This document shows, piece by piece, positions 1 to 64,000 of a DNA stretch of 64,000 nucleotides. Below the pieces are notes generated by a model, which was not told where the DNA came from, made no database searches, and saw only the letters and a program-made list of their open reading frames with translations. The stretch comes from Treponema sp. (lineage in GTDB: Bacteria; Spirochaetota; Spirochaetia; Treponematales; Breznakiellaceae), in contig WQXI01000005.1 in the NCBI GenBank assembly GCA_009784935.1, forward strand, positions 1 to 64,000, read 5' to 3'. A program made the translations under genes and the position numbers. Positions within the stretch are counted from its first letter, which is position 1. Every line of letters starts with the position of its first letter.

Positions 1-496
1 CCGGCCAGGCCACCCCGATGTTGGAATTAATTCTGACATTGGCTGTTATTCACTTGGCGTCGCTCCCCCGCTCTCTGCGATTGAAAGTATTGTTTGCATG
101 GGTGCCTGCGTAGGCATGGCAAAGGGAGCTGCTGACGTTGGCCTTAAATACGCAATTGCAGTAATCGGAGACTCTACTTTTATACACGGCGGTATCACAG
201 CTTTAATAGACGCAGTAGACGCAGGCACAACAATGACCTTGATTATTTTGGACAACTCAAGCGTCGCGATGACAGGCTGTCAGCCGACAATTCTGCCTTC
301 TGCTAAACTGAAAGGTTTGTTGATTGGATGCGGTGTAAACCCTGAGCGCATTTTAGAACTTGAAGCAAAACCAAACCTTGTTGATGAAAACGCAGTTAAA
401 CTTGAAGCAGAAATTAAGCAGAAAGGCGTATCTGTTGTTGTCTTTAAACGCGAATGTCTGGAAGCGTTCAGAAAGAACAAAAAAGAGAATTTTTAA
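1..496 (+). CDS. iorA: Indolepyruvate:ferredoxin oxidoreductase alpha subunit, C-terminal part
   Basis: Partial gene entering from the left edge; the open frame starts at base 2 and only the last 164 codons are present. The visible part is the C-terminal thiamine-diphosphate domain: NSDIGCYSLGV, then GDSTFIHGGITALIDAV and ILDNSSVAMTG, which match the diphosphate/Mg-binding region of 2-oxoacid:ferredoxin oxidoreductases and fit IorA best. The family enzyme oxidatively decarboxylates aryl pyruvates from aromatic amino acid breakdown to acyl-CoA, passing electrons to ferredoxin; it is cytosolic and normally works with the beta subunit IorB. No iorB follows; the next gene is a permease after a 218-bp repeat-containing spacer. 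A different 2-oxoacid oxidoreductase is possible but less likely. Confidence 0.85.
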   Translation, partial: RPGHPDVGINSDIGCYSLGVAPPLSAIESIVCMGACVGMAKGAADVGLKYAIAVIGDSTFIHGGITALIDAVDAGTTMTLIILDNSSVAMTGCQPTILPSAKLKGLLIGCGVNPERILELEAKPNLVDENAVKLEAEIKQKGVSVVVFKRECLEAFRKNKKENF

Positions 497-518
497 GAGA
501 TTTTAAGGAGTGCCTAAG

Positions 519-652
519 AGTTCACACAAAGGCACTGAGTACACAGAGATCACAAAGAAGAAATGAGGGTTAAGACAAGATTTCTTTCTTAAACCTTCCA
601 ATATCCTCCGTGTTCTCTGTGCCTCTGTTTCTCAGTGTGATGTCTTCTTTTA
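519..652. repeat. Intergenic CACAGAG-type inverted repeat
   Basis: The spacer after iorA carries phased copies of a CACNGAG-like heptamer (CACAAAGG, CACTGAG, CACAGAG, CACAAAG) at about 521-560. The complementary set (CTCCGTG, CTCTGTG, CTCTG, CTCAGTGTGA) lies at about 606-640. The two arms can form a long imperfect hairpin. Similar arms recur near 4.7, 39.1, 40.3, 57.3, 58.4 and 59.7 kb. Function unknown. Confidence 0.6.
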
Positions 653-714
653 ATCAATTCCCTATTGACAGTCTCTGCCTCTTCTGTTAACCTTGCTATA
701 AGAGGGGGTTAACG

Positions 715-1671
715 ATGGTGCTTGGTTTTGGTTTTTCTCTAATTGTAAGCGTTTTATTCGCTGTTTATGCTGTTCCTAGAAAGTTCTCTAAGCAGAATGT
801 AATCCTGTACACAATGTGGATGGGGATTGCGTACTTTTTTGGCACTATCGTTTTAATCAGCATTATCTGGGGTTTTGGCTTTGAAACGCCGGAGAACCTT
901 TTAAACCCGTGGCACCTTTTAACTGTTTTACGAGGATTCATCTGGGTGCTTGGTATGGCAGCTTATAACCTTGCTATCGACAAAATAGGGCTTACGCGGT
1001 TTAATCAATGGAAAAACATACAGGGACCTGTAGGTTCACTTCTAATACTGTTCTTCATCGCAGATATGACATCGCCAATAAAAGTGCTTTTTCTGCTTCT
1101 TGGCATGACAATAATGTTTCTCTCTGCTCTATTATTCCAGATTAAAACCGAAACAGAGTTTTACAAAAAAAATAATCTCGATAAAAATGTTTTAAAGGGC
1201 ATTTTATTTGCATTGTTCTCTGGTGTATGTTTTGGCTTTTCAGCGCTGTTTAACAGTATTGTTTCGAGACCGGCAATTGTCGGCGACAGGTTCACTTTTG
1301 CTCAATTACTGTATCATTCTTTCTCTCTTATTGTATTTTCAGTTGTTTTCTACATGGTAATCGGAAACAAGCCAAATGAGCCTTCGACAGCGAAACAGCG
1401 TTTAAAAGAAATCTTTATAGTAGACAAAAAAACATGGCTTCCGTTTACTTCGGGCGCAATGTTTTTATGCGCTACCCTCTTAACGATTTATTCGTATAGA
1501 ATGATACCTAATGCTGTTGCATGGAGCATAACTCAGCTTAATGTGTTTTGGACTATCTTGATCGGAATTTTTATTTTTAAAGAAGTAAACTTAAAACAGC
1601 ATTGGTTACGGTTATTAGCAGGTGTTTTAATGGCTGTGGGCGCGTGTTATATGCTTTACCTTGCAATCTAA
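715..1671 (+). CDS. DMT-superfamily (EamA-like) membrane transporter
   Basis: A 318-residue polytopic inner-membrane protein with about ten hydrophobic helices spread over its whole length and almost no soluble domain, the layout of drug/metabolite transporter superfamily permeases. The two halves look like the usual internal duplication: each contains a GxxxGxxx-rich helix and an Asn/Trp-rich loop (AYNLAIDKIGLTRFNQW; IPNAVAWSITQLNVFW). The start is set by an AGAGGGGG ribosome-binding site about 7 bases before ATG 715. Substrate cannot be read from sequence; sugar, amino-acid or metabolite exchange are all possible. It lies alone between two repeat-containing spacers, so it is probably monocistronic. 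Confidence 0.7.
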   Translation: MVLGFGFSLIVSVLFAVYAVPRKFSKQNVILYTMWMGIAYFFGTIVLISIIWGFGFETPENLLNPWHLLTVLRGFIWVLGMAAYNLAIDKIGLTRFNQWKNIQGPVGSLLILFFIADMTSPIKVLFLLLGMTIMFLSALLFQIKTETEFYKKNNLDKNVLKGILFALFSGVCFGFSALFNSIVSRPAIVGDRFTFAQLLYHSFSLIVFSVVFYMVIGNKPNEPSTAKQRLKEIFIVDKKTWLPFTSGAMFLCATLLTIYSYRMIPNAVAWSITQLNVFWTILIGIFIFKEVNLKQHWLRLLAGVLMAVGACYMLYLAI

Positions 1672-1698
1672 TAAATTAATTACAGGAGGAATAAGAAA

Positions 1699-1770
1699 AT
1701 TTTTACCACGAACCAAACGAACAAAAGAAAAAATAGCGGACAAAAAGTTCGTGTGGTTTGTGGTAGAAAT
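1699..1770. repeat. Long intergenic inverted repeat (CCACGAACC type)
   Basis: Arms of about 24 bp (1699-1722 and 1747-1770) are near-perfect complements: ACCACGAACCAAACGAAC against GTTCGTGTGGTTTGTGGT, with 2 mismatches in 18. The spacer is about 24 bp and A-rich. The hairpin ends only 14 bases before the birA start, where no clear ribosome-binding site is seen, so it could act as a terminator for the permease gene or affect birA translation. Confidence 0.65.
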
Positions 1771-1784
1771 TCTTAGAACATTCA

Positions 1785-2802
1785 ATGAAAGATATATCAA
1801 GCAAAGCGAAATTACTATATCACCTTCGCGAAAATAAAGGGGAGCCTCTCAGCGGAACTAAGCTTGCAAAAGACATCGGTGTTTCGCGTGTTGCAGTTTG
1901 GAAAACTGTTCAGTCATTAATTGAAGCCGGATATTCAATAGAAACTAGGGAAACGGGCTACTTACTCGACCCTAAAAAAGAAAAAGATTTTTTATATCCA
2001 TGGGAATTTAGAGAAAAAGAAAATCTTTTTTATCATTTTAAAAATACGCCAAGCACAATGGACAGAGCAAGAGAATCCGCTCTTAAAGGAGCAAAAAACG
2101 GCAGTGTTTTTACGGCAGAAAAACAAAGCGCAGGAAGGACGCAACGGGCGTACATGGGTTTCACGTCAGGGTGGTTTGTTTTTTTCGATACTAGAAAGAC
2201 CTTCTCTTTCTGCGGCGGATTATACATTAATTTCTTTAATAATGCAGATTGCTGTTGTAAATACAATTACATCGGTATGCGGAAAAACAGCTTATCTTCG
2301 CTGGCCTAATGATATTTATATAAACAACAAAAAAATTGCAGGTATCACTACAGAAATCTCCGCAGAAGGCGATGTAATTTCTTGGTTAACAGGAGGAATC
2401 GGCGTCAATGTAAATAATAACGCTCCTTCTATTAGAGCTGTAAGCTGTGCAGAAGTTACAGGCCGTCAGGTTTCCCGGCGGGAAATTTTAATAAAAATAC
2501 TAGACGAAATTGAAAAAGTAAAAAAAACATTTATGTCTACAGCTTTTTATTCTCAGGGGAACCGCGCTATTGCATCAGAATGGAATTCTCTAGCTGATTG
2601 TATCGGAGCAAAAGCTGCAGTTTTTGAAGCTGATAAAAACGATGAGAATAAATTAAATAAAAATAATAAGCCTTCTAAAATCCTTGCAAGAGGCATTTTT
2701 GAAGGAATTGATCCGTCAGGACGCTGTATTTTAAAAACTAATGATGATAAACATTTATTTTTTAATCATGGTTTAGTTTCGTTAGCATTTATAAATGCCT
2801 AG
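1785..2802 (+). pseudogene. birA: Biotin--[acetyl-CoA-carboxylase] ligase / biotin repressor, frameshifted
   Basis: Two overlapping frames together give one BirA. The first (from ATG 1785) has an N-terminal winged-helix DNA-binding domain (LAKDIGVSRVAVWKTVQSL, about residues 25-45) and the start of the ligase domain, up to EKQSAGR. The second frame continues from GRNGRTW and carries the catalytic core RWPNDIYINNKKIAGITTE and the C-terminal SH3-like domain. BirA joins biotin to the lysine of biotin carboxyl carrier protein and, with the HTH domain, can repress biotin genes. The break is at about 2138. Restoring two G residues there gives the family motif AGRGRNGRTW, so a 2-base deletion explains the shift better than a 1-base insertion. 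Both halves are otherwise well preserved, so recent inactivation, a sequencing error or frameshifting are all possible. Confidence 0.85.
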
Positions 2803-2825
2803 TATTGCTTAACATTTTTAATACA

Positions 2826-4613
2826 TCACATAACATCTAAAAAAGGAATACAAACAAGATTAAACGCGTCTTTTAACACAAGCATTACGGCTCTGCTTAA
2901 TTCCAGCCTTGCTTTAGAAAGCTCTTTGTCTTCGCAGTTTAAAATCGGACATTCATGATAAAAACGGCTGAATGATTTTGATAATTCATATAAGAAACCC
3001 GCAGCTTTAGAAGGATCTAGATTTTCTGCAGCTTCGCTTATTACCGCAGGATAAGAAGAAATTATTTTTATAAGTTCCCACTCCGGATCGGTTATTAATA
3101 ACGAAAAATCATTTTCTTTTTCTTTGCCGTAACTGTCTCCTGCTTTTCTCAGCATAGAAGAAATACGAGCGCCCATATATTGAAGATAAGGTCCTGTATC
3201 TCCCGTAAAAGAAAGCGATTCTTTTGGATCAAAAAGCATGTCTTTTACCGGGCTTGGCTGTAAAAGAAAATAATGAAGCGCACCTAAAGCGATTTTTTCT
3301 GCGACTTCATTTGGATCCCCTACATCTTCTTCTCTTCCCTTTTCGCGAATTTCTGATAAAGCCATGTCTTTTAGAGAATCAATTAAATCATCAGCGTCTA
3401 CAACAGTGCCTTCCCTGCTTTTCATTTTACCTTCGGGCAGATTGACCATACCGTAACTAAGATGAAATAAATCTTTTGCCCATGAGTAGCCGAGCTTTTC
3501 TAAAATAATAAATAACACCTTAAAATGATACTGCTGTTCCGAACCGACAACATATATTAATTTATCAAACTTCCAATCATTGTAACGTTGAATTGCTGTG
3601 CCAAAATCCTGCGTAATATAGATTGAAGTTCCGTCGCTTCTTAATAATATTTTTTTGTCGAGCTTTTCATCACTTAAATCGACAGCAACAGCGCCGTCTT
3701 CCTGCTTATAAAATATTCCTTTTTCCAGTCCTTTTAATACTTCGTCTTTTCCTAGCTTGTATGTTTCACTTTCAAAATTATAAATATCAAAAGAAATCCC
3801 CGTACGCTCGTAGGTTTTCTTCATTCCTTCGATTGCCCAATTATTCATTTGTTTCCAGAGTTCTACAGTTTCGCTGTCTCCTGCTTCCCATTTGCGAAGC
3901 ATTTCTTGAGCTTTTTTCATAGATTCTGTCTGCGCTTCGGCTTTATCTTTATCTATTCCGGATGTAATTAATTCATCTGTTTCTTTTTTTAAATTTTTAC
4001 TAAAAGTTACATACCAGTCACCGACAAAACGGTCGCTTTTTACTTTTTCTGATTCTGGTGTTTTTCCTTGTCCATACTCTTTATATGCGAGCATTGATTT
4101 ACAAATGTGAATACCTCTGTCATTAATGATACAAACCTTCCTCACCTGAGCGCCGCATGCTTTTATTATTCTTGATATGCTTTCTCCTAATACATCGTTT
4201 CTTAGGTGACCAAGATGAAGAGGTTTATTTGTATTTGGGCTGGAAAACTCAATCATTACTTTTTTGCCTGCCATTGTGTCAGGTCTTCCGAAGTTATCTT
4301 TAAAAACTTCATTCAGAATTTCGTTTGCTGTTTTTGAACGATCCATTTTTATATTTACATACGGTCCCTGCGCTTCGAAATTTCCTTTTCCTTTTAATTT
4401 TTCTGCGGTAATTTGCGCTATCTGAGGAGGACCTTTTTTTAGCATTTTTGCAAAATTGAACATAGGAAAACCTATGTCTCCCATTTGCGGATTTGGAGGG
4501 TTTTCTGCAATTACCTGCTGTGTATTTATTTTTTCGCTGATACCTGCTTCGCTTAACAGGGTATTTATAGCCTCGGCAATCAGCTCTTTATATGGCTCTT
4601 TATAATCGTACAT
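2826..4613 (-). CDS. argS: Arginyl-tRNA synthetase
   Basis: A 595-residue class Ia aminoacyl-tRNA synthetase that charges tRNA-Arg with arginine in the cytosol. The N-terminal Add1-type domain (about residues 1-110) is followed by the HIGH-type signature PNTNKPLHLGHLRNDVLG (HLGH at 133-136). The KMSKS-type loop appears as KMKSREGT (from about 396), and the C-terminal all-helical DALR anticodon domain contains GPYLQYMGARISSMLRKA. Length is normal for bacterial ArgRS. The gene ends 24 bp from the 3' end of birA (convergent, no obvious terminator hairpin between). Upstream is a 128-bp spacer with a CACAGAG-type inverted repeat. Confidence 0.97.
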   Translation of the reverse strand: MYDYKEPYKELIAEAINTLLSEAGISEKINTQQVIAENPPNPQMGDIGFPMFNFAKMLKKGPPQIAQITAEKLKGKGNFEAQGPYVNIKMDRSKTANEILNEVFKDNFGRPDTMAGKKVMIEFSSPNTNKPLHLGHLRNDVLGESISRIIKACGAQVRKVCIINDRGIHICKSMLAYKEYGQGKTPESEKVKSDRFVGDWYVTFSKNLKKETDELITSGIDKDKAEAQTESMKKAQEMLRKWEAGDSETVELWKQMNNWAIEGMKKTYERTGISFDIYNFESETYKLGKDEVLKGLEKGIFYKQEDGAVAVDLSDEKLDKKILLRSDGTSIYITQDFGTAIQRYNDWKFDKLIYVVGSEQQYHFKVLFIILEKLGYSWAKDLFHLSYGMVNLPEGKMKSREGTVVDADDLIDSLKDMALSEIREKGREEDVGDPNEVAEKIALGALHYFLLQPSPVKDMLFDPKESLSFTGDTGPYLQYMGARISSMLRKAGDSYGKEKENDFSLLITDPEWELIKIISSYPAVISEAAENLDPSKAAGFLYELSKSFSRFYHECPILNCEDKELSKARLELSRAVMLVLKDAFNLVCIPFLDVM

Positions 4614-4664
4614 ATAACTATGTTACAACTTTTTAACTTTTTACTCAATAAGGGATTGTAGGAA

Positions 4665-4741
4665 GAATTTTACCACAGAGGTCACAGAGAAACACGGAGT
4701 TCTATGTTCGATTTATTTTCTCTTCTCCGTGTACTCTGTGG
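4665..4741. repeat. Intergenic CACAGAG-type inverted repeat
   Basis: Left arm ACCACAGAG...CACAGAG...ACACGGAG (about 4669-4700) and right arm CTCCGTGTACTCTGTGGT (about 4725-4742) can pair as an imperfect hairpin. It separates the YprB-type nuclease gene from argS, both on the minus strand, and the right arm reaches the nuclease stop codon. Confidence 0.6.
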
Positions 4742-5779
4742 TTAATTATTAGAAATTCTTCTTTCCAAATATTTCTTTCTTCTTGTAAGTTTGTCGTACC
4801 AGAGAGTATCAGGTTCTAATACATTTAATGCCAGTTTTATTAGCGCCAGGGGTTCTTTGTAATTTCCAATAAGCATTTGTCTGTATGCATACGCATAAAC
4901 TGACCTTGCAAGGCGTTCTGTGTCGTAGTTGTATTTATCAGTTTTAAAAGGAGATTCTGCAATTGAAATCATCGCAGATAAAATACCAGCAAGCCCCTTA
5001 ATATCAGAAACATTATGGTCGCAGATCCCTGTTAGCCTTTCTGTCGCTCCAGTCTTTAAAAACTCAAACCAGATTTCTGGAGCAAGAGATCCGGGTATAT
5101 CATCTGTTCGTTCTATTTTTAGGATGTTTGATTCTACCGAGCTTTGAGAACAGTCTTGTATAATAGTTTTCCAGAGACGGCGGGTAGGATGCAGAAGGTC
5201 GGCATGCCTGTAAAGAGGCGGTTTCATTCTGTTCATAAGAAAACGGGTTTTTATTATCTGAGAGTCAAAACATTTTCCGTTATAACTTACGATTACGGCA
5301 TTTTCGGTTTTTAACTGCTGTAAAACACAATTTAAAAAATCATGTTCGCCCGGATAATCTAAAAGCAAATATTGAGTTATGACAAGTTTGCCGTCAGCAA
5401 ACCTGCCGAATGCCGCAAGGAAAGCGACTGTTCCGGCACCGCCGGAAAGCCCTGTTGTTTCCAAGTCAAAAAAAAGAAAGTCTTCAATTACAGGCGCAGG
5501 TAAATCCCGATTTGCTAAATCCGGTATAATTATCGATAAAAACTCCGGTAGTGGTTTTATTGGTTTTTTTGATTTTAGCGAACCAAACGGCAAAGTCAGA
5601 TTAATCTCTCTTTTAAAGACCTTAAATCCGCATTGCTGCCAGCCTTGTTCCAGTAAGACATTATAACTTTCATCTGTTTTTGCCTCGTCGCAGTTTTTTG
5701 ACTCTGTCTTATTTTGATGTGTTCTTTTTATTCTGTTTATGCTATTTATTCTATTTAATCTATCGCGAAGGTTTGCCAT
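4742..5779 (-). CDS. YprB-type ribonuclease H-like (DEDDh) exonuclease
   Basis: A 345-residue cytosolic protein of the YprB/COG3359 family. An RNase H-fold 3'-5' exonuclease core carries the DEDD residues: FFDLETTG (residues 103-110, first Asp and Glu), SYNGKCFD (165-172, second Asp) and HNVSDIKGL (255-263, His and last Asp). These spaced motifs identify the fold well; the nucleic-acid substrate is not known for most members. The N-terminal 80 residues are basic and poorly conserved. The C-terminal 60 residues are helical, TPR-like. It stands alone between the M15 peptidase gene and argS on the same strand. Confidence 0.8.
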   Translation of the reverse strand: MANLRDRLNRINSINRIKRTHQNKTESKNCDEAKTDESYNVLLEQGWQQCGFKVFKREINLTLPFGSLKSKKPIKPLPEFLSIIIPDLANRDLPAPVIEDFLFFDLETTGLSGGAGTVAFLAAFGRFADGKLVITQYLLLDYPGEHDFLNCVLQQLKTENAVIVSYNGKCFDSQIIKTRFLMNRMKPPLYRHADLLHPTRRLWKTIIQDCSQSSVESNILKIERTDDIPGSLAPEIWFEFLKTGATERLTGICDHNVSDIKGLAGILSAMISIAESPFKTDKYNYDTERLARSVYAYAYRQMLIGNYKEPLALIKLALNVLEPDTLWYDKLTRRKKYLERRISNN

Positions 5780-5854
5780 TTTTATTTTACTCTGATTATA
5801 CTAATTTCTTAAGAGTATATCATAGTTTTATTTTGGATGTCTAATTATAAAACC

Positions 5855-6508
5855 CTAATTCTTCTCTAAATGCTGGTAATCTTTTAAGGCTGTCCAGTTT
5901 CCGCCCCATGTCCAGCCTCTGGAAACAAGTGATTTGACGATTATATTGTCGTTTGTTAATGTTCCTATTGTGTTGGGATTGTATGTTGAATTAGCTGGTA
6001 ACCTGACGTTTCCCCTAATGTACGGATTTTGCACAGGATTAATGTCAACTGCTCTGCCTCTTGCATGCATAGAAAGTGTTTGTGTCCCTGCAATCATCCT
6101 GTAATTAAACGCTGATGTATTATTTGCTGTCATAGAAAGATTATCGTTCCATCTAAAATTACTGTGAGAAATCGGGATTACAGAATGTATCGAAAACTTT
6201 TCTTTTAGAGCCTCACTAAACGCAAACTCGATATCGTCAATTAAATCCATGTCTATTACTAATTGCCCCTGATGAACTTTGCCGTCAAAGGAATAGTATT
6301 TTACAGTAATCAATCTTTGTCTTTCTCTTATATGCGGCGGACATTGTGCCGAAAGACCAAAAAAGGCTTCTTCGTATGTCATGTCACTGTCGATTATCGG
6401 GTTTTCGAAGGAACCCAGCAAAAATACTGTTTCTTCTGCTTCATTGGTACTGCCCGTCAAAAAGATTGAGAACAATACCAATACAAGCAAAAGATTTTTT
6501 TTTAACAT
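5855..6508 (-). CDS. M15-family D,D-/L,D-carboxypeptidase-like protein, exported
   Basis: A 217-residue protein with an N-terminal signal peptide (basic start, hydrophobic residues 6-18). The C-terminal half is a VanY/M15-type zinc peptidase domain. The three expected zinc ligands are visible: His148 and Asp155 in SMHARGRAVDINP, and His213 in DYQHLEKN; WTWGGNW before the last ligand is also typical. The family cleaves peptide cross-bridges or terminal D-amino acids of peptidoglycan. The start ATG is 2 bases after the stop of the glucosaminidase-like gene, whose end supplies a GGTTAGGA ribosome-binding site, so the two are translationally coupled. Together they would attack both the glycan and the peptide part of the wall. 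Confidence 0.8.
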   Translation of the reverse strand: MLKKNLLLVLVLFSIFLTGSTNEAEETVFLLGSFENPIIDSDMTYEEAFFGLSAQCPPHIRERQRLITVKYYSFDGKVHQGQLVIDMDLIDDIEFAFSEALKEKFSIHSVIPISHSNFRWNDNLSMTANNTSAFNYRMIAGTQTLSMHARGRAVDINPVQNPYIRGNVRLPANSTYNPNTIGTLTNDNIIVKSLVSRGWTWGGNWTALKDYQHLEKN

Positions 6509-6510
6509 TC

Positions 6511-8091
6511 CTAACCGCGTAAACCTCTAAGTATCGAATTTATACTGTTTCTATATTCCACTGTATTATGCGGAGACCATCTTGGATACAAATCTTCTAC
6601 AGTATGTATTGTTCCACGAATATTTGCAATTACTTCCCATCTTGGATTAACATTCTGATTTCTGCCTGATAAACTTCCCCTTGTATACCCTCTTAAATGT
6701 TGAATATGGGCTCGAACCCCTACATTTCGATCATTGAATCTTCCGTTCCATCGATTTGTTGAATTCAAACCTCCATAATTAAATGTTGATGTAACAATTG
6801 TCCTGTTTGTTAGAAATTGAGTAATATGAAGCATTTGAGCTATAGCAATATCGTGGTTAATACCCTCCATTGCTGCTTCACTTATGTATAACCCAATTAG
6901 ACTTTTAATTGCTTCATCAGATAATTGGAGAGGTCTGTTTGATGGTTTATTTCTTTTAACATATGCAAGCACATTGTCCTCATTAGATACACCTGCTCCT
7001 ATTATACTTAGATTTACACTACCGCCTCTGCCGGAATGCTGCATTTGCGTATTGTTTCGAGGTGGAGCGGAAACGTTCGATGATTGAGATGGAGTGTTTG
7101 AGGCAGCAACAGAACTAATTGGGCGCTCTCTTCTATCATTGTTTGTAAAATTTACCATCAGGCGAGGATGTTCTCTGCTTGTTGTTGTTACATTATATCT
7201 TTCAATATCTCCAAGAGAAGCATCTAGTTCATAACTATCTCCTCTCAATTTAAAATGTAAATCCATGCCATTAAATCTTACAACAAAATTCCTGCTTCGA
7301 TTATTTGGATCATTAGGAAGAGTTGTTATTACTCCTATATGAGAAGGAGTAAAATTGATCTCCTGAATTGGAGGAGGCGGAGGTGGATTTATTGTAATTC
7401 CATTTCCGGAAGCTACAGGTACTGCTCTTGCTTCTTCTTCTCTAATTGTAGCTTTAAATTCTGATGATAGAAATAATTGTAGTCCTCTCCTATCAATTTG
7501 ATCAATATAACCAAGGATTTCGTTATTTACCGCTCTTAAATTTGATTGAGCAGCAGGCGGAGGGGTATTTCTTGGTTGTTCAGGAGGAGTAGGAGTAGGA
7601 GGAGTAGGAGCAGGAGGAGCAACAGCTTGACGCGGTGGAGTTCTCGTTAAATTAACAATCTGTGTCCAACCAATTAATGAAGTTCTGCCGTCTGATGAAT
7701 CGTGCTTAATTTGCACTGATCTTCTGTTATTATTTATACGCATAATTGTTACAGGCACATCCTTATCCAAATGTCCAATTGTAGGCGCAAAAAAACCTAA
7801 ATAAGATTTAATTTCAAGCGGATTATTTGTATCAACATACCATACTTGACCTACTACTGGATTATCATTCTGCGCAGCGAGGTTTCCTGAAAGTAAAAAC
7901 CCTGCAACAATTAATAATACAATTTTTTTCATAAACATCTCCTTCTTTCCTAAACGGCTTTTCTTTTTTGTTTCTGTCTTATTATGGATATCTGCCAAGT
8001 TACGGGTTAATTCTCTTATGTAGTCTTTTTCATCTTCATTAAGCTTGTTAAAATTGTTAATTAAAACATTCAGCTTTTTCTGCCTTTCCAT
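6511..8091 (-). CDS. Exported glucosaminidase-like protein with Pro-rich linkers; two possible starts
   Basis: The 526-codon frame has two usable starts. ATG 7932 follows an excellent AAGGAGATGTTT ribosome-binding region and gives a signal peptide (KKIVLLIVAGFLLSGNLAA). ATG 8091 lies about 15 bases downstream of the predicted transcript start, after GGGTGAG, and adds 53 charged residues resembling the tail of the neighbouring XRE regulator (INNFNKLNEDEKDYI). The mature protein has a small beta-rich N-terminal domain, Pro/Thr-rich linkers, a middle beta-rich domain and a C-terminal glucosaminidase-like domain: EAAMEGINHDIAIAQM, NYGGLNS, GVRAHIQHL, then RWSPHN. In this family the residue after the QMxx segment is a catalytic Glu (ETGFL); here codon 423 (6823-6825) reads Ile (HITQFL), so enzymatic activity is doubtful. 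Peptidoglycan binding or remodelling is still the likely role. Confidence 0.7.
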   Translation of the reverse strand: MERQKKLNVLINNFNKLNEDEKDYIRELTRNLADIHNKTETKKKSRLGKKEMFMKKIVLLIVAGFLLSGNLAAQNDNPVVGQVWYVDTNNPLEIKSYLGFFAPTIGHLDKDVPVTIMRINNNRRSVQIKHDSSDGRTSLIGWTQIVNLTRTPPRQAVAPPAPTPPTPTPPEQPRNTPPPAAQSNLRAVNNEILGYIDQIDRRGLQLFLSSEFKATIREEEARAVPVASGNGITINPPPPPPIQEINFTPSHIGVITTLPNDPNNRSRNFVVRFNGMDLHFKLRGDSYELDASLGDIERYNVTTTSREHPRLMVNFTNNDRRERPISSVAASNTPSQSSNVSAPPRNNTQMQHSGRGGSVNLSIIGAGVSNEDNVLAYVKRNKPSNRPLQLSDEAIKSLIGLYISEAAMEGINHDIAIAQMLHITQFLTNRTIVTSTFNYGGLNSTNRWNGRFNDRNVGVRAHIQHLRGYTRGSLSGRNQNVNPRWEVIANIRGTIHTVEDLYPRWSPHNTVEYRNSINSILRGLRG

Positions 8092-8111
8092 ATCTCACCC
8101 GCATTGGGGTT

Positions 8112-8142
8112 TATTATATACTACATTGTAGTATTTGTCAAT
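8112..8142 (-). promoter_or_regulatory. Consensus sigma70 promoter with palindromic operator in its spacer
   Basis: On the minus strand a perfect TTGACA (8136-8141) and a perfect TATAAT (8113-8118) are separated by exactly 17 bp. The spacer is filled by the palindrome ATACTACATTGTAGTAT (8118-8134, 8-bp arms around one base). Transcription would begin near 8106, just before ATG 8091 of the cell-wall hydrolase cassette. A protein bound to the palindrome would block RNA polymerase. The divergent XRE gene 92 bp away is the obvious candidate repressor. Confidence 0.88.
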
Positions 8143-8173
8143 AGTCTTTATGCAATAATATAAAAAAATTAAC

Positions 8174-8203
8174 TTGTAAGATAACTAATTTTATTGATAG
8201 AAT
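8174..8203 (+). promoter_or_regulatory. Probable promoter of the XRE regulator
   Basis: TTGTAA (8174-8179) and TAGAAT (8198-8203) with an 18-bp spacer precede the GGGAAGG ribosome-binding site (8214-8220) and TTG start at 8226. It is weaker than the divergent promoter, as expected for a repressor gene. Confidence 0.45.
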
Positions 8204-8225
8204 TAATAAATATGGGAAGGATTTA

Positions 8226-8582
8226 TTGGACGCAAAAGCAATTATAAGCCAAAGAATCAAGCATATAAGGAAGACATTAAAACTCACTCAACAGGATTTT
8301 GCTAATGATTTAAAAATAAGTCAGTCTCATGCAGGCGCAATGGAATTAGGCACGCGCAAAATCCCCGAACGAATAATAAAAATAATTTGCTTTACCTACA
8401 ACATAAACGAAAATTGGCTAAAAGCCGGCAAGGGAGAAATGTTCAAAAAAAGCCATGACCTTAAGCTGGAAGAAGCAATAAAAAACTTTAATAAACTTGA
8501 CGATCTCCTGCAGGACTATGTTCTAAAGCAGCTGCGTCTAACCCTCGAATACCAGCAGTCAAAGGATAAAAAAAATAAGTAA
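8226..8582 (+). CDS. XRE-family HTH transcriptional regulator
   Basis: A 118-residue DNA-binding protein. The Cro/C1-type helix-turn-helix fills residues 9-65 (RIKHIRKTLKLTQQDFANDL, then KISQSHAGAMELGTRKIPER), followed by a short C-terminal helical tail. The start is TTG 8226, chosen because GGGAAGG lies 5 bases upstream and no in-frame ATG gives a full HTH. It is divergent from the glucosaminidase-like/M15 pair and faces the 17-bp palindrome in their promoter, so it most likely represses that cassette. The tail (IKNFNKLDDLLQDYV) resembles the first 53 residues of the long form of the target gene. Phage-type repressors look like this, but no other phage gene is nearby. Confidence 0.85.
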   Translation: MDAKAIISQRIKHIRKTLKLTQQDFANDLKISQSHAGAMELGTRKIPERIIKIICFTYNINENWLKAGKGEMFKKSHDLKLEEAIKNFNKLDDLLQDYVLKQLRLTLEYQQSKDKKNK

Positions 8583-8597
8583 AAACCGGGTTTACTT
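8577..8597. terminator. Bidirectional terminator-like hairpin
   Basis: AAGTAAA (8577-8583) pairs with TTTACTT (8591-8597) across a 7-base loop, covering the stop codons of the convergent XRE and YebE-type genes. A-rich sequence on the left gives a T-run for minus-strand transcripts. The stem is short and AT-rich, so efficiency is uncertain. Confidence 0.45.
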
Positions 8598-9164
8598 TAG
8601 CAATTTTCTTGCCGCGGCTATGGTTCCGCCTCGCAGGTTTGTTACATCATTGGTAATGATCATTGCAGTCTCATCAAGCTTTCGGATTTCTTCGACAATT
8701 TCGTCTTTTCCTTTTCGCTTTGCAAATATCATAAGCACTGATTTTTCCGAATCGCGTCCTTGAGCTTCCATTGTGGTTACAGCATAACCCAAGTCTCTGA
8801 GGCTTCCTGTTATCTGTACAGTAAATTCTCTTGATACAATCGCCTGAATCATAACCTGCCCCATCGCTATATAGCTTTCGATTCTGGAGCCAACATAAAC
8901 ACCCAAGGAAAAACCAAGGCTGTACATTATGCCTTTTATAGGCGCGTCTGCCATCCCCATAATTACCCGCGATGCTACAAATGTCCACAATAGGACTTCG
9001 AAAAATGAAAGAATAGTTCCCTGACGGCGGTATCCTTTATTTATTAATATCGAACGCAAAGTGGCTATAGCTACTTCTATTGCTTTTAATAAAAAAATGA
9101 GAAATAACTCTAACGGATGTACGGCTATAACTGCCCTTATAATAAAATCGACCATACATAACAA
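8592..9164 (-). CDS. UPF0316/YebE-type membrane protein (DUF5698-DUF2179)
   Basis: A 190-residue protein with three hydrophobic helices in the first 105 residues (DUF5698-like: LKAIEVAIATLRSILINKGYRR, then GFSLGVYVGSRIE). A soluble C-terminal DUF2179-type domain follows (residues 108-185), including GYAVTTMEAQGRDSEKSVLMIFAKRK. Members are widespread in Firmicutes and spirochaetes and their function is unknown; DUF2179 domains may sense small ligands. An upstream Met pair (residues 1 and 4) leaves a 9-base uncertainty in the start. It is convergent with the XRE gene and divergent from alaS, so it is expressed alone. Confidence 0.75.
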   Translation of the reverse strand: MLCMVDFIIRAVIAVHPLELFLIFLLKAIEVAIATLRSILINKGYRRQGTILSFFEVLLWTFVASRVIMGMADAPIKGIMYSLGFSLGVYVGSRIESYIAMGQVMIQAIVSREFTVQITGSLRDLGYAVTTMEAQGRDSEKSVLMIFAKRKGKDEIVEEIRKLDETAMIITNDVTNLRGGTIAAARKLLK

Positions 9165-9217
9165 TACCTAATTATGGTTATTGAATCTAGTCTGCTCTCT
9201 GTGTTAATATAAAAAAC

Positions 9218-11050
9218 ATGAACCGTTTAACCGCTGATGAACTTCGCAGCAAGTATATTAATTTTTTTGTATCCAAAGGTCATGCAAAAATACAGGGAAA
9301 ATCCCTTCTTCCGGAAAATGACCCAACAGTCCTTTTTACCACTGCCGGCATGCACCCGCTTGTTCCGTATCTTTTGGGAGAAGAACATCCTGCCGGTAAA
9401 AGGCTTGTCGATTTTCAAAAGTGTATCCGCACAGGGGACATAGACGCTGTAGGCGATGCTTCTCACCTTACCTTCTTCGAAATGCTGGGCAACTGGTCGC
9501 TTGGAGATTACTTTAAAGAAGAAGCGATAAAAATGAGCTTTGAATTTTTAACTTCTCCCGAATGGCTTAACATTCCTTTAGAAAAACTCGGTGTTACTGT
9601 TTTTGAAGGCGAAGGTGAAATCCCAAAAGACGAAGAATCCGCAGCTATCTGGAAAAGTCTAGGAGTTCCCCAAAACCGAATCGCCTTCCTTCCCCGCGCA
9701 GATAACTGGTGGGGTCCTGCAGGCACTACAGGTCCTTGCGGTCCCGATACGGAAATGTTTTATTACCTTGGTGACGCTCCTTGCGGCAATGACTGCAAAC
9801 CGGGCTGTTCCTGCGGAAAATGGCTGGAAATCTGGAACGATGTCTTTATGCAGTATATTAAAACAGCCGAAGGTACTTACGAACCTCTTTCGCGAAAATG
9901 CGTTGATACAGGTATGGGAATCGAAAGAACCGTAACTGTGCTCAACGGTAAAAAAAGCGTTTATGATACCGAAATTTTTTCTCAGATTATCGAAGCCATA
10001 GAAAAACAATCCGGCTGTAAATATGCAGGCGGGGCAAACATCGAAACAGATAAATCTATTCGTATTATTGCAGATCATGTGCGTTCGGCGGCATTTATTC
10101 TGGGCGACCCAAAAGCTGTCAGCCCTTCAAATGTCGGAGCGGGTTATGTCCTCAGGCGTTTAATCCGAAGGGCTGTAAGGCATGCACGCAAATTAAAATC
10201 CGGCGACGCAAAAACCGGAACCTTCAATCTGTCCGCTATTGCAGAAGTTGTAATTAATCAATTTAAGGGACCTTATCCAGAGCTCCAAGAAAACCGCAAT
10301 TTTGTGATAGCAGAACTCAACAAAGAAGAAGAGAAATTCCTTGAGACATTACAGAAGGGAGAGCATGAGTTTGAAAAACTGCTTCCTAACCTTTTAAAAG
10401 ACCCCAGAAAAATTATGTCAGGACGGCTGGCTTTTAAGCTTTATGATACATACGGCTTCCCAATCGAATTAACCGAAGAACTTGCCGCAGAATCGGGTAT
10501 GACTGTAAACCGCGAAGAATTCGAAGAAGCATTTAAAAAACATCAGGAACTGTCACGTTCTCAAAGCGGACAGGCTTTTAAAGGCGGTCTTGGAGATCAG
10601 GGAGAAATGGCAGTTAAATACCATACAGCCACTCACCTTCTTCATCAGGCTTTGAGAGCTGTTCTTGGAGAAAGCGCTGCCCAAAAAGGAAGCAATATTA
10701 CTGCAGAACGCCTCAGGTTCGATTTTACCCATGACAGCCCTATGACGCCTGACCAAATCAAAAAAACCGAAGATATTGTCAATGAACAAATAAAGAAGGA
10801 TTTGCCGGTTTCTATGGAAACTATGAGTATAGAAGATGCAAAAGCCGCTGGGGCTATTGCGCTTTTCGGCGAAAAATACGAAGCTCAGGTTAAAGTCTAC
10901 ACAATCGGTAATTCTGCGGCTGATTTCTTTACAAAAGAGGTCTGCGGGGGTCCCCATGTAGAACGTACCGGCGGTTTAGGGGATTTTAAGATTCAAAAAG
11001 AACAGTCTTCTTCGGCAGGGGTACGCCGTATTAGAGCTGTTTTAAACTAG
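9218..11050 (+). CDS. alaS: Alanyl-tRNA synthetase, short form
   Basis: A 610-residue class II synthetase that charges tRNA-Ala. The catalytic domain (residues 1-250) opens with ELRSKYINFFVSKGH and includes GNWSLGDYFKEEAI, a cysteine cluster (CGNDCKPGCSCGKW) and GMGIERTVTVLNG. The tRNA-recognition region and the editing domain follow, with zinc ligands HTATH (469-473) and CGGPH (576-580), which hydrolyses Ser/Gly-tRNA-Ala. The protein stops 30 residues after CGGPH, so the C-terminal C-Ala/oligomerisation domain of about 870-residue bacterial enzymes is absent. Such short AlaRS forms are known in spirochaetes, so this is not read as truncation. It begins the plus-strand run to groES. Confidence 0.96.
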   Translation: MNRLTADELRSKYINFFVSKGHAKIQGKSLLPENDPTVLFTTAGMHPLVPYLLGEEHPAGKRLVDFQKCIRTGDIDAVGDASHLTFFEMLGNWSLGDYFKEEAIKMSFEFLTSPEWLNIPLEKLGVTVFEGEGEIPKDEESAAIWKSLGVPQNRIAFLPRADNWWGPAGTTGPCGPDTEMFYYLGDAPCGNDCKPGCSCGKWLEIWNDVFMQYIKTAEGTYEPLSRKCVDTGMGIERTVTVLNGKKSVYDTEIFSQIIEAIEKQSGCKYAGGANIETDKSIRIIADHVRSAAFILGDPKAVSPSNVGAGYVLRRLIRRAVRHARKLKSGDAKTGTFNLSAIAEVVINQFKGPYPELQENRNFVIAELNKEEEKFLETLQKGEHEFEKLLPNLLKDPRKIMSGRLAFKLYDTYGFPIELTEELAAESGMTVNREEFEEAFKKHQELSRSQSGQAFKGGLGDQGEMAVKYHTATHLLHQALRAVLGESAAQKGSNITAERLRFDFTHDSPMTPDQIKKTEDIVNEQIKKDLPVSMETMSIEDAKAAGAIALFGEKYEAQVKVYTIGNSAADFFTKEVCGGPHVERTGGLGDFKIQKEQSSSAGVRRIRAVLN

Positions 11051-11072
11051 TAACTTTATACTAGTTATTTTT
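11045..11072 (+). terminator. Terminator-like hairpin after alaS
   Basis: AACTAGTA (11045-11052) pairs perfectly with TACTAGTT (11059-11066) around a 6-base loop, followed by ATTTTT. The left arm contains the alaS stop codon. The stem is AT-rich, so partial read-through into the SurA-like gene is likely. Confidence 0.55.
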
Positions 11073-11102
11073 GTTTAGTTTGTGATATATTAAAACAGAG
11101 GG

Positions 11103-12149
11103 ATGTATATGAAACAGATATTATTTATATTTTTGGCAGCCATTATTACGGTCTCTGCCTTTGCTCAGGCAAATTTACAGACTGCGGCAACAGTTAATCT
11201 TGTCAGAACAGAACAAATAACTGTTGGGCAGCTTCGTGCCGAAGTTGAACGAATGCAGCGGTCTACTAACCGCACTTTGACTCAGCAGGAAAGGCTTCAG
11301 GTTCTTGATGTGATGATCAATGAACGCCTTGTTTTACAGGCAGCAGAACGCGACAGGCAGACTATTTCTGAACAAGAAGTTAATCAGCAGTTACAGCAGT
11401 TCCGTAACCAGATGGCTCAGCAGCTTGGCCGTCAGCCTACAGACGCTGAATTTGCGCAGGCTGTCCAGAACGAAAGCGGGCTCAATGTTAGTGAGTTCAG
11501 TGCACAGCTTCGCAGACAAATGACTGTTCAAAAATACCTTTTATGGAAAAAGAAAGATTTATTCGATTCCATAAGACCGCCTACAGACGCGGAAATTGCC
11601 GCTGAGTACACTATAAGAAGAACCGAACTTGTACGCCCGGACACAATCCGTTTTACAATGATACAAGTCCCTTACGGCGCGGATGCCGCTTCCAGACAGA
11701 GAGCGAGAACTCTCGCGGATTCGCTTGTCAGAGAAATTAACAATGACCCTTCTAAATTTGACGAAGTCGCAACCCGCAGTGTCGCGCCTAACTCCGGTTA
11801 TCAGGCGGGAGACGCAGGTTATATTCCAAGAAATGCGGATGCAAGACAGGTATTGGGGCAACCCTTCCTCGACGTAGCATTCGCTTTAAGGCAAGGTCAA
11901 GTATCACGCCTTATAGAAGGTCAGCAGGGTTTTCAGATAATTAAAGTTACAGAAAGTTATGCCTCACGCCAGCTAGAACTTACTGATATTCTCCAGCTTG
12001 GAACAGCAATAACTGTAAGAGATTACATTGGTCAGTTTTTATTAAACCAAAGACAGCAGGCTATTTTAACGCAGGCAAGCAATGAGCTTATTGCAGAACT
12101 GAGAACAGGCAGAACATTTACGGTATTAGAAAATAATATTCGCTGGTAG
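11103..12149 (+). CDS. Periplasmic SurA/PpiC-type peptidyl-prolyl isomerase
   Basis: A 348-residue exported protein: signal peptide ending near SAFAQ (residues 18-22), a SurA-like helical N-terminal chaperone domain (TVGQLRAEVERM, QERLQVLDVMINERLVLQAA), and a parvulin/rotamase domain at about residues 170-290 (FTMIQVPYGADAA, DAGYIPR, LRQGQVSRLIEGQQGFQIIKV). It ends in a helix (ELIAELRTGRTFTVL). SurA-type proteins escort unfolded outer-membrane proteins through the periplasm. The start may be ATG 11103 or the second Met at 11109; AGAGGG lies just before both. It is 6 bases before nusB, indicating one transcript. Confidence 0.85.
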   Translation: MYMKQILFIFLAAIITVSAFAQANLQTAATVNLVRTEQITVGQLRAEVERMQRSTNRTLTQQERLQVLDVMINERLVLQAAERDRQTISEQEVNQQLQQFRNQMAQQLGRQPTDAEFAQAVQNESGLNVSEFSAQLRRQMTVQKYLLWKKKDLFDSIRPPTDAEIAAEYTIRRTELVRPDTIRFTMIQVPYGADAASRQRARTLADSLVREINNDPSKFDEVATRSVAPNSGYQAGDAGYIPRNADARQVLGQPFLDVAFALRQGQVSRLIEGQQGFQIIKVTESYASRQLELTDILQLGTAITVRDYIGQFLLNQRQQAILTQASNELIAELRTGRTFTVLENNIRW

Positions 12150-12154
12150 CCGAA

Positions 12155-12595
12155 ATGACATCAAGGCGAAAAGGCCGAATTTTGGCTTTTCAAGCTTTAT
12201 ACTTTTGGGAAGCGTCGTCTCAGCAAAACCTTGAGCGCGCTTCTCTTGAGGAGCTTGTAAGTTTCGCCTGGCTGGATGACGAAAAACTCAATAAACTCGA
12301 TAATGAAATTGCAGTTTTTTCGCGCTTGATAATTACAGGCACAATCGAAAACATTCAAAAAATTGATACTCTTATATCCGAACATTTAGAGAATTGGGAT
12401 ATATCACGGCTTAACCGCGTAGATCTCGCTATCCTCAGAATATCCGCTTATACGCTTTTTTTTCAGAAAGAAATTGAGCCGTCAATTGTCATAGACGAAG
12501 CAATCGGGATTTCCAGAGAATATGGAGCGGATGATTCTTATAAATTTATAAACGGTGTCCTTGACAGTATCCGAAAAGCGGCAGTAAGCGTATGA
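12155..12595 (+). CDS. nusB: Transcription antitermination factor NusB
   Basis: A 146-residue all-helical protein. The N-terminal RRKGRILAFQALYFWEAS is the conserved arginine-rich first helix of NusB, and the C-terminal VDLAILRISAYTLFF ... PSIVIDEAIGISREYGADDSYKFINGVLD is the family signature. With NusE (ribosomal protein S10) NusB binds boxA RNA and supports rRNA antitermination. Its end overlaps the next start by 4 bases (ATGA), implying coupling. Confidence 0.95.
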   Translation: MTSRRKGRILAFQALYFWEASSQQNLERASLEELVSFAWLDDEKLNKLDNEIAVFSRLIITGTIENIQKIDTLISEHLENWDISRLNRVDLAILRISAYTLFFQKEIEPSIVIDEAIGISREYGADDSYKFINGVLDSIRKAAVSV

Positions 12596-14223
12596 GGCAA
12601 TTAAGAGTTACGCTGCTTGCAGGTGTGATACTTTTATTGATTGCCGGCGGCGTATTTACAATCTTTATCTTTGCCGATAGAAACGCAAATGCCGTTACCC
12701 GCCAGCAGGAAAATTTCAGCAGAATGCTCCGCGACTTTGACATTGATTTTAACGAACTCTCTTCTAATCAGCGCATTACAGAAAATGAAATAGAAATGTT
12801 AAATGCGCTGCTGGACAATATCGAAAGAAGGGCTATAAGCGTAGAATCATGGCTTTCTGTTTTAAAAAGACGAAGAGCTATCGCTTCATTGCATGCGCCT
12901 TCTTTAGCGGCATACCGCGCTTGTCTTGAGAGAGCTTTAGACGCCTACCCTTCTTCTCAGCCTATTATTGCACTTGCCGCAGCTTCTCTTGTTAAAAATA
13001 CAGCGATCAATAGAGAGATAGAAGCGCAGCTCCGCGATTGGATGTCGTTTATAACAGATTCACCTTTTAATTCTCTTCGCCTTGGACTTCACGTAATATT
13101 AGGCGACTTTAGAAATCCTGAGAGAGCTTCTGTAATACCTGCAAATATTTATTCTGACGGCACTGAGTCTATAGGTATAAATATTGCAGTTTTAAGAATA
13201 CTCAGAAATGATATAAGAGGAGCCGCTTCTGATATTCATGTTCTTTTAAATTCTGCTTCTCCGTCTGTAAATGCGTATCTTTTTGCCGCAGAGTACCATT
13301 ATGATTTTGGCGATCTTCTGCGAAGCGCAGAAATATTCTCTTTGATTAACGACGAACACGCTTTGACCCGCCAAGCTGACGCGCTTTATCTAAGCGGAAA
13401 TACAGAAATGGCAATGGTAATTTGGAATGCGTTAATCGATTATGACAACGAAACAAGCCTTTATAATCTCGCTCTAAATACAGATGATCCGGAGCAAAAA
13501 GCCGCTTATCTGGAAAAACTTGTAAATCTTGATTCTACCTCCAATAAAGAAAGCAGGCAGTTCGGTTTAATTCTATACAGCCGTATTCTGGAATATTCCG
13601 AGGCTATTGCTCTTTTAAGAAACAGCGTTCATTTTTCTCCTGAGGATTATCCGTACATAGATTTAGAGATTTGCAAACGTCATGCGATAGATCAAAATCT
13701 TGGCAGAAAGATTGCGGAAACTTGGCTTCTTTTGGATCGCCACGAAAGAAATGAAGAACTGTATAAATGGGCAGCATGGCATTTCTTTTTTCAGCGGAGT
13801 TTTGACGAATCAAGAATTCTTCTTGACCGCCTTTATATATTAAAAATGAGCGGGCAATGGATTAATATATACAATGCTATTCAGTATATGAACGAAGGAA
13901 ACCTCGACAGAGCTGCTGATATTCTGCATTTGATTCATGACGAAGACGCTCCGTGGTATGTAAACGCAAATCTTGGGCGTATTTATGAAACAACCTATAC
14001 TCCCAGCAGGGCTATAGAACAGTACTATACCGCTTCCGAAAAATTATTAAGCCCGGCAGGACCTGTAAATCTAAAAACTGTTTCCCGTATCCAATCCCGC
14101 ATAGCAAGGTGTTTTAGAGCCCTAAATCGCCCGGGAGAGGTGCGCAGGGTGCTAAATTATGCTCTGGAACTGGATCCTTCAAATTTAACAGCTCAAATGG
14201 AGCTGGACAGAATACGTAATTAA
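12592..14223 (+). CDS. Membrane-anchored TPR-repeat protein
   Basis: A 543-residue protein with one N-terminal hydrophobic segment (residues 7-28, LLAGVILLLIAGGVFTIFIF) as an uncleaved anchor or signal peptide. A long helical periplasmic region follows. Tetratricopeptide-like repeats are clearest in the second half (for example PWYVNANLGRIYETTYTPSRA and CFRALNRPGEVRRVLNYALELDPSN). It starts inside the nusB stop. No catalytic motif is visible. TPR proteins act as scaffolds; being next to a SurA-like chaperone suggests an envelope role, but this is only context. Confidence 0.65.
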   Translation: MRQLRVTLLAGVILLLIAGGVFTIFIFADRNANAVTRQQENFSRMLRDFDIDFNELSSNQRITENEIEMLNALLDNIERRAISVESWLSVLKRRRAIASLHAPSLAAYRACLERALDAYPSSQPIIALAAASLVKNTAINREIEAQLRDWMSFITDSPFNSLRLGLHVILGDFRNPERASVIPANIYSDGTESIGINIAVLRILRNDIRGAASDIHVLLNSASPSVNAYLFAAEYHYDFGDLLRSAEIFSLINDEHALTRQADALYLSGNTEMAMVIWNALIDYDNETSLYNLALNTDDPEQKAAYLEKLVNLDSTSNKESRQFGLILYSRILEYSEAIALLRNSVHFSPEDYPYIDLEICKRHAIDQNLGRKIAETWLLLDRHERNEELYKWAAWHFFFQRSFDESRILLDRLYILKMSGQWINIYNAIQYMNEGNLDRAADILHLIHDEDAPWYVNANLGRIYETTYTPSRAIEQYYTASEKLLSPAGPVNLKTVSRIQSRIARCFRALNRPGEVRRVLNYALELDPSNLTAQMELDRIRN

Positions 14224-14230
14224 ACTGGTC

Positions 14231-14259
14231 TTGACAGTAAAACCTAATTTTTATATATT
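14231..14259 (+). promoter_or_regulatory. Promoter of groES
   Basis: A perfect TTGACA (14231-14236) and TATATT (14254-14259) with a 17-bp spacer lie 35 bp upstream of groES. No CIRCE element (TTAGCACTC-N9-GAGTGCTAA) is present between promoter and start, so HrcA control is not indicated. Confidence 0.75.
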
Positions 14260-14294
14260 ATTGTAAACAATTACTATTATCTTGGAGGAATTAT

Positions 14295-14567
14295 ATGAAA
14301 GTTAAACCCTTGGCAGACCGCGTCATGGTTAAACTAGAAAAAAACGAAGCTAAAACAGCCGGAGGCATTATTATTCCGGATACAGCTCAGGAAAAGACAC
14401 AAACAGGAACTGTTGTAGCAGTAGGACCGGGCACAGAAAAAGTACCAATGACTGTTAAAAGCGGCGACAAGGTTATGCATGACAAATATGCAGGAACTCA
14501 AATAAAAATTGACGGGGAAGAACACCTAATCCTCAAAATGGCTGATATAATTGCGATTGTTGAATAA
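14295..14567 (+). CDS. groES: Co-chaperonin GroES
   Basis: A 90-residue GroES: KVKPLADRVMVKLEKNEAKTAGGIIIPDTAQEKTQTGTVVAVGPG is the typical first half, including the mobile loop (residues 17-33). VKSGDKVMHDKYAGTQIKIDGEEHLILKMADIIAIVE completes the beta-barrel. It caps the GroEL cage during protein folding. A strong TTGGAGGAA ribosome-binding site precedes the ATG. groEL is not adjacent; the next gene is a lipoprotein that overlaps the groES 3' end. Confidence 0.97.
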   Translation: MKVKPLADRVMVKLEKNEAKTAGGIIIPDTAQEKTQTGTVVAVGPGTEKVPMTVKSGDKVMHDKYAGTQIKIDGEEHLILKMADIIAIVE

Positions 14568-15918
14568 AACTTTCATTTTATCAGTTTTATTTTCTCTTTT
14601 ATTGACTTTAGTCTTTACTTCGTGTTCTAGGCTTGGATACGGAGTATTACTCTGGTCTGTTGACGAACCAATGATTGATTCCGGCACTGTTTTGCCTGTC
14701 TATATTAAATCCAACATTGAACAAATATGGGTAGTCGGCGTACCGGAACCGCACAGAGGCGGCAGAGATTATAAACTGGAAATACCTATTAACCAGCTTG
14801 AATTTTTGGGCAGCAAACGAAAAGCGATGAAATGGGCAGAAGAGTTTGCGCCGTACGCAACAGCATACGCAGAAAATCTTCAGGACGGGCTTCCTATCCG
14901 CGAAGGAACTGATAATAATTCTCGGCGTGTTTACCGTCTTCGCCTTGGAGAAGTAATAAAAATCCTGGGTAAGGCTAGAGGCACTCCGCCTATAAGCACA
15001 ACGGGAGATCCTCTGCCCGGCGACTGGTACAAAGTCATGACGAATGACGGCGTAGTCGGTTATTGTTTTTCTTACAGATTAAAAATATTTAATTCTAACG
15101 AATCTTCCGGGGATTCATCTGTCTCTCTGCCGTCTGTAAATACAGAAACCAGAGGCGCTCTTCCTGATCCGGAACTTGAATTAATTTTGTCCAAAACATG
15201 GTCTGCCGAATTGTATCTGCAAATGGTAAACTCAAGACGTTATGATATGGCAGAGATAGAAAAAAAATACTGTTTTGATATTGGATACGAAACAGGAGTC
15301 GCAAGAATTATTCTGCCTGACATAGAAAGACAATTTACATATGAAAAAATAACCGCAGAAGGCGAAAGAACATGGCGCTTTGACGGAACTACTCCTTCCA
15401 ATCTGCAGATGACGCTTAGGAACAATAATACTCTTATCGTTCAATTTTTGGACAGCGTTGGAACAAGGCGCAGTCTTACTTTTACATCTCTTTCTGTTGA
15501 TATAGACGATATAATTGTTCAGGAAAACGCAAGACGCGAAGCGCAGTTCCTTACTATTTACAATAATGGCCCTGTATTTACCAGTAATAATTACGGAACA
15601 ATAACTCTCCTTAGATCCGGCGGATTAACATGGACAGGCTTTGAGTCGCTTGTTCCGCAGTTTATTCCTTCTGAGACAAACGGAACCGGAAGAATTAATA
15701 TGGACTTATATATCGCTTCTTCCTACAGTGATAATTTTAACGGAGCGTTTACCCTTCAATTTTCTGACATAAGAGTAAACAATACTCTTTATTTTATGTA
15801 TGCAATAGATAATCAAAGTCTGCGTCTCGAAATTATCCCTGATTTCGGAATAGAAGGAGTTACCGTCATCCGGCGCGCATCTCCTCCCACTGTTTTATAT
15901 TTCTTTAAAGATTCTTAA
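14551..15918 (+). CDS. SH3-domain lipoprotein
   Basis: A lipoprotein of about 450 residues. The start is a TTG inside the groES 3' end (14551, or TTG 14557/14560), giving a hydrophobic leader and lipobox VFTSC at residues 22-26. A bacterial SH3-like domain sits at about residues 110-180: GLPIREGTDNNSRRVYRLRLGE, then GDWYKVMTNDGVVGYCFSYRL. The C-terminal 250 residues are beta-rich with no recognised motif. Bacterial SH3 domains often bind cell-wall peptides. No other start with a better ribosome-binding site was found, so translation is probably coupled to groES. Confidence 0.65.
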   Translation: MRLLNKTFILSVLFSLLLTLVFTSCSRLGYGVLLWSVDEPMIDSGTVLPVYIKSNIEQIWVVGVPEPHRGGRDYKLEIPINQLEFLGSKRKAMKWAEEFAPYATAYAENLQDGLPIREGTDNNSRRVYRLRLGEVIKILGKARGTPPISTTGDPLPGDWYKVMTNDGVVGYCFSYRLKIFNSNESSGDSSVSLPSVNTETRGALPDPELELILSKTWSAELYLQMVNSRRYDMAEIEKKYCFDIGYETGVARIILPDIERQFTYEKITAEGERTWRFDGTTPSNLQMTLRNNNTLIVQFLDSVGTRRSLTFTSLSVDIDDIIVQENARREAQFLTIYNNGPVFTSNNYGTITLLRSGGLTWTGFESLVPQFIPSETNGTGRINMDLYIASSYSDNFNGAFTLQFSDIRVNNTLYFMYAIDNQSLRLEIIPDFGIEGVTVIRRASPPTVLYFFKDS

Positions 15919-15926
15919 AAGCTGCA

Positions 15927-17876
15927 ATGTCTTTTGTACAATTTTCGCGGATTAACTTAAGTTACGGAGACATAGATATACTTAAGGATGTCTCTCTTCG
16001 CCTTGCCGCAGGTTCCCGGTCATCTCTAGCAGGCGCAAACGGATGCGGTAAATCTACATTAATGAAAATAATCGCAGGAAAAATCAAAGAAGATTCCGGG
16101 GAGCGTTCTGTTCAAAAAGATACGCGTATTTCGTATTTACCGCAGTCCGGCATTGTTCATCAAGGGATGAGCCTAAGGAACGAAGCTGAAACAGCTTTCG
16201 CGTTTGTTCACAGTTTGATCGACCGTCTGGAAAAACTCGGAGAGCAGCTGGAAAAAACTAAAGATAATGAGTCCTCTGTAAAAAATCTTTTAGAAGAGCA
16301 CCATAATCTGCAGGAACAAATCGAAAATACTGGTTACCACAGGCGCGAAAGCGCGATTTCTTCTGTTATCTGCGGACTTGGTTTTTCTCCCAGAGATATC
16401 GATAGAAATACATCAGAGTTTTCCGGCGGATGGCAAATGCGTATTGCCCTTGCAAAAGTTCTTTTGGAAAAACCGGATATTCTTCTTTTAGATGAACCGA
16501 CAAATTATCTTGACATAGAAGCAAGGGAATGGCTTGAGCAATGGCTTCTTAATTTTACAGGCGGATATCTTTTAGTTTCTCACGACAGGTATTTTTTGGA
16601 TAGATGCGTAAACGAAGTATACGAACTCTTTAGCGGAGATTTAAAACGTTATGCCGGGAATTATTCTGCATACGAAAAAACAAGAAATAATGAACTTGAA
16701 GGTCTTGTTAAACGTTATACTGAACAACAGGAAGAAATCGCAAAAACTCAAGCTTTGATTAAGCGTTTTCAGTATAAAGCAAGCAAAGCCGCTTTTGCTC
16801 AGGACCTGATTAAACGCCTCGAAAAAATGGAACTGGTAGAAATACCAGAATCATTAAAAAAGATAAATATAAATTTTCCGCCGGCGCCGCACTGCGGAAA
16901 CATAGCCTTAACACTGGAAGGCATAGGAAAAAGTTACGGAGACCATAACGTAATTAAATCGCTGGATTTATGCCTAAACTCCAGAGAACGGCTTGTTGTG
17001 GCAGGACCAAACGGAGCGGGAAAAACTACCCTGCTTAGAATTATTGCGGGGGAAGATAATAATTTTGACGGTACTGTAAAATTAGGTTCTGGAGTAATAG
17101 CGGGATATTTTTCGCAGGATGCGGCGGAGGCGATGGACTCTCCTCTTTCTGTATTGGAATTTATGGAAGAAGAAGCGCCGACTCATCTTGTACCAAAATT
17201 ACGCGATATGCTGGGCGCGTTTTTGTTTAGGGGTGATGATGTCTATAAAAGCGTCTCTGTATTAAGCGGCGGAGAAAAAAGCCGCCTTGCTCTTTTAAAA
17301 ATGTTTTTAAAACCTATGAACCTTCTTATTCTTGATGAGCCAACAAATCATCTGGATCTTTTTTCTAAGGACATTTTGCTTGACGCGCTTAAAAAATTTA
17401 CCGGAACCATTATTTTTGTATCTCATGACAGGGCCTTTATGGAAGAACTGTCTACAAAAACGCTGGAAGTTTCGTCAGCCAAATTATATTACGGTAATTA
17501 TTCTTATTACCTTGACCGTACCAGTAAAGAAAACGTAAACTCTAAATCGGTTTCTAAAGAAGCTAATGCGGCGCTAAAAAATCAAAGCAGCGAAGAATCT
17601 GCAGAACAAACAAACGAACAAAAACGCGCGCTCGAAAAGCAAAGGCAGGGAGCTGTCCGCAAGCTGGAAAAACAAGAAGCCGAAATCCTTAAAAACCTTG
17701 AAGAACTGGAAACCTCAAAAAAATTACTAGAAGCTCAGCTTGCCAGCCCCGAAGTATATTCAAACGGTGAAAAGGCAAAAGAAGTTAAAGAAAAACTCGA
17801 TGAGTGCAATGAAAACATTGAGTTAAAAAACAAAGAATGGGAAACAATAGCCGCTAAACTCGAAGAAAAACCATAG
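15927..17876 (+). CDS. ABC-F family ATPase (Uup/EttA-like)
   Basis: A 649-residue cytosolic protein with two ABC ATPase domains and no membrane segment. Domain 1 has Walker A GANGCGKST (about 38-46), signature EFSGGWQMR and Walker B ILLLDEPTNYLD. Domain 2 has GPNGAGKTT (about 357), signature VLSGGEKSR and LLILDEPTNHLD. Between them is the arm/linker (KRFQYKASKAAFAQDLIKRLEKME) typical of ABC-F proteins, and the last 100 residues form a charged coiled coil like Uup/YdiF. ABC-F proteins bind the ribosome E site and regulate or rescue translation; some give antibiotic resistance, but sequence alone does not show this here. Confidence 0.9.
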   Translation: MSFVQFSRINLSYGDIDILKDVSLRLAAGSRSSLAGANGCGKSTLMKIIAGKIKEDSGERSVQKDTRISYLPQSGIVHQGMSLRNEAETAFAFVHSLIDRLEKLGEQLEKTKDNESSVKNLLEEHHNLQEQIENTGYHRRESAISSVICGLGFSPRDIDRNTSEFSGGWQMRIALAKVLLEKPDILLLDEPTNYLDIEAREWLEQWLLNFTGGYLLVSHDRYFLDRCVNEVYELFSGDLKRYAGNYSAYEKTRNNELEGLVKRYTEQQEEIAKTQALIKRFQYKASKAAFAQDLIKRLEKMELVEIPESLKKININFPPAPHCGNIALTLEGIGKSYGDHNVIKSLDLCLNSRERLVVAGPNGAGKTTLLRIIAGEDNNFDGTVKLGSGVIAGYFSQDAAEAMDSPLSVLEFMEEEAPTHLVPKLRDMLGAFLFRGDDVYKSVSVLSGGEKSRLALLKMFLKPMNLLILDEPTNHLDLFSKDILLDALKKFTGTIIFVSHDRAFMEELSTKTLEVSSAKLYYGNYSYYLDRTSKENVNSKSVSKEANAALKNQSSEESAEQTNEQKRALEKQRQGAVRKLEKQEAEILKNLEELETSKKLLEAQLASPEVYSNGEKAKEVKEKLDECNENIELKNKEWETIAAKLEEKP

Positions 17877-17908
17877 TTTTTTTTTAATTCTTAATATATA
17901 CTGATTGT

Positions 17909-18877
17909 ATGAATGTATTAATAATCGGCGGCGCCGGATATATAGGAAGCCACGTAACAAGAGAATTTCTTGACATCGGGCATAACTGCACTGTTTACGA
18001 TAATCTTTCCAGCGGGCTCCGCGAAAATCTTTTTGCCGATGCAAAATTTATACATGGCGATATTCATGATTACCCGTTATTATTGGATGTTTTAAAAACC
18101 AGCTCTTTCAGCGCAGTTGTTCATCTTGCCGCTTCTAAAGCTGCCGGAGAGTCTATGACAAATCCTGCAAAATATTCGCGCAACAATATATCGGGAACAA
18201 TTAATATTATAAACGCTGTCTGCGAAGCTAATGTTAAAAACATTGTTTTTTCTTCCAGCGCAGCTGTTTACGGTGAGCCTCAGTATCTGCCGATTGACGA
18301 AAACCATCCTACAAATCCGGAAAACTTTTATGGTTTTACAAAGCTCGAAATCGAACGCCTTTTGGAATGGTATGATAAATTAAAAGGTATGCGTTTTGCA
18401 AGCCTCAGGTATTTTAACGCCGCGGGTTATGATGTTAAGGGACGGATAAAAGGGCTCGAACAAAATCCAGCTAACCTTCTGCCTATAATAATGGAAACAG
18501 CAGTTGGTTTAAGAAAAGAAATGCAGATTTTCGGCAATGATTATGATACAAATGACGGTACTTGTATTCGTGACTACATTCACGTCAGCGATCTTGCCTG
18601 CGGGCATGCAAAAGCTTTGGATTATATCGATAAGAACAATAAAAGTATCAAAATAAATCTTGGAAGCGAAAATGGTTTTTCTGTAACAGAAGTATTAGAA
18701 TCTGCAAGAAAAATTACCGGAAAACCTATTCCTGCAAAAATAACAGAAAGAAGAAGCGGAGACCCTGCAAAACTTACTGCTTCCTGTTCTTTAGCGCAAA
18801 AACTTCTTAGCTGGAAGGCAGTTCATTCTGATATTGATACTTTAATTAAAACAAGCTGGGAAGCTTATCAAAAATGA
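17909..18877 (+). CDS. galE: UDP-glucose 4-epimerase
   Basis: A 322-residue extended SDR enzyme: NAD-binding GGAGYIGSH (7-15), VYDNLSSG, catalytic Ser in SSSAAVYG (about 115-122) and the YxxxK pair Tyr141/Lys145 in FYGFTKLEIE. RDYIHVSDLACGHAKAL and NLGSENGFSVTEV are GalE hallmarks. It interconverts UDP-glucose and UDP-galactose for glycan synthesis or galactose use. The galK-like gene is 27 kb away on the other strand. Its last 4 bases overlap the M20 peptidase start (ATGA). Confidence 0.92.
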   Translation: MNVLIIGGAGYIGSHVTREFLDIGHNCTVYDNLSSGLRENLFADAKFIHGDIHDYPLLLDVLKTSSFSAVVHLAASKAAGESMTNPAKYSRNNISGTINIINAVCEANVKNIVFSSSAAVYGEPQYLPIDENHPTNPENFYGFTKLEIERLLEWYDKLKGMRFASLRYFNAAGYDVKGRIKGLEQNPANLLPIIMETAVGLRKEMQIFGNDYDTNDGTCIRDYIHVSDLACGHAKALDYIDKNNKSIKINLGSENGFSVTEVLESARKITGKPIPAKITERRSGDPAKLTASCSLAQKLLSWKAVHSDIDTLIKTSWEAYQK

Positions 18878-20103
18878 AGGACAAAATATTTTCTTGGCTT
18901 GATAAATCCGCTGATATTGCTGTACAGCTGGAAACCGAACTTACAAAACGCCCCGCTGTTTCGCCGGAATCAGGCGGAGAAGGCGAACTAGATAAATGTA
19001 ATTTTTTAGAACAATGGCTAAGATCTAACGGTATAACCGAACTTAAAAGATATGACGCGCCCGACGTTAGAGCAAAAGGAAAAGTTCGCCCTAATTTAAT
19101 CGCTGTAATAAAAGGCGCCGCAAACGAAAAAGACGGCTGTTTATGGATATTAAGCCATATTGATGTCGTTCCTCCCGGAGAAGAAAAACTTTGGACAAGC
19201 GATCCTTGGACTGTTGTAAAAAAAGGAAATAAACTTATAGGGAGAGGCGTAGAAGATAATCAGCAGGGACTTGTTTCTTCTGTGCTTGCGGCACTTTCTT
19301 TTGTAAAACAAGGATTATTGCCTGCCCGTACAATAAAACTGCTTTTTGCCGCCGACGAAGAAGTCGGCTCCGTTTACGGAATAGAATGGCTTGTAAAAAA
19401 CCACCGTAATTTATTTAACAAAAAAGATTTTGTTTTAGTTCCCGACGGCGGCGATCCAAAAGGCGAGAATATAGAAATAGCCGAAAAAAGCATTATATGG
19501 ATGAAGTTTACTGTCAGCGGAAAACAAGCGCATGGCTCAAGACCGGATCTTGGCTCTAATGCGTTTATTGCCGGATCTGATTTAGCGCTTAGACTGCATA
19601 ATGAATTATCAGCTAAGTTTGGTGATCGCGATCCTATGTTTGATCCAAACTACTCTACTTTTATGCCTACAAAAAAAGAAGCCAATGTCCCAAACATTAA
19701 TACTATCCCCGGCGAAGATATTTTTTATATGGACATGCGCGTTCTTCCCCGTTATTCCAAAGACATGGTATTGTCTCAAATAAAAAAAATAAATTCAGAT
19801 ATAGAAAAAAAATATAAAGTTACTGTAAAAACAAGTACATCCCAATTAATGACATCAAAACCGACAGACGTTAATGCTCCTATTGTAAAAATATTAACTA
19901 ATGCAATAATCAATGTTTATAATATTAAACCCAAACCTATTGGAATCGGCGGAGGTACAATGGCAGCGAGCCTTAGAAACATCGGTCTTGACTGCGCTGT
20001 TTGGACAAAAACAGAAACTACGCTTCATCAGCCTGACGAATATGTACTTTTAGACAATATTATTGGGGATGCCAAGGTTATGTCCTTGCTTGCGATGGAA
20101 TAA
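18874..20103 (+). CDS. M20-family metallopeptidase (DapE/ArgE/CPG2-like)
   Basis: A 409-residue cytosolic metal-dependent amidohydrolase. Conserved metal sites of the M20 fold: LSHIDVVPPGE (His and Asp), GRGVEDNQQG (bridging Asp), ADEEVGS (catalytic Glu pair) and the late His in TTLHQPDEY. The lid domain is seen at KQAHGSRPDLGSNAF. The family includes succinyl-diaminopimelate desuccinylase, acetylornithine deacetylase and dipeptidases; the relatively long GVEDNQQG/VAxx pattern suggests the YgeY/dipeptidase-like group rather than DapE, but the substrate is not certain. Overlaps galE by 4 bases and dinG by one (TAATG). Confidence 0.85.
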   Translation: MKDKIFSWLDKSADIAVQLETELTKRPAVSPESGGEGELDKCNFLEQWLRSNGITELKRYDAPDVRAKGKVRPNLIAVIKGAANEKDGCLWILSHIDVVPPGEEKLWTSDPWTVVKKGNKLIGRGVEDNQQGLVSSVLAALSFVKQGLLPARTIKLLFAADEEVGSVYGIEWLVKNHRNLFNKKDFVLVPDGGDPKGENIEIAEKSIIWMKFTVSGKQAHGSRPDLGSNAFIAGSDLALRLHNELSAKFGDRDPMFDPNYSTFMPTKKEANVPNINTIPGEDIFYMDMRVLPRYSKDMVLSQIKKINSDIEKKYKVTVKTSTSQLMTSKPTDVNAPIVKILTNAIINVYNIKPKPIGIGGGTMAASLRNIGLDCAVWTKTETTLHQPDEYVLLDNIIGDAKVMSLLAME

Positions 20104-22205
20104 TGCCTCTATTAGATTCAGAAAAAATTCTGGAGGCGCTTTGCGAAGGCGGGGATGTCGCAAAGAGGCTGCCATTATATGAGCCAAGACAGGCTCAGCT
20201 GGATTTACTTTCTTTGATAGCATGCGGATTTAATGAGGACAAGCATGTTATGGCAGAAGCAGGAACAGGCGTAGGAAAATCATTTGCATATCTAATACCT
20301 GCAATGCACTTTGCTCTTTTAAATAACGCAAAGATTGTTATTTCTACAGCTTCTATAACATTACAGCAGCAACTATATGATAAGGATATACCTCTTGTTG
20401 CTTCTTCTTTATCAGACACATTTGGTTCAAAAAAAATTAAAACAGTTATTATGAAAGGCAGAGGAAATTATCTGTGTTTAAGAAGACTCGATGACGCTTT
20501 GAGCGAACCTCCGCTGTTTGATTTTGATTACGGTGAACTTAAAAATATTTATGAATGGTCTAAAACTACCAAAACAGGCGGAAAAGCAGAACTAGCCGCT
20601 GTTCCTTCTGATCCTGTGTGGTCTAATGTGTGCTCTGAATCTGATCTATGCCTTGGCAATCACTGCCCAAGAAGAGAAAATTGTTTTATATTGTCGCTGC
20701 GCAAAGAAGCAAACAGCGCTCATATAATTGTCGTAAATCATCATCTTTTATTTGCAGACTTATCCGCAAGGCACAGCGGCGCGGGATACGAGACTTCGGT
20801 TATTTTGCCGCCGTTCAATAGGCTTATAATCGATGAAGCGCATACTATAGAAAATGCCGCGACTTCATTTTTTTCGGAAGAATTCAGCCGTGTCGGTATT
20901 TTTAAACAGCTCGGAAGACTACTGCATAAACGCAAGGCAAACCGTCACGGTTTACTGGTGCGGCTTTGCGCGATGCTTCCGTCAAGAGAAGACCCGCTGG
21001 AAAATTTTTCTGACGCTGTAAATAAAATTAGAACGGCGGCAGAAGCGCTTGATAATTTTGCGCAAGAAATGTGCGGAAGCGAAGGGATTTTTAGGCTTTC
21101 ACCGGCAATGGATGAAAAATATCTAAAAAAAACTCTCTTTCCATATTTTAAAACACTTAGAAAAGAAATATTGAGTTTTACAAATATTATTAGAGATATC
21201 ACAGAAAATCTTGATGACGAACAAGCGGTAGATCCCGTTGTCTGGGAAATAAAAACGATAATAAGGCGGCTGGAAAATATAGCGCAGGTCTGCGATGTTT
21301 TTTGCAAATATCAGAAACACGAAAATGATGTTTTATGGGCAGAAAAAATCCGCGCTTCAAGAGACCCCTGGATTGTTTTTTCTAAAACGCCTCTCGACTT
21401 ATCACCGATTTTAAAAACGAGCGTTTTTACTCCTAATAAATCAGTAATTTGCGTATCTGCCACTTTGGCAATAAACGGCAATTTTACTTATTGGGCTTCT
21501 AGAAGCGGAATACTCGATGATAAACGCCCTCCTCTTTACGGATGTTTTCCATCGCCGTTTCCCTACTCAAGCGCGGTTTTATTGGCAGCATCAACAGATT
21601 CGCCGCTCCCTGACGAAGAGAATTATCAAGGATTTATAAATTATGCCGCTTGTCAGATCGCGGCAATTGCGGGAGGTTCCGCTCTTATTTTATTTACATC
21701 TTATCAATCGCTTTCCAGCGCGTACAATGCCTGTAAAGGCGAATTAACCTCTCTTGGAATACGCTGCCTTAAACAGGGAGATGATGATCGTTCCAGGCTT
21801 TTACAGGACTTTCTTTCTGATACGAGCTCCTGTCTTTTTGCTACCGATTCATTTTGGGAAGGAATTGACGCTCCCGGAACCACTCTTAAGCTGGTAATTA
21901 TTTGCCGCCTTCCTTTTAGGACACCCGGAGACCCTGTTTTTGAAGCCCGAAGAGAGGCGATACAGAAAAACGGCGGTAATCCATTCATGGAAATATCTCT
22001 TCCTCAGGCTGTAATGAAATTTAAACAAGGGTTTGGAAGGCTGATAAGAAGCAGTACTGACACAGGGGCAGTTATTGTCCTTGACAGCCGGATAATCAAA
22101 AAGAAATACGGGCAGTTATTTATTCAATCTTTACCGGAAACAAAAGTAAGTTTTGACAATTTTAACTCAGTCTTAAAAGATATAGAAAATTTTATCTATA
22201 AATGA
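20103..22205 (+). CDS. dinG: DinG/YoaA-type ATP-dependent DNA helicase
   Basis: A 700-residue XPD-like superfamily 2 helicase. Walker A is EAGTGVGKS (52-60). The iron-sulphur cysteines lie in NVCSESDLCLGNHCPRRENC, the DEAH box in IIDEAHTIENA, motif V/VI in ATDSFWEGIDAPG and QGFGRLIRSSTDTGAV. These enzymes unwind DNA 5'-3' and help remove R-loops or forked structures during repair. It starts within the M20 peptidase stop and ends 26 bp before the chemosensory operon. Confidence 0.92.
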   Translation: MPLLDSEKILEALCEGGDVAKRLPLYEPRQAQLDLLSLIACGFNEDKHVMAEAGTGVGKSFAYLIPAMHFALLNNAKIVISTASITLQQQLYDKDIPLVASSLSDTFGSKKIKTVIMKGRGNYLCLRRLDDALSEPPLFDFDYGELKNIYEWSKTTKTGGKAELAAVPSDPVWSNVCSESDLCLGNHCPRRENCFILSLRKEANSAHIIVVNHHLLFADLSARHSGAGYETSVILPPFNRLIIDEAHTIENAATSFFSEEFSRVGIFKQLGRLLHKRKANRHGLLVRLCAMLPSREDPLENFSDAVNKIRTAAEALDNFAQEMCGSEGIFRLSPAMDEKYLKKTLFPYFKTLRKEILSFTNIIRDITENLDDEQAVDPVVWEIKTIIRRLENIAQVCDVFCKYQKHENDVLWAEKIRASRDPWIVFSKTPLDLSPILKTSVFTPNKSVICVSATLAINGNFTYWASRSGILDDKRPPLYGCFPSPFPYSSAVLLAASTDSPLPDEENYQGFINYAACQIAAIAGGSALILFTSYQSLSSAYNACKGELTSLGIRCLKQGDDDRSRLLQDFLSDTSSCLFATDSFWEGIDAPGTTLKLVIICRLPFRTPGDPVFEARREAIQKNGGNPFMEISLPQAVMKFKQGFGRLIRSSTDTGAVIVLDSRIIKKKYGQLFIQSLPETKVSFDNFNSVLKDIENFIYK

Positions 22206-22231
22206 TACAATTACCCCGAATGGAGTGATTT

Positions 22232-22720
22232 ATGTCAGAAGTAGCAGAAATGCTGGAAATTTCAGACGAAGAAACTGAAAACGAAAAACTCGAAAAATTT
22301 TTGGTATTTTCGATTCAGGGAAAATACTATAGTTTTCCTTCGCGCTTAATCGGAGAAATTTCATTATATGACACAGTTTATCCTTTGCCTCTTGTTCCGC
22401 CTTATGTGCTTGGCGTTGTAAACAGATATTCAGTGCCCTACGCTCTTTTTGATATAGGGGTTTTGTTTCATAAAAAACCAAGCGCCAGAAATAAAATATT
22501 AATTTTTAAAGACGAAGTTGACAGAATCGCTTTTCTTGCTGACGATATAATCGGCATTGCTGATATAAATCCCGAAAGCGTCTTAATAATCGAGAGAAAT
22601 AATGATACAGGGGACTTAACAGAAGCTATTGCGGCTTCATTTAACTGGAATGAGAACGATGTTTTTATTCTTGATATCCAGCGAATATTAAAACGTGTTT
22701 CGCAGGAAACGGAGCAGTAA
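22232..22720 (+). CDS. cheW: CheW chemosensory coupling protein
   Basis: A 162-residue CheW-fold protein: EKFLVFSIQGKYYSFPSRLIGEI, PLPLVPPYVLGVVNRYSVPYALFDIG and IAFLADDIIGIADI match the two beta-barrel halves of CheW. CheW joins the CheA kinase to transducers at the membrane. The first 20 residues are acidic and divergent. Preceded by ATGGAGTGAT ribosome-binding sequence. It opens the run of eight signalling genes and overlaps the next by one base (TAATG). Confidence 0.88.
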   Translation: MSEVAEMLEISDEETENEKLEKFLVFSIQGKYYSFPSRLIGEISLYDTVYPLPLVPPYVLGVVNRYSVPYALFDIGVLFHKKPSARNKILIFKDEVDRIAFLADDIIGIADINPESVLIIERNNDTGDLTEAIAASFNWNENDVFILDIQRILKRVSQETEQ

Positions 22721-23148
22721 TGAGAGTATTTCTTTGTTCTTACACAGGTTTTTCTCTTGCGATTCCAATGGATTCTGTTTCATCAATTTTTGTAAATAAC
22801 GATAGAATCGATGATGTTGTCCATTATAACAATGAAAACCGGAATACTTATATCTGTCTTCCCATTCTTTTCAACTGCCCTGCTCTTCTTATTAAACATG
22901 GAATAATATTAAAAAACGGAACTGATAATAATACCGAAGACAGCATTGTTCTGCTGTCATCAGAAATAAATAACGAAGATTTTATTCCTCTTGAGCGTTT
23001 TTATCCTGTGCCAAAAACTTTAAGGGTTCTGCAGTTTGCAGGTTTATTTAACGGTTTAACTTTTTTTTCACATAGTAATTCGGGAGAACTTATTCTGCTT
23101 CTCAATCCGGAACAGCTTGGAAAATATATAAAAAAGGAAAATATATGA
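22720..23148 (+). CDS. CheW-like protein, divergent
   Basis: A 142-residue protein whose pattern (short beta strands, CSYTGFSLAIPMDSVSSIF at the start, LRVLQFAGLFNGLTFFSH near the end) resembles a shortened CheW-like domain. It lacks the canonical PxxxxGxxNxRG loop. It sits between cheW and cheB with 1- and 4-base overlaps, so it is part of the same complex or its adaptor. It may play the part of FrzB-type second coupling proteins, which bind only one partner; this is inference. Confidence 0.55.
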   Translation: MRVFLCSYTGFSLAIPMDSVSSIFVNNDRIDDVVHYNNENRNTYICLPILFNCPALLIKHGIILKNGTDNNTEDSIVLLSSEINNEDFIPLERFYPVPKTLRVLQFAGLFNGLTFFSHSNSGELILLLNPEQLGKYIKKENI

Positions 23149-24152
23149 TTAAGACACTAATAGTAGACGACAGCCCGCTTGTAAGGACAATTTTAAGGGA
23201 TTTCTTTGAAGCCGAAGGATCGTTTCAGATAATCGGCGAAGCAGAAGACGGTAATGACGCAGTAAACAAAGCAAAACAATTAAATCCCGATCTTATTACA
23301 ATGGATATAGAAATGCCTGTTATGAACGGACTTGACTCCATTGTAGAGATAAGAAAAACAAGCGCATGCGGAATAATTGTAATCAGCACGCATGATACTG
23401 CAAAAATGGCGTACGACGCTACTGTTAAGGGAGCGCATGAATTTTTTGCAAAAGATATTTTTACATCTGAGATGACGGATGAAAAAAGAGATGCGCTGTT
23501 TGATACCATTAAACAGATAGTAAAAATAAAAAATAAAACCGCTGTTCAAAAAGAATCAAACGAAAAATCCGCAGTTGCAGAACGCAAAATTAATTGTGTT
23601 GTTATTGCTTCTTCGACAGGCGGTCCTATGGCATTATGCCAGTTGTGCTCTGCATTGCCAAAAGACTTTTCTGTTCCTATTTTACTTGTTCAGCACAATA
23701 CATCAGGATTTGACAAAGGATTTGTTCAGTGGCTTGACGGATATTCTCATTTGAGGGTTTGTCTTGCAGAAAGCGGTACCGTTCCTTCTAAAGGGAATGT
23801 ATACGTTGCTCCGACAGATAAACATTTAATCATAAATGAATCCGGCATTGCTTTTGACAACGGAGAACATATTAACAATCAAAAACCTTCCGCTGATATT
23901 TTATTTAAAAGCGCGGCGGAACTTCATAGCAGTTCTCTATTAAGTGTTGTGCTTACAGGAATGGGCATTGACGGCGCGGAAGGAACACGGATTGTAAAAG
24001 AAGCAGGCGGCCTCACTATTGCTCAGGATGAGGCTTCATCAATGATTTTTGGCATGCCGCAAGCCGCGATAGAGACCGGCTGTGTGGATATTGTTCTGCC
24101 TTTAAATGAAATTGCCCAAAAACTTGTTTCATTAACCGGAGCTCAAAACTGA
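23145..24152 (+). CDS. cheB: CheB protein-glutamate methylesterase
   Basis: 335 residues: an N-terminal receiver domain (VDDSPLVR, phosphoacceptor Asp54 in ITMDIEMP, ISTHDT, Lys in FFAKDIF), a linker, then the C-terminal methylesterase. The Ser-His-Asp triad is in SSTGGPMAL, VQHNTSGF and TGMGIDGAEG. It removes methyl groups from (or deamidates) transducer glutamates after CheA phosphorylation. Overlaps the CheW-like gene by 4 bases and is followed after 2 bases by cheR, giving a complete adaptation pair. Confidence 0.94.
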   Translation: MIKTLIVDDSPLVRTILRDFFEAEGSFQIIGEAEDGNDAVNKAKQLNPDLITMDIEMPVMNGLDSIVEIRKTSACGIIVISTHDTAKMAYDATVKGAHEFFAKDIFTSEMTDEKRDALFDTIKQIVKIKNKTAVQKESNEKSAVAERKINCVVIASSTGGPMALCQLCSALPKDFSVPILLVQHNTSGFDKGFVQWLDGYSHLRVCLAESGTVPSKGNVYVAPTDKHLIINESGIAFDNGEHINNQKPSADILFKSAAELHSSSLLSVVLTGMGIDGAEGTRIVKEAGGLTIAQDEASSMIFGMPQAAIETGCVDIVLPLNEIAQKLVSLTGAQN

Positions 24153-24154
24153 AC

Positions 24155-25618
24155 ATGACAAACTGCGCGGCTTGCGAAAATAATGCAGAAGTTCCCGCAG
24201 AAGTGCTTTCCTGCCCAGCTTTGCTTTTTTTATATTACAGAGTAGAACAGATACTCGGAATCAGAGCTTCGGTTGACGCTTTAATTGCTTTGAATAAATA
24301 TCTGGAAGAAACCTGTAAAGGATCTTTTATTAAAAACCCGGCAGCTTATGAATATTTGCTTACATCACGAGAGCAAATATTTGATATTTCTAAATTTCTT
24401 ACAGTAAATGAAACATATTTTTTTAGGGAAGGCGCTCATTTTAATCTTCTTGCTTCGCTGCTGCCGGAATTAATCAGATCTGGGCGTACTTTGCGGATTT
24501 GCTGTGCCGCAGTATCAATCGGGTGCGAAGCGTACAGTATTGCAATGCTTTTAGATCATCAGATAAAAAACGGATTAAATTTTGATTATAACATCGATGC
24601 TTTTGATGTTAATATTAATTCTGTAGAAACTGCAAAAAATGCAAGGTTTTCCGAGAACTCTCTCCGCACCGACGGCTCTGCATGGAAAAATATTTTAAAT
24701 CTATACCTTATAAAAGAAAACGGATTTTATAATGTTTCGCATGAAATAAAAAACAAAGTTAATTTTTTTCCCCATAATATAATGAGAGGTCTTGATAAAC
24801 AATATGATATTATTTTTTTTAGAAACTCGCTTATTTATTTTACGCCGAAAAACAGGCTGACAGTTTTAACCAATATATCGGAATCACTGTTTACAAACGG
24901 ACTTCTTTTTTTGGGTGTTTCTGAGACATCTTCTGTTAAACATCCGCTTCTTGCAAGCAGGTATAAATCAGATGTTTTTTATTTTCAAAAGATAAGTTCT
25001 GAATCTATAGAAAATACTGCATTTCCTGATAATATAATTAAAGTAAACGCAGACAGAAGGAACCGCCAAAACTCTCAATACAAGCAGATACTTCCAAAAA
25101 AAGAAGAAATTTTTGTTGACTGCGGAGAGATAACCAATATATTAAAAGATGATGACGGCAGGCAAAACTCGGATAAAGTTCTAAGCGCCTTTAAATACAG
25201 TAATTTGTCATCTTTTAGCGGAGCTAACCTTGTCTCATGCATAATAACTTTGTTAAATATGCAGAATTTAGAAAATGCCGAAAAAATATTAGAACATCTC
25301 GAAAAAAACAATTCCAGCGTTTTTACCCGCTTTTTACGTGCAGAATATTATTTTCTCAGCGGTATTGCAGAAGAAGCCGAAAAATTTTATCATGAAGCGG
25401 CTGTTAAAGACAAGTTTTTTTGGCCGGCTTTTTACAGGATTGCAATAATTGCGTCAGAAGGAAACCGTACAAGGTTTGAATACAAAGCGAAAAAAACATT
25501 AGAAAGCATTGATCTTTGGCAAAAACTTGAACCTGATAATAGAATTAATTACGAGTGTTTTATGGGCGGATTTTCGCCGGACTATTTTAAAAGAATTCTA
25601 GAAAATAAATTGCTGTAA
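24155..25618 (+). CDS. cheR: CheR methyltransferase with C-terminal TPR-like extension
   Basis: 487 residues: N-terminal CheR helical domain and SAM-dependent methyltransferase (residues about 30-275): TVNETYFFREGAHFNLL is the CheR signature, and DIIFFRNSLIYFTPKNR the late motif. The SAM loop is unusual: CCAAVSIGCEAYSIAM instead of the common GCSTGEEPYS. A 200-residue helical extension (FTRFLRAEYYFLSGIAEEAEKFYHEA) looks like TPR repeats, as in CheR proteins of alternative-function chemosensory systems, where it mediates protein contacts. It would methylate the two downstream transducers. Confidence 0.88.
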   Translation: MTNCAACENNAEVPAEVLSCPALLFLYYRVEQILGIRASVDALIALNKYLEETCKGSFIKNPAAYEYLLTSREQIFDISKFLTVNETYFFREGAHFNLLASLLPELIRSGRTLRICCAAVSIGCEAYSIAMLLDHQIKNGLNFDYNIDAFDVNINSVETAKNARFSENSLRTDGSAWKNILNLYLIKENGFYNVSHEIKNKVNFFPHNIMRGLDKQYDIIFFRNSLIYFTPKNRLTVLTNISESLFTNGLLFLGVSETSSVKHPLLASRYKSDVFYFQKISSESIENTAFPDNIIKVNADRRNRQNSQYKQILPKKEEIFVDCGEITNILKDDDGRQNSDKVLSAFKYSNLSSFSGANLVSCIITLLNMQNLENAEKILEHLEKNNSSVFTRFLRAEYYFLSGIAEEAEKFYHEAAVKDKFFWPAFYRIAIIASEGNRTRFEYKAKKTLESIDLWQKLEPDNRINYECFMGGFSPDYFKRILENKLL

Positions 25619-25630
25619 AAGAGGAATATA

Positions 25631-27310
25631 ATGAATATCTTTTATTTTAAAAACCTAAAAATTATAACTAAATTGACAATAAGTACGCTTGTATTCCTTT
25701 TACCTCTGGGAATTATGCTGTATTCTATTATTTCTATGTCAATGGTATCGATTAATAAAGACCAAAATGAATTAAACGGAATAGATGTTTTAAGACCGGC
25801 TATAGAACTTATGCAAATTATTCCTCTATACGTCTTTAATTCACCAGACGCTGTAAATGAAGAACAGGAATCAGCCATAGAGAAAGCAAAAATTACCCTC
25901 TCTGTTTTAAAGGAAAAATACTCAAAACATTTTTCCGGCAGTGATTTTATGGCATTTCCACTATCACTAACAGAAAACTGGGAGCAATTTTCAATTTCTT
26001 CTGACCGGGATATTATTTTATGGTCATACAGACAGATAATGCATGATTTACATATATTAATCGTTTATGTAGGCGATGTTTCTGGTCTTATTACATTTGA
26101 CAGACTTTCATATTTTGCAGAATCGGCAGATAATTCTATTAATGTTCCCGTTATTGATGAACAGCAGCTTTCTTCTCTTGATCGCTTAGAGACAATTTTA
26201 AAAAATAGAATTTCTTTTTATAGATTACGCTTAATTTTATCGCTTGCTGCCGCTGTTTTTTCTGCAATAATCGCTTTTGTGATAATTTTAATTACAACTT
26301 TAAGTATAAAAAACTCAACTTTAAATCTAAGTTATTTGTTTAAACAGCTTGATAAAAATGATTTATCTGTAAGAATTGAACCAAAATACAAAGATGAATT
26401 GGGTGAATTTATTAATGCATTGAGCAGTTTTTTAATGAAGCTTAACTCTTCTTTTTCATCTGTAAACGAAAACGCTTCTATGGTTTCTCTTTCTGTTTTA
26501 GAGCTTTCTGCTTCTGCAAAAGAAATGAGCGCAACTGCCAATGAACAATCTGCAAGCGTAGCGGAAATTGTCACTACGATGGAAAGCAATAAGGATCTTT
26601 CTGCGCAGTCTGCAGAAAAAACTACAGTGGTAGCGGAACTTGCTGTTCAAACACAAGAACTCAGCAGAAGAGGTGCTGATATCCGCAATGCCAACGAAGA
26701 AATGATGCTTAATATACGCAATCAAAATACAAAAATAATTGAGATTATCAAGAATCTTACAGATATGCTTTCCAGAATCGACGAATCAATATTATTGATT
26801 GATACAATCGCAGATCATACCAAACTTATCGCGTTCAATGCAGCGCTGGAAGCTTCATCATCCGGCGAAGCCGGCATGCGTTTTTCTGTTGTCGCAGGAG
26901 AAATACGCCGCTTTGCAGATAATGTTGTAGAATCCGCTTCTGAAATAAAAGAAAAAATATCAGAATTAAACGAAGCCGCTCATATGCTTTTAACAGAAGC
27001 AAATACGGGCTCCAATATAATAGATTCCGGCTACAATAAAATGGTAGAGCAAAAAGAAGTCTTTGAAAACATAGTAGAAGTTTCTAAAAATGTCGCTGAA
27101 CATTCCCAGCAAATTTCCAGCTTAAGCAAACAGCAAGAACGCGCATCAAATCAGGTTTTTTCCGCACTAAAAGAAATTTCTGGCGGTGTTAATCAATTTG
27201 GTTCTGCCGTTAAACTGACATCTGCAACTGTTGATAAACTTAATAACATTACAAAGGATTTAAAAGAAATGCTTGCAAAGTATAACATAACAACAAGGAG
27301 AGATATATGA
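25631..27310 (+). CDS. Methyl-accepting chemotaxis-type transducer
   Basis: 559 residues: transmembrane helix at about 14-36, a helical periplasmic sensor of about 165 residues, a second helix (about 200-225), HAMP domain (KNSTLNLSYLFKQLDKNDLSVRIEPKYKDELGEFINAL) and a cytoplasmic coiled coil. The kinase-contact hairpin reads IADHTKLIAFNAALEASSSGEAGMRFSVVAGEIRRFAD, recognisable but divergent from the usual QTNLLALNAAIEAARAGE. It starts 12 bases after cheR with GAGGAATATA as ribosome-binding site. Its dedicated position suggests it serves this CheA only. Confidence 0.9.
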   Translation: MNIFYFKNLKIITKLTISTLVFLLPLGIMLYSIISMSMVSINKDQNELNGIDVLRPAIELMQIIPLYVFNSPDAVNEEQESAIEKAKITLSVLKEKYSKHFSGSDFMAFPLSLTENWEQFSISSDRDIILWSYRQIMHDLHILIVYVGDVSGLITFDRLSYFAESADNSINVPVIDEQQLSSLDRLETILKNRISFYRLRLILSLAAAVFSAIIAFVIILITTLSIKNSTLNLSYLFKQLDKNDLSVRIEPKYKDELGEFINALSSFLMKLNSSFSSVNENASMVSLSVLELSASAKEMSATANEQSASVAEIVTTMESNKDLSAQSAEKTTVVAELAVQTQELSRRGADIRNANEEMMLNIRNQNTKIIEIIKNLTDMLSRIDESILLIDTIADHTKLIAFNAALEASSSGEAGMRFSVVAGEIRRFADNVVESASEIKEKISELNEAAHMLLTEANTGSNIIDSGYNKMVEQKEVFENIVEVSKNVAEHSQQISSLSKQQERASNQVFSALKEISGGVNQFGSAVKLTSATVDKLNNITKDLKEMLAKYNITTRRDI

Positions 27311-28836
27311 TTAAGAATTCAATTAACGAAAAAATTAAAACAGAAGAATGTGACGGTGAAAAACTTATTAACAAGTTTCGTATGGGACTTGCAATTATTT
27401 ATTCTATCAGCGTTCCCGTTGTCTCTATTTTAAGAAATTCAGAAGGATATGGATTTTTTCCTGCACGCGCGTTTATTGCTTCTAATTTGTTTCTTGCATT
27501 CTCAATATTTATATTCATTTATTTAAAAAGCGCGCAAGTTCTGCACAGCAGATTTAAATATATATGCGTTATAGTTGATATGACATTAATATCATTATCA
27601 ATATGGATTGGATGTACGTATCTAGAAATCGCTCCGCCTATACCGCTGCTTTCGATCTGGACATTGTTTTATTTTGTTCTTATTATGCTTGGAGCTTTTA
27701 GATACAGCGTAAGATGCGCGTTCTTCTCCGGTATATTTGCAGGTATATGTTATTTTATAGTTATTATTGCTAATGCCGGAGCGATAGATCTTCCTTATTT
27801 CTTTATTCTCGAAACCAGCCAAATACCTGTAAGGTTTCCTGTTTACAATGAAGTATTCAGGGTAATCGGCCTTATGGTTGCCGGCATAATTACAGGAATG
27901 GCATGCAAACGTCATCTTGTTCTCTTTAGTAATATGATAGAATCTCAAGCTTCGGAAGCCGCTACTGCTTCTAAAACAGTAGAACAAACGAGAGGCATGG
28001 CAGAAGTAATTCAAAAATCAACAGATGAAATTTTTATGTCTTCTAAAGATATTTTTTCTACTGCAAATAATCAAGCAGCCAGCGTTCAGGAAATTGAAGC
28101 TACAATAAACGAAAATACAAAAATTGCTTACGAAATTGCAGATAAAACTTCCAGCGTTGCGACAATAGCGTCAAGAATGGAAACTGATGTTATTCACGGG
28201 TTTTCTGTACTTGAGCGCAATGTCGGTCAGTTTGAAGATATTAAAAATAAAAATAACGGCGTTATAGCGGGAATTATTTCGCTTGGAAATAAAATTATTA
28301 AAATCCGCGATATTGTAAAAAATATTAATACAATTACGGATCAAACAAAAGTAATTGCATTTAACGCCGCTTTAGAAGCCGCCAGCGCAGGAGACAGGGG
28401 CAAACGGTTTGCAGTAGTTGCAAGCGAAGTAAACCGCCTTGCTGATGATATTTCTTCATTAACTAAGCAAATAAGAGAACACGTAGAAGAGATTCAAAAT
28501 TCTTCTTCTTCTTTAATAATTTCCAGCGAAGAAAGCGCTGATAAAATTACAGAAGGCAATAATTTAATCAGAGAGCTGGAAGACATATTCAGGGAAATAC
28601 GTTCCGGAGCGGAGATAACTTCCAATCAAGCTCAGACAATTACAGTTTCTACGCAAAAGCAGCTAAAATCTACAGAACAAATAAATACTGCAATTGCGGA
28701 TATCTCAAGAGGACTTGCAAACTTTATTCAGTCAACAAGAGTAGCTACATCATCCGCGGAAGACCTTACTCAATTGACACAGCAATTGGGCGAACTCTTG
28801 ACAATTAAAGACAGTGAATCAGATGGCAATAGATAA
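27307..28836 (+). CDS. Transducer with six-helix membrane sensor
   Basis: 509 residues. The first 205 residues form about six hydrophobic helices with only short loops and no periplasmic domain, then a methyl-accepting signalling coiled coil with hairpin TDQTKVIAFNAALEAASAGDRGKRFAVVASEVNRLADD. No HAMP domain is evident. Such membrane-embedded sensors usually detect signals within or at the membrane (lipophilic ligand, ion or energy state). It overlaps the previous transducer by 4 bases and CheA by 23 bases. Confidence 0.85.
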   Translation: MIKNSINEKIKTEECDGEKLINKFRMGLAIIYSISVPVVSILRNSEGYGFFPARAFIASNLFLAFSIFIFIYLKSAQVLHSRFKYICVIVDMTLISLSIWIGCTYLEIAPPIPLLSIWTLFYFVLIMLGAFRYSVRCAFFSGIFAGICYFIVIIANAGAIDLPYFFILETSQIPVRFPVYNEVFRVIGLMVAGIITGMACKRHLVLFSNMIESQASEAATASKTVEQTRGMAEVIQKSTDEIFMSSKDIFSTANNQAASVQEIEATINENTKIAYEIADKTSSVATIASRMETDVIHGFSVLERNVGQFEDIKNKNNGVIAGIISLGNKIIKIRDIVKNINTITDQTKVIAFNAALEAASAGDRGKRFAVVASEVNRLADDISSLTKQIREHVEEIQNSSSSLIISSEESADKITEGNNLIRELEDIFREIRSGAEITSNQAQTITVSTQKQLKSTEQINTAIADISRGLANFIQSTRVATSSAEDLTQLTQQLGELLTIKDSESDGNR

Positions 28837-31015
28837 AGAAAAATATATTAGTAAATATATTGAAGAAGGGCTGGAAAACTTAGCCCTTGCGGAAACTCTT
28901 GTTTTTGACATTAAAGAAGGAGTCTCTGTAAGCGATGATCTTGCTACTCTGCTGCGGGCGCTTCATACTCTAAAAGGTTCATCGCGAATGCTTGGATTTA
29001 AAAAAATAGAAGAGCTAAGTCATTCATTAGAAAGCATTTTTGTAGCTTTAAGGGAACAGCGGATAGGATTATCAGAAAATGCCGTTAAATTAGTTTTATC
29101 ATCATTTGATTTATTAAAAAAAGGTATTTTAGCGATTAAACAAATAAAAAATGATTCTATCGATATCGATGAATATTTAACAAATATTTCTCTGCTTGTT
29201 TCTAACGATGATTTTATTATCCCCTCTATTAATGACGATACTGTAGAAAATCTTCTTCCTATTGACGCTGTCAGCAGTACTTCTGGTAATATCAATACAG
29301 AAAAACGCAAAGATTCAAAAACTGATACTATCCGTATTTCTCTTGATAAAATTGACGATATCATAAAAAGCATTGCTTCGCTTCAATCTCTCGAAATTTC
29401 CGCAAAAAGTATTTCTGTAAACAGTTCTGAGATTGTAAAATTAATGAAAAGCTTTATAAAACATTCAAAAGAAAACAATAAACATGACTTTTCTTCTGTT
29501 TCTAATTTAAGAAAACTAGAACGTTTATTAGAAAGACTTAATTCTTCATTAAAAAATTATTCTATAGATACAGGTAATGCAATAAGAAGCGCTTATGACA
29601 GCGTAATATCTCTGCGAACTCTTCCTATTTCTACAATTTTTGATAATTATCCGCGTTATGTTTATCAGTTATCGGAAGAACTTGGCAAAAAAGTTCAGCT
29701 CTCAATAGAAGGCAAAGAAAACGAAATAGATAAAAATATAATAGAAGCAATGTCCGACGTTTTTTTACATATGGTGCGCAATGCGGTAGATCATGGCCTT
29801 GAATCGCCAAGAGAACGAAGAGCAGCCGCAAAAAATGAAATAGGAAAACTTTCTATCACTTGTTCGCGCGAAAGCGGCAGTATGAAAATAATTATAGCCG
29901 ATGACGGAAGAGGCATAGATACGGAAAAAATAAGGCAAAAGGCGGTAAAAGAAGGACTTATCGCAGAAGCTGCAGCGGCAAATCTTACTAAAGAAGAACT
30001 TACTAATTTTATTTTTCAGAGGGGATTCTCTACAAGCGGAAAAACGGACAGCGTTTCCGGAAGAGGCGTAGGAATGGATGTTGTCAGGGAAACTGTAGAG
30101 TCTTTAAAGGGCAGTATCATTGTAGAAAGTTTTTATAAAGAAGGCACCACTTTTACTATAATGGTTCCGCTTTCTATCGCCGCACTTATGGGCTTTCCTG
30201 TTGAATGCTCAGGGATTAAATTTATTATACCTGCTAACTTTGTTGATAATATTTTATTAATAAATAAAGAAAATATCTTAATGATTGTAGATCGCCCTGA
30301 GATTAAATATAATGATCGCTTAATAAAGCTTTATTATTTAAGCCAAATATTAAATATTAAAACTGATACTGTTAATACGTCTGATGTTTTTTTTGTAGTT
30401 ATTATCCGCTCCTATGATGATATTGCCGCTCTCGCCGTAGATAATATAGATAGCATGAAATCTGTAATCCTAAAAACAATGCCTGCTTTTATGGAAAACA
30501 TGAGTATATTTTCGGGCATTGTACTTAACGAAGATTATGATATGGTAAGCGTTTTGCATATACCTACTGTTTTAAAAATGGCTAAAAAAATTAAGTCTAT
30601 TGATATTAAAAAAAGAAATATAGAATACGAAAAATTAAGAAAAACAATTCTTGTTGTTGATGATTCACTGCCGGTTAGGGAAATTGAAGCTGAAATATTA
30701 TCATCAGAAGGATATGCCGTAGATACAGCTTCTGACGGAGCGCAGGGTTTAAAAGCGATGAAGCAGAAACATTACGATTTAATCTGTACAGATCTTAATA
30801 TGCCTGTTATGGACGGCTTTATGTTTATAGAAAATATAAAAAAGAACGAAGAGTTTTCTAAAATTCCGATTGTTGTTGTTTCTTCCAACGAAAATGAAGA
30901 AGACCAAAACCGCGCATTTAAGCTCGGTGTTTCTAAATATATAATAAAAAATTCTTTTAATAATCAGAATCTTTTGGATGTTGTAAATGAACTTATCGGG
31001 GCAGTAAATGACTGA
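28814..31015 (+). CDS. cheA: Hybrid histidine kinase CheA with C-terminal receiver
   Basis: 733 residues in the order Hpt (phosphorylatable His51 in LRALHTLKGSSRM), dimerisation/H-like region, HATPase (HMVRNAVDHGLESPRERR, ADDGRGID, GFSTSGKTDSVSGRGVGMDVV), CheW-like regulatory domain, and a receiver (ILVVDDSLPVR, Asp660 in CTDLNMPVMDG, Lys in YIIKNSF). No P2-type domain is obvious. Receiver-fused CheA is typical of FrzE-like and alternative-function systems and may act as a phosphate sink. The start may be Met1 or Met4 (28823). Overlaps the cyclase gene by 8 bases. Confidence 0.93.
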   Translation: MNQMAIDKEKYISKYIEEGLENLALAETLVFDIKEGVSVSDDLATLLRALHTLKGSSRMLGFKKIEELSHSLESIFVALREQRIGLSENAVKLVLSSFDLLKKGILAIKQIKNDSIDIDEYLTNISLLVSNDDFIIPSINDDTVENLLPIDAVSSTSGNINTEKRKDSKTDTIRISLDKIDDIIKSIASLQSLEISAKSISVNSSEIVKLMKSFIKHSKENNKHDFSSVSNLRKLERLLERLNSSLKNYSIDTGNAIRSAYDSVISLRTLPISTIFDNYPRYVYQLSEELGKKVQLSIEGKENEIDKNIIEAMSDVFLHMVRNAVDHGLESPRERRAAAKNEIGKLSITCSRESGSMKIIIADDGRGIDTEKIRQKAVKEGLIAEAAAANLTKEELTNFIFQRGFSTSGKTDSVSGRGVGMDVVRETVESLKGSIIVESFYKEGTTFTIMVPLSIAALMGFPVECSGIKFIIPANFVDNILLINKENILMIVDRPEIKYNDRLIKLYYLSQILNIKTDTVNTSDVFFVVIIRSYDDIAALAVDNIDSMKSVILKTMPAFMENMSIFSGIVLNEDYDMVSVLHIPTVLKMAKKIKSIDIKKRNIEYEKLRKTILVVDDSLPVREIEAEILSSEGYAVDTASDGAQGLKAMKQKHYDLICTDLNMPVMDGFMFIENIKKNEEFSKIPIVVVSSNENEEDQNRAFKLGVSKYIIKNSFNNQNLLDVVNELIGAVND

Positions 31016-32903
31016 ACAAAAACGCATTTTAATTATGGAAGACTCGTGCTTTTTTGCTGATATGCTTATAAACGCGTTTGATTCGTCTATTTATAAAATA
31101 GAAAGAGCTGTAAACGGCTTTGAAGGCATAAAAAAAACATATTCATTTTTGCCTCATTTGATAATTACAGATATAGAAATGCCTCTTTTTAAGGGATATC
31201 AGGTTACCCGTCTTTTAAAATCAAGAAAAAATACAAAAACAATTCCTATTATAATGTTTACAGCTCTTGATGAAAAAAAAGACAGATTTTGGGGAAGCCA
31301 AGCCGGGGCTGATTATTACATAGAAAAAACTCCTGATAATCTGGAACCGCTAAAAAACGCCGTAAATGAAATTTTATCTTCATCAATAGATATAGATTTT
31401 GCTTCTATAGAAAAAGAAAGCAGAAAAATTAATGATGATTCTATTATAGAAATAGTTAACAACCTTCTTGATAATAAGCTTTATCAGATGACAATTATCG
31501 GTCTTTTGACAGAGCTTTCTAATAGAGTTCATTCCATGGAAATGGTAGCTAACGGTATATTTGAACTGCTTCATAATGTCTGCGAAGCGGAGATAGCTGC
31601 ATTAATGATCCGAGGCAGCAACAGAATTATGTATACTTATAATATGAATTTTGCAGGATTCTCAAAGGAGAATACAGAATTATTTAACGAAATCTGCGCT
31701 GCTGATTTTAACAGTCTTTTTCCGGAATTTGATTTTACATCCAAAGTAGAAAAAGTTTTTTTAAACGAAGGAACTAATACGCAAAAAGCGGTTTCTTATA
31801 TTTCTATACCGCTTATAATAGGCGGAGAAGTGTTCGCTTCCATACATATCGCAAATACAATAAACGATTATTTTACTCCTGCTGTTATGGAAAACATTAA
31901 TGTATTTACAGCTTCTGCAGCTCCGGTAATTTCTAATGCTCTGACAATGACAGAAATGTCTAATCTTCAGAAAAATACTCGCGCTGCTTTTGCCAGGTAT
32001 GTTCCGCCGGATGTAATGGATGACATAATTAACGAGACCATTAGAATGACCCAAGCAAGCGAAAACCGGAATGTTTCTGTTTTATTCAGCGATATAAGGG
32101 ATTTTACAGATATCTCGGAGAGTTCAAATGCTCAAAATGTTGTCGAATTTTTAAACACTTATTTTGCTAAAATGGGAAGCGAAATTATCTCAGAAAACGG
32201 ACATATTGATAAATTTATCGGAGACGCTATAATGGCGGTTTTCGGCGCGTTTCAAACCTTAGAAAATTCTCCTGCAAATGCTATAAGAGCGGCTGTAAAA
32301 ATGCTTGCCGCTATGGACACTATTAATAATAACGAAACTGTGCTCTCCAGAAAAAAAATAGAAATTGGCATTGGAATTAACTGCGGAGAATGTATTCTGG
32401 GAAATATCGGCTTTAAAAACAAAATGGATTATACAATAATCGGCGACACTGTTAATATCGCTTCCCGCCTTGAAAGTCTTTCTAAATATTATAAACATCC
32501 GCTTATTGTTTCTGAATCTGTTTATGAAGCTGCAAAAGAAAAATTCCTTTTTCGTAAAATAGATAATGTCCGCGTAAAAGGAAAAGAAAAACCGGTAGGT
32601 ATTTATGCAGTTTATTCCGGTTTTTTTGGGGCAGAAAGTAAAAAATTACGTTCCGGCGATACGGCTGATATTTTGACTGTTCCAAGCCTTTTAATAAACA
32701 GGGAAACTCTGGTAAATTATAATAACGGGCTTAGAGTTTTTTATATGCGAGAATGGAAACTTGCGCAAGATTACTTTTCAAAAGCTTTAGAAACACAGAA
32801 TGATGATTATCTTTCTAAAATTTATTTTGAACGAGCGCAAGAATACGAAAAATCACCACCGGGCGACGACTGGGACGGTGTAATTATCTTTTTAAGAAAA
32901 TAA
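31008..32903 (+). CDS. Receiver-GAF-class III nucleotide cyclase
   Basis: 631 residues: receiver (residues 1-125, Asp55 in IITDIEMPLF), a GAF-like sensor (about 165-320) and a class III cyclase domain (about 345-545). The cyclase has both metal-binding aspartates (LFSDIRDFTD and the later FIGDAIMAVFG), transition-state residues in GDTVNIASRLESL and IGIGINCGECILGNIG. Lys in HIDKFIGD and Asp in MDYTIIGD suit adenine selection, so cAMP is the likely product. A C-terminal helical tail of about 80 residues resembles a TPR pair. It is the only output protein in the cluster and is presumably phosphorylated by the upstream CheA. Confidence 0.9.
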   Translation: MTEQKRILIMEDSCFFADMLINAFDSSIYKIERAVNGFEGIKKTYSFLPHLIITDIEMPLFKGYQVTRLLKSRKNTKTIPIIMFTALDEKKDRFWGSQAGADYYIEKTPDNLEPLKNAVNEILSSSIDIDFASIEKESRKINDDSIIEIVNNLLDNKLYQMTIIGLLTELSNRVHSMEMVANGIFELLHNVCEAEIAALMIRGSNRIMYTYNMNFAGFSKENTELFNEICAADFNSLFPEFDFTSKVEKVFLNEGTNTQKAVSYISIPLIIGGEVFASIHIANTINDYFTPAVMENINVFTASAAPVISNALTMTEMSNLQKNTRAAFARYVPPDVMDDIINETIRMTQASENRNVSVLFSDIRDFTDISESSNAQNVVEFLNTYFAKMGSEIISENGHIDKFIGDAIMAVFGAFQTLENSPANAIRAAVKMLAAMDTINNNETVLSRKKIEIGIGINCGECILGNIGFKNKMDYTIIGDTVNIASRLESLSKYYKHPLIVSESVYEAAKEKFLFRKIDNVRVKGKEKPVGIYAVYSGFFGAESKKLRSGDTADILTVPSLLINRETLVNYNNGLRVFYMREWKLAQDYFSKALETQNDDYLSKIYFERAQEYEKSPPGDDWDGVIIFLRK

Positions 32904-32908
32904 ATATA

Positions 32909-35503
32909 ATGCAGAAATTAAATATATTTTTTTTTATAACACTATTTTTTCTTGCAGTATCCCCTCTTTTTGCGAGAGAAGTAACAATATTTGTTATAGA
33001 TTCTGACCTTGAACTCCCGCTAGAAGGGGCCGTTATACGCACAAGGGACGGAAACGAATATATCTGCGACAATGAAGGAAAAGCTCTTATAGAAGCGCCT
33101 GCTAACAGGCAGTTAATTGTTCAAGCGTTTTATCCCGGATATGAAACCGGCATTATTTCGATTCCTGTTTCCGGCAGTTCATTTACAATACATCTTAGAT
33201 TATCGGGAGTTTTACAAGGAAGAGAACTTGTACTGGAAGCTCCAAGACCGGGTTCTAACGAATCAAGAACAGGCAGAAGTATCGCGTTAGGTTCCAGAGA
33301 AATTTCTCAAACAGCAGAAATCGGCATTGTAGAAGATGTAATGAATACTATTAAACTTCTTCCCGGTGTAAATTATTCCGGTACCTTTAACGCCCAGCCG
33401 AGTATCCGGGGAGGTTACCCCGGAGATATGGGCGCGTCAATGGACGGTTTTTTTATCAGCAATCCTTATTTTTGGGGAGGAGGATTTTCTATTTTTGATC
33501 CTCGAATGGTGCAAAGCGCTCAGCTCTCTCATGGAGTTTTTTCTACGCGTTACGGTCATACGATTTCCGGTCTTTTAGAAATAACAACACGCTCTCCTTC
33601 TCCGACAGAAATATTATTTGATTTTGGTTTTAATACAAGCATGGCAAGTTTTAGCCTTTCATTGCCTTTGTTCGGCAAGGGAGGTATATTATTTACAGGA
33701 AGAGTTACTTATTATGATCCTGTTATTGCTTTAGCAAAAGAACTTTCTCCCTATATACCTGATTTATCAAGAGTAAATTATATCCGTCAAGCTCCGTTTA
33801 TAAGAACAGTTACTGCTAACGGTAATTACAGATTTACCGATAATCTTGAATTAATTTCTACTTTTTTCTTTGGGGTTGACGGAGTCGGCGTATTTTTTGC
33901 TAACCCAAGTTCTGATCCTAATGTTAATGATTCATCTGTTGATTTTGATTTTACTAATTATCAAGGATTTTTAACATCTTCTTTACTATGGAATCCAAGA
34001 CCTGATATGCTTTTAAAAGTTACTTTAGGAGCTGGATACGAAGATAGAATCATATACGGAGAAATGGATTATAATTTAAGAAACAGATATTTTTCTTCTG
34101 ATTTCTCAAATAATCCAAATTACAGCACTTTAATTCCTCTTTTAACTAATCCTTATAATTTTTATGAATACAGCCTTATTGACCAAACCGATTCTCATTT
34201 TAATTTGCAGGGAAGAATCGATCTTGACTGGGAAATTTCAAATAATTTTTTATTATCTGCAGGGATTCAGGAAATGTTTAACTGGCACAGCTCCAAAGGC
34301 GACCAGCGTGTAACAAATGAAACACTTTTTCAGAATCTATCTTTGGTAAATCAGAGTTTTCTTAAAATTATGTATCCTTCTATCAGTGAGTCTGTATGGA
34401 ACTATGTAAGAATCGCAGTGCCTATTCATTATTCTCCGGATACAAATAATTATTTATTTACTACATCCGCTTATATACTCTGCGAATATGATTCTGAAAA
34501 CCGTCTAAAAGCAGAGCTTGGGCTCCGCCTCGACCATTTTTACCTAACAGGAAGCGGTTTCTCTTTATCAAGTGATCCGGTTCTAAATCCAAGACTCAAT
34601 ATAGATTTTAACATCGCAAAAGATTTTTGGATTTTTAAATCGATTGATATTTCTGCAGGAACAGGGCTTTTTTCTTCTATAAACGATAATATAATTGCTG
34701 CAGAAGAAAGGTACAACATAAACAGAATAAAGCCCAACAGATCGTGGACTTCTATCCTTGGGTTAAGGCTTGAATTTCCTGAATCACTTTATTTAAACAT
34801 CGAAGGTTACTATAAATATGTCTTTGACAGAATGTATATTCCATTAGCACTAACAATTGATAATCTTGATATTCTTCCAAACTTTGACGGTGAAGGAATT
34901 GTATGGGGCATAGATGTTATGCTTCATAAAGTGCAGTCACGTTTTATTGACGGCTGGCTCTCTTATTCATTTAATTGGACAAAGTACCGTGATCCTGCCG
35001 GCAGATACGGAGGAAGAGGGCTTTCCGGCGGCAATCGCGGCGATTCATGGTATTTTCCCGCTTTTCATAGGTTTCACAACCTTAATCTTGTTGTAAATAT
35101 AAAACCCGCTTTAAATATGAATTTTTATATTCGATTTGGTCTTGCTTCGGGGGTCCCCCTGCCGCGCAGATATGGTGACGCTCCTCAAAGTTATCCTGTC
35201 TTACTTTTAGATCAGAATAAATTTATAGAAAAGTTTTATTGGCCGTCATATATTGATGACTCTAACCGTACTACTTTTTCTCTGCCTCTCGATTTTAAAT
35301 TTTCTATTTATGGAAGCAATAGAAACGGGAAAACAAGATACGAAATTTACGCGGCTGTAGAAAATATTTTGGCTTTTGTTTATACAGCGCAGGGAAACAC
35401 AAGATTTAATCCATATTCTGGACAAATTGATTCCGGCAATAGTTCTGCTAATTATGAGATTCCAATGCCTATACCGTCATTTGGGTTTAAATTCAGTTAT
35501 TAA
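32909..35503 (+). CDS. TonB-dependent outer-membrane receptor
   Basis: 864 residues: signal peptide (FFFITLFFLAVSPLFA), carboxypeptidase-regulatory-like beta domain (about 25-105; EGAVIRTRDGNEY), plug domain (about 130-240; NTIKLLPGVNYSGTFNAQPSIRGGYPGDM, DGFFISNPYFWGGG, SGLLEITTRS) and a C-terminal beta-barrel with alternating aromatic strands ending in FGFKFSY, the terminal Phe/Tyr pattern of outer-membrane barrels. It imports a large or scarce ligand using energy from the ExbB-ExbD-TonB genes that follow. It begins 5 bases after the cyclase stop. Ligand unknown; an SusC-type partner lipoprotein is possible. Confidence 0.88.
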   Translation: MQKLNIFFFITLFFLAVSPLFAREVTIFVIDSDLELPLEGAVIRTRDGNEYICDNEGKALIEAPANRQLIVQAFYPGYETGIISIPVSGSSFTIHLRLSGVLQGRELVLEAPRPGSNESRTGRSIALGSREISQTAEIGIVEDVMNTIKLLPGVNYSGTFNAQPSIRGGYPGDMGASMDGFFISNPYFWGGGFSIFDPRMVQSAQLSHGVFSTRYGHTISGLLEITTRSPSPTEILFDFGFNTSMASFSLSLPLFGKGGILFTGRVTYYDPVIALAKELSPYIPDLSRVNYIRQAPFIRTVTANGNYRFTDNLELISTFFFGVDGVGVFFANPSSDPNVNDSSVDFDFTNYQGFLTSSLLWNPRPDMLLKVTLGAGYEDRIIYGEMDYNLRNRYFSSDFSNNPNYSTLIPLLTNPYNFYEYSLIDQTDSHFNLQGRIDLDWEISNNFLLSAGIQEMFNWHSSKGDQRVTNETLFQNLSLVNQSFLKIMYPSISESVWNYVRIAVPIHYSPDTNNYLFTTSAYILCEYDSENRLKAELGLRLDHFYLTGSGFSLSSDPVLNPRLNIDFNIAKDFWIFKSIDISAGTGLFSSINDNIIAAEERYNINRIKPNRSWTSILGLRLEFPESLYLNIEGYYKYVFDRMYIPLALTIDNLDILPNFDGEGIVWGIDVMLHKVQSRFIDGWLSYSFNWTKYRDPAGRYGGRGLSGGNRGDSWYFPAFHRFHNLNLVVNIKPALNMNFYIRFGLASGVPLPRRYGDAPQSYPVLLLDQNKFIEKFYWPSYIDDSNRTTFSLPLDFKFSIYGSNRNGKTRYEIYAAVENILAFVYTAQGNTRFNPYSGQIDSGNSSANYEIPMPIPSFGFKFSY

Positions 35504-35517
35504 ATTAAGGAGAACTA

Positions 35518-36363
35518 ATGGTGAATAAAAGATATCTAAACAAAAAATTCATTTTTATTATTTGTTTGGCATTTCTTTTTTCTAACTGTGTTTCACTTGC
35601 AGAAAATACAGGAAGAATGCTTGATGGCTCTGCATTTGCAGAAAAAATAATTAATAAATATTATAAAGATTTAATAGAACTAAATATTACCGAAAATAAA
35701 TTAGAACAAACGTCAATTATATTTATTTTTAATGATTATCCAATGATAAAAATACGCGGATCATTCTCAGGCAATGACAATATACAGTTTGATTTTACTT
35801 CACTTGAATATCTTGCAGGAAACGTTCACGGCTGGAATGAATTTTCACTGGAATTAACAGGAAGCGGCAGTTTAATTCTACAAGATATAACCGCCGAATT
35901 AAAAATAACAGAGAATATTGAGGCTATCAATATAACTCAAGGCCGTATTCATCGTTTTGATACCAGAATAACCGGAAACGAAGCGCTTATTGCTTTGCAG
36001 AACAGGCGCGAAAGAATACAATCTCTTTGCGAATGGAAAAAAACTATAAATAGTCCGGCGGGTTTAAATATCCGGGATTTTGAAAGATACTGGAAACCCA
36101 TAATCTTACCGGAAACAGTATCGGCAAGGCATAGACCGCCTGATTGGCTGAGAAATACCGATGTTTTTACAAGGGCAGAAGAAATTAACTGGAATACAGG
36201 ATACACTGAACGCACCTTTACAGAAGAATTGCGTAACGTAAGAAATTCTGGTACATTATTAAGAGATTGGGAAGAGGCTCTTTCTTGGATATACTTTGAG
36301 TATAACTGGGAAAATATTATTGAATTATTAAAAGATAATAAAATTTTTACAAGTGTGAGGTAA
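35518..36363 (+). CDS. Lipoprotein of unknown function in the TonB operon
   Basis: 281 residues with a hydrophobic leader and lipobox FLFSNC (residues 20-25), then a mixed alpha/beta protein rich in Asn, Ile and Glu. No family was recognised. An AAGGAGAACT ribosome-binding site precedes ATG 35518. It lies 14 bases after the receptor gene and 3 bases before exbB, so it is probably a surface or periplasmic partner of the receptor. Confidence 0.6.
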   Translation: MVNKRYLNKKFIFIICLAFLFSNCVSLAENTGRMLDGSAFAEKIINKYYKDLIELNITENKLEQTSIIFIFNDYPMIKIRGSFSGNDNIQFDFTSLEYLAGNVHGWNEFSLELTGSGSLILQDITAELKITENIEAINITQGRIHRFDTRITGNEALIALQNRRERIQSLCEWKKTINSPAGLNIRDFERYWKPIILPETVSARHRPPDWLRNTDVFTRAEEINWNTGYTERTFTEELRNVRNSGTLLRDWEEALSWIYFEYNWENIIELLKDNKIFTSVR

Positions 36364-36366
36364 TAA

Positions 36367-37038
36367 ATGGAAACTGTTTCTTTTAGTTTATTGGAATTAT
36401 TTAAACTTGGCGGCGTTATTATGTGGCCGCTTTTATTGTTTTCTATAGCTGCTGTTGCAATCTCAATTGAGCGGGCTGTTTTTATTTTAAACCATAATCT
36501 CGATGTTGACGATTTGTCAATAAAAGTATCGGAATATTTAAATGCCGGCGAATATCAAAAAGCCGTAGATTATCTTTCTTCTTTAACAAAAAAACGAATG
36601 GGAGCGAGGGTTCTTCTTTCTCTTATTCAGCAGTCAAAAGACGGAAAATATATCTGCGAAAAACGAGCGGAACGAGCTGCAGAAACAGAAGCTGTTAACT
36701 GCATAAATTCTTTAGAAAACGGATTTAATTTTCTTGTTGCTCTTGGATCTCTTTCGCCTTTAACAGGTTTTTTAGGAACTGTAACAGGAATGATCGGTGC
36801 TTTTAGATCAATCGCAGAAGCAACAGAAGTTAACGCGCAGATAGTTGCAAACGGAATATACGAAGCATTAATTACTACTGTTTTTGGCTTGATCATTGCA
36901 ATTATTGCGATGATATCTCATTCAATATTTTCGCATATTGTTGACAAATTTAGTTTTAAGATAGAAACCTCTTGCACAAATTTAATAGCTAAATATTCTT
37001 ACGAACAAACAGAAGGCAATAATGAAAATAAAGCGTAA
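36367..37038 (+). CDS. exbB: ExbB/TolQ/MotA-type proton channel protein
   Basis: 223 residues with three membrane helices (about 14-34, 118-145, 163-190) and the ExbB signature VALGSLSPLTGFLGTVTGMIGAFRSIAEATEVNAQIVANGIYEALITTVFGLIIAI, which includes the conserved Gly/Thr residues of the proton path. With ExbD it uses the proton gradient to drive TonB. It overlaps exbD by 17 bases. Confidence 0.93.
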   Translation: METVSFSLLELFKLGGVIMWPLLLFSIAAVAISIERAVFILNHNLDVDDLSIKVSEYLNAGEYQKAVDYLSSLTKKRMGARVLLSLIQQSKDGKYICEKRAERAAETEAVNCINSLENGFNFLVALGSLSPLTGFLGTVTGMIGAFRSIAEATEVNAQIVANGIYEALITTVFGLIIAIIAMISHSIFSHIVDKFSFKIETSCTNLIAKYSYEQTEGNNENKA

Positions 37039-37414
37039 TAATAAAAGGAGCTTTTTAGAAAGCTGCGCCGCTTCTGATCTTGCTTTTCTTTTAATTATAT
37101 ATTTTCTTGTTATTGCCGGGTTTAATATTAATAAAGGTTTTACGTTAAATCTTCCGGAAAAAGACTCTACTCTGCATATTTTAAGAGATAATCTTTTACG
37201 GTTCGATTTGGACTCTGACGGTGAAATAATTTATCTTAACGAAAAAGTCAGTATTTCTCAGTCAAGAACAATTATTCAGTCATCTGTATCCGCAAATCCA
37301 AATATCGCAGTTTCTTTATCAATTGACGAGAATGCAATTTGGCAAAATGTAGTATCATTTATAGAACTCGCGCAAGATTTGCATATTGATTCATTTTCTT
37401 TTTCTGTAAAATAG
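37022..37414 (+). CDS. exbD: ExbD/TolR-type protein 1
   Basis: 130 residues: short basic N-terminus, one membrane helix (about 16-38) whose start carries the key aspartate (CAASDLAFLLIIYFLVI), and a small periplasmic domain ending in FIELAQDLHIDSFSFSV. The Asp takes part in proton conduction with ExbB. The second exbD follows after 11 bases. Confidence 0.88.
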   Translation: MKIKRNNKRSFLESCAASDLAFLLIIYFLVIAGFNINKGFTLNLPEKDSTLHILRDNLLRFDLDSDGEIIYLNEKVSISQSRTIIQSSVSANPNIAVSLSIDENAIWQNVVSFIELAQDLHIDSFSFSVK

Positions 37415-37425
37415 GATTAGGATAG

Positions 37426-37827
37426 ATGAAAATAAGAAAAAAAAGAAAAATATTTTTTATTCCTCTTTTTTCTATGTCTGATATTGCATTCTTGTTATTA
37501 ATTTTTATTATGCTTATTTCTCTTATAAATTACAGAAAAGAAGTAAAAATTGAATATCCGGAAGCTGATACTGCTTTGCGTACAACAGCCGAAAAAAATC
37601 TTGAAGTCTGGATAACTCCCAATGGAAACATTTTTCTTGACGGAGATTTATCAAGTTACAATGAATTTGAAAATAAAATAACTGAGCTTTATGTTTCTGC
37701 ACCTGATACCAGAGTGCAGATTATTGCAGATAAAAATACTGCCTATTCTCATATTAATAATGTTTTGGAAATTATGCAAATTCTCCAGTATCGTGTTGTT
37801 AGTTTTGTGGTAAAAAGCAATGAATGA
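37426..37827 (+). CDS. exbD: ExbD/TolR-type protein 2
   Basis: 133 residues with the same layout as ExbD 1: basic start, FSMSDIAFLLLIFIMLI helix with the conserved Asp, and a periplasmic domain with VQIIADKNTAYSHINNVLEIMQ. Two different ExbD subunits in tandem occur in TonB operons of several Gram-negative phyla. It overlaps tonB by 8 bases. Confidence 0.9.
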   Translation: MKIRKKRKIFFIPLFSMSDIAFLLLIFIMLISLINYRKEVKIEYPEADTALRTTAEKNLEVWITPNGNIFLDGDLSSYNEFENKITELYVSAPDTRVQIIADKNTAYSHINNVLEIMQILQYRVVSFVVKSNE

Positions 37828-38407
37828 AAAAAGAACCCGCTATTTAATTATTTTTATTACAGCGGCTGTGCATATTTTATTAATTTTTTTCCTTGCGTTT
37901 GAATCAAAAAGAATACTAAATGAGCCATCAGAGTTGGCTAGAGTAATGAAAGTGACAGATTTACTTGATTTTTCTCCTCCGCCTCCCAGTGAAACTGAAA
38001 TTCCGCAGACAGAAAATATTGCAGAAAACATTGTAGAAACTGATTATCAGCCCAATCAGGAATTAATTACCCCAGGCGCATTAAATGTTCATTCGTTCGA
38101 AAATTATCTTTTAATGCATCAAGTTTCTTTTAGGCCGGAATTTGATGAAAGTGCAATTTTATCAGAGCTTGTTTATCCGCCGATCGCGCTTCGTTCCGGC
38201 ATAGAAGGAAGAGTAATACTGGAATTATTTGTTGATCGTACCGGCACTGTGCAGTTAGTAACGATATTAAGAGAAGAGCCGGAAGGCAGAGGATTTGGAG
38301 AAGCGGCTGTAAGAGCGTTTATGGGTAAAAAAGGAAAACCGGCATACGCTAACGGTGAGCCGGTCTCGTGCAGATTTAGATATCCTGTGACATTTAGGAT
38401 TAGATAA
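37820..38407 (+). CDS. tonB: TonB-family energy transducer
   Basis: 195 residues: N-terminal membrane helix (about 9-25), short Pro/Glu linker (FSPPPPSETEIPQTEN) and a C-terminal TonB domain (YPPIALRSGIEGRVILELFVDRTGTV, then GFGEAAVRAFMGKKGKPAY and FRYPVTFRI). It links ExbB/ExbD in the inner membrane to the plug of the receptor. The linker is short (about 80 residues before the folded domain), implying a narrow periplasm or specific use by the adjacent receptor. Last gene of the run. Confidence 0.92.
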   Translation: MNEKRTRYLIIFITAAVHILLIFFLAFESKRILNEPSELARVMKVTDLLDFSPPPPSETEIPQTENIAENIVETDYQPNQELITPGALNVHSFENYLLMHQVSFRPEFDESAILSELVYPPIALRSGIEGRVILELFVDRTGTVQLVTILREEPEGRGFGEAAVRAFMGKKGKPAYANGEPVSCRFRYPVTFRIR

Positions 38408-38471
38408 ATTTAAAAGAAGAGTTCACATTAAGGCACTAAGGCACTAATACTGAACAAGTTTATATAAAATA

Positions 38472-38500
38472 TTGACAATTTCTAATTCATATAATACAAT
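38472..38500 (+). promoter_or_regulatory. Promoter of the small membrane protein gene
   Basis: TTGACA (38472-38477) and TACAAT (38495-38500) with 17-bp spacing, 24 bp before ATG 38525. A perfect TATAAT at 38490-38495 overlaps but lies only 12 bp from the -35. Confidence 0.7.
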
Positions 38501-38524
38501 TAAAATATTATTTTAGGAAGGCAG

Positions 38525-38986
38525 ATGATGTCTATAATAATTAAAAATAACATAATTGCAATTTTTGTTCACGTATGTGTTTGCATTGTTTTTCTATATC
38601 CTGTCAATTTTATGTGGTGGGGAAGTGTATGGGGTAATGAAAAACTAGATATACGGGTAATTATAATTAATAGTATATTTATTTTAGTTTATACAATTAT
38701 TATTTTTTCCTTATATTTCTTTGCTGGAAAAATATTTCTTAGAGGCACAAATAATATATTCAAAAATATTGCTTCTGTGATAGTACTATTTATCATACTT
38801 TTGGTTATTACATTGACAAAATATGATGAAGTTATAGAACGTCTATTGAGAATTCCATATTATCCTCTTGGAGGAACAATATCTAGTTTTCTGCATATAA
38901 AAGAAAAGTATGGTTATTTAATAATGTCAATTTTTCCGTCTTTTATTATGTGGATGGGAATAAAGAAGAAATTAAAAAATAAGTGA
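38525..38986 (+). CDS. Hypothetical four-helix membrane protein
   Basis: 153 residues, Ile/Phe-rich, with four predicted membrane helices and a basic C-terminus (GIKKKLKNK). No family recognised. It has its own promoter and an AGGAAGGCAG ribosome-binding site; Met1 and Met2 are both possible starts. AT content and codon use look lower in GC than the TonB genes upstream, suggesting accessory DNA. Confidence 0.6.
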   Translation: MMSIIIKNNIIAIFVHVCVCIVFLYPVNFMWWGSVWGNEKLDIRVIIINSIFILVYTIIIFSLYFFAGKIFLRGTNNIFKNIASVIVLFIILLVITLTKYDEVIERLLRIPYYPLGGTISSFLHIKEKYGYLIMSIFPSFIMWMGIKKKLKNK

Positions 38987-39016
38987 GGTTTCTATCTCGC
39001 AGGGCACGCAGGTGTA

Positions 39017-39105
39017 CTTGCGGCAAAGCTTCTAGCAAGAAATTGTCCGCAGATTTTCGCGGACGAAGACCTAAGAGTTCACACGGAGGCACAGAGCTGT
39101 TGTTC
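39017..39105. repeat. Composite intergenic repeat
   Basis: CTTGCGGCAAAGCTTCTAGCAAG (39017-39039) is nearly repeated at 57226-57248. It is followed by a CCGCAGATTTTCGCGG inverted segment and a CACACGGAGGCACAGAG block (about 39073-39098) of the family described at 519-652. No coding potential seen. Confidence 0.5.
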
Positions 39106-39129
39106 GTTGTCTTAGTTTTTTAGCAATAT

Positions 39130-39384
39130 TTATTCAAATTCCTGATAACTCTTTATTAATGTACTTCTAGGCTTTTCATTTCTGCTTTGCTCATTTGTTA
39201 AATTATATGCCTTTTTTATCTCTTTTCCAATCTTCATATTTACTGGATTTAGTTTATGCTCTTCAATGAGACGCAGATATTCACGCATTAATACAGGATC
39301 ATTTTGTATCATTAGAAATATTTCGTCAGTGATACATTTGTTTTTTTCAGCTATTACTTTGCTTGCAAATTCATCAATTTCCAT
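39130..39384 (-). CDS. Small hypothetical protein
   Basis: 84 residues, soluble, charged and helical (MEIDEFASKVIAEKNK, LMREYLRLIEEHKLNP). No family recognised. A clear AAAGGAG ribosome-binding site is 9 bases upstream and the gene follows the lipoprotein gene by 13 bases, so the two form a transcript. Confidence 0.55.
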   Translation of the reverse strand: MEIDEFASKVIAEKNKCITDEIFLMIQNDPVLMREYLRLIEEHKLNPVNMKIGKEIKKAYNLTNEQSRNEKPRSTLIKSYQEFE

Positions 39385-39397
39385 AAATTTTTCTCCT

Positions 39398-40009
39398 TTA
39401 GAATTGTATTCTTTCTGATGCTCTGCGCTGTTCTTCTACTGCTCTCTCTCTATCCCAGTTTTCTTTTACTTGTCTGTCGATTATTTTTAATTCTGACGGT
39501 CTCGTGTCATTAATAATAATCATTCTTCTAAGAAGAATCCACTCATAGACATACCGTCTGGCATCTGCATATGTCGGCTGTCCATAGTTATTAATTGCAA
39601 GAGCAATAAAATCATCACTATATCTCATATTTATTTCTATTGCAAATAAATGACCATTTAAAAAATGAAAAAAAACCTCATTGTATATATCTGAGCGATT
39701 AAACAAATGAATTGTTCTTAAAGTAAATTCAGAACGCCTCCAAATACCTAATTCCATATCAAGAGTTACACCTTCACTGCTAAAATCTGTATGAAGAAAG
39801 AAGTTTACTGGATATCCGTCTGACTCTTCTCTAAGGTTAACATTAAATACGCTTGTAACTCTTGCTCTTACTTGTTCCACGTTCATTGCTGTAGTAAAAC
39901 CGTTCCATAGCTCAACCTCTGAGGAGTTTGCCTGCCCTCTGTTTTGAGCAGAACAAGATGTTAAAGATATAACGAGTAAAAAAATTAAAATTATGCTATG
40001 TTTCTTCAT
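39398..40009 (-). CDS. Hypothetical lipoprotein
   Basis: 203 residues with signal peptide and lipobox SLTSC (residues 15-19), followed by SAQNRGQAN. The mature part is alpha/beta with many aromatic residues (FTTAMNVEQVRARVTSVFNVN near the start) and a charged C-terminal helix (REQ/RAVEEQRRASERIQF). No family recognised. An AAAAGGAGATTTTT ribosome-binding site precedes the start. The upstream spacer holds the structured element at 40024-40221. Confidence 0.6.
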   Translation of the reverse strand: MKKHSIILIFLLVISLTSCSAQNRGQANSSEVELWNGFTTAMNVEQVRARVTSVFNVNLREESDGYPVNFFLHTDFSSEGVTLDMELGIWRRSEFTLRTIHLFNRSDIYNEVFFHFLNGHLFAIEINMRYSDDFIALAINNYGQPTYADARRYVYEWILLRRMIIINDTRPSELKIIDRQVKENWDRERAVEEQRRASERIQF

Positions 40010-40023
40010 AAAAATCTCCTTTT

Positions 40024-40221
40024 AAAATGCGACAAATAAACCTACGTTTTTTTGTCGCAAAAGAGCTAAAGAAAGCTCTCCGAAAAAAGATATTAAAAGG
40101 AGTAATTAGAAACAATTTTTATTAAAATAAATCGTAAAACTATTGATAAAATCCATAAATATGCTAGAATCAAAAAATACTACTTTGTAACAAAAAAACG
40201 TACAATTAAATGTCGCATTTT
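40024..40221. repeat. About 200-bp element with inverted ends and internal hairpins
   Basis: The ends AAAATGCGACA (40024-40034) and TGTCGCATTTT (40211-40221) are perfect 11-bp inverted repeats. The left end also pairs with an internal TTTGTCGC (40051-40058). A second hairpin AGAGCT/AGCTCT lies at 40062-40079. The interior is AT-rich without a gene. It looks like a small non-autonomous element or a structured leader/terminator, not a coding region. Confidence 0.5.
40143..40192 (+). promoter_or_regulatory. Possible promoter with operator-like site
   Basis: TTGATA (40143-40148) and TAGAAT (40165-40170) with 16-bp spacing are followed by TACTACTTTGTAACA (40178-40192). That site matches the XRE operator core TACTACATTGTAGTA at 12 of 15 positions. 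No gene lies downstream on the plus strand before thiI (opposite strand), so any transcript would be non-coding. Confidence 0.3.
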
Positions 40222-40244
40222 GTATTTCCCCTTTCTATGTGAGA

Positions 40245-40420
40245 ATCTTTTCACCCTTCGACAAGCTCAGTGTCCCATGCTCAGGGTTCAGCTCAGCGAC
40301 CTCATGGACATTCTCTGTGTTACTCTGTGGTTAAATTTCCCTCTTCATTATTCCTCTGCGATCTTTGCGCCCTCTGTGCCTCTGCGTGAGTTTTATCCGT
40401 ATTAATCTGCGTTTTTCCGC
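40245..40420. repeat. Composite intergenic repeats downstream of thiI
   Basis: This gene-free stretch contains CACCCTTCGACAAGCTCAG with a degenerate inverted partner (CTCAGGGTTCAGCTCAGCGACC). Then come CTCTGTGTTACTCTGTGG, CCCTCTGTGCCTCTGCGTGAG and ATCCGTATTAATCTGCG blocks. All are of kinds that recur in intergenic DNA elsewhere in the window or, from general knowledge, in many bacterial genomes. Confidence 0.5.
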
Positions 40421-40425
40421 AGTCC

Positions 40426-41595
40426 CTACTTTACCAGTTCATAATCCTGCAGGGATTCTTCGATGAGTTCATCCAGTTCTAATTTTTCGTACAGTTCATT
40501 TGCTTCGTTTACTTTGCCCCGCAGAACAGGATGTTTAGGGGTAAACAGCGTACAGCAATCCTGAAACGGCAGTATCGAAGTTTCGAATGTTCCGATTTGT
40601 TTTGCTTTTGTAATAATTTCTTCTTTGCTTATGCCAATCAACGGCCTAAACACAGGAAGTTTTATTCTGCTTTGAGTACATGCTATATTTTCCATTGTTT
40701 GGCTTGCTACCTGCGAAAGACTCTCCCCTGTTATGAGGCATTTGCATTTAATTTTTTTTGCCGCTTTTTCGGCGGCTTCCATCATTGCCATGCGTAAAAG
40801 CACTGTTGTCCATTCTGCAGGAGAGCGCTCTTTAATGCGCATTTGTACTTTTGTAAAATTCAATATATAAAGATGAATCCCCATGCAGTACTTGCCTGTC
40901 AGCTTTGCCAGTGTAATTACTTTTTCTTTTGCCTCTATCGAAGTATACGGATAAGCATGAAAATGTATCGCGTCAATAATAATACCGCGCGTTGCCATAA
41001 AAAATGCCGCGACAGGAGAATCAATTCCTCCAGACAGCAATAACAAACCTCTCCCTGCTGTTCCAACAGGAAGACCGTAAAGTCCTTTTTTACCGCCGGA
41101 ATAAACAAATGCTTTTTCGCGTATTTCGATCCTTATCGTATCCTGCGGATTATGAATATCTACTTTAATATCTGTCACTGCATTTGTAACGGCATTTCCG
41201 CCTTCGCAGCATAGTTCGTAAGAAGAAAGCGGGAAGCTCTTGTCAGTTCTCCGCGCATCGATTTTAAAAGTTCTTGCTCCATTGGCATAAATTTTTCTGC
41301 CTTCTTCTGCGGCGGCGTTTATAACAGCCTGCGGTGTTTTCTCGCATGTGACAGTTTTTGCCCAGCCGGAAATTCCAATGAGGTGCGAAAGTATATCTTC
41401 GATTTCATTTGATTTTTCTTCTGGAGCGCTAATATAGTATCTTCCGGCTGTGAACTTTACAGAAACTTTAGCTTCGATCTTTGATAAAAGACGCTGAATA
41501 TTACTTTTAAGAACGCCTTCAAAACTTTTACGGTTATCGCCTTTTAGTGTAAGTTCCGAAGGTTTTAAAAGCCATGTTACCATGTTCTGATTCAT
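40426..41595 (-). CDS. thiI: tRNA 4-thiouridine synthetase ThiI
   Basis: 389 residues: ferredoxin-like/THUMP RNA-binding domain (about 60-165) and PP-loop ATPase domain with LLLSGGIDSPVAAFFMATRG. A later ITGESLSQVASQTMENI and the catalytic Cys region FQDCCTLFTPKHP fit the family. It adenylates U8 of tRNA for sulphur insertion and may also supply sulphur for thiazole synthesis. The rhodanese domain of enteric ThiI is absent, as in many Gram-positives and spirochaetes. It follows the NHL/VWA-like gene by 10 bases. Confidence 0.93.
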   Translation of the reverse strand: MNQNMVTWLLKPSELTLKGDNRKSFEGVLKSNIQRLLSKIEAKVSVKFTAGRYYISAPEEKSNEIEDILSHLIGISGWAKTVTCEKTPQAVINAAAEEGRKIYANGARTFKIDARRTDKSFPLSSYELCCEGGNAVTNAVTDIKVDIHNPQDTIRIEIREKAFVYSGGKKGLYGLPVGTAGRGLLLLSGGIDSPVAAFFMATRGIIIDAIHFHAYPYTSIEAKEKVITLAKLTGKYCMGIHLYILNFTKVQMRIKERSPAEWTTVLLRMAMMEAAEKAAKKIKCKCLITGESLSQVASQTMENIACTQSRIKLPVFRPLIGISKEEIITKAKQIGTFETSILPFQDCCTLFTPKHPVLRGKVNEANELYEKLELDELIEESLQDYELVK

Positions 41596-41605
41596 CTATT
41601 TTTTA

Positions 41606-43681
41606 CTACTCAAGAGGCGGGAAATAAAAAGTATTATCTCTTCCTGATCTTTCCATCAGGTATACTTCCGCTTCTATCGGCAGGAATGCGCGTCCAAAGT
41701 CAGAAGGAAGGCGTGAGTTATATGTAAATGTATAAACACCGGAAGGATTCTCCGCAACGCCTTTTATTAGTTCTCCAATACCCCGCGGACGATACAGATG
41801 CATTGCTCTTCCGCCTGTTTCCCTGCAAAGATATTCAATGCCTTCTGATATTTCTAAGCCGCCCAAAATTATTGCGTTAAAAACGATTCCGTTGTTTGCA
41901 AGATAACTTGCCATTTCGGAAAGACTGTACTGTTCAAACGCTAAATTGCCCAAAGAGCCGGAGCCGACATAAACAACAGAACGTTTCGGCGCTGCGGTCA
42001 AAAGATCTGTGGCGGCAAGACGCAGACCTAAATCGAAACGCCATCTTTGCGTATAGTTTGCGGCTGTTCCGCGGACAGCATTCTCAAGCGAAACAGCATG
42101 CCGTTCACGCAGCGGCTGCCCTGCAGCGGAAATAACAGAAACAATTTTTGAATTATTCATTTCGTTCATAGCGCGGTTTATATCACGTGAAGCTGCGGTT
42201 AATGCATCGCGCATGTTCGCAGTAATGTCAGATCTTTCTATGAGAAGAGAAATATCTCCGCCCGAATAACTAAAGCCCGGAGCAAGATATATCTGGTCTG
42301 CAGCGGGATTATTATTTTCTGTCAGTAAAAAGTTATTATTATCAAGACCCACAATAGGACGCCTAAGCCTGTCTTCTACAGTGAGTTCAACTCTTACTTG
42401 AGGGAAACGCTGAGAATTAACATTGCGTATCTGAACAAAGAAACCGGAAGCTAAATCATCAAATCTTGTCATTACTGCAACTTCGCCGGCGTTAAAATTT
42501 GCGGCAACAACATTGCCGTTCCTGTCCATGTCAGCGGCGGTTATGCGCGTACGCTCTCCTCCTGCAGCTCCCAGCTCACGTACTATTGCAGAATCAACAT
42601 CTATTTGTAAAATCCTATTAAGATCAGCGACAAGCAAGGTTCCGTCAGAAAGAAATCTTAAACTCTCAGGACCTGTAAGACCTTCTGCCGCTAAAGGACC
42701 TAAATAGTTTCCGTTTGGATCAAACATATAAATTGTATTTGCGACATTATCAGCGACATATATTTTTCCGTTGTTAGCGGCAATTCCTGTCGGAGAAAGC
42801 ATTCCGGGAAAAACAGCGTTTCGTAATCCAAAGGATAAAATAAAATCACCATCCGGATCGAATTTTGAGATTCGCCTGTTTCCGTAATCTACGACAAATA
42901 AATATCCGTCTTCGTCGATTGTAAGATAATGCGGACCGATAAACTGACCGGCGCCTAAACCTCTGGAACCCAAATAGGAAATAAAATCGCCATTACTGCT
43001 TAAAATGCTTACCCTGCTGCCGCGGAACTCTGATAAATACATACGTCCGTCTAAACCGCGCACCATGTCAAAAGGACGATCAAAGCCGTTAAGAGGACCT
43101 CTTTTTCGTTCTCTTATAATTCCGTTTACGTCAACTCTGATAATTTCGTTGCTTCCGTATGCGACAATCCAAATTGAACCGTCATTGTTTGGAAGCACAG
43201 ATGTAGGCTGGCGGTAAAGAACAATATCATTGTACCTTCCCGGATAACGCCCGGATTGCACATAACGAACACCGTCATTTGCAACCGGCATTAAAAAACG
43301 CCTGTTTGCTACAGTTTCTATCCGCGCGTTAAGAAGCATTCCAACTCCGGTGTTTCTTCTGTATATATCAAGAGCGGATCTCCATTGACGAATTGCAGTT
43401 TCTTCGAAGCCAGAATAATAATAAGCTCTTCCCAGCCAGTCAAGAATTAAAGCTTCTCCGGGTCTAAAAGACAGAGCGCGTTCGAAAGAAAGAATCGATT
43501 CGTTATATGAATAACGGTTAAATGCCATAACCCCTATGCGAAACTCATCTGCGGCAGAAAGCGCGGCAGCTCCGGTGCCTCCTGTAACAGGACCAGGACG
43601 TCCGGGATCAGGCTGCGCAGAAAGACTAACACAGAAAATTAAGAACAAGAGTGAATAGGTAAAAGTCTTTATAATTTTCAC
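41606..43681 (-). CDS. Exported TPR / NHL beta-propeller / VWA-like protein
   Basis: 691 residues: signal peptide (LLFLIFCVSLSAQ), a Gly/Pro-rich spacer and a TPR pair (about 45-110; FNRYSYNESILSFERALSFRPGEALILDWLGRAYYYSG). NHL-type propeller repeats follow (about 145-400), with recurring LSSNGDFISYLGSRGLGAGQF, FDPDGDFILSFG and FDPNGNYLGPL. A C-terminal region (about 410-690) resembles a von Willebrand A fold (ISLLIERSDI, SVVYVGSGSLGNLAFEQYSLSEMASYL) but with a degenerate metal site. It probably acts in the periplasm or on the surface as a protein-interaction platform. Overlaps the upstream TPR gene by 4 bases. Confidence 0.7.
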   Translation of the reverse strand: MKIIKTFTYSLLFLIFCVSLSAQPDPGRPGPVTGGTGAAALSAADEFRIGVMAFNRYSYNESILSFERALSFRPGEALILDWLGRAYYYSGFEETAIRQWRSALDIYRRNTGVGMLLNARIETVANRRFLMPVANDGVRYVQSGRYPGRYNDIVLYRQPTSVLPNNDGSIWIVAYGSNEIIRVDVNGIIRERKRGPLNGFDRPFDMVRGLDGRMYLSEFRGSRVSILSSNGDFISYLGSRGLGAGQFIGPHYLTIDEDGYLFVVDYGNRRISKFDPDGDFILSFGLRNAVFPGMLSPTGIAANNGKIYVADNVANTIYMFDPNGNYLGPLAAEGLTGPESLRFLSDGTLLVADLNRILQIDVDSAIVRELGAAGGERTRITAADMDRNGNVVAANFNAGEVAVMTRFDDLASGFFVQIRNVNSQRFPQVRVELTVEDRLRRPIVGLDNNNFLLTENNNPAADQIYLAPGFSYSGGDISLLIERSDITANMRDALTAASRDINRAMNEMNNSKIVSVISAAGQPLRERHAVSLENAVRGTAANYTQRWRFDLGLRLAATDLLTAAPKRSVVYVGSGSLGNLAFEQYSLSEMASYLANNGIVFNAIILGGLEISEGIEYLCRETGGRAMHLYRPRGIGELIKGVAENPSGVYTFTYNSRLPSDFGRAFLPIEAEVYLMERSGRDNTFYFPPLE

Positions 43682-44406
43682 CTGTCCCCTCCCGATGCAA
43701 TTTTAAAATGTTTTTTTATTTCTTCTTCGTTGGGAGCTAAATCCAAAGCTCTTCTCAGCCAAGTGCGCGCTTCTAAAACTTCTCCGCTTTTATAATACGC
43801 CCACCCGAGCGAATCCAAATAAGCCGCGCTCTGCGGTCTGTAATCGACCGCTCTTCTGCAAAGACGAAGCGCCCGCATTACATCCATCCCCGTATCCGCG
43901 AGAATAAATCCCATGCTGTTCATTGCGGTCGCGTTATCAGAATCAATTTCCAGCGCTTTTTCATAAAGTTCTACCGCGCTTTTATACTGTTTCTGGAGAC
44001 ATGCGGCATAAGCCAGCGTATTGTAAAGAAGCGGCGATTCCAGACCGCTGGACTGAAGCCTTTTTAGTTCGTATTCTGCCATTCTGACGCGTTTTGTAAT
44101 AACATAAATATACGCAAGAGTCATTCTGCATTGATAAACTCGGAGTATATCACTGCTGGAAGTTACCACTTGTTCGAGAAACGAAAGAGCTTCTTCGTAG
44201 TGTTCAAGCTTTGTATAACAAAGCCCAAGATAATATGCGAGTTCCATTTTTTCATCATAATTTAAACCGGATGTATCTGTTGAGAGCAGTTCATCAAGCG
44301 CTTTTTTCCAGTCTTTTTTTTGATATAACTGTACAGCGTCCTGAAACTTTTCGTCTGGGCGGGAATTATCATCGATAGTGTCATTTTCATTTTCATAAAA
44401 AGTCAT
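43678..44406 (-). CDS. Cytosolic TPR-repeat protein
   Basis: 242 residues made almost wholly of tetratricopeptide repeats: PDEKFQDAVQLYQKKDWKKAL, MELAYYLGLCYTKLEHYEEALSFLEQ, ESPLLYNTLAYAACLQKQYKSAVELYEKALEI, AYLDSLGWAYYKSGEVLEARTWLRRALDLAPNEEE. No signal peptide. A scaffold role is likely. It lies between surE and the NHL protein with 15 bp and -4 bp spacing. Confidence 0.8.
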   Translation of the reverse strand: MTFYENENDTIDDNSRPDEKFQDAVQLYQKKDWKKALDELLSTDTSGLNYDEKMELAYYLGLCYTKLEHYEEALSFLEQVVTSSSDILRVYQCRMTLAYIYVITKRVRMAEYELKRLQSSGLESPLLYNTLAYAACLQKQYKSAVELYEKALEIDSDNATAMNSMGFILADTGMDVMRALRLCRRAVDYRPQSAAYLDSLGWAYYKSGEVLEARTWLRRALDLAPNEEEIKKHFKIASGGDR

Positions 44407-44421
44407 GCTCCCTCCCCCCTG

Positions 44422-45183
44422 TTAACCTGACGCAATTACCGGCTGGGATAATACAATGCTGAATGCTGCATTGCCTTTTAAGACCTCAGCCCAATCAGAA
44501 CCTTCCTCAGGAATATTCTCCGCTTTTCCGGGTTTGGCAAAACAATATCTGCCTCCATCCGGAGATGTATAAGAAACAATCCTATCATTATAATACCTCA
44601 AAGAAGGAAAAGAAGAAACAAGCGCGAGAGGTTTTTTTTCGGTATTGGGAAAATTAACATTCACAAATGAACCGGCTTTCCAGTATCCCATTAAAGGGAC
44701 CAGTTTTTCTATGATGTATGAGATTACAGATTCCCACTGCCACGAGAGCTCATTTTCTACCAATGAAAGCGCGACAGAAGGAATGCCAAACATGCTCCCT
44801 TGTCTTGCCGCCGCCGCTGTCCCGGAATAAATTATATCGGTTCCTAGGTTTGCTCCGGCATTAATTCCGGACAGTATTAAATCCGGCGCTCTCTCCATAT
44901 TAAAAGCCGGACTTTCTGTAGAAATACAGATTTCCGGGATTCCGCCCAATAACGCTGTAATAATGCAATCTACGGGGGTTCCTGAACATGACCAAGTATC
45001 TTCTTCGATTTCTGATAGTTTTAACGGAGCAGATAAAAATTCGATAGAATGAGAACAGCCCGAACGATTGGAATCAGGAGCGACGGTAAAAACCCTGTGT
45101 CCTGCGTTTCTCAGAGCTTTTGCGAGAAGCCTTACTCCCTGAGAAGAAATTCCATCATCATTGGAAAGAAGGATTTTAAGCAT
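44422..45183 (-). CDS. surE: 5'/3'-nucleotidase SurE
   Basis: 253 residues with the family signature at the N-terminus: MLKILLSNDDGISSQGVRLLAKAL (metal-binding Asp9/Asp10) and VAPDSNRSGCSHSIEF. LILSGINAGANLGTDIIYSGTAAAARQG holds the conserved Asn and Gly residues. It dephosphorylates nucleoside monophosphates, a housekeeping and stress role. It overlaps the galK-like gene by 8 bases, suggesting coupled translation. Confidence 0.94.
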   Translation of the reverse strand: MLKILLSNDDGISSQGVRLLAKALRNAGHRVFTVAPDSNRSGCSHSIEFLSAPLKLSEIEEDTWSCSGTPVDCIITALLGGIPEICISTESPAFNMERAPDLILSGINAGANLGTDIIYSGTAAAARQGSMFGIPSVALSLVENELSWQWESVISYIIEKLVPLMGYWKAGSFVNVNFPNTEKKPLALVSSFPSLRYYNDRIVSYTSPDGGRYCFAKPGKAENIPEEGSDWAEVLKGNAAFSIVLSQPVIASG

Positions 45184-46396
45184 TTGTCCCCTTCCGCGTT
45201 TGTACTATTCTGGCTTTTGCAGCCAGTTTAATTTCGTAAACCACCGGGCGGAACCCAAATATTCTTTCATACTCTTCCATGCGTTTTTTATATTCTTCCG
45301 CAAGCTCACGGCGGATAATTGTATATGTGCAGCCTCCAAACCCTGTGCCTGTCATCCTCGAACCTGCCGCTCCTTCGATCTCCTGCGCTCGTTTTACAAG
45401 CCAGTCAACTTCGGGACAGCTGATTTCATAAAGATCACGCAAGCTTTCGTGAGAATGATAAATAATTTTTGCAAGAGAAGCGAGATCACTCCGCTCAAGC
45501 GCATCGGATGCGTCTTCTACCCTGCGGATTTCTTCGACAATGTGAATGCTTCGCCTGCGAATTTGTTCGGGGAAATCTCCGAGAACTTCTAAAAGATCTG
45601 ACGAAGCAAAATCCTTAAAACTCGCGCCCTGCCGTTTTTGCGAAAGAAGTTCCAGCCCTTTTAGAATATCAGAACGGCGCAGATTTATTTCGTTCTCTGT
45701 GCCCATTCTCGGAACGCGCGAATCAACAAGTAAAAATTTAAACTTTGCAAACGGTGATTTAATGAACTTTAATTCATTTTCTGATGAATCTATCGCTAAA
45801 AAATGGTCCTTCTTGGAACACAAGGTTATATAATAATCTGCAAGCGGAATTGTCGTGCCAAAAATAGTTTTATGAGCATCTTTTAGCTTTTGCGCTAGAT
45901 CTAAATCGCTTATCTGAAAATGCAAAAGATTTCTTAACGCAACTGCCGCAGCGACTTCTATAGCGGTAGAAGAAGCCAGAGCGATATGCTGGGGTATATC
46001 ACCGCAAAACGAAAAGTTAAGCCCTTTCATTGGAAACCCAAGCTCAATAAACATAAGAATTGCAGGTTTTAAGTGGTTTGCCCACCTGTCTTCGCGCCTA
46101 TATTTGAGATTTGCCAGCGTACTTCTCTTTCTTTCTTTTAAATCTGCGGCATAAAAACGGAATGAATTGTCTTTTCGGTTACTTACGGCAACATGAATGT
46201 AACGATCTATCGCGGCTGACAGAAAAATACCGTCTTCCGGCTCGCCTTGTTCACCCAAAAAGTGAATTCTTCCGGGCGCTTCGGCTATGACTATAGGGTT
46301 AGAACGCTCGCTGTCAGAAGAAACGCTGCCGCTCTTTTGACTCGGTCTTGATTCTAGTTCATACTCTAATTGATGTATTTGACCGATATCCAGCAT
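45176..46396 (-). CDS. GHMP kinase related to galactokinase
   Basis: 406 residues of the GHMP small-molecule kinase family: N-terminal APGRIHFLGEQGEPEDG, ATP-binding HIALASSTAIEVAAAVAL (usually GAGLSSSAALEVA) and C-terminal RMTGTGFGGCTYTI. The order and length fit galactokinase. However, the sugar-binding motif GEHTDYNxG is replaced by GEQGEPEDG (residues 48-56), changing the His, Thr and Tyr expected in true GalK. It therefore may phosphorylate another sugar or be a regulatory homologue. It starts the galK-like/surE/TPR/NHL/thiI transcript. GGGAGGG is the ribosome-binding site. Confidence 0.75.
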   Translation of the reverse strand: MLDIGQIHQLEYELESRPSQKSGSVSSDSERSNPIVIAEAPGRIHFLGEQGEPEDGIFLSAAIDRYIHVAVSNRKDNSFRFYAADLKERKRSTLANLKYRREDRWANHLKPAILMFIELGFPMKGLNFSFCGDIPQHIALASSTAIEVAAAVALRNLLHFQISDLDLAQKLKDAHKTIFGTTIPLADYYITLCSKKDHFLAIDSSENELKFIKSPFAKFKFLLVDSRVPRMGTENEINLRRSDILKGLELLSQKRQGASFKDFASSDLLEVLGDFPEQIRRRSIHIVEEIRRVEDASDALERSDLASLAKIIYHSHESLRDLYEISCPEVDWLVKRAQEIEGAAGSRMTGTGFGGCTYTIIRRELAEEYKKRMEEYERIFGFRPVVYEIKLAAKARIVQTRKGTNA

Positions 46397-46425
46397 TAAA
46401 ACCCTCCCTTTTTCTTGATTTTTCT

Positions 46426-46454
46426 ATTATATCAAGGAATAAGAGAATCTTCAA
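46426..46454 (-). promoter_or_regulatory. Promoter of the GHMP kinase-surE operon
   Basis: TTGAAG (46449-46454) and a perfect TATAAT (46426-46431) on the minus strand, 17 bp apart. A CTTGAT/ATCAAG inverted pair (about 46414-46436) overlaps the -10 and start site and could be an operator or weak terminator of the permease gene upstream. Confidence 0.7.
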
Positions 46455-46471
46455 TGGCGTATATTACGAAA

Positions 46472-47299
46472 TTATGTCGTTTTTTTACTAAGTATAGAAA
46501 CAATAATAATTGCAAAAAAAGTACAAATATACGGGAAAGCGAGTAGAATTTCGGCTGGAATTGTAAGAATCTGAGCATAATTTGAAAGAACCTCTGCAAA
46601 CGAAAAGACAAAAGCAGCGGCGGCAATACCAAACGGCTTTTTCATTCCAAAAAATATAATAACAAGAGCTATCCACCCCTTTCCGGCGGACATTCCGGGT
46701 ACAAAAGCTCCAAGGTTAAGGCTCAAAAATGCTCCTCCAATACCGCAGAAAATACCGCATATAATAAATGCTATTAATTGATAAAATTGGGGATTTATTC
46801 CCAGCGATTTAAGGGATTCTGAACTTTTTTCGCACGCTCTGAGTCTGTATCCAAATGGTGTTTTATATATAGTAATCCATGATATTAATAATAGAATAAC
46901 CGCAGTTAGTATAAACCAATTTAAGTTTAATTGATCAATGTTTACGGCGAATACGCCTTTTGTATTAAATATTTTTTCTGAAAGAATAATGCATATTCCG
47001 CCGGAAAAAAGATTTACCGCAAGTCCTGATATAAATAAGTTGGCTTTTAATTTAAAGACCGAAAACAAGTAAAGTATTGATAATATTAAAGCCGCAAAAA
47101 CAGCGGAGAAAACAGCAAGAATAATATTATTAGTAAAAAAATATACAACTATTGATGAAAATGCGCTAAAGAGAAGCATTCCTTCCAGCGCTATGTTAAG
47201 ATTTCCGCTAAGAGCCGGGAATAATCCGCCTAAAGAAGCAAAGAATAAAGGGATCATTACTGTTACAGAACTTTTTAAAAAAGAAAATATATAATCCAT
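46472..47299 (-). CDS. ABC transporter permease 2 (nucleoside/BMP type)
   Basis: 275 residues with about eight membrane helices of the branched-chain/BPD_transp_2 permease fold. Markers are FFASLGGLFPALSGNLNIALEGMLLFSAF near the start and GMSAGKGWIALVIIFFGMKKPFG (coupling region) near the end, which match YufQ/NupC-type permeases. It follows permease 1 after 2 bp. Works with permease 1, the two-domain ATPase and the BMP-type lipoprotein. Confidence 0.88.
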   Translation of the reverse strand: MDYIFSFLKSSVTVMIPLFFASLGGLFPALSGNLNIALEGMLLFSAFSSIVVYFFTNNIILAVFSAVFAALILSILYLFSVFKLKANLFISGLAVNLFSGGICIILSEKIFNTKGVFAVNIDQLNLNWFILTAVILLLISWITIYKTPFGYRLRACEKSSESLKSLGINPQFYQLIAFIICGIFCGIGGAFLSLNLGAFVPGMSAGKGWIALVIIFFGMKKPFGIAAAAFVFSFAEVLSNYAQILTIPAEILLAFPYICTFFAIIIVSILSKKTT

Positions 47300-47301
47300 T
47301 G

Positions 47302-48333
47302 TTATCCTTTTTTTCTTTTAAATAAATTCTTTACAATAATGCTTGTAGAAAGCATAAATATAACCGCCTGCACAATATAAGAAACCTCAAAAGTTAAACC
47401 GGTATTCTGCATTGCAATCCTTGCGCCTGCGTTTATCCAAGCGACAAAGAAAGCGCATGGCAAGACAGCAGCCGGAGAAAAAAACGCTATTAACGCGACT
47501 GTAAGCCCGCTCCAGCCAAGTCCTGCAGAAAACTCCCTTATGACTGCATGATGCGTTCCAAGTACCAATATGCCACCCGCTAATCCGTACAACGCTCCGC
47601 TAATTGCCATCGATAAAACTGTGTTTCTTTTTGTGTTGATTCCTCCGTATCTAGCGAATAATTCATTAAACCCTGCTATTCTAAACTCATATCCAATTTT
47701 TGTTTTATACAGAAAAAACCATATTAATATAATAAATATTATTGCTATAAATATTCCTGTATTTAAATAAGACGGTTTAAAAATAAACGTAAGCTGAATA
47801 TCTGCTGTAATTTTTTTGGTTGACATCAGCGATGTTTCCGGGTCCAAGTAAGGACCTGTAACAAAATAATTTATTATAGGTATCACTGCCAAAGACGCAA
47901 GAAATGTAGTAATTAGTTCGTTTGTATTCCATTTTGCTTTTAAATAACCGCTTAAAGCGCAAAGCCCTCCGGAAAATAATGCCCCCGCTGTCAGCGAAAT
48001 TACCGCGGCTATTGTACCTGAAAGTTTCCCTGTTACAATGTCAGAAAAAAACAGCGCAGCTGCAGTAGAAATAAAAGCTCCAAGATATATCTGCCCCTCT
48101 CCTCCAAGGTTAAGATTGCCGTTTTTCATTGTGATTATTATTCCTAAAGCTCCGAGTATCAGCGGAACTGCGGCATTTAACAAGTTTCCAAAACTAAAAG
48201 TATTTCTAAAAGGTCCCATAAAGAAAAAGTACATTGTTTTTACAGGTTCATCACTTAGCGCAAATATTAATAAAATTAAAAGCAAAATCCCTATAGCAGG
48301 AACGATAAAAACATTAAAATTAATAGTTCTCAT
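47302..48333 (-). CDS. ABC transporter permease 1 (nucleoside/BMP type)
   Basis: 343 residues with about nine membrane helices. KNGNLNLGGEGQIYLGAFISTAAAL and the coupling segment GLGWSGLTVALIAFFSP are characteristic of the YufP/NupB family. It overlaps the ATPase gene by 14 bases. The pair of permeases forms the membrane channel for import from the periplasm. Confidence 0.88.
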   Translation of the reverse strand: MRTINFNVFIVPAIGILLLILLIFALSDEPVKTMYFFFMGPFRNTFSFGNLLNAAVPLILGALGIIITMKNGNLNLGGEGQIYLGAFISTAAALFFSDIVTGKLSGTIAAVISLTAGALFSGGLCALSGYLKAKWNTNELITTFLASLAVIPIINYFVTGPYLDPETSLMSTKKITADIQLTFIFKPSYLNTGIFIAIIFIILIWFFLYKTKIGYEFRIAGFNELFARYGGINTKRNTVLSMAISGALYGLAGGILVLGTHHAVIREFSAGLGWSGLTVALIAFFSPAAVLPCAFFVAWINAGARIAMQNTGLTFEVSYIVQAVIFMLSTSIIVKNLFKRKKG

Positions 48334-49810
48334 ATTTAATGTTCCTTATTTCTTTATCAAGATTATAAAAATTACCGTCATTTATAAATTCTTTTTTTAT
48401 TTTTCCTCTGTGCATTACATATATTTTATCAGCAAGTTTTAAAACTACTTCAAGATCTGTAGAAATTAAAATAATCGCAGCTCCATTTTTTCTTAATTTT
48501 TCTATTTCTTCCATAATGTAATAAGAAGAAGTAATATCAAGTCCCCAAGTTGGCTCTGATAATACAATATAATCCTTGTATTGATTCATTTCTCTTTCTA
48601 AAATCAATTTTTGAAGATTACCGCCGGATAATACAGATGCATTTTTATCCAATAGCTTGTCTTTATTCTTATTTTTTTTAACAGTTTTAAAATAATTATG
48701 CCTTATATTAATAATTTTATTTTCTTCTATTGTGGCATTTCCTGCGCTTCCCACTCTTATTCTGTCCGCCGGAACATACGAAAGCCCCTGTTTTCTTAAC
48801 TTTTGAATACTATAATCAGAAATATCGTTATTATAATGATAAATTTTACCGCTGTGAGGTTTAAGAAAACCGCCGAGAACAGCTTCTATTACTCCAAGGC
48901 CGTTTCCTCCTACTCCTGTAAACCCGATAATTTCTCCGGAAGAAACAGAAAAATTAATATTTTCCAGCAGCGGGCGTTCCTCTCCTTTTCTTATTACTGT
49001 AACATCATTAAACGAAATTACAGTTTTCTCTTTCTTTTTAATTTCTGATTGCTCAAATGTACGGTTAAACATTAAATCGTTTGATTTATTACTGTCTTTA
49101 TCACCTATCATCATTGCGGCAATTTTTTCTATATCTATTTCTGAATTTTTTGAATCTAAAATACTTATCAGTTCTCCGTTTTTTAAAACCGCAGCCCTGT
49201 CTGCAATCTGTTTAATTTCATTTAATTTATGGGTGATAAATATTATTGATTTTCCTTTTGACACAAGATTTTTTAATGTATTAAAAAGAGAATTAATTTC
49301 GTTTTCTGTTAATATTGACGTTGGCTCGTCAAAGATTAAAATATCAGCGTCATTATATAATATACGGCATATTTCTACCTGCTGCATTTGTCCGCTTGTT
49401 AATTCTTTTAATTTAGAGGTACTTTTAATAGAAAAATTATTTGCTTTTATTATTTTTCCAGCTTCTTCGTCTGCTTTTTTTTTATCAAAAAACAAATTAA
49501 ATTTTAACGGCTCTTTTCCCATTACAATATTTTCTGCAGCAGTATATTCAGGAAAAAGCATGAAATGCTGATGAACCATTCCAATTTTTCCGTTAACAGA
49601 TACATCTCCGCTGTCTTGTTTTTCTAAAGAGCAGATTATTTTCATTAGCGTGGTTTTTCCCGCGCCGTTTTCGCCCGCAATACAGAGGATTTCGCCTTTT
49701 TTTAAATTTAGACTTATATTATTATTTGCCTTAAAGTCTCTACCGGCGTATTGCTTATTTACGTTTTTTACGTCAATAACATTTTCACTCATAGAATTAT
49801 TAGAATTCAT
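48320..49810 (-). CDS. ABC transporter ATPase, two-domain (YufO/NupA type)
   Basis: 496 residues with two ABC domains in one chain. Domain 1: Walker A GENGAGKTT, signature LTSGQMQQVEI, Walker B ILIFDEPTS. Domain 2: GVGGNGLGVIEAVLGG in place of a normal Walker A (no Lys), signature LSGGNLQKLIL and IVLSEPTWGLD. A degenerate second site is usual in this RbsA/NupA-like group. It energises import of the ligand bound by the upstream BMP lipoprotein, with which it overlaps by 11 bases. Confidence 0.9.
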   Translation of the reverse strand: MNSNNSMSENVIDVKNVNKQYAGRDFKANNNISLNLKKGEILCIAGENGAGKTTLMKIICSLEKQDSGDVSVNGKIGMVHQHFMLFPEYTAAENIVMGKEPLKFNLFFDKKKADEEAGKIIKANNFSIKSTSKLKELTSGQMQQVEICRILYNDADILIFDEPTSILTENEINSLFNTLKNLVSKGKSIIFITHKLNEIKQIADRAAVLKNGELISILDSKNSEIDIEKIAAMMIGDKDSNKSNDLMFNRTFEQSEIKKKEKTVISFNDVTVIRKGEERPLLENINFSVSSGEIIGFTGVGGNGLGVIEAVLGGFLKPHSGKIYHYNNDISDYSIQKLRKQGLSYVPADRIRVGSAGNATIEENKIINIRHNYFKTVKKNKNKDKLLDKNASVLSGGNLQKLILEREMNQYKDYIVLSEPTWGLDITSSYYIMEEIEKLRKNGAAIILISTDLEVVLKLADKIYVMHRGKIKKEFINDGNFYNLDKEIRNIKYENY

Positions 49811-50792
49811 TTAAAAATTGCTCAAATCTTGTTCTTATATCCAAAGGAAGATTTTGATACGCAGGATCATCTGTTATAAAACCCAGATAACCGTCACTTA
49901 TCCCTATTGTACGGTTATAACCATACTGCATTTCTCCTGATAGAATTTCTTCGATTATTTCGAGCATAAGTTTCTTTTGTTCCATTATTCCGCAGCCGAC
50001 TATAACTCCGCGCGCGAGATTATATGCATTATTATTATACCATACAATATATGCGCCTCTATCCGCAGCTGTTCTGATCATTCCTTGAGCAGCGCCTCCT
50101 GCAATAGCTGTAAATACATCAACGCCGGAATCAATCATAGCCGATGTAAGTTCTGATGCTTTGCTCGCGTCTATCCAATTTCCTACAATACGCATATCAA
50201 GTTCTATTTCGTTATCTACGAGCCTTGCGCCTTTTAAAAACCCCGGAACCATTTGATTTGTTAAAAGCGGATATTCCTGCGCTGCAATAAAACCAATCCT
50301 TTTATGCCTGTTTGCGTTAGGCATATCACTTACTGTAATTAAACCTGCTAAATAACCCAGCAGTAATGATTGTTCGTATTGATTATAAAAGTAAGTTTTT
50401 ATCTGAGGGTTACCTTCATAAAAAGCGTCTAAAATAATAAATTTAATATCAGGAAAATGACGCATTGCGTTTTTGCAGATTTCCGGCAGTGACGGATTAG
50501 AGCCTATAACAATATTATATTCTCCTGTTGAGATCATTTCTGTCAATTGCATTTCCCATTCCGCTTGATTAATGCCGGCTTCGTATATTTTTATTCTTAA
50601 ATCCGGATATTTTTGTAATGCGGCATTGGCTCCTTCTGCCATTAATTCATAAGCGGGGCTTCCTGCTATTAAACCCGTAACAAAAACAAGGATAGAAACA
50701 TCATCAGGATTAAACGCGGAGTTATTTTTAGGAACGCATCCAAAGAACAATATTGCCGCTAAAAGTATAACTGTAATAATTGAATTTTTCAT
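49800..50792 (-). CDS. BMP/PnrA-family substrate-binding lipoprotein
   Basis: 330 residues: leader with lipobox FFGC (residues 16-19), then a periplasmic-binding fold of the basic membrane protein family. Features include ILVFVTGLIAGSPAYELMAEGANAAL, NIVIGSNPSLPEICKNAMRHFPDIKFIILDA, YEQSLLLGYLAGLITVSD and KRIGFIAAQEYPLL. Known members bind purine nucleosides (PnrA/TmpC of Treponema) or other ligands. Here the partners are a sugar kinase and a glycosidase, so a sugar-containing ligand is likely. It overlaps the kinase gene by 4 bases. Confidence 0.88.
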   Translation of the reverse strand: MKNSIITVILLAAILFFGCVPKNNSAFNPDDVSILVFVTGLIAGSPAYELMAEGANAALQKYPDLRIKIYEAGINQAEWEMQLTEMISTGEYNIVIGSNPSLPEICKNAMRHFPDIKFIILDAFYEGNPQIKTYFYNQYEQSLLLGYLAGLITVSDMPNANRHKRIGFIAAQEYPLLTNQMVPGFLKGARLVDNEIELDMRIVGNWIDASKASELTSAMIDSGVDVFTAIAGGAAQGMIRTAADRGAYIVWYNNNAYNLARGVIVGCGIMEQKKLMLEIIEEILSGEMQYGYNRTIGISDGYLGFITDDPAYQNLPLDIRTRFEQFLNEF

Positions 50793-52048
50793 ATTTTTTC
50801 CTTTGCTTCTTTATACTCAAAATAACGATTATTGTAAAGGTCTTTTTTAGAATAATCCGGCTCATAACATCTTTTAATCTTATATAAAGCTGATGAGGCT
50901 TCTTTATAAGAAGAATAAATGCCTTTTTTAAATGCTCCTATGATAAATAAACCAAGTAATTCTGCTTCTTTAAAAGCGCCCTCTATTATTACTTTTTCTG
51001 TTATATCTGCCTTAATCTGATTAAAATAACTATAATCAGAAAGACCTCCGCTGACATGAATTTTGTTTGTTTTTTGCCCCATTTCTTTCATAATGTTTAA
51101 AATATCTTTAATTCTAAAACTAATATTTTCTAAAACATTTTTTGCTTCTATATTACTTTGCGCCTGATCAAAAAAATCATCTATATTTTTTATATTTAAA
51201 CTTTCTGTCTTTTCCTCTATCATTTTACCGGAAGTTCCTATTATCCCGGATAAATTCCAGTAAGGTTCGATGGGATGACTGTAAGACATCAGCTTGTCAT
51301 GCTTTATATAATTTTCTGTACAAAGATTTATACCGTCAGAAGTCCCTGTACGGTTACAAGCTGTTTCGGGTTCTGTAATTCCGCTGCCCAATATCGAAGC
51401 AAAAAAATCAGGTCCTCCGGAAATTACAGGTATATTTTTTTTAAAACCAAAATATTCTGCATTAGACGCTGATAACAGCCCAAACTCATCTCCTGGATTA
51501 ATAAAAGAAGGAAACTTTTCTTTATCTAGTTTTAACTTTTCCAGAACATCATCATTCCAAAACCAGCGGTCAAATCCTTTACATGGAAAAACAGTTCTTG
51601 CATTCCCTGTCAATTTATATGCAAGATATTCCGGGCACCCTACAAAAAAATCAGTGTTATTATATAGCGATTCTTCTTCATTTTTTATATATAAGATTTT
51701 CGGCAGAAAAAAACCAGCGTCGACATAACCCTGCATTAAATCAGAAACATGTAAATTGTATTTTTCAGCTCGCCTGTCTGTCCAAAGCCTTGCGTTTTCC
51801 TGCGGATTATTTTTTTTAGGTACCGGTACTAGAGTTGGTCCGTTTCCGCTGATAATAATTGCTTCTATTTTTGAAAGATCCCTGGTTCTCTTACAGCATT
51901 CATTAAATGTGTCAATCCATACAGAAGGATCAGTCTCAATATTATTTTTTGCTTTTAAAGGCAGTAATAATAATGATAAACGATTCCCGTTATAATCCCA
52001 AACTGCGAATTTAAAAGTAGATGTGCCAATATCAATTGTTAAAAGCAT
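50789..52048 (-). CDS. FGGY-family carbohydrate kinase
   Basis: 419 residues with the actin-like ATPase fold of FGGY kinases: phosphate-1 loop LTIDIGTSTFKFAVWD at the N-terminus, IISGNGPTLVPV, catalytic-region ENARLWTDRRAE, VISGGPDFFASILGSG and adenosine motif IHVSGGLSDYSYFNQI. It is shorter than typical xylulokinases (about 480-500 residues). It phosphorylates a sugar or polyol in the cytosol. Located between the GH5 enzyme (8 bp) and the BMP lipoprotein (overlap), it probably acts on what the transporter brings in. Confidence 0.87.
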   Translation of the reverse strand: MLLTIDIGTSTFKFAVWDYNGNRLSLLLLPLKAKNNIETDPSVWIDTFNECCKRTRDLSKIEAIIISGNGPTLVPVPKKNNPQENARLWTDRRAEKYNLHVSDLMQGYVDAGFFLPKILYIKNEEESLYNNTDFFVGCPEYLAYKLTGNARTVFPCKGFDRWFWNDDVLEKLKLDKEKFPSFINPGDEFGLLSASNAEYFGFKKNIPVISGGPDFFASILGSGITEPETACNRTGTSDGINLCTENYIKHDKLMSYSHPIEPYWNLSGIIGTSGKMIEEKTESLNIKNIDDFFDQAQSNIEAKNVLENISFRIKDILNIMKEMGQKTNKIHVSGGLSDYSYFNQIKADITEKVIIEGAFKEAELLGLFIIGAFKKGIYSSYKEASSALYKIKRCYEPDYSKKDLYNNRYFEYKEAKEKI

Positions 52049-52056
52049 AGTTTATT

Positions 52057-53142
52057 TTAATATTTTTTAAGCACATCCAATACCGGATTATTTATTCTCT
52101 CTTTATTTTGGTACTGCACAAGATTTTCATGGAGACTTTCTCCTATTGATATAATCCCAAAATCAAGATTTTTATAATTCCAGTAAGAAAAACCGATATT
52201 TATTTCTTTTAATACAGACAAAAGATCTTCGTACCAGCGTAATTGCGCATTTAGCTCTACAGGCGTATAAACTCCAAATTCGTTGCAGATAACAGGAGCA
52301 TTGTACTTTTTACTAAACTCGCTTACAGGTTCAAACTCTTTTAAAAATCTATCTCTGTCCCATTTTCCCTGCGATTGTGTAAAACCGTATTTGCGGATAA
52401 ATCCATCGCCGTAATCGCAAGGATATGTTCTTTCTTCTCTAATCTCAGGGCTGTTAAGCATCCATGGCGCTTTTTGATGAGTAAAAAGTAATGGTTCATA
52501 AAAATGAACGCTGTAAATAACATTATCGTCATCGAACGGCGTTAAAGAAGAAAACATATTAGGCCAGTTCCACATATTTGATCCTGTAATTATTGTTGAA
52601 TTTGGAGCATAACGCCTAATCACTTTACAAAGCCTGTCTTTAACCTTATTCCATATTTCCGGCGAAGGAGCTACAGGTTCGTTTAAGGTCTCAAAAAGAA
52701 CATGAGTTTCGTTACTGTATTTTTCTGACAGGTATGTCCATATTTTTTCTGTTTTATTTAAATATGTATCATTGTCCTCAAATAATTTTTGCACAGGGCT
52801 TTTTGTAACTTCAGAAAAATCATGTCCCGGACATTCATGTAAATCTAGAATCATTTTAAGTCCGTTTTTCTTTGACAATTCTACAGCGCGATCTAAATTA
52901 GCAATTCGGTTTTTTACAGGTTCATCATTATCGTCAAAAAACAAATAAGAGTCTACAGGTACTCTTACATGATCAAAACCCCATGATTTTACATTTACAA
53001 AATCTTTTTCTGTAATAAAAGTCTCCATATGTTTATCAATACCGGGGAAACTATCCGGATCTTTTTCCTGAATAGCGTCAATTTGACTGAGCCATCCTCC
53101 CATGTTTAATCCGCGCATTCTGATCTTTAAGTTTTGGTTCAT
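52057..53142 (-). CDS. Cytosolic glycoside hydrolase family 5-like enzyme
   Basis: 361 residues with a complete GH5 (beta/alpha)8 pattern: RGLNMGGWL, DHVRVPVDSYLF, LDLHECPG, acid/base Glu155 in ETLNEP, SVHFYEP and nucleophile Glu288 in ICNEFGVY. There is no signal peptide, so it acts inside the cell on short glucosides or other glycosides rather than on polymers. A strong AAAAGGAGAAAAAC ribosome-binding site precedes it. It is first in the kinase-BMP-ABC run and may also be co-transcribed with trmB upstream (24-bp gap). Confidence 0.88.
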   Translation of the reverse strand: MNQNLKIRMRGLNMGGWLSQIDAIQEKDPDSFPGIDKHMETFITEKDFVNVKSWGFDHVRVPVDSYLFFDDNDEPVKNRIANLDRAVELSKKNGLKMILDLHECPGHDFSEVTKSPVQKLFEDNDTYLNKTEKIWTYLSEKYSNETHVLFETLNEPVAPSPEIWNKVKDRLCKVIRRYAPNSTIITGSNMWNWPNMFSSLTPFDDDNVIYSVHFYEPLLFTHQKAPWMLNSPEIREERTYPCDYGDGFIRKYGFTQSQGKWDRDRFLKEFEPVSEFSKKYNAPVICNEFGVYTPVELNAQLRWYEDLLSVLKEINIGFSYWNYKNLDFGIISIGESLHENLVQYQNKERINNPVLDVLKKY

Positions 53143-53166
53143 GTTTTTCTCCTTTTATTTACTATA

Positions 53167-53832
53167 CTATATTTTTTTAAAGTATAATTCCCTAATTACA
53201 TGTTTTTTTAAGAGTCCTTTGTTCTCGAATCTTGTTTTTGGCCTCCAATCTATAGACTCAGCAAAGCCATTATAATAGTTTTTAATTTCTGCTGTATTTT
53301 CAAGTTCTTCCAGCGCGTATAGGGCATATTCTTCCCAGTCAGTAACCATGTAAATATAACCGTCTTTTTTAAGTTTTTGAGCAAGTGTTTGCGTAAACGG
53401 ACGTTTTACAAGGCGGCGTTTATGATGTCTTTTTTTTGGCCAAGGATCCGGGAAAAATATATGAATCGCTTCTAAAGAACCGCGGGGTATCATCTTATCC
53501 AAAACAAAAACCGCATCGTGCTCAATAATTCTTATATTTATAAGACCCCGCTTTTCTATCTCCCATAAAAGTCTTCCTATTCCCGGTTTGTGAACTTCTA
53601 TTCCAAGATAATTCTTATCTGGGTTTGCCTGCGCAATTTCTGCTGTCGCTAATCCGGAACCAAAACCTATTTCCAGTGTCACATTTTTATTTTTTAAATT
53701 GTCGTTATAAACACTTTCAAAATCAAGTTCTTCTTCTTTATAAGGAATCAAATATTTTTCTGAGAGAGATTCATATGCTTTTTTTTGGGCATCTGTAAAA
53801 CGCCCTTTTCTTATAACATAACTTTTATGCAT
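53167..53832 (-). CDS. trmB: tRNA (guanine-N7-)-methyltransferase
   Basis: Class I SAM methyltransferase that makes m7G46 in tRNA. Motif I is LEIGFGSGLATAEIA, followed by GIEVHKPGIGRLL and the TrmB signature IHIFFPDPWPKKRHHKRRLV. The start is taken as ATG 53832 because it overlaps the stop of the lipoprotein gene (TAATG) and gives the usual length (221 residues). An upstream in-frame ATG at 53868 would lie inside the lipoprotein gene. Confidence 0.94.
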   Translation of the reverse strand: MHKSYVIRKGRFTDAQKKAYESLSEKYLIPYKEEELDFESVYNDNLKNKNVTLEIGFGSGLATAEIAQANPDKNYLGIEVHKPGIGRLLWEIEKRGLINIRIIEHDAVFVLDKMIPRGSLEAIHIFFPDPWPKKRHHKRRLVKRPFTQTLAQKLKKDGYIYMVTDWEEYALYALEELENTAEIKNYYNGFAESIDWRPKTRFENKGLLKKHVIRELYFKKI

Positions 53833-54485
53833 TAGTTTACAGGAACCGCGTTTGTAAAAGCGCTGCAAAAATTGGCTTCATCTTCTGCCCAAAGCGCCGC
53901 TGTTATTGCATTAGACGGCAAGTCCGCTTGAGACAGGCTGCCGGATAATGATTCTAGTTCTGCCGATCTTATAAAGTCTCCGTTACTGTCATAGTAAACC
54001 AAACGATTTACCGGCCAGGCGGATCTTACAGAGTATGTGTTATTTACAATAATGAGCTCCGGAAACGGAAAGCGGACAACTCCGTCAAAAGTAAATGTAC
54101 GCTGGGAACTTTCGCCGCCTTTGTTATAGAGCACAGCGCGGTATAAACCCCTTGGAAGGTTTCCTGTACTTGCAGCGATACTGCGTGTTCCAATCCAGTC
54201 CTTGCCGTCGTGAACTGTATGAATCCATTCATCGCTTTTAATATGCCATCTTAGCTGTTCAATGTCATGAAAAAGGTATATCTCATCCAAATTTTCAATT
54301 CCGTCTTCATCATCCGGCATAATAAAAAATGAGAATCTTTCTCTTAGTCCGTCTTCTTCGTTATATATAACCAATTTAAGGAAACCAAAAACAATTTCCG
54401 GCTCTGATCTTGAACATCCTGCCGAAAAAAGTATTATTATTGTAACCACCGAGATTAAAAGCAGTTTTTCAATTTTTTTTCTCAT
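53832..54485 (-). CDS. Hypothetical lipoprotein upstream of trmB
   Basis: 217 residues: basic start, hydrophobic leader and lipobox FSAGC (residues 20-24). The mature part has beta-sandwich-like features: KLVIYNEEDGLRERFSFFI, HDIEQLRWHIKSDEWI, RGLYRAVLYNKGGESSQRTFTF and a C-terminal NAITAALWAEDEANF. No family recognised. It is divergent from rdgB, and its stop overlaps the trmB start. Confidence 0.65.
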   Translation of the reverse strand: MRKKIEKLLLISVVTIIILFSAGCSRSEPEIVFGFLKLVIYNEEDGLRERFSFFIMPDDEDGIENLDEIYLFHDIEQLRWHIKSDEWIHTVHDGKDWIGTRSIAASTGNLPRGLYRAVLYNKGGESSQRTFTFDGVVRFPFPELIIVNNTYSVRSAWPVNRLVYYDSNGDFIRSAELESLSGSLSQADLPSNAITAALWAEDEANFCSAFTNAVPVN

Positions 54486-54537
54486 AAATACTATTTAAGT
54501 ATAGATTGAAATGAAGAATTTGTCTACAATGCTATGT

Positions 54538-55146
54538 ATGAATATTTGGTTTGCTACGAATAATAAACATAAAAAAACAGAACTTGAGGCTGTTTTGGGA
54601 ACAAAGCTTAAAATCCCGTCAGAAGAAGGCCTTGAATTTAATCCTATAGAATCAGGCTCTCAATTTTATGAAAATACTCTTATAAAGGCCTCTGCATTAT
54701 ATGAACTTTTAAAAATTAAAGAACCTGTTATAGCTGATGATTCCGGTTTGTGCGTAGACGCGCTTGACGGAAGGCCGGGTGTTCATTCAGCCTATTACGG
54801 CTATACAGAAAATAAAAAATTATCAAGCCATGAACAAAATCTTTTACTTTTGGAAGAACTAGGAGATTCAAAGAATAGAAAAGCCCGTTTTATTTGTTCA
54901 ATGGTATTATATTTCGGCAGCGGCAGATTTTATATTGTTCAGGAAAAAATGGAAGGCGAAATTACACGTAAAGACGGAATAAAAGGTGACGGCGGTTTCG
55001 GCTACGATCCGGTTTTTTTTCTGCCGGAGTACAATAAAACTCTAGCGCAGCTTTCCGAAGAAGAAAAAAACGCTGTAAGTCACCGGGGGAAAGCCGGCAG
55101 ATTAATTGCAGATTATTTATCGATAATTCACAATGGCAAAAATTAA
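54538..55146 (+). CDS. rdgB: Non-canonical purine NTP pyrophosphatase (RdgB/HAM1)
   Basis: About 202 residues. WFATNNKHKKTELEAVLG is the N-terminal substrate loop, VIADDSGLCVDALDGRPGVHSAYYG the catalytic/metal signature, and GDGGFGYDPVFFLPEYNKTLAQLSEEEKNAVSHRGKA the C-terminal one. It hydrolyses dITP/XTP to keep them out of DNA. ATG 54538 is preferred because it begins right before the conserved strand; an upstream ATG at 54511 adds nine residues. Its end overlaps the UvrD/PcrA gene by 14 bases. Confidence 0.95.
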   Translation: MNIWFATNNKHKKTELEAVLGTKLKIPSEEGLEFNPIESGSQFYENTLIKASALYELLKIKEPVIADDSGLCVDALDGRPGVHSAYYGYTENKKLSSHEQNLLLLEELGDSKNRKARFICSMVLYFGSGRFYIVQEKMEGEITRKDGIKGDGGFGYDPVFFLPEYNKTLAQLSEEEKNAVSHRGKAGRLIADYLSIIHNGKN

Positions 55147-57199
55147 ATTTAACGATCAGCTTAACGAGCCTCAAAAAGACGCTGTTACCAGTATAGACGG
55201 TCCTGTTTTGATTATTGCTGGAGCGGGTTCCGGTAAAACAAGGGTAATAACATACAGAATTGCCCATATGCTGGATAAGGGAATCCCTCAATCTTCGATT
55301 CTCGCGCTTACATTTACAAATAAAGCTGCGCGGGAAATGGAACATCGTGTTAAAGAACTCACAGGAAAAAAACTTTTTAATCTTACTGTAAGCACTTTTC
55401 ATGCATTTGGTCTTAGTGTAATAAGAGAAGAATGCTCTTTGCTGGGTTACAGAAAAAACTTTTCTATTTATGATGAAACTGACAGGATGTCTCTTATAAA
55501 AGAATCTCTTAGAGAATGTAAATTATATAATCCAAAGATTGATATTTATTCTCTTGGACAGTTTTTTTCTAAAATAAAAATAGGGCTTGCGCAATGGAAA
55601 GAGGATAAGGATATGCTTCCTGTCTACAATGAATATCAGCAGGGTTTAAAAATATACAATGCGGTTGACTTTGACGATCTATTAACTATTCCTTTAGAAC
55701 TTTTTACAAATAACAAAGATGTCCTTGACAAGTACCGTACTAAGTTTAAATATATTTTGGTTGATGAGTTTCAGGATACGAGCCTTATTCAATATAAACT
55801 ATTAAGGCTGCTGGCTCCGGATGAATATTCTAATATCTGCGTTGTCGGAGATGATGATCAATCAATTTATTCATGGAGAGGCGCAAATTACGAGAACATA
55901 TTGATGTTCGAAAAAGATTATCCATTAAAGGCAGAAATAAAACTTGAGCAAAATTACCGCTCAACTACAACAATTCTCGAAGCGGCAAACGAAGTAATTT
56001 CTAATAATACAGGCAGAAAAGAAAAAAATCTTTGGTCTCAAAAAAAGAGCGGAAAACCCATAGAACTTTTTCATCCGGAGAATGAAACAGCAGAAGCTGA
56101 TTTTATAGCAGGCCAAATCAGGTCTTTTATGATTAAAGAAGATTTAAAATATCATGACTTTGGCGTTCTTACAAGAACAAATTCTCTTGCCCGCAATATA
56201 GAAGAATCTTTTTTGGCAGAAAATATTCCTTATAGAGTCTCCGGAGGCACAAGTTTTTTTCAGAGAAAAGAAATAAAAGATATTATTTCTTACTTGAGAG
56301 TTATCGCTAACCCTGATGATGATGTTAGTCTTTTACGTATTATAAATACGCCCCGCCGCGGAATCGGAAAAACTACTATCGCCTCTTTAAGCGAAACAGC
56401 AAAAAAAAATCATATAAGTCTTTGGGGTTCTATAATAAGATCGAATTACAGCAAGTCTCAGGGACAGCAGGGTTTATTCGCAGAAAAAGGAGCAGCGACA
56501 GAACTGGAAGAGTTTTCTTTAATGCTCGATAATTTGCGCTCGCTATTTTTAGAAAGACAAGGCGAAGAAGGAAAACCTTGGAGGCTTTCTTCCTGTGTCC
56601 GCATTTTAATCGACAATATAGATTACTGGAGTTATCTAGTAATGGAGCACGGCAAAGACGAAAAAAAAGCCAGATGGAAATATTCTAATATCGAATATTT
56701 TACAAGAATGATAGAAAACTGGGAAAGCGATCCTGATAATCTTGATGCAGGTTTATATCCATGGCTTAACAGAATCAGCCTTATAACGCGCGAAGAAGGC
56801 GACGATGATAACGAAGGTAAAGTAAATCTTATGACGATCCATTCTGCTAAAGGTCTTGAGTTTCCTGTTGTTTTTATTGCTGGAGCAGAAAAAGGAATTA
56901 TTCCTCATGAAAAAAGTTACGAAGACTCTAATGATGAAGAGGGCGGCGCCAATTATGCTTCCGGTGTCGAAGAAGAACGTCGTCTTTTTTATGTCGCTAT
57001 AACAAGGGCTCGGGAAAAACTTTTTATTACTAGCTGCCAAAAACGCCGCCGCCTGCAAAGCGCTGTTGAGTGTTCACCCTCTCCCTTTTTGGAAGAAATA
57101 CCAAAAGAACTTATAAAGTACCATGAAAAAGAAACAGAAACTTTTGACGATGAAACCGCAGATAAATTTATGGAAAAAATAAAAGCAATGGTAAATTAA
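55133..57199 (+). CDS. pcrA: UvrD/PcrA/Rep-type DNA helicase
   Basis: 688 residues of superfamily 1A: Q-motif LNEPQKDAV, Walker A AGAGSGKTRVI, TFTNKAAREM, Walker B VDEFQDTS, GDDDQSIYSWRGA, QNYRST, GKTTIA region, IHSAKGLEFPVVFI and VAITRAREKLF. It translocates 3'-5' on single-stranded DNA in repair and replication restart. Which of UvrD, Rep or PcrA is the true orthologue cannot be decided here. It overlaps rdgB. Confidence 0.93.
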   Translation: MAKIKFNDQLNEPQKDAVTSIDGPVLIIAGAGSGKTRVITYRIAHMLDKGIPQSSILALTFTNKAAREMEHRVKELTGKKLFNLTVSTFHAFGLSVIREECSLLGYRKNFSIYDETDRMSLIKESLRECKLYNPKIDIYSLGQFFSKIKIGLAQWKEDKDMLPVYNEYQQGLKIYNAVDFDDLLTIPLELFTNNKDVLDKYRTKFKYILVDEFQDTSLIQYKLLRLLAPDEYSNICVVGDDDQSIYSWRGANYENILMFEKDYPLKAEIKLEQNYRSTTTILEAANEVISNNTGRKEKNLWSQKKSGKPIELFHPENETAEADFIAGQIRSFMIKEDLKYHDFGVLTRTNSLARNIEESFLAENIPYRVSGGTSFFQRKEIKDIISYLRVIANPDDDVSLLRIINTPRRGIGKTTIASLSETAKKNHISLWGSIIRSNYSKSQGQQGLFAEKGAATELEEFSLMLDNLRSLFLERQGEEGKPWRLSSCVRILIDNIDYWSYLVMEHGKDEKKARWKYSNIEYFTRMIENWESDPDNLDAGLYPWLNRISLITREEGDDDNEGKVNLMTIHSAKGLEFPVVFIAGAEKGIIPHEKSYEDSNDEEGGANYASGVEEERRLFYVAITRAREKLFITSCQKRRRLQSAVECSPSPFLEEIPKELIKYHEKETETFDDETADKFMEKIKAMVN

Positions 57200-57214
57200 A
57201 AATTTATGAAAGAT

Positions 57215-57310
57215 CTCACACGGGTCTTGCAGCGAAGCTTCTAGCAGGCATAGCAGCACAAAGGCACGGAGAAGAAAAGAATTTTTACCACAGAGAACAC
57301 GGAGTTATAA
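57215..57310. repeat. Composite intergenic repeat after the helicase gene
   Basis: CTTGCAGCGAAGCTTCTAGCAGG (57226-57248) repeats the segment at 39017. It is followed by CACAAAGGCACGGAG and TTTTTACCACAGAGAACACGGAG (about 57280-57307), members of the CACAGAG family. The remaining stretch to 57398 has no recognisable gene. Confidence 0.5.
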
Positions 57311-57398
57311 AAAAATAACGCTAGATGTTGTGCGCCTATTCCGCTGCTTCACTATAAAAAAACGGCGATAGACACTTTTTAAAGACAAAAAAAAGCAC

Positions 57399-57427
57399 TT
57401 GAAAGTAAAAAAATTGCATGATATAAT
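57399..57427 (+). promoter_or_regulatory. Strong promoter of the accessory segment
   Basis: TTGAAA (57399-57404) and a perfect TATAAT (57422-57427) with a 17-bp spacer. The transcript would start near 57434, before an AGAGGA sequence and the open frame that runs into the lipoprotein at 57601. Confidence 0.75.
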
Positions 57428-57564
57428 ATAAGAGTTGATTTTAAATAGAGGATTTAATTATTAATGAAGATGGAAGAAAGTCAGTTTTTACAACAGGAAA
57501 TGGCGTATGGACACTTTCAGAAAAAGCGAGAGATAAAGGAACATATAATTTTGCTCAAAATACA

Positions 57565-58263
57565 ATGGAAATTGGAGCTAGAACAGGAATGGTAAAAGAA
57601 ATGGGACAGGGCATTATTAATAAAAAAATATTTTCAATATATATGATTTGTGTATCATTTATTATGATTATGTGTAATGCATGTGAGCAATCTTATTCAC
57701 CAATAAGATATAATATAATTGATATTACTGGAAAAAGATCAATTACAGTAAACACAATAAAAAAAGATATTAGTTCTTATGAAAAATTAATTAATACGGG
57801 TTCTGTTTTACATATTGAGTTTGCTCAGCTTGGTAATAGAGAATACTTACAAGCATTAATTAGCTTAAATACTTTGGAAAAACATAGAGCTTTGAAAATT
57901 CACAAAATTGAATTTGAATTTGATGATAGAAAAGAAATTGTTGAAGTAAATAAAAGAATAAGATTAAAGCAAGAGTATGATTTATTTACTGTAGAAGATA
58001 ATAATGAATTAACAATAAATGTATTTTTTGATTATATTTTTTATAATCGTAATAGTATAAGATTGTATTTACAAGATGTTTTTAATAAAACAGAAGATGA
58101 TGTTGGCAAAACTTTTGAGATGACTTCAAGAGTTAATTATTCATTAGACAGAGGTGATATAGAAACACAAGAAATAAAATATCTTGTTTCCATTATTAAA
58201 AATTCTCCTCACCAACCTGATTGGGTTTATATGCTTTTTACTGGTGAGTTTTTGAGAAGATAA
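57565..58263 (+). CDS. Hypothetical lipoprotein, possibly fused to a gene remnant
   Basis: A 232-codon frame. ATG 57601 gives the most sensible product: a leader (KKIFSIYMICVSFIMIMC) and a lipobox-like MCNAC, then an AT-rich, beta/alpha mature part with no recognised family (EKHRALKIHKIEFEFDD; SPHQPDWVYMLFTGEF near the end). The frame is also open upstream to 57445 without an ATG, encoding GNGVWTLSEKARDKGTYNF, which reads like the tail of another, larger protein. Either the real start is non-standard or a remnant has been joined to this gene. Base composition is clearly lower in GC than the flanking housekeeping genes. Confidence 0.5.
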   Translation: MEIGARTGMVKEMGQGIINKKIFSIYMICVSFIMIMCNACEQSYSPIRYNIIDITGKRSITVNTIKKDISSYEKLINTGSVLHIEFAQLGNREYLQALISLNTLEKHRALKIHKIEFEFDDRKEIVEVNKRIRLKQEYDLFTVEDNNELTINVFFDYIFYNRNSIRLYLQDVFNKTEDDVGKTFEMTSRVNYSLDRGDIETQEIKYLVSIIKNSPHQPDWVYMLFTGEFLRR

Positions 58264-58340
58264 ATGTCGAAGCGCCGAAGAGATTAATGAATATTTATAT
58301 TCTCTGCATGCTCATCTTTTCTCTGTGCGCCCTGCATTAG

Positions 58341-58414
58341 GTTTTGGCAAATATTTTTTGGTCAAGAATCTCACACAAAGACACAGGGCTCACAAAGGCA
58401 CGGAGGAGGAAAAA
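58341..58414. repeat. 74-bp direct repeat, copy 1
   Basis: From GTTTTGGCAAATATTTTTTG to CACGGAGGAGGAAAA this segment closely matches 59643-59716 in the same orientation. Differences are a few substitutions around CAAGAATCTC/CAAAGAGCCTC. It contains the CACACAAAGACACAGGG block of the CACAGAG family. Confidence 0.7.
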
Positions 58415-58466
58415 GTGGTTACTAGCATATAGTGGACAAATTATACAGAGTGTTATATATTGTTAA

Positions 58467-58559
58467 GCAGGTAGAAGTGTAAAAGAAAAGTGTAAAGCTG
58501 ACGAATTAATCTCAGCCGAAGGCGCAAAAGTGACTGTTACTACTTTAAAAAGGAAATAA
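58467..58559 (+). pseudogene. Short 3' gene remnant
   Basis: Thirty codons without a start, from AGRSVKEKCKADELISAE to the stop at 58557-58559. Composition is balanced and protein-like, unlike the AT-rich spacer around it. It is one base before the next gene. It may be the tail of a lost gene. Source family not recognised. Confidence 0.3.
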
Positions 58560-58560
58560 A

Positions 58561-59358
58561 ATGAAGTTCAGAATTATAATTATTTTTTTGTTATTCTTAA
58601 TATTTTTTAGTTGTAATAATATTAAGGATATTAATTTACATGATGATCTAGAAACTATAAATGCTGTGATAAACTCAGATTGCTGCTACTTTATTAATTA
58701 TAGCAATAATCCTTCTGGTGTGTTTTTAAAAGGGCAAAATATATCTGTCTTGGATTATTATTATTCTGTGCCAAATGAAGATGGTATCATAGAAATATTT
58801 ATAAAAGTCCAAGCAGCAGATAACGGAATAATAGGTGCTGTTAATGAACAATATATAACATATAATGAAGATAGCATCTATAATTTATGGAATAAAAATA
58901 TTCAATTAATTCCTGAATATTATTACTACGACTCAATCGAAAATATTTATATTAAAGATTATATGCCGTTGATGTATGAAGGTGTAAGCAGATTAGATTC
59001 AATAAGAATGATGAGACATTTCTTTTCTGAAAATAGAATGCTAATTACTAAAAAACATTTGATCATTGGGAATAACATATATAGAGAAGAGTATAGAATT
59101 AATTCTGTTATTAATGTTCGCAATAATACATATCAAATCCATTTGTCAAATTTTTTAAATAACGAGCTTATTTTAACATTATTTATTGATGAAAATAATA
59201 GTTTAACTATTGTTGATATTAATATATTGAATAATAATCATTACATGAGGCAATTATTTAATAATTCATTGAATATAAGATATATACCGTATGAAATAGA
59301 GAAATCAAAAGTATTAAATGAAAATGTTATACGATGGGCTTGGGAAAATGGAAAATAA
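58561..59358 (+). CDS. Hypothetical AT-rich lipoprotein
   Basis: 265 residues: leader FRIIIIFLLFLIFF followed by lipobox FFSC (residues 15-18), then a protein rich in Asn, Ile and Tyr. Segments include DGIIEIFIKVQAADNGIIGAV and SRLDSIRMMRHFFSENRM. No family recognised. AAAAAGG is the ribosome-binding site. It is among the lowest-GC genes in the window and lies between two copies of a 74-bp direct repeat, which suggests acquisition. Confidence 0.6.
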   Translation: MKFRIIIIFLLFLIFFSCNNIKDINLHDDLETINAVINSDCCYFINYSNNPSGVFLKGQNISVLDYYYSVPNEDGIIEIFIKVQAADNGIIGAVNEQYITYNEDSIYNLWNKNIQLIPEYYYYDSIENIYIKDYMPLMYEGVSRLDSIRMMRHFFSENRMLITKKHLIIGNNIYREEYRINSVINVRNNTYQIHLSNFLNNELILTLFIDENNSLTIVDINILNNNHYMRQLFNNSLNIRYIPYEIEKSKVLNENVIRWAWENGK

Positions 59359-59360
59359 TC

Positions 59361-59480
59361 AACAACCCCGCCCTAAACGCCCTAAAGGGACGGGGTATGC
59401 TGTTCTTAAGAGGTATTTGCATTCGGGATTTAATACCTTTAATAAGCGCCATGAATGGCGGGGTATTAAACCCCTCAGCA
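59361..59480. repeat. Structured mobile-element-like DNA/RNA element
   Basis: Several strong hairpins in 120 bp. CCCCGCCCT (59366-59374) pairs with AGGG-A-CGGGG (59386-59395). GGGATTTAATACC (59425-59437) pairs with GGTATTAAACCC (59462-59473), enclosing CGCCAT-GA-ATGGCG (59447-59460). TAATACC can instead pair with GGTATT at 59412-59417, giving two exclusive folds. GC-rich stems in an AT-rich region suggest an insertion-sequence end or a structured RNA. No transposase is adjacent. Confidence 0.5.
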
Positions 59481-59502
59481 CGAATAAAATTAATATTATT
59501 TC

Positions 59503-59620
59503 TTTGTTAATTGCAATGCTGTTATTTCTCTCAGGTTGTAAAACATATTCAACAGTAAATAATATTATTCTAGAAATTGAAGAAGAGTTTTTTCCTTTTA
59601 TCTTTCTCTGTGCTTCTTAG
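59503..59620 (+). pseudogene. Truncated lipoprotein start
   Basis: After the structured element an open frame (TTG at about 59503, or ATG 59517) gives a hydrophobic leader with lipobox LSGC, then KTYSTVNN. It runs straight into the intergenic repeat and stops. It looks like the first 30 codons of a lipoprotein whose remainder is gone. Confidence 0.35.
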
Positions 59621-59642
59621 TGCCTTTGTGCCTCTGCGTGAG

Positions 59643-59716
59643 GTTTTGGCAATTATTTTTTAGCAAAGAGCCTCACACAAAGACACAGGGTTCACAAAGG
59701 AACACGGAGGAGGAAA
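59643..59716. repeat. 74-bp direct repeat, copy 2
   Basis: Matches copy 1 at 58341-58414 in the same orientation. Left of it, CTTTGTGCCTCTGCGTGAGG (59623-59642) is an inverted partner of the CCTCACACAAAGACACAGG block inside the repeat. The spacer from here to 59776 holds no gene. Confidence 0.7.
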
Positions 59717-59776
59717 ATATAGGATTATAAAATGATCTCTGCGTAAAAAATTTTACAATATTTTTACAGCTAAATA

Positions 59777-61069
59777 CTACTGCCGGTTTGCCGCTTGTTC
59801 ATTGCTGCGGACAATTCTTTTTGCAAGAAGTTTAGAAAGAAAAACTCCATAATGCGGGTATTCTCTTATTATATTAACAAATGTTTTTTGAGTTAGATGT
59901 ATTAGTTTTCCTGAACTTGATGCCTTGATAGTAGCAGAACGCCTTTGATTAAGAAGGAATGACATTTCTCCAAGAAATATATCCTGTGCGGAGAGTGTTC
60001 CTACGCATTTATCATTATGGATAACGTCGTATGTTCCGGAAGAAATATAATAAAGACAGTCGCTTGGGTCTCCTTCCTTAAGAATTACATCTCCTTTTTT
60101 TACGCTAATAATACGCTCTTTTGTAAAACCTGCAGGTACTTCGTATTCTGCGGATTTATCATGTTCTACAATTAACGCAACCTGATTGCCTTTTGCGTTA
60201 AACTTAATATTTTTAAAAAGTTTTGCAGCCATCTTTATGCCCCTTCCATGAAGGCTGTACTCGCTCTGCGTTCTCATTTTTTCTAAATATTCTTTAACAT
60301 CAAAACCATTCCCTTGATCGCTTATAACAAATGTTGATTTTTCGGGTTTTATATCCCAGCTAAAAACAACTTTTTTTGCATTAATCGCAGGATCTTTGCA
60401 TTTTTCTGCGATTATCTCTACTGCAGTAAGCCCAGATTCCAATGCTTCTGTTTTTTCTTCGTATGATATTCCGCAGTTTCCATGTTCTATCGCGTTAACT
60501 ATGAGTTCTATCAAAGCTAACTGAAGGTGCATTTTTCTTTCTGGATCTAAAAGCCCCCTCTGAGAAAGAATAGTAGCTCCTATCCCTGCATACAACGGCA
60601 CAGATTTTAAGTCGTTATCCAGCGTAAAACTGCCGGAAGCTCCTTCTAAAAAAGTCCTGGAAAACTCACGCTGAAAAATAATCTGATAATTTTTTTCTAT
60701 ACATTCTATGCATTTTAAAAAATGAGATGCTATTAGATTTTTATCAAGCATTACCAAAACATTTATATCATTGTATTTTTTTAAAAGATCTGATTCTTTA
60801 TCTTTTTCATTATCAAATATTCCGATAATACCAAAGTTTAATATCCATTTATCGTTTTTAACATGTTCGATTATTTTAATTATATTTATTACAGATTCCG
60901 AAAAATTAATAATTACAAGTTCCGGCAGGGCATAATTAATAAACTCAAAGATTTCATCTTCTTTAACCAAAAACAGCATATCCTTGGAATATTGTGAGTT
61001 TTGTCCAAATGCGGATTCTATGCTTTTTTTAACCTGTGAGTCTGAATTTATTATACCTAATGTGCTCAT
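59777..61069 (-). CDS. Pseudo-receiver / RsbW-like HATPase / cyclic-nucleotide-binding protein
   Basis: 430 residues in three parts. Residues 1-125 look like a receiver domain, but the phosphoacceptor position is Asn55 (LVIINFSE) rather than Asp. The middle (about 155-300) is an anti-sigma-factor-type HATPase: LQLALIELIVNAIEHGNCG, ISDQGNGFDV, HGRGIKMAAKLF. The C-terminus (about 310-425) is a cNMP-binding beta-roll with the phosphate cassette LGEMSFLLNQRRSATIKA. This combination suggests a serine kinase/anti-sigma-type switch controlled by cAMP or cGMP, made perhaps by the cyclase at 31.0-32.9 kb. Located 38 bp after recG on the same strand. Confidence 0.8.
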   Translation of the reverse strand: MSTLGIINSDSQVKKSIESAFGQNSQYSKDMLFLVKEDEIFEFINYALPELVIINFSESVINIIKIIEHVKNDKWILNFGIIGIFDNEKDKESDLLKKYNDINVLVMLDKNLIASHFLKCIECIEKNYQIIFQREFSRTFLEGASGSFTLDNDLKSVPLYAGIGATILSQRGLLDPERKMHLQLALIELIVNAIEHGNCGISYEEKTEALESGLTAVEIIAEKCKDPAINAKKVVFSWDIKPEKSTFVISDQGNGFDVKEYLEKMRTQSEYSLHGRGIKMAAKLFKNIKFNAKGNQVALIVEHDKSAEYEVPAGFTKERIISVKKGDVILKEGDPSDCLYYISSGTYDVIHNDKCVGTLSAQDIFLGEMSFLLNQRRSATIKASSSGKLIHLTQKTFVNIIREYPHYGVFLSKLLAKRIVRSNEQAANRQ

Positions 61070-61107
61070 ACTTAATTATAGACGATAATCGATAATAATA
61101 TCAATCT

Positions 61108-63180
61108 TTATAATGTTACTTCGCTGAAAGCAGGGGCTTTTTCCAGAACTGACGCTATTATTCTATTGTTTTCCTGCAATAAATCAGGGTCATTTATTAA
61201 TATAGAAAAAACATCTTCTCTCGCCTGTTCCAATACTTTGATATCTCTTAACGGATTAGATAATCCAAGTTCCAAATACCCCGATTGTTCTTTTCCGGTA
61301 AACTGCCCCGGTCCGCGTAATTTTAGGTCTTCTTCTGCAATAATAAAACCATCTGAGTTTTCCATCATTACTTTTAACCTTGTTTTTCCTTCTTCGGAAA
61401 GTTCGTCAGAATAAACCAAGAAACAATACGACTGTTCGCTTCCTCTGCCTACCCTCCCCCTCAACTGATGTAAGGCAGAAAGCCCAAAACGCTGCGCATG
61501 TTCAATAACCATACAAGCGGCATTAGGCACATCTACGCCAACCTCTACAACGCTTGTTGCCGCAAGAATTTTTATATCTCCTTTACGAAAATCATCCATT
61601 GTCCGTTTCTTTTCTTCTTCCGGCAGTTTAGAATGAATAAGAGCTGTTTTATAATTTGGAAATATTTCTTTTGAGAGTCTTTCTGCCATTGTTACAGCGT
61701 CTTTTATTTCTTCTCCTTCAGAAATTAATGGATATACAAAATAAGCCTGCCTTCCCTTTTTTAATTCTTCATGAACATAATCATAAACTTTTTTTTCGTT
61801 AGATTCCTTAGCAAGATGAGTCTTTATAGGTTTTCTTCCTAATGGCATATCTTTAATAACCGAAACATCCATGTCTCCAAATACTGTCAAAGCTAGCGTC
61901 CGCGGAATAGGAGTCGCGCTCATCATTAAGAGAGCAGGATTATCCCCTTTTGACATTATTAGCGAACGCTGCGTAACCCCAAAACGGTGCTGTTCATCTA
62001 TAATTACGAGTTTTAAGTTCTTGTATTCTACATCTTTAGAAAAAAGAGCATGCGTTCCGATAATAATATCTATATTGCCGTTTGCAAGGTTTTTTAATAG
62101 TTCTTTTCTCCCCTTTAGTTTTACATTTCCCGATAAAAAAGCCAGCTTAATTCCAAGCGGTTCAAGTAATCGCGAAGCATTTTCTGCATGCTGCTGAGCA
62201 AGAAGTTCTGTAGGAGCCATAATTGCAGTTTGCCCGTTTTTTTCGGCTGCTATGATCGCTGCCATAAATGAAACAAGCGTTTTGCCGGAACCGACATCAC
62301 CCTGCAAAAGCCTTGCCATTGGCACATTTGATAATAAATCGCTGTTAATTTCTTTGATTGCCTCATTTTGCCCGTTTGTCAGCTTAAATGTTAATCTTTC
62401 TAATAAACGTTCTTGTAAAGGCGAAAAATTAATTGTGTTTTTTTTATTTTCATTATTATTTAAAAAATTTTTTCTTTCCAACGTACGTTTAGCTATCATT
62501 ATTTCAAGATAAAATAGTTCTTCGTAAATTATTGTTTTTTTTGCTTTTTCCAGCATTTCAAAAGAAGACGGAAAATGTATTTCGTTTAACGCGTTTTTTT
62601 TTGACAGTAAATCATATTTTATAATTAAGTCTTCCGGAAGTTCATTTTCTATATCATTTGAATATTTTTTTAATGATTCCAAAATTATACGTCTTAGAAT
62701 ATTCTGGGTAATTCCCGCTGTCAAAGGATATACAGGCATAATTTTTCCAAAACTGCAGTTATTAATATCTTCGGATTCAAAAGAAGTTGACTGCAGTTCT
62801 GAATATTTATTGCTGTATTTAAATGAACCCCATATTTTTAATTTTGAACCAATTATAAATTTTTTATCAAGCCATTGGCGGCTGTTTATATTAAAGCACA
62901 TTAAAACAGCTTGAGCGGTTTCGTCTTCTATATATACTTTAAGTCTTTTCATTGCGCCAAAACCAATATATTCTTTGCCAATTACTGTAACTTCTGTACA
63001 AACCTTGCCTTTTTCATACCCGCTAATCGGAATTTTTATTGTATGATCCTGCCAATTATTTGGATAGTATAATAAAATATCTGAGATTTTTAACAAACCA
63101 AGGCGGGCGAGCTTAAAAGCTTTATCAGAGCCGATTCCGTAAATATTTTTAACAGAAGATGTTAATTCTCTAAGAAACAT
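61108..63180 (-). CDS. recG: ATP-dependent DNA helicase RecG
   Basis: 690 residues: N-terminal wedge/OB-fold domain (LLYYPNNWQDHTIKI, then the OB fold) and superfamily 2 helicase with LLQGDVGSGKTLVS, AIMAPTELLAQQHAEN, GTHALF, VIIDEQHRFGVTQR and MMSATPIPRTLAL. The C-terminal part has ATSVVEVGVDVPNA and HQLRGRVGRG. RecG reverses stalled forks and resolves branched DNA. Length is normal. It starts 12 bases after the YggT-type gene with no strong ribosome-binding site, suggesting coupling. Confidence 0.97.
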   Translation of the reverse strand: MFLRELTSSVKNIYGIGSDKAFKLARLGLLKISDILLYYPNNWQDHTIKIPISGYEKGKVCTEVTVIGKEYIGFGAMKRLKVYIEDETAQAVLMCFNINSRQWLDKKFIIGSKLKIWGSFKYSNKYSELQSTSFESEDINNCSFGKIMPVYPLTAGITQNILRRIILESLKKYSNDIENELPEDLIIKYDLLSKKNALNEIHFPSSFEMLEKAKKTIIYEELFYLEIMIAKRTLERKNFLNNNENKKNTINFSPLQERLLERLTFKLTNGQNEAIKEINSDLLSNVPMARLLQGDVGSGKTLVSFMAAIIAAEKNGQTAIMAPTELLAQQHAENASRLLEPLGIKLAFLSGNVKLKGRKELLKNLANGNIDIIIGTHALFSKDVEYKNLKLVIIDEQHRFGVTQRSLIMSKGDNPALLMMSATPIPRTLALTVFGDMDVSVIKDMPLGRKPIKTHLAKESNEKKVYDYVHEELKKGRQAYFVYPLISEGEEIKDAVTMAERLSKEIFPNYKTALIHSKLPEEEKKRTMDDFRKGDIKILAATSVVEVGVDVPNAACMVIEHAQRFGLSALHQLRGRVGRGSEQSYCFLVYSDELSEEGKTRLKVMMENSDGFIIAEEDLKLRGPGQFTGKEQSGYLELGLSNPLRDIKVLEQAREDVFSILINDPDLLQENNRIIASVLEKAPAFSEVTL

Positions 63181-63192
63181 AATACCGCTATA

Positions 63193-63780
63193 TTATACCG
63201 GAAGATTCCAAAGAATATTCGCGATAAAATTAAAAATAAACCAGCCTCCTGCCGTTATTACCGCAAGAAATAAAATAGAAATAACAATGCTTTTTACAAA
63301 GTTAGTTATTCTATTGCCAAAAATAATTCTATTAATTCTGTATATAACAGGCTGAGAGATAGAATCGACAATGCTCCAAAACGGGCTGTATGCATTTTTT
63401 CCTGTCAAATATCCAATAAGCCTAATTAAAATAACTACAATAAAAAACCCTAAAATAAATGATACAATTCTCCAAATCGATAAAAGAACTTCTGCAAGAA
63501 TAATGCCAAATGACATTTTTTCTGAAACTGACAGGGTCATTAAAATAAATTGCAGCAGTGACAGGAAAACAATCGCAGCTACTGCCGAAAAATCTAACAT
63601 TCCTACACGCAGGTTTAAATGGCGTCTCCACCAATTTAGGTATGGATCTGTAATACTTTTAATTATTTTTACCGGTTTACCTTCGGCAATATCAGAAAAC
63701 CATGATAATAGTATTCGGATAAAAATTAATAACGAATATATCCCTGCCGCCGCAGCCAGTAAACTTAATATAAAACGCAT
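63193..63780 (-). CDS. YggT-family membrane protein
   Basis: 195 residues with two copies of the YggT repeat: LLIFIRILLSWFSDI ... TDPYLNWWRR and VVILIRLIGYLTG ... SISQPVIYRINRII, each a pair of membrane helices followed by the conserved Pro/Asn segment. The start is ATG 63780, which has GGAGGAAGTA directly before it and overlaps the upstream stop (TAATG). A longer reading from 63807 lies inside the upstream gene. Members are implicated in osmotic tolerance and envelope or cell-division functions, without a firm mechanism. Confidence 0.8.
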   Translation of the reverse strand: MRFILSLLAAAAGIYSLLIFIRILLSWFSDIAEGKPVKIIKSITDPYLNWWRRHLNLRVGMLDFSAVAAIVFLSLLQFILMTLSVSEKMSFGIILAEVLLSIWRIVSFILGFFIVVILIRLIGYLTGKNAYSPFWSIVDSISQPVIYRINRIIFGNRITNFVKSIVISILFLAVITAGGWFIFNFIANILWNLPV

Positions 63781-64000
63781 TACTTCCTCCAAACTTCGGC
63801 TACACAATCACAATTGCTTATTCCGTCGATTACTTCTGTTCTGGAAGAATCCAAACCTGACATAGCCTTTATTTTCTTTTCTCCGCCGTCAACCGGCACA
63901 TATATATAAATTGTACACGAACCCGAGTTTTCTGCAAGATAATCGCGCAGTTTATTAAGTTCATTATTATCATTTACAAATTCTTTTTTTAACTTTATAT
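63780..64000 (-). CDS. dnaE: Probable DNA polymerase III alpha subunit, C-terminal end
   Basis: Only the last 73 codons are in the window, entering from the right edge. The segment ELNKLRDYLAENSGSC, then IYVPVDGGEKKIKAMSGLDSS and a final CVAEVWRK resembles the extreme C-terminal domain of bacterial DnaE, which contacts partners after the OB fold. The fragment is short, so the call is tentative. Its TAA stop overlaps the YggT start by one base. Confidence 0.45.
   Translation of the reverse strand, partial: IKLKKEFVNDNNELNKLRDYLAENSGSCTIYIYVPVDGGEKKIKAMSGLDSSRTEVIDGISNCDCVAEVWRK

Follow-up and report, generated by a model that had tools for sequence, protein, structure and literature searches.

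Predicted Repressor/Antirepressor Cassette

The consensus promoter described below, the divergently transcribed XRE gene, and the small open reading frame that opens the operon are best explained as a phage-derived repressor/antirepressor cassette reused for envelope genes, an explanation that we consider fairly probable. According to this model, the XRE protein, probably in the form of paired dimers, would bind two predicted operators, O1 and O2, that are two helical turns apart, and would thereby keep RNA polymerase off the promoter. The repressed operon would first yield a domain of about 50 residues, homologous, as judged from sequence profiles, to the C-terminal two-helix domain of the repressor, which by analogy to SinR is expected to dimerize. 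This small domain, encoded by what we call here the micro-ORF, probably forms mixed dimers with XRE and could strip it off DNA, as SinI does to SinR. Leakage of the promoter above some threshold would then lock the system in the on state, with expression of the secreted wall-enzyme genes behind, and the cassette may thus be bistable. Cassettes of this type, apparently of phage descent, seem to have multiplied in this spirochete genus and to have been redirected to many envelope genes; the variant found in the window (the whole 64-kb stretch of DNA analyzed) has its predicted decoy domain joined in frame to the secreted cargo, which has retained its own ribosome site. A more far-reaching scenario, which we find doubtful, is that the genus possesses many self-locking switches insulated from one another, each combining a phage-type repressor with a decoy and an operator pair of its own and turning individual surface proteins on and off cell by cell, and that in the window export could pull the repressor to the membrane and so keep the switch on.

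If true, this model would provide a widespread example of antirepressors that are homologous to the dimerization domain of the repressor and are expressed from the very promoter they release, which is a compact design for bistability. It would further supply dozens of natural repressor/decoy/operator sets for specificity tests and for the construction of insulated genetic switches, and suggest that phage switches put to a new use allow uncultured gut spirochetes to vary their surface. A limited search of the open-licence literature found no description of such spirochete cassettes.

Promoter and Spacer Palindrome

The promoter TTGACA-17-TATAAT, predicted from the sequence, coincides with the sigma-70 consensus. 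Its -35 hexamer TTGACA (positions 8136-8141, minus strand), retained in all five members of the XRE subfamily, is separated by 17 bp from the -10 hexamer TATAAT (8113-8118, minus strand), and no other site in the window matches all 12 bases at a 17-bp spacing. In the complete 2.37-Mb genome there are 18 such sites, compared with three for the reversed-pattern control. The 17-bp spacer, identified both by a script and by direct reading of the sequence, occupies positions 8135-8119 of the minus strand and holds the predicted operator O1 (8118-8134, centered at 8126), a perfect 17-bp palindrome ATACTACAATGTAGTAT composed of 8-bp arms and a one-base center, which covers 16 of the 17 spacer bases and the first T of the -10 hexamer. 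The initial annotation, which had described a perfect promoter with a palindromic spacer between a divergent XRE gene and a pair of wall-hydrolase genes, is thereby confirmed; the XRE gene is located at 8226-8582 (plus strand) and the wall-hydrolase-like pair at 8091-6511 and 6508-5855 (minus strand). Given the position of the -10 hexamer (8118-8113), transcription should start near position 8106, and the first ORF start after the promoter is the ATG at 8091 (minus strand).

Perfect inverted repeats with arms of at least 8 bases and a center of 0-3 bases occur seven times in the 64 kb; from these seven repeats and the single perfect promoter, we estimate the chance of one being placed in the promoter at about 1 in 500. 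The exact palindrome ATACTACAATGTAGTAT has one copy in the genome and none in 39 other genomes of the genus, and inexact copies are no more frequent than expected by chance (86 per strand of the genome at no more than three mismatches vs 114 for the reversed control). Hence the palindrome is not a common genomic repeat, the objection that the initial annotation had raised against its own reading. The regulon that it had expected from a genome scan did not materialize, and a genome-wide regulon of ATACTACAATGTAGTAT was rejected; uniqueness of the operator rather indicates a local switch.

Another perfect TTGACA-17-TATAAT promoter of the same genome (L212, contig G000:C40, positions 4000-4028) has a spacer palindrome TTGTACTAGTACA, which is repeated just downstream, directly followed by a gene for a GntR-type regulator. 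Like the window locus, it has a putative palindromic repressor site between the two hexamers of a consensus promoter, but it has no divergent micro-ORF and is probably a case of ordinary autoregulation. At L096 (G008:C140), an exceptionally long perfect inverted repeat, ATACTATATATTTAGTG-6-CACTAAATATATAGTAT, encloses the divergent promoter and is centered on the -10 region. Two more candidate relatives of the promoter, L044 and L045, were rejected, as they have no adjoining XRE gene or micro-ORF and look like chance matches in A+T-rich DNA.

Paired Candidate Operators

The second predicted operator, O2 (8097-8111, centered at 8104), is an imperfect palindrome, AACCCCAATGCGGGT on the minus strand, that covers the predicted start site; its center is 22 bp downstream of that of O1, just beyond the -10 hexamer. 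Alignment of the intergenic regions of five XRE subfamily members (the window, L012, L013, L014, and L047) demonstrated that the 22-bp spacing of the two elements is kept in all five. The position of O2 is identical in L012, L013, and L014 and differs by one base in L047, and the spacer core CAATG occupies a fixed place in four orthologues (CATTG in L047). The window has its perfect copy in the spacer and an imperfect copy downstream; the situation is reversed in L012 and L013, where the downstream copy is perfect (CCACATTGTGG, CCTCAATGAGG). All five orthologous loci combine the XRE gene with the promoter and the operator core.

The spacing was further analyzed in 74 loci from 25 divergent XRE clusters (60% identity), aligned on the -10 hexamer. 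Both direct and inverted similarity were scored, and downstream regions swapped between clusters served as a control. The similarity of the spacer to the sequence d bp downstream peaks at d = 21-23 (z-scores 5.6-6.3), and the promoter is close to consensus, with at least ten of 12 bases matched in 61 of the 74 loci. The operator cores vary by cluster, for instance, CTCACA, GCTC, and CAATG, as expected if every repressor has its own site. A divergent repressor facing an early promoter, with putative repressor sites overlapping this promoter, is the arrangement typical of phage lysogeny-type control.

In the largest XRE cluster, L077 (L020, L021, L025-L034, L036, L037, L040, L050, and their relatives), CTCACA direct repeats are 21 bp apart, and a third CTCAC is close to the XRE start. 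Most of its members are followed by genes from a single conserved family of membrane proteins (VFSLIGRVNA motif).

The XRE Protein

The predicted repressor (8226-8582, plus strand) is a protein of 118 amino acids with a TTG start, an HTH domain, and a C-terminal two-helix hairpin. Its N-terminal domain is of the XRE/lambda type, matching the HTH_19 family with an E-value of 3.9e-11 and scoring 43.1 bits for PF12844 (cut-off 30.2) and 27.1 bits for PF01381 (cut-off 23). In the AlphaFold2 model (pLDDT 88), the C-terminal helices span residues 79-90 and 93-116. Foldseek places the model nearest to the arbitrium repressor/antirepressor structure 9iaq and to SinR/SinI (1b0n), and its list also holds 9sf2, the Phi106 repressor with AimX; the E-values are modest (the best is 2.9e-3), and most of the match is driven by the HTH. 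The nearest named relative is metagenome-assembled Treponema WQRT01000048, whose XRE protein is 80% identical. The XRE gene itself may have a weak promoter, TTGTAA-18-TAGAAT (8174-8203, plus strand), proposed from consensus match and clear of both O1 and O2.

The initial annotation had suggested a promoter shut by the spacer operator, with the divergent XRE protein as the repressor. Comparison of the five orthologous loci and of the 25 clusters supports XRE as the putative repressor acting on this operator. The plain on/off switch proposed there, however, overlooked the second operator at 22 bp and the repressor-like micro-ORF, which make a repressor/antirepressor switch a likelier mechanism than plain repression.

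The Micro-ORF Is a Predicted Antirepressor

The micro-ORF of the window (7942-8091, minus strand) encodes a domain of about 50 amino acids that is homologous to the XRE C-terminus and in frame with the next ORF. Such micro-ORFs, of about 45-70 codons, are first on the divergent transcript in 73 of 90 XRE loci, 62 of them recognized by the profile and 11 more picked by eye; some loci, for example, L092 and L035, have the cargo but no recognizable micro-ORF. When the micro-ORF profile is compared with the XRE profile by hhalign, it aligns solely at the C-terminus (probability 94.7%, E-value 6e-8). The score of 38.2 compares with a maximum of 20.2 among 200 column shuffles and 11.2 for the reversed profile. 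In the window, the aligned pair consists of KLEEAIKNFNKLDDLLQDYVLKQLRLTLEYQ from XRE and KLNVLINNFNKLNEDEKDYIRELTRNLADIH from the micro-ORF. Applied to 296 genomes of the phylum, the micro-ORF profile matches XRE C-termini in three further genera; two of these also possess their own divergent micro-ORF.

The micro-ORF is closer to the C-terminus of its own repressor than to those of other clusters (24.1 vs 12.3; none of 2000 permutations with one representative per cluster), a resemblance that could be due to co-evolution or to local origin on repeated occasions. The micro-ORF of the largest cluster is clearly coding and under purifying selection, with a median dN/dS of 0.14. The AlphaFold2 model (pLDDT 86) is a two-helix hairpin with helices 2-15 and 19-47; given the hairpins predicted for both proteins and the profile homology, a two-helix hook is common to the XRE C-terminus and the small partner. 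No Pfam family covers the micro-ORF, and none of 23 members matched SinI at E-values up to 1, so the micro-ORF product would work like SinI rather than be a SinI. A sequence search of the PDB with the micro-ORF profile yielded weak matches alone, probably of coiled-coil or helical nature. By analogy, we suggest that the micro-ORF product is probably an antirepressor decoy of the SinR/SinI design; counting against this, a homologous domain could equally stabilize the repressor.

Secreted and Membrane Cargo

The window micro-ORF runs without a stop into the first cargo ORF (6511-7932, minus strand), and therefore the free decoy may not be made, although slippage into the +1 frame within the A-rich stretch ACAAAAAAGAAAAG, near position 7970, would terminate the micro-ORF at about the usual length. 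Translated as one fusion, the frame 8091-6511 would give a product of 526 amino acids. The cargo protein consists of a signal peptide, a proline-rich middle region, and a C-terminus similar to phage endolysins, glucosaminidases, and TftA, and its gene has its own AAGGAG ribosome site and an ATG at 7932. The second cargo gene (5855-6508, minus strand) encodes a protein with a signal peptide, assigned by PF13539 (E-value 2.8e-19) to the M15 D-alanyl-D-alanine carboxypeptidases. In-frame joining of a decoy-like domain, as in the window, was also found in L029 (G030:C1), where it is attached to a membrane protein, and in L100 (G011:C171), where the partner is a longer soluble protein.

The cargo is diverse across the loci and includes lipoproteins, secreted proteins, and membrane proteins. 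In 58 of 69 loci, the N-terminus encoded by the first long gene after the micro-ORF resembles a signal peptide or a membrane segment, and in 18 of 22 clusters this holds for most members; since 26 of the 50 long window ORFs also pass this loose test, the enrichment of the cargo for secreted and membrane proteins is moderate.

Alternative Explanations

Two alternatives concern the palindrome itself. Inverted repeats with arms of this length do arise by chance, as the seven in the 64 kb demonstrate; however, the position, the core, and the 22-bp partner of this one are conserved in orthologues, and the 21-23-bp peak recurs across the 25 clusters, which makes a chance repeat in A+T-rich DNA very improbable. 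The TACA/TGTA half-sites had led the initial annotation to consider an operator for another repressor of the BlaI/MecI/CopY type, and they do resemble those of mec operators. This possibility is now hardly credible: no Penicillinase_R (PF03965) protein was found in the genome, which is 94.6% complete, while seven of 14 control genomes were positive, and the half-sites are not conserved in the orthologues, where the CAATG core alone is kept.

Two others concern the role of the micro-ORF. Its product might be a co-repressor or a negative-feedback partner, if mixed oligomers bound the paired operators better and the operon were self-limiting. Homology to an oligomerization domain predicts interaction but not its sign, and a small co-repressor, Lxc, is known in phage P1 (PMC11323111). 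We nevertheless consider this unlikely, as the micro-ORF product has no DNA-binding domain, so that mixed dimers would lose one reading head, and antagonism is the mode of action in both of the characterized systems closest in fold, those of SinI and of the antirepressor in the 9iaq title. It is quite improbable, too, that XRE is a plain repressor with paired operators and the micro-ORF a leftover or a translational leader, serving in the window as the N-terminal extension of a secreted protein. The window micro-ORF is indeed in frame with a signal-peptide ORF that has its own ribosome site, yet in most loci it is kept as a separate ORF, it is under purifying selection in the largest cluster, and it resembles the cognate repressor.

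Comparison with Known Systems

In Bacillus subtilis SinR/SinI, a two-helix hook is common to both proteins, and the heterodimer cannot repress (PMC3163267). The predicted antirepressor cassette shares with this system an HTH repressor with a C-terminal two-helix hook, a small protein homologous to this hook, and, by prediction, the mixed dimer; SinR prefers inverted repeats, and the candidate spacer operator is one. By contrast, the spirochete small protein is encoded divergently, under the promoter that its repressor shuts, whereas sinI is under Spo0A control, and the genus harbors numerous insulated copies of the cassette, every one of which has a separate operator.

Small phage proteins inactivating CI-type repressors are a recognized class (PMC11323111). 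Judging by the PDB titles, the arbitrium-phage repressor structures (9iaq, and 9sf2 with AimX) likewise involve a small antirepressor acting on a phage repressor, and 9iaq is the top structural match of XRE; unlike in arbitrium phages, no AimR/AimP signaling genes were seen at the spirochete loci. Phages of the Firmicutes type with a CI-like repressor also have an XRE protein, a divergent consensus promoter, and a micro-ORF of 40-58 amino acids first in the operon (unannotated in phage Montmirail), but the spirochete cargo consists of envelope genes.

Distribution and Origin

Of 37 genomes surveyed from the genus of the window, 33 have XRE matches, with one to eight per genome and no XRE of this kind detected in the other four; matches were also found in two of 23 other genomes of the order. 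Draft metagenome bins make up most of the genomes. Names of isolates and contigs suggest that the genus is a termite-gut lineage. The window cassette was found not to be part of a phage or prophage: its neighbors are housekeeping genes (argS-like and alaS-like ORFs), and there are no phage structural or integration genes beside it. The DNA fetched around the orthologous cassettes has no flanking or cargo gene in common with the window. A single inherited location of the cassette was therefore rejected, and the failure of the window neighbors and cargo to recur suggests that the cassette moves or is re-targeted.

On phage contigs with this XRE type, the same layout of the repressor, consensus promoter, and micro-ORF of 40-58 amino acids recurs, and thus a phage origin of the cassette is likely. 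Unannotated micro-ORFs of 39-78 amino acids are located opposite CI-like repressors on viral contigs L117, L125, L126, L140, and L165-L168, and some of them match the spirochete micro-ORF profile. The viral and spirochete micro-ORFs possibly constitute a broad, unnamed antirepressor family.

Elsewhere in the window (1785-2802, plus strand), a BirA-like biotin-ligase gene is apparently split into the overlapping ORFs 1785-2309 and 2104-2802, which, from the translations, suggests either a frameshift or an error in sequencing.
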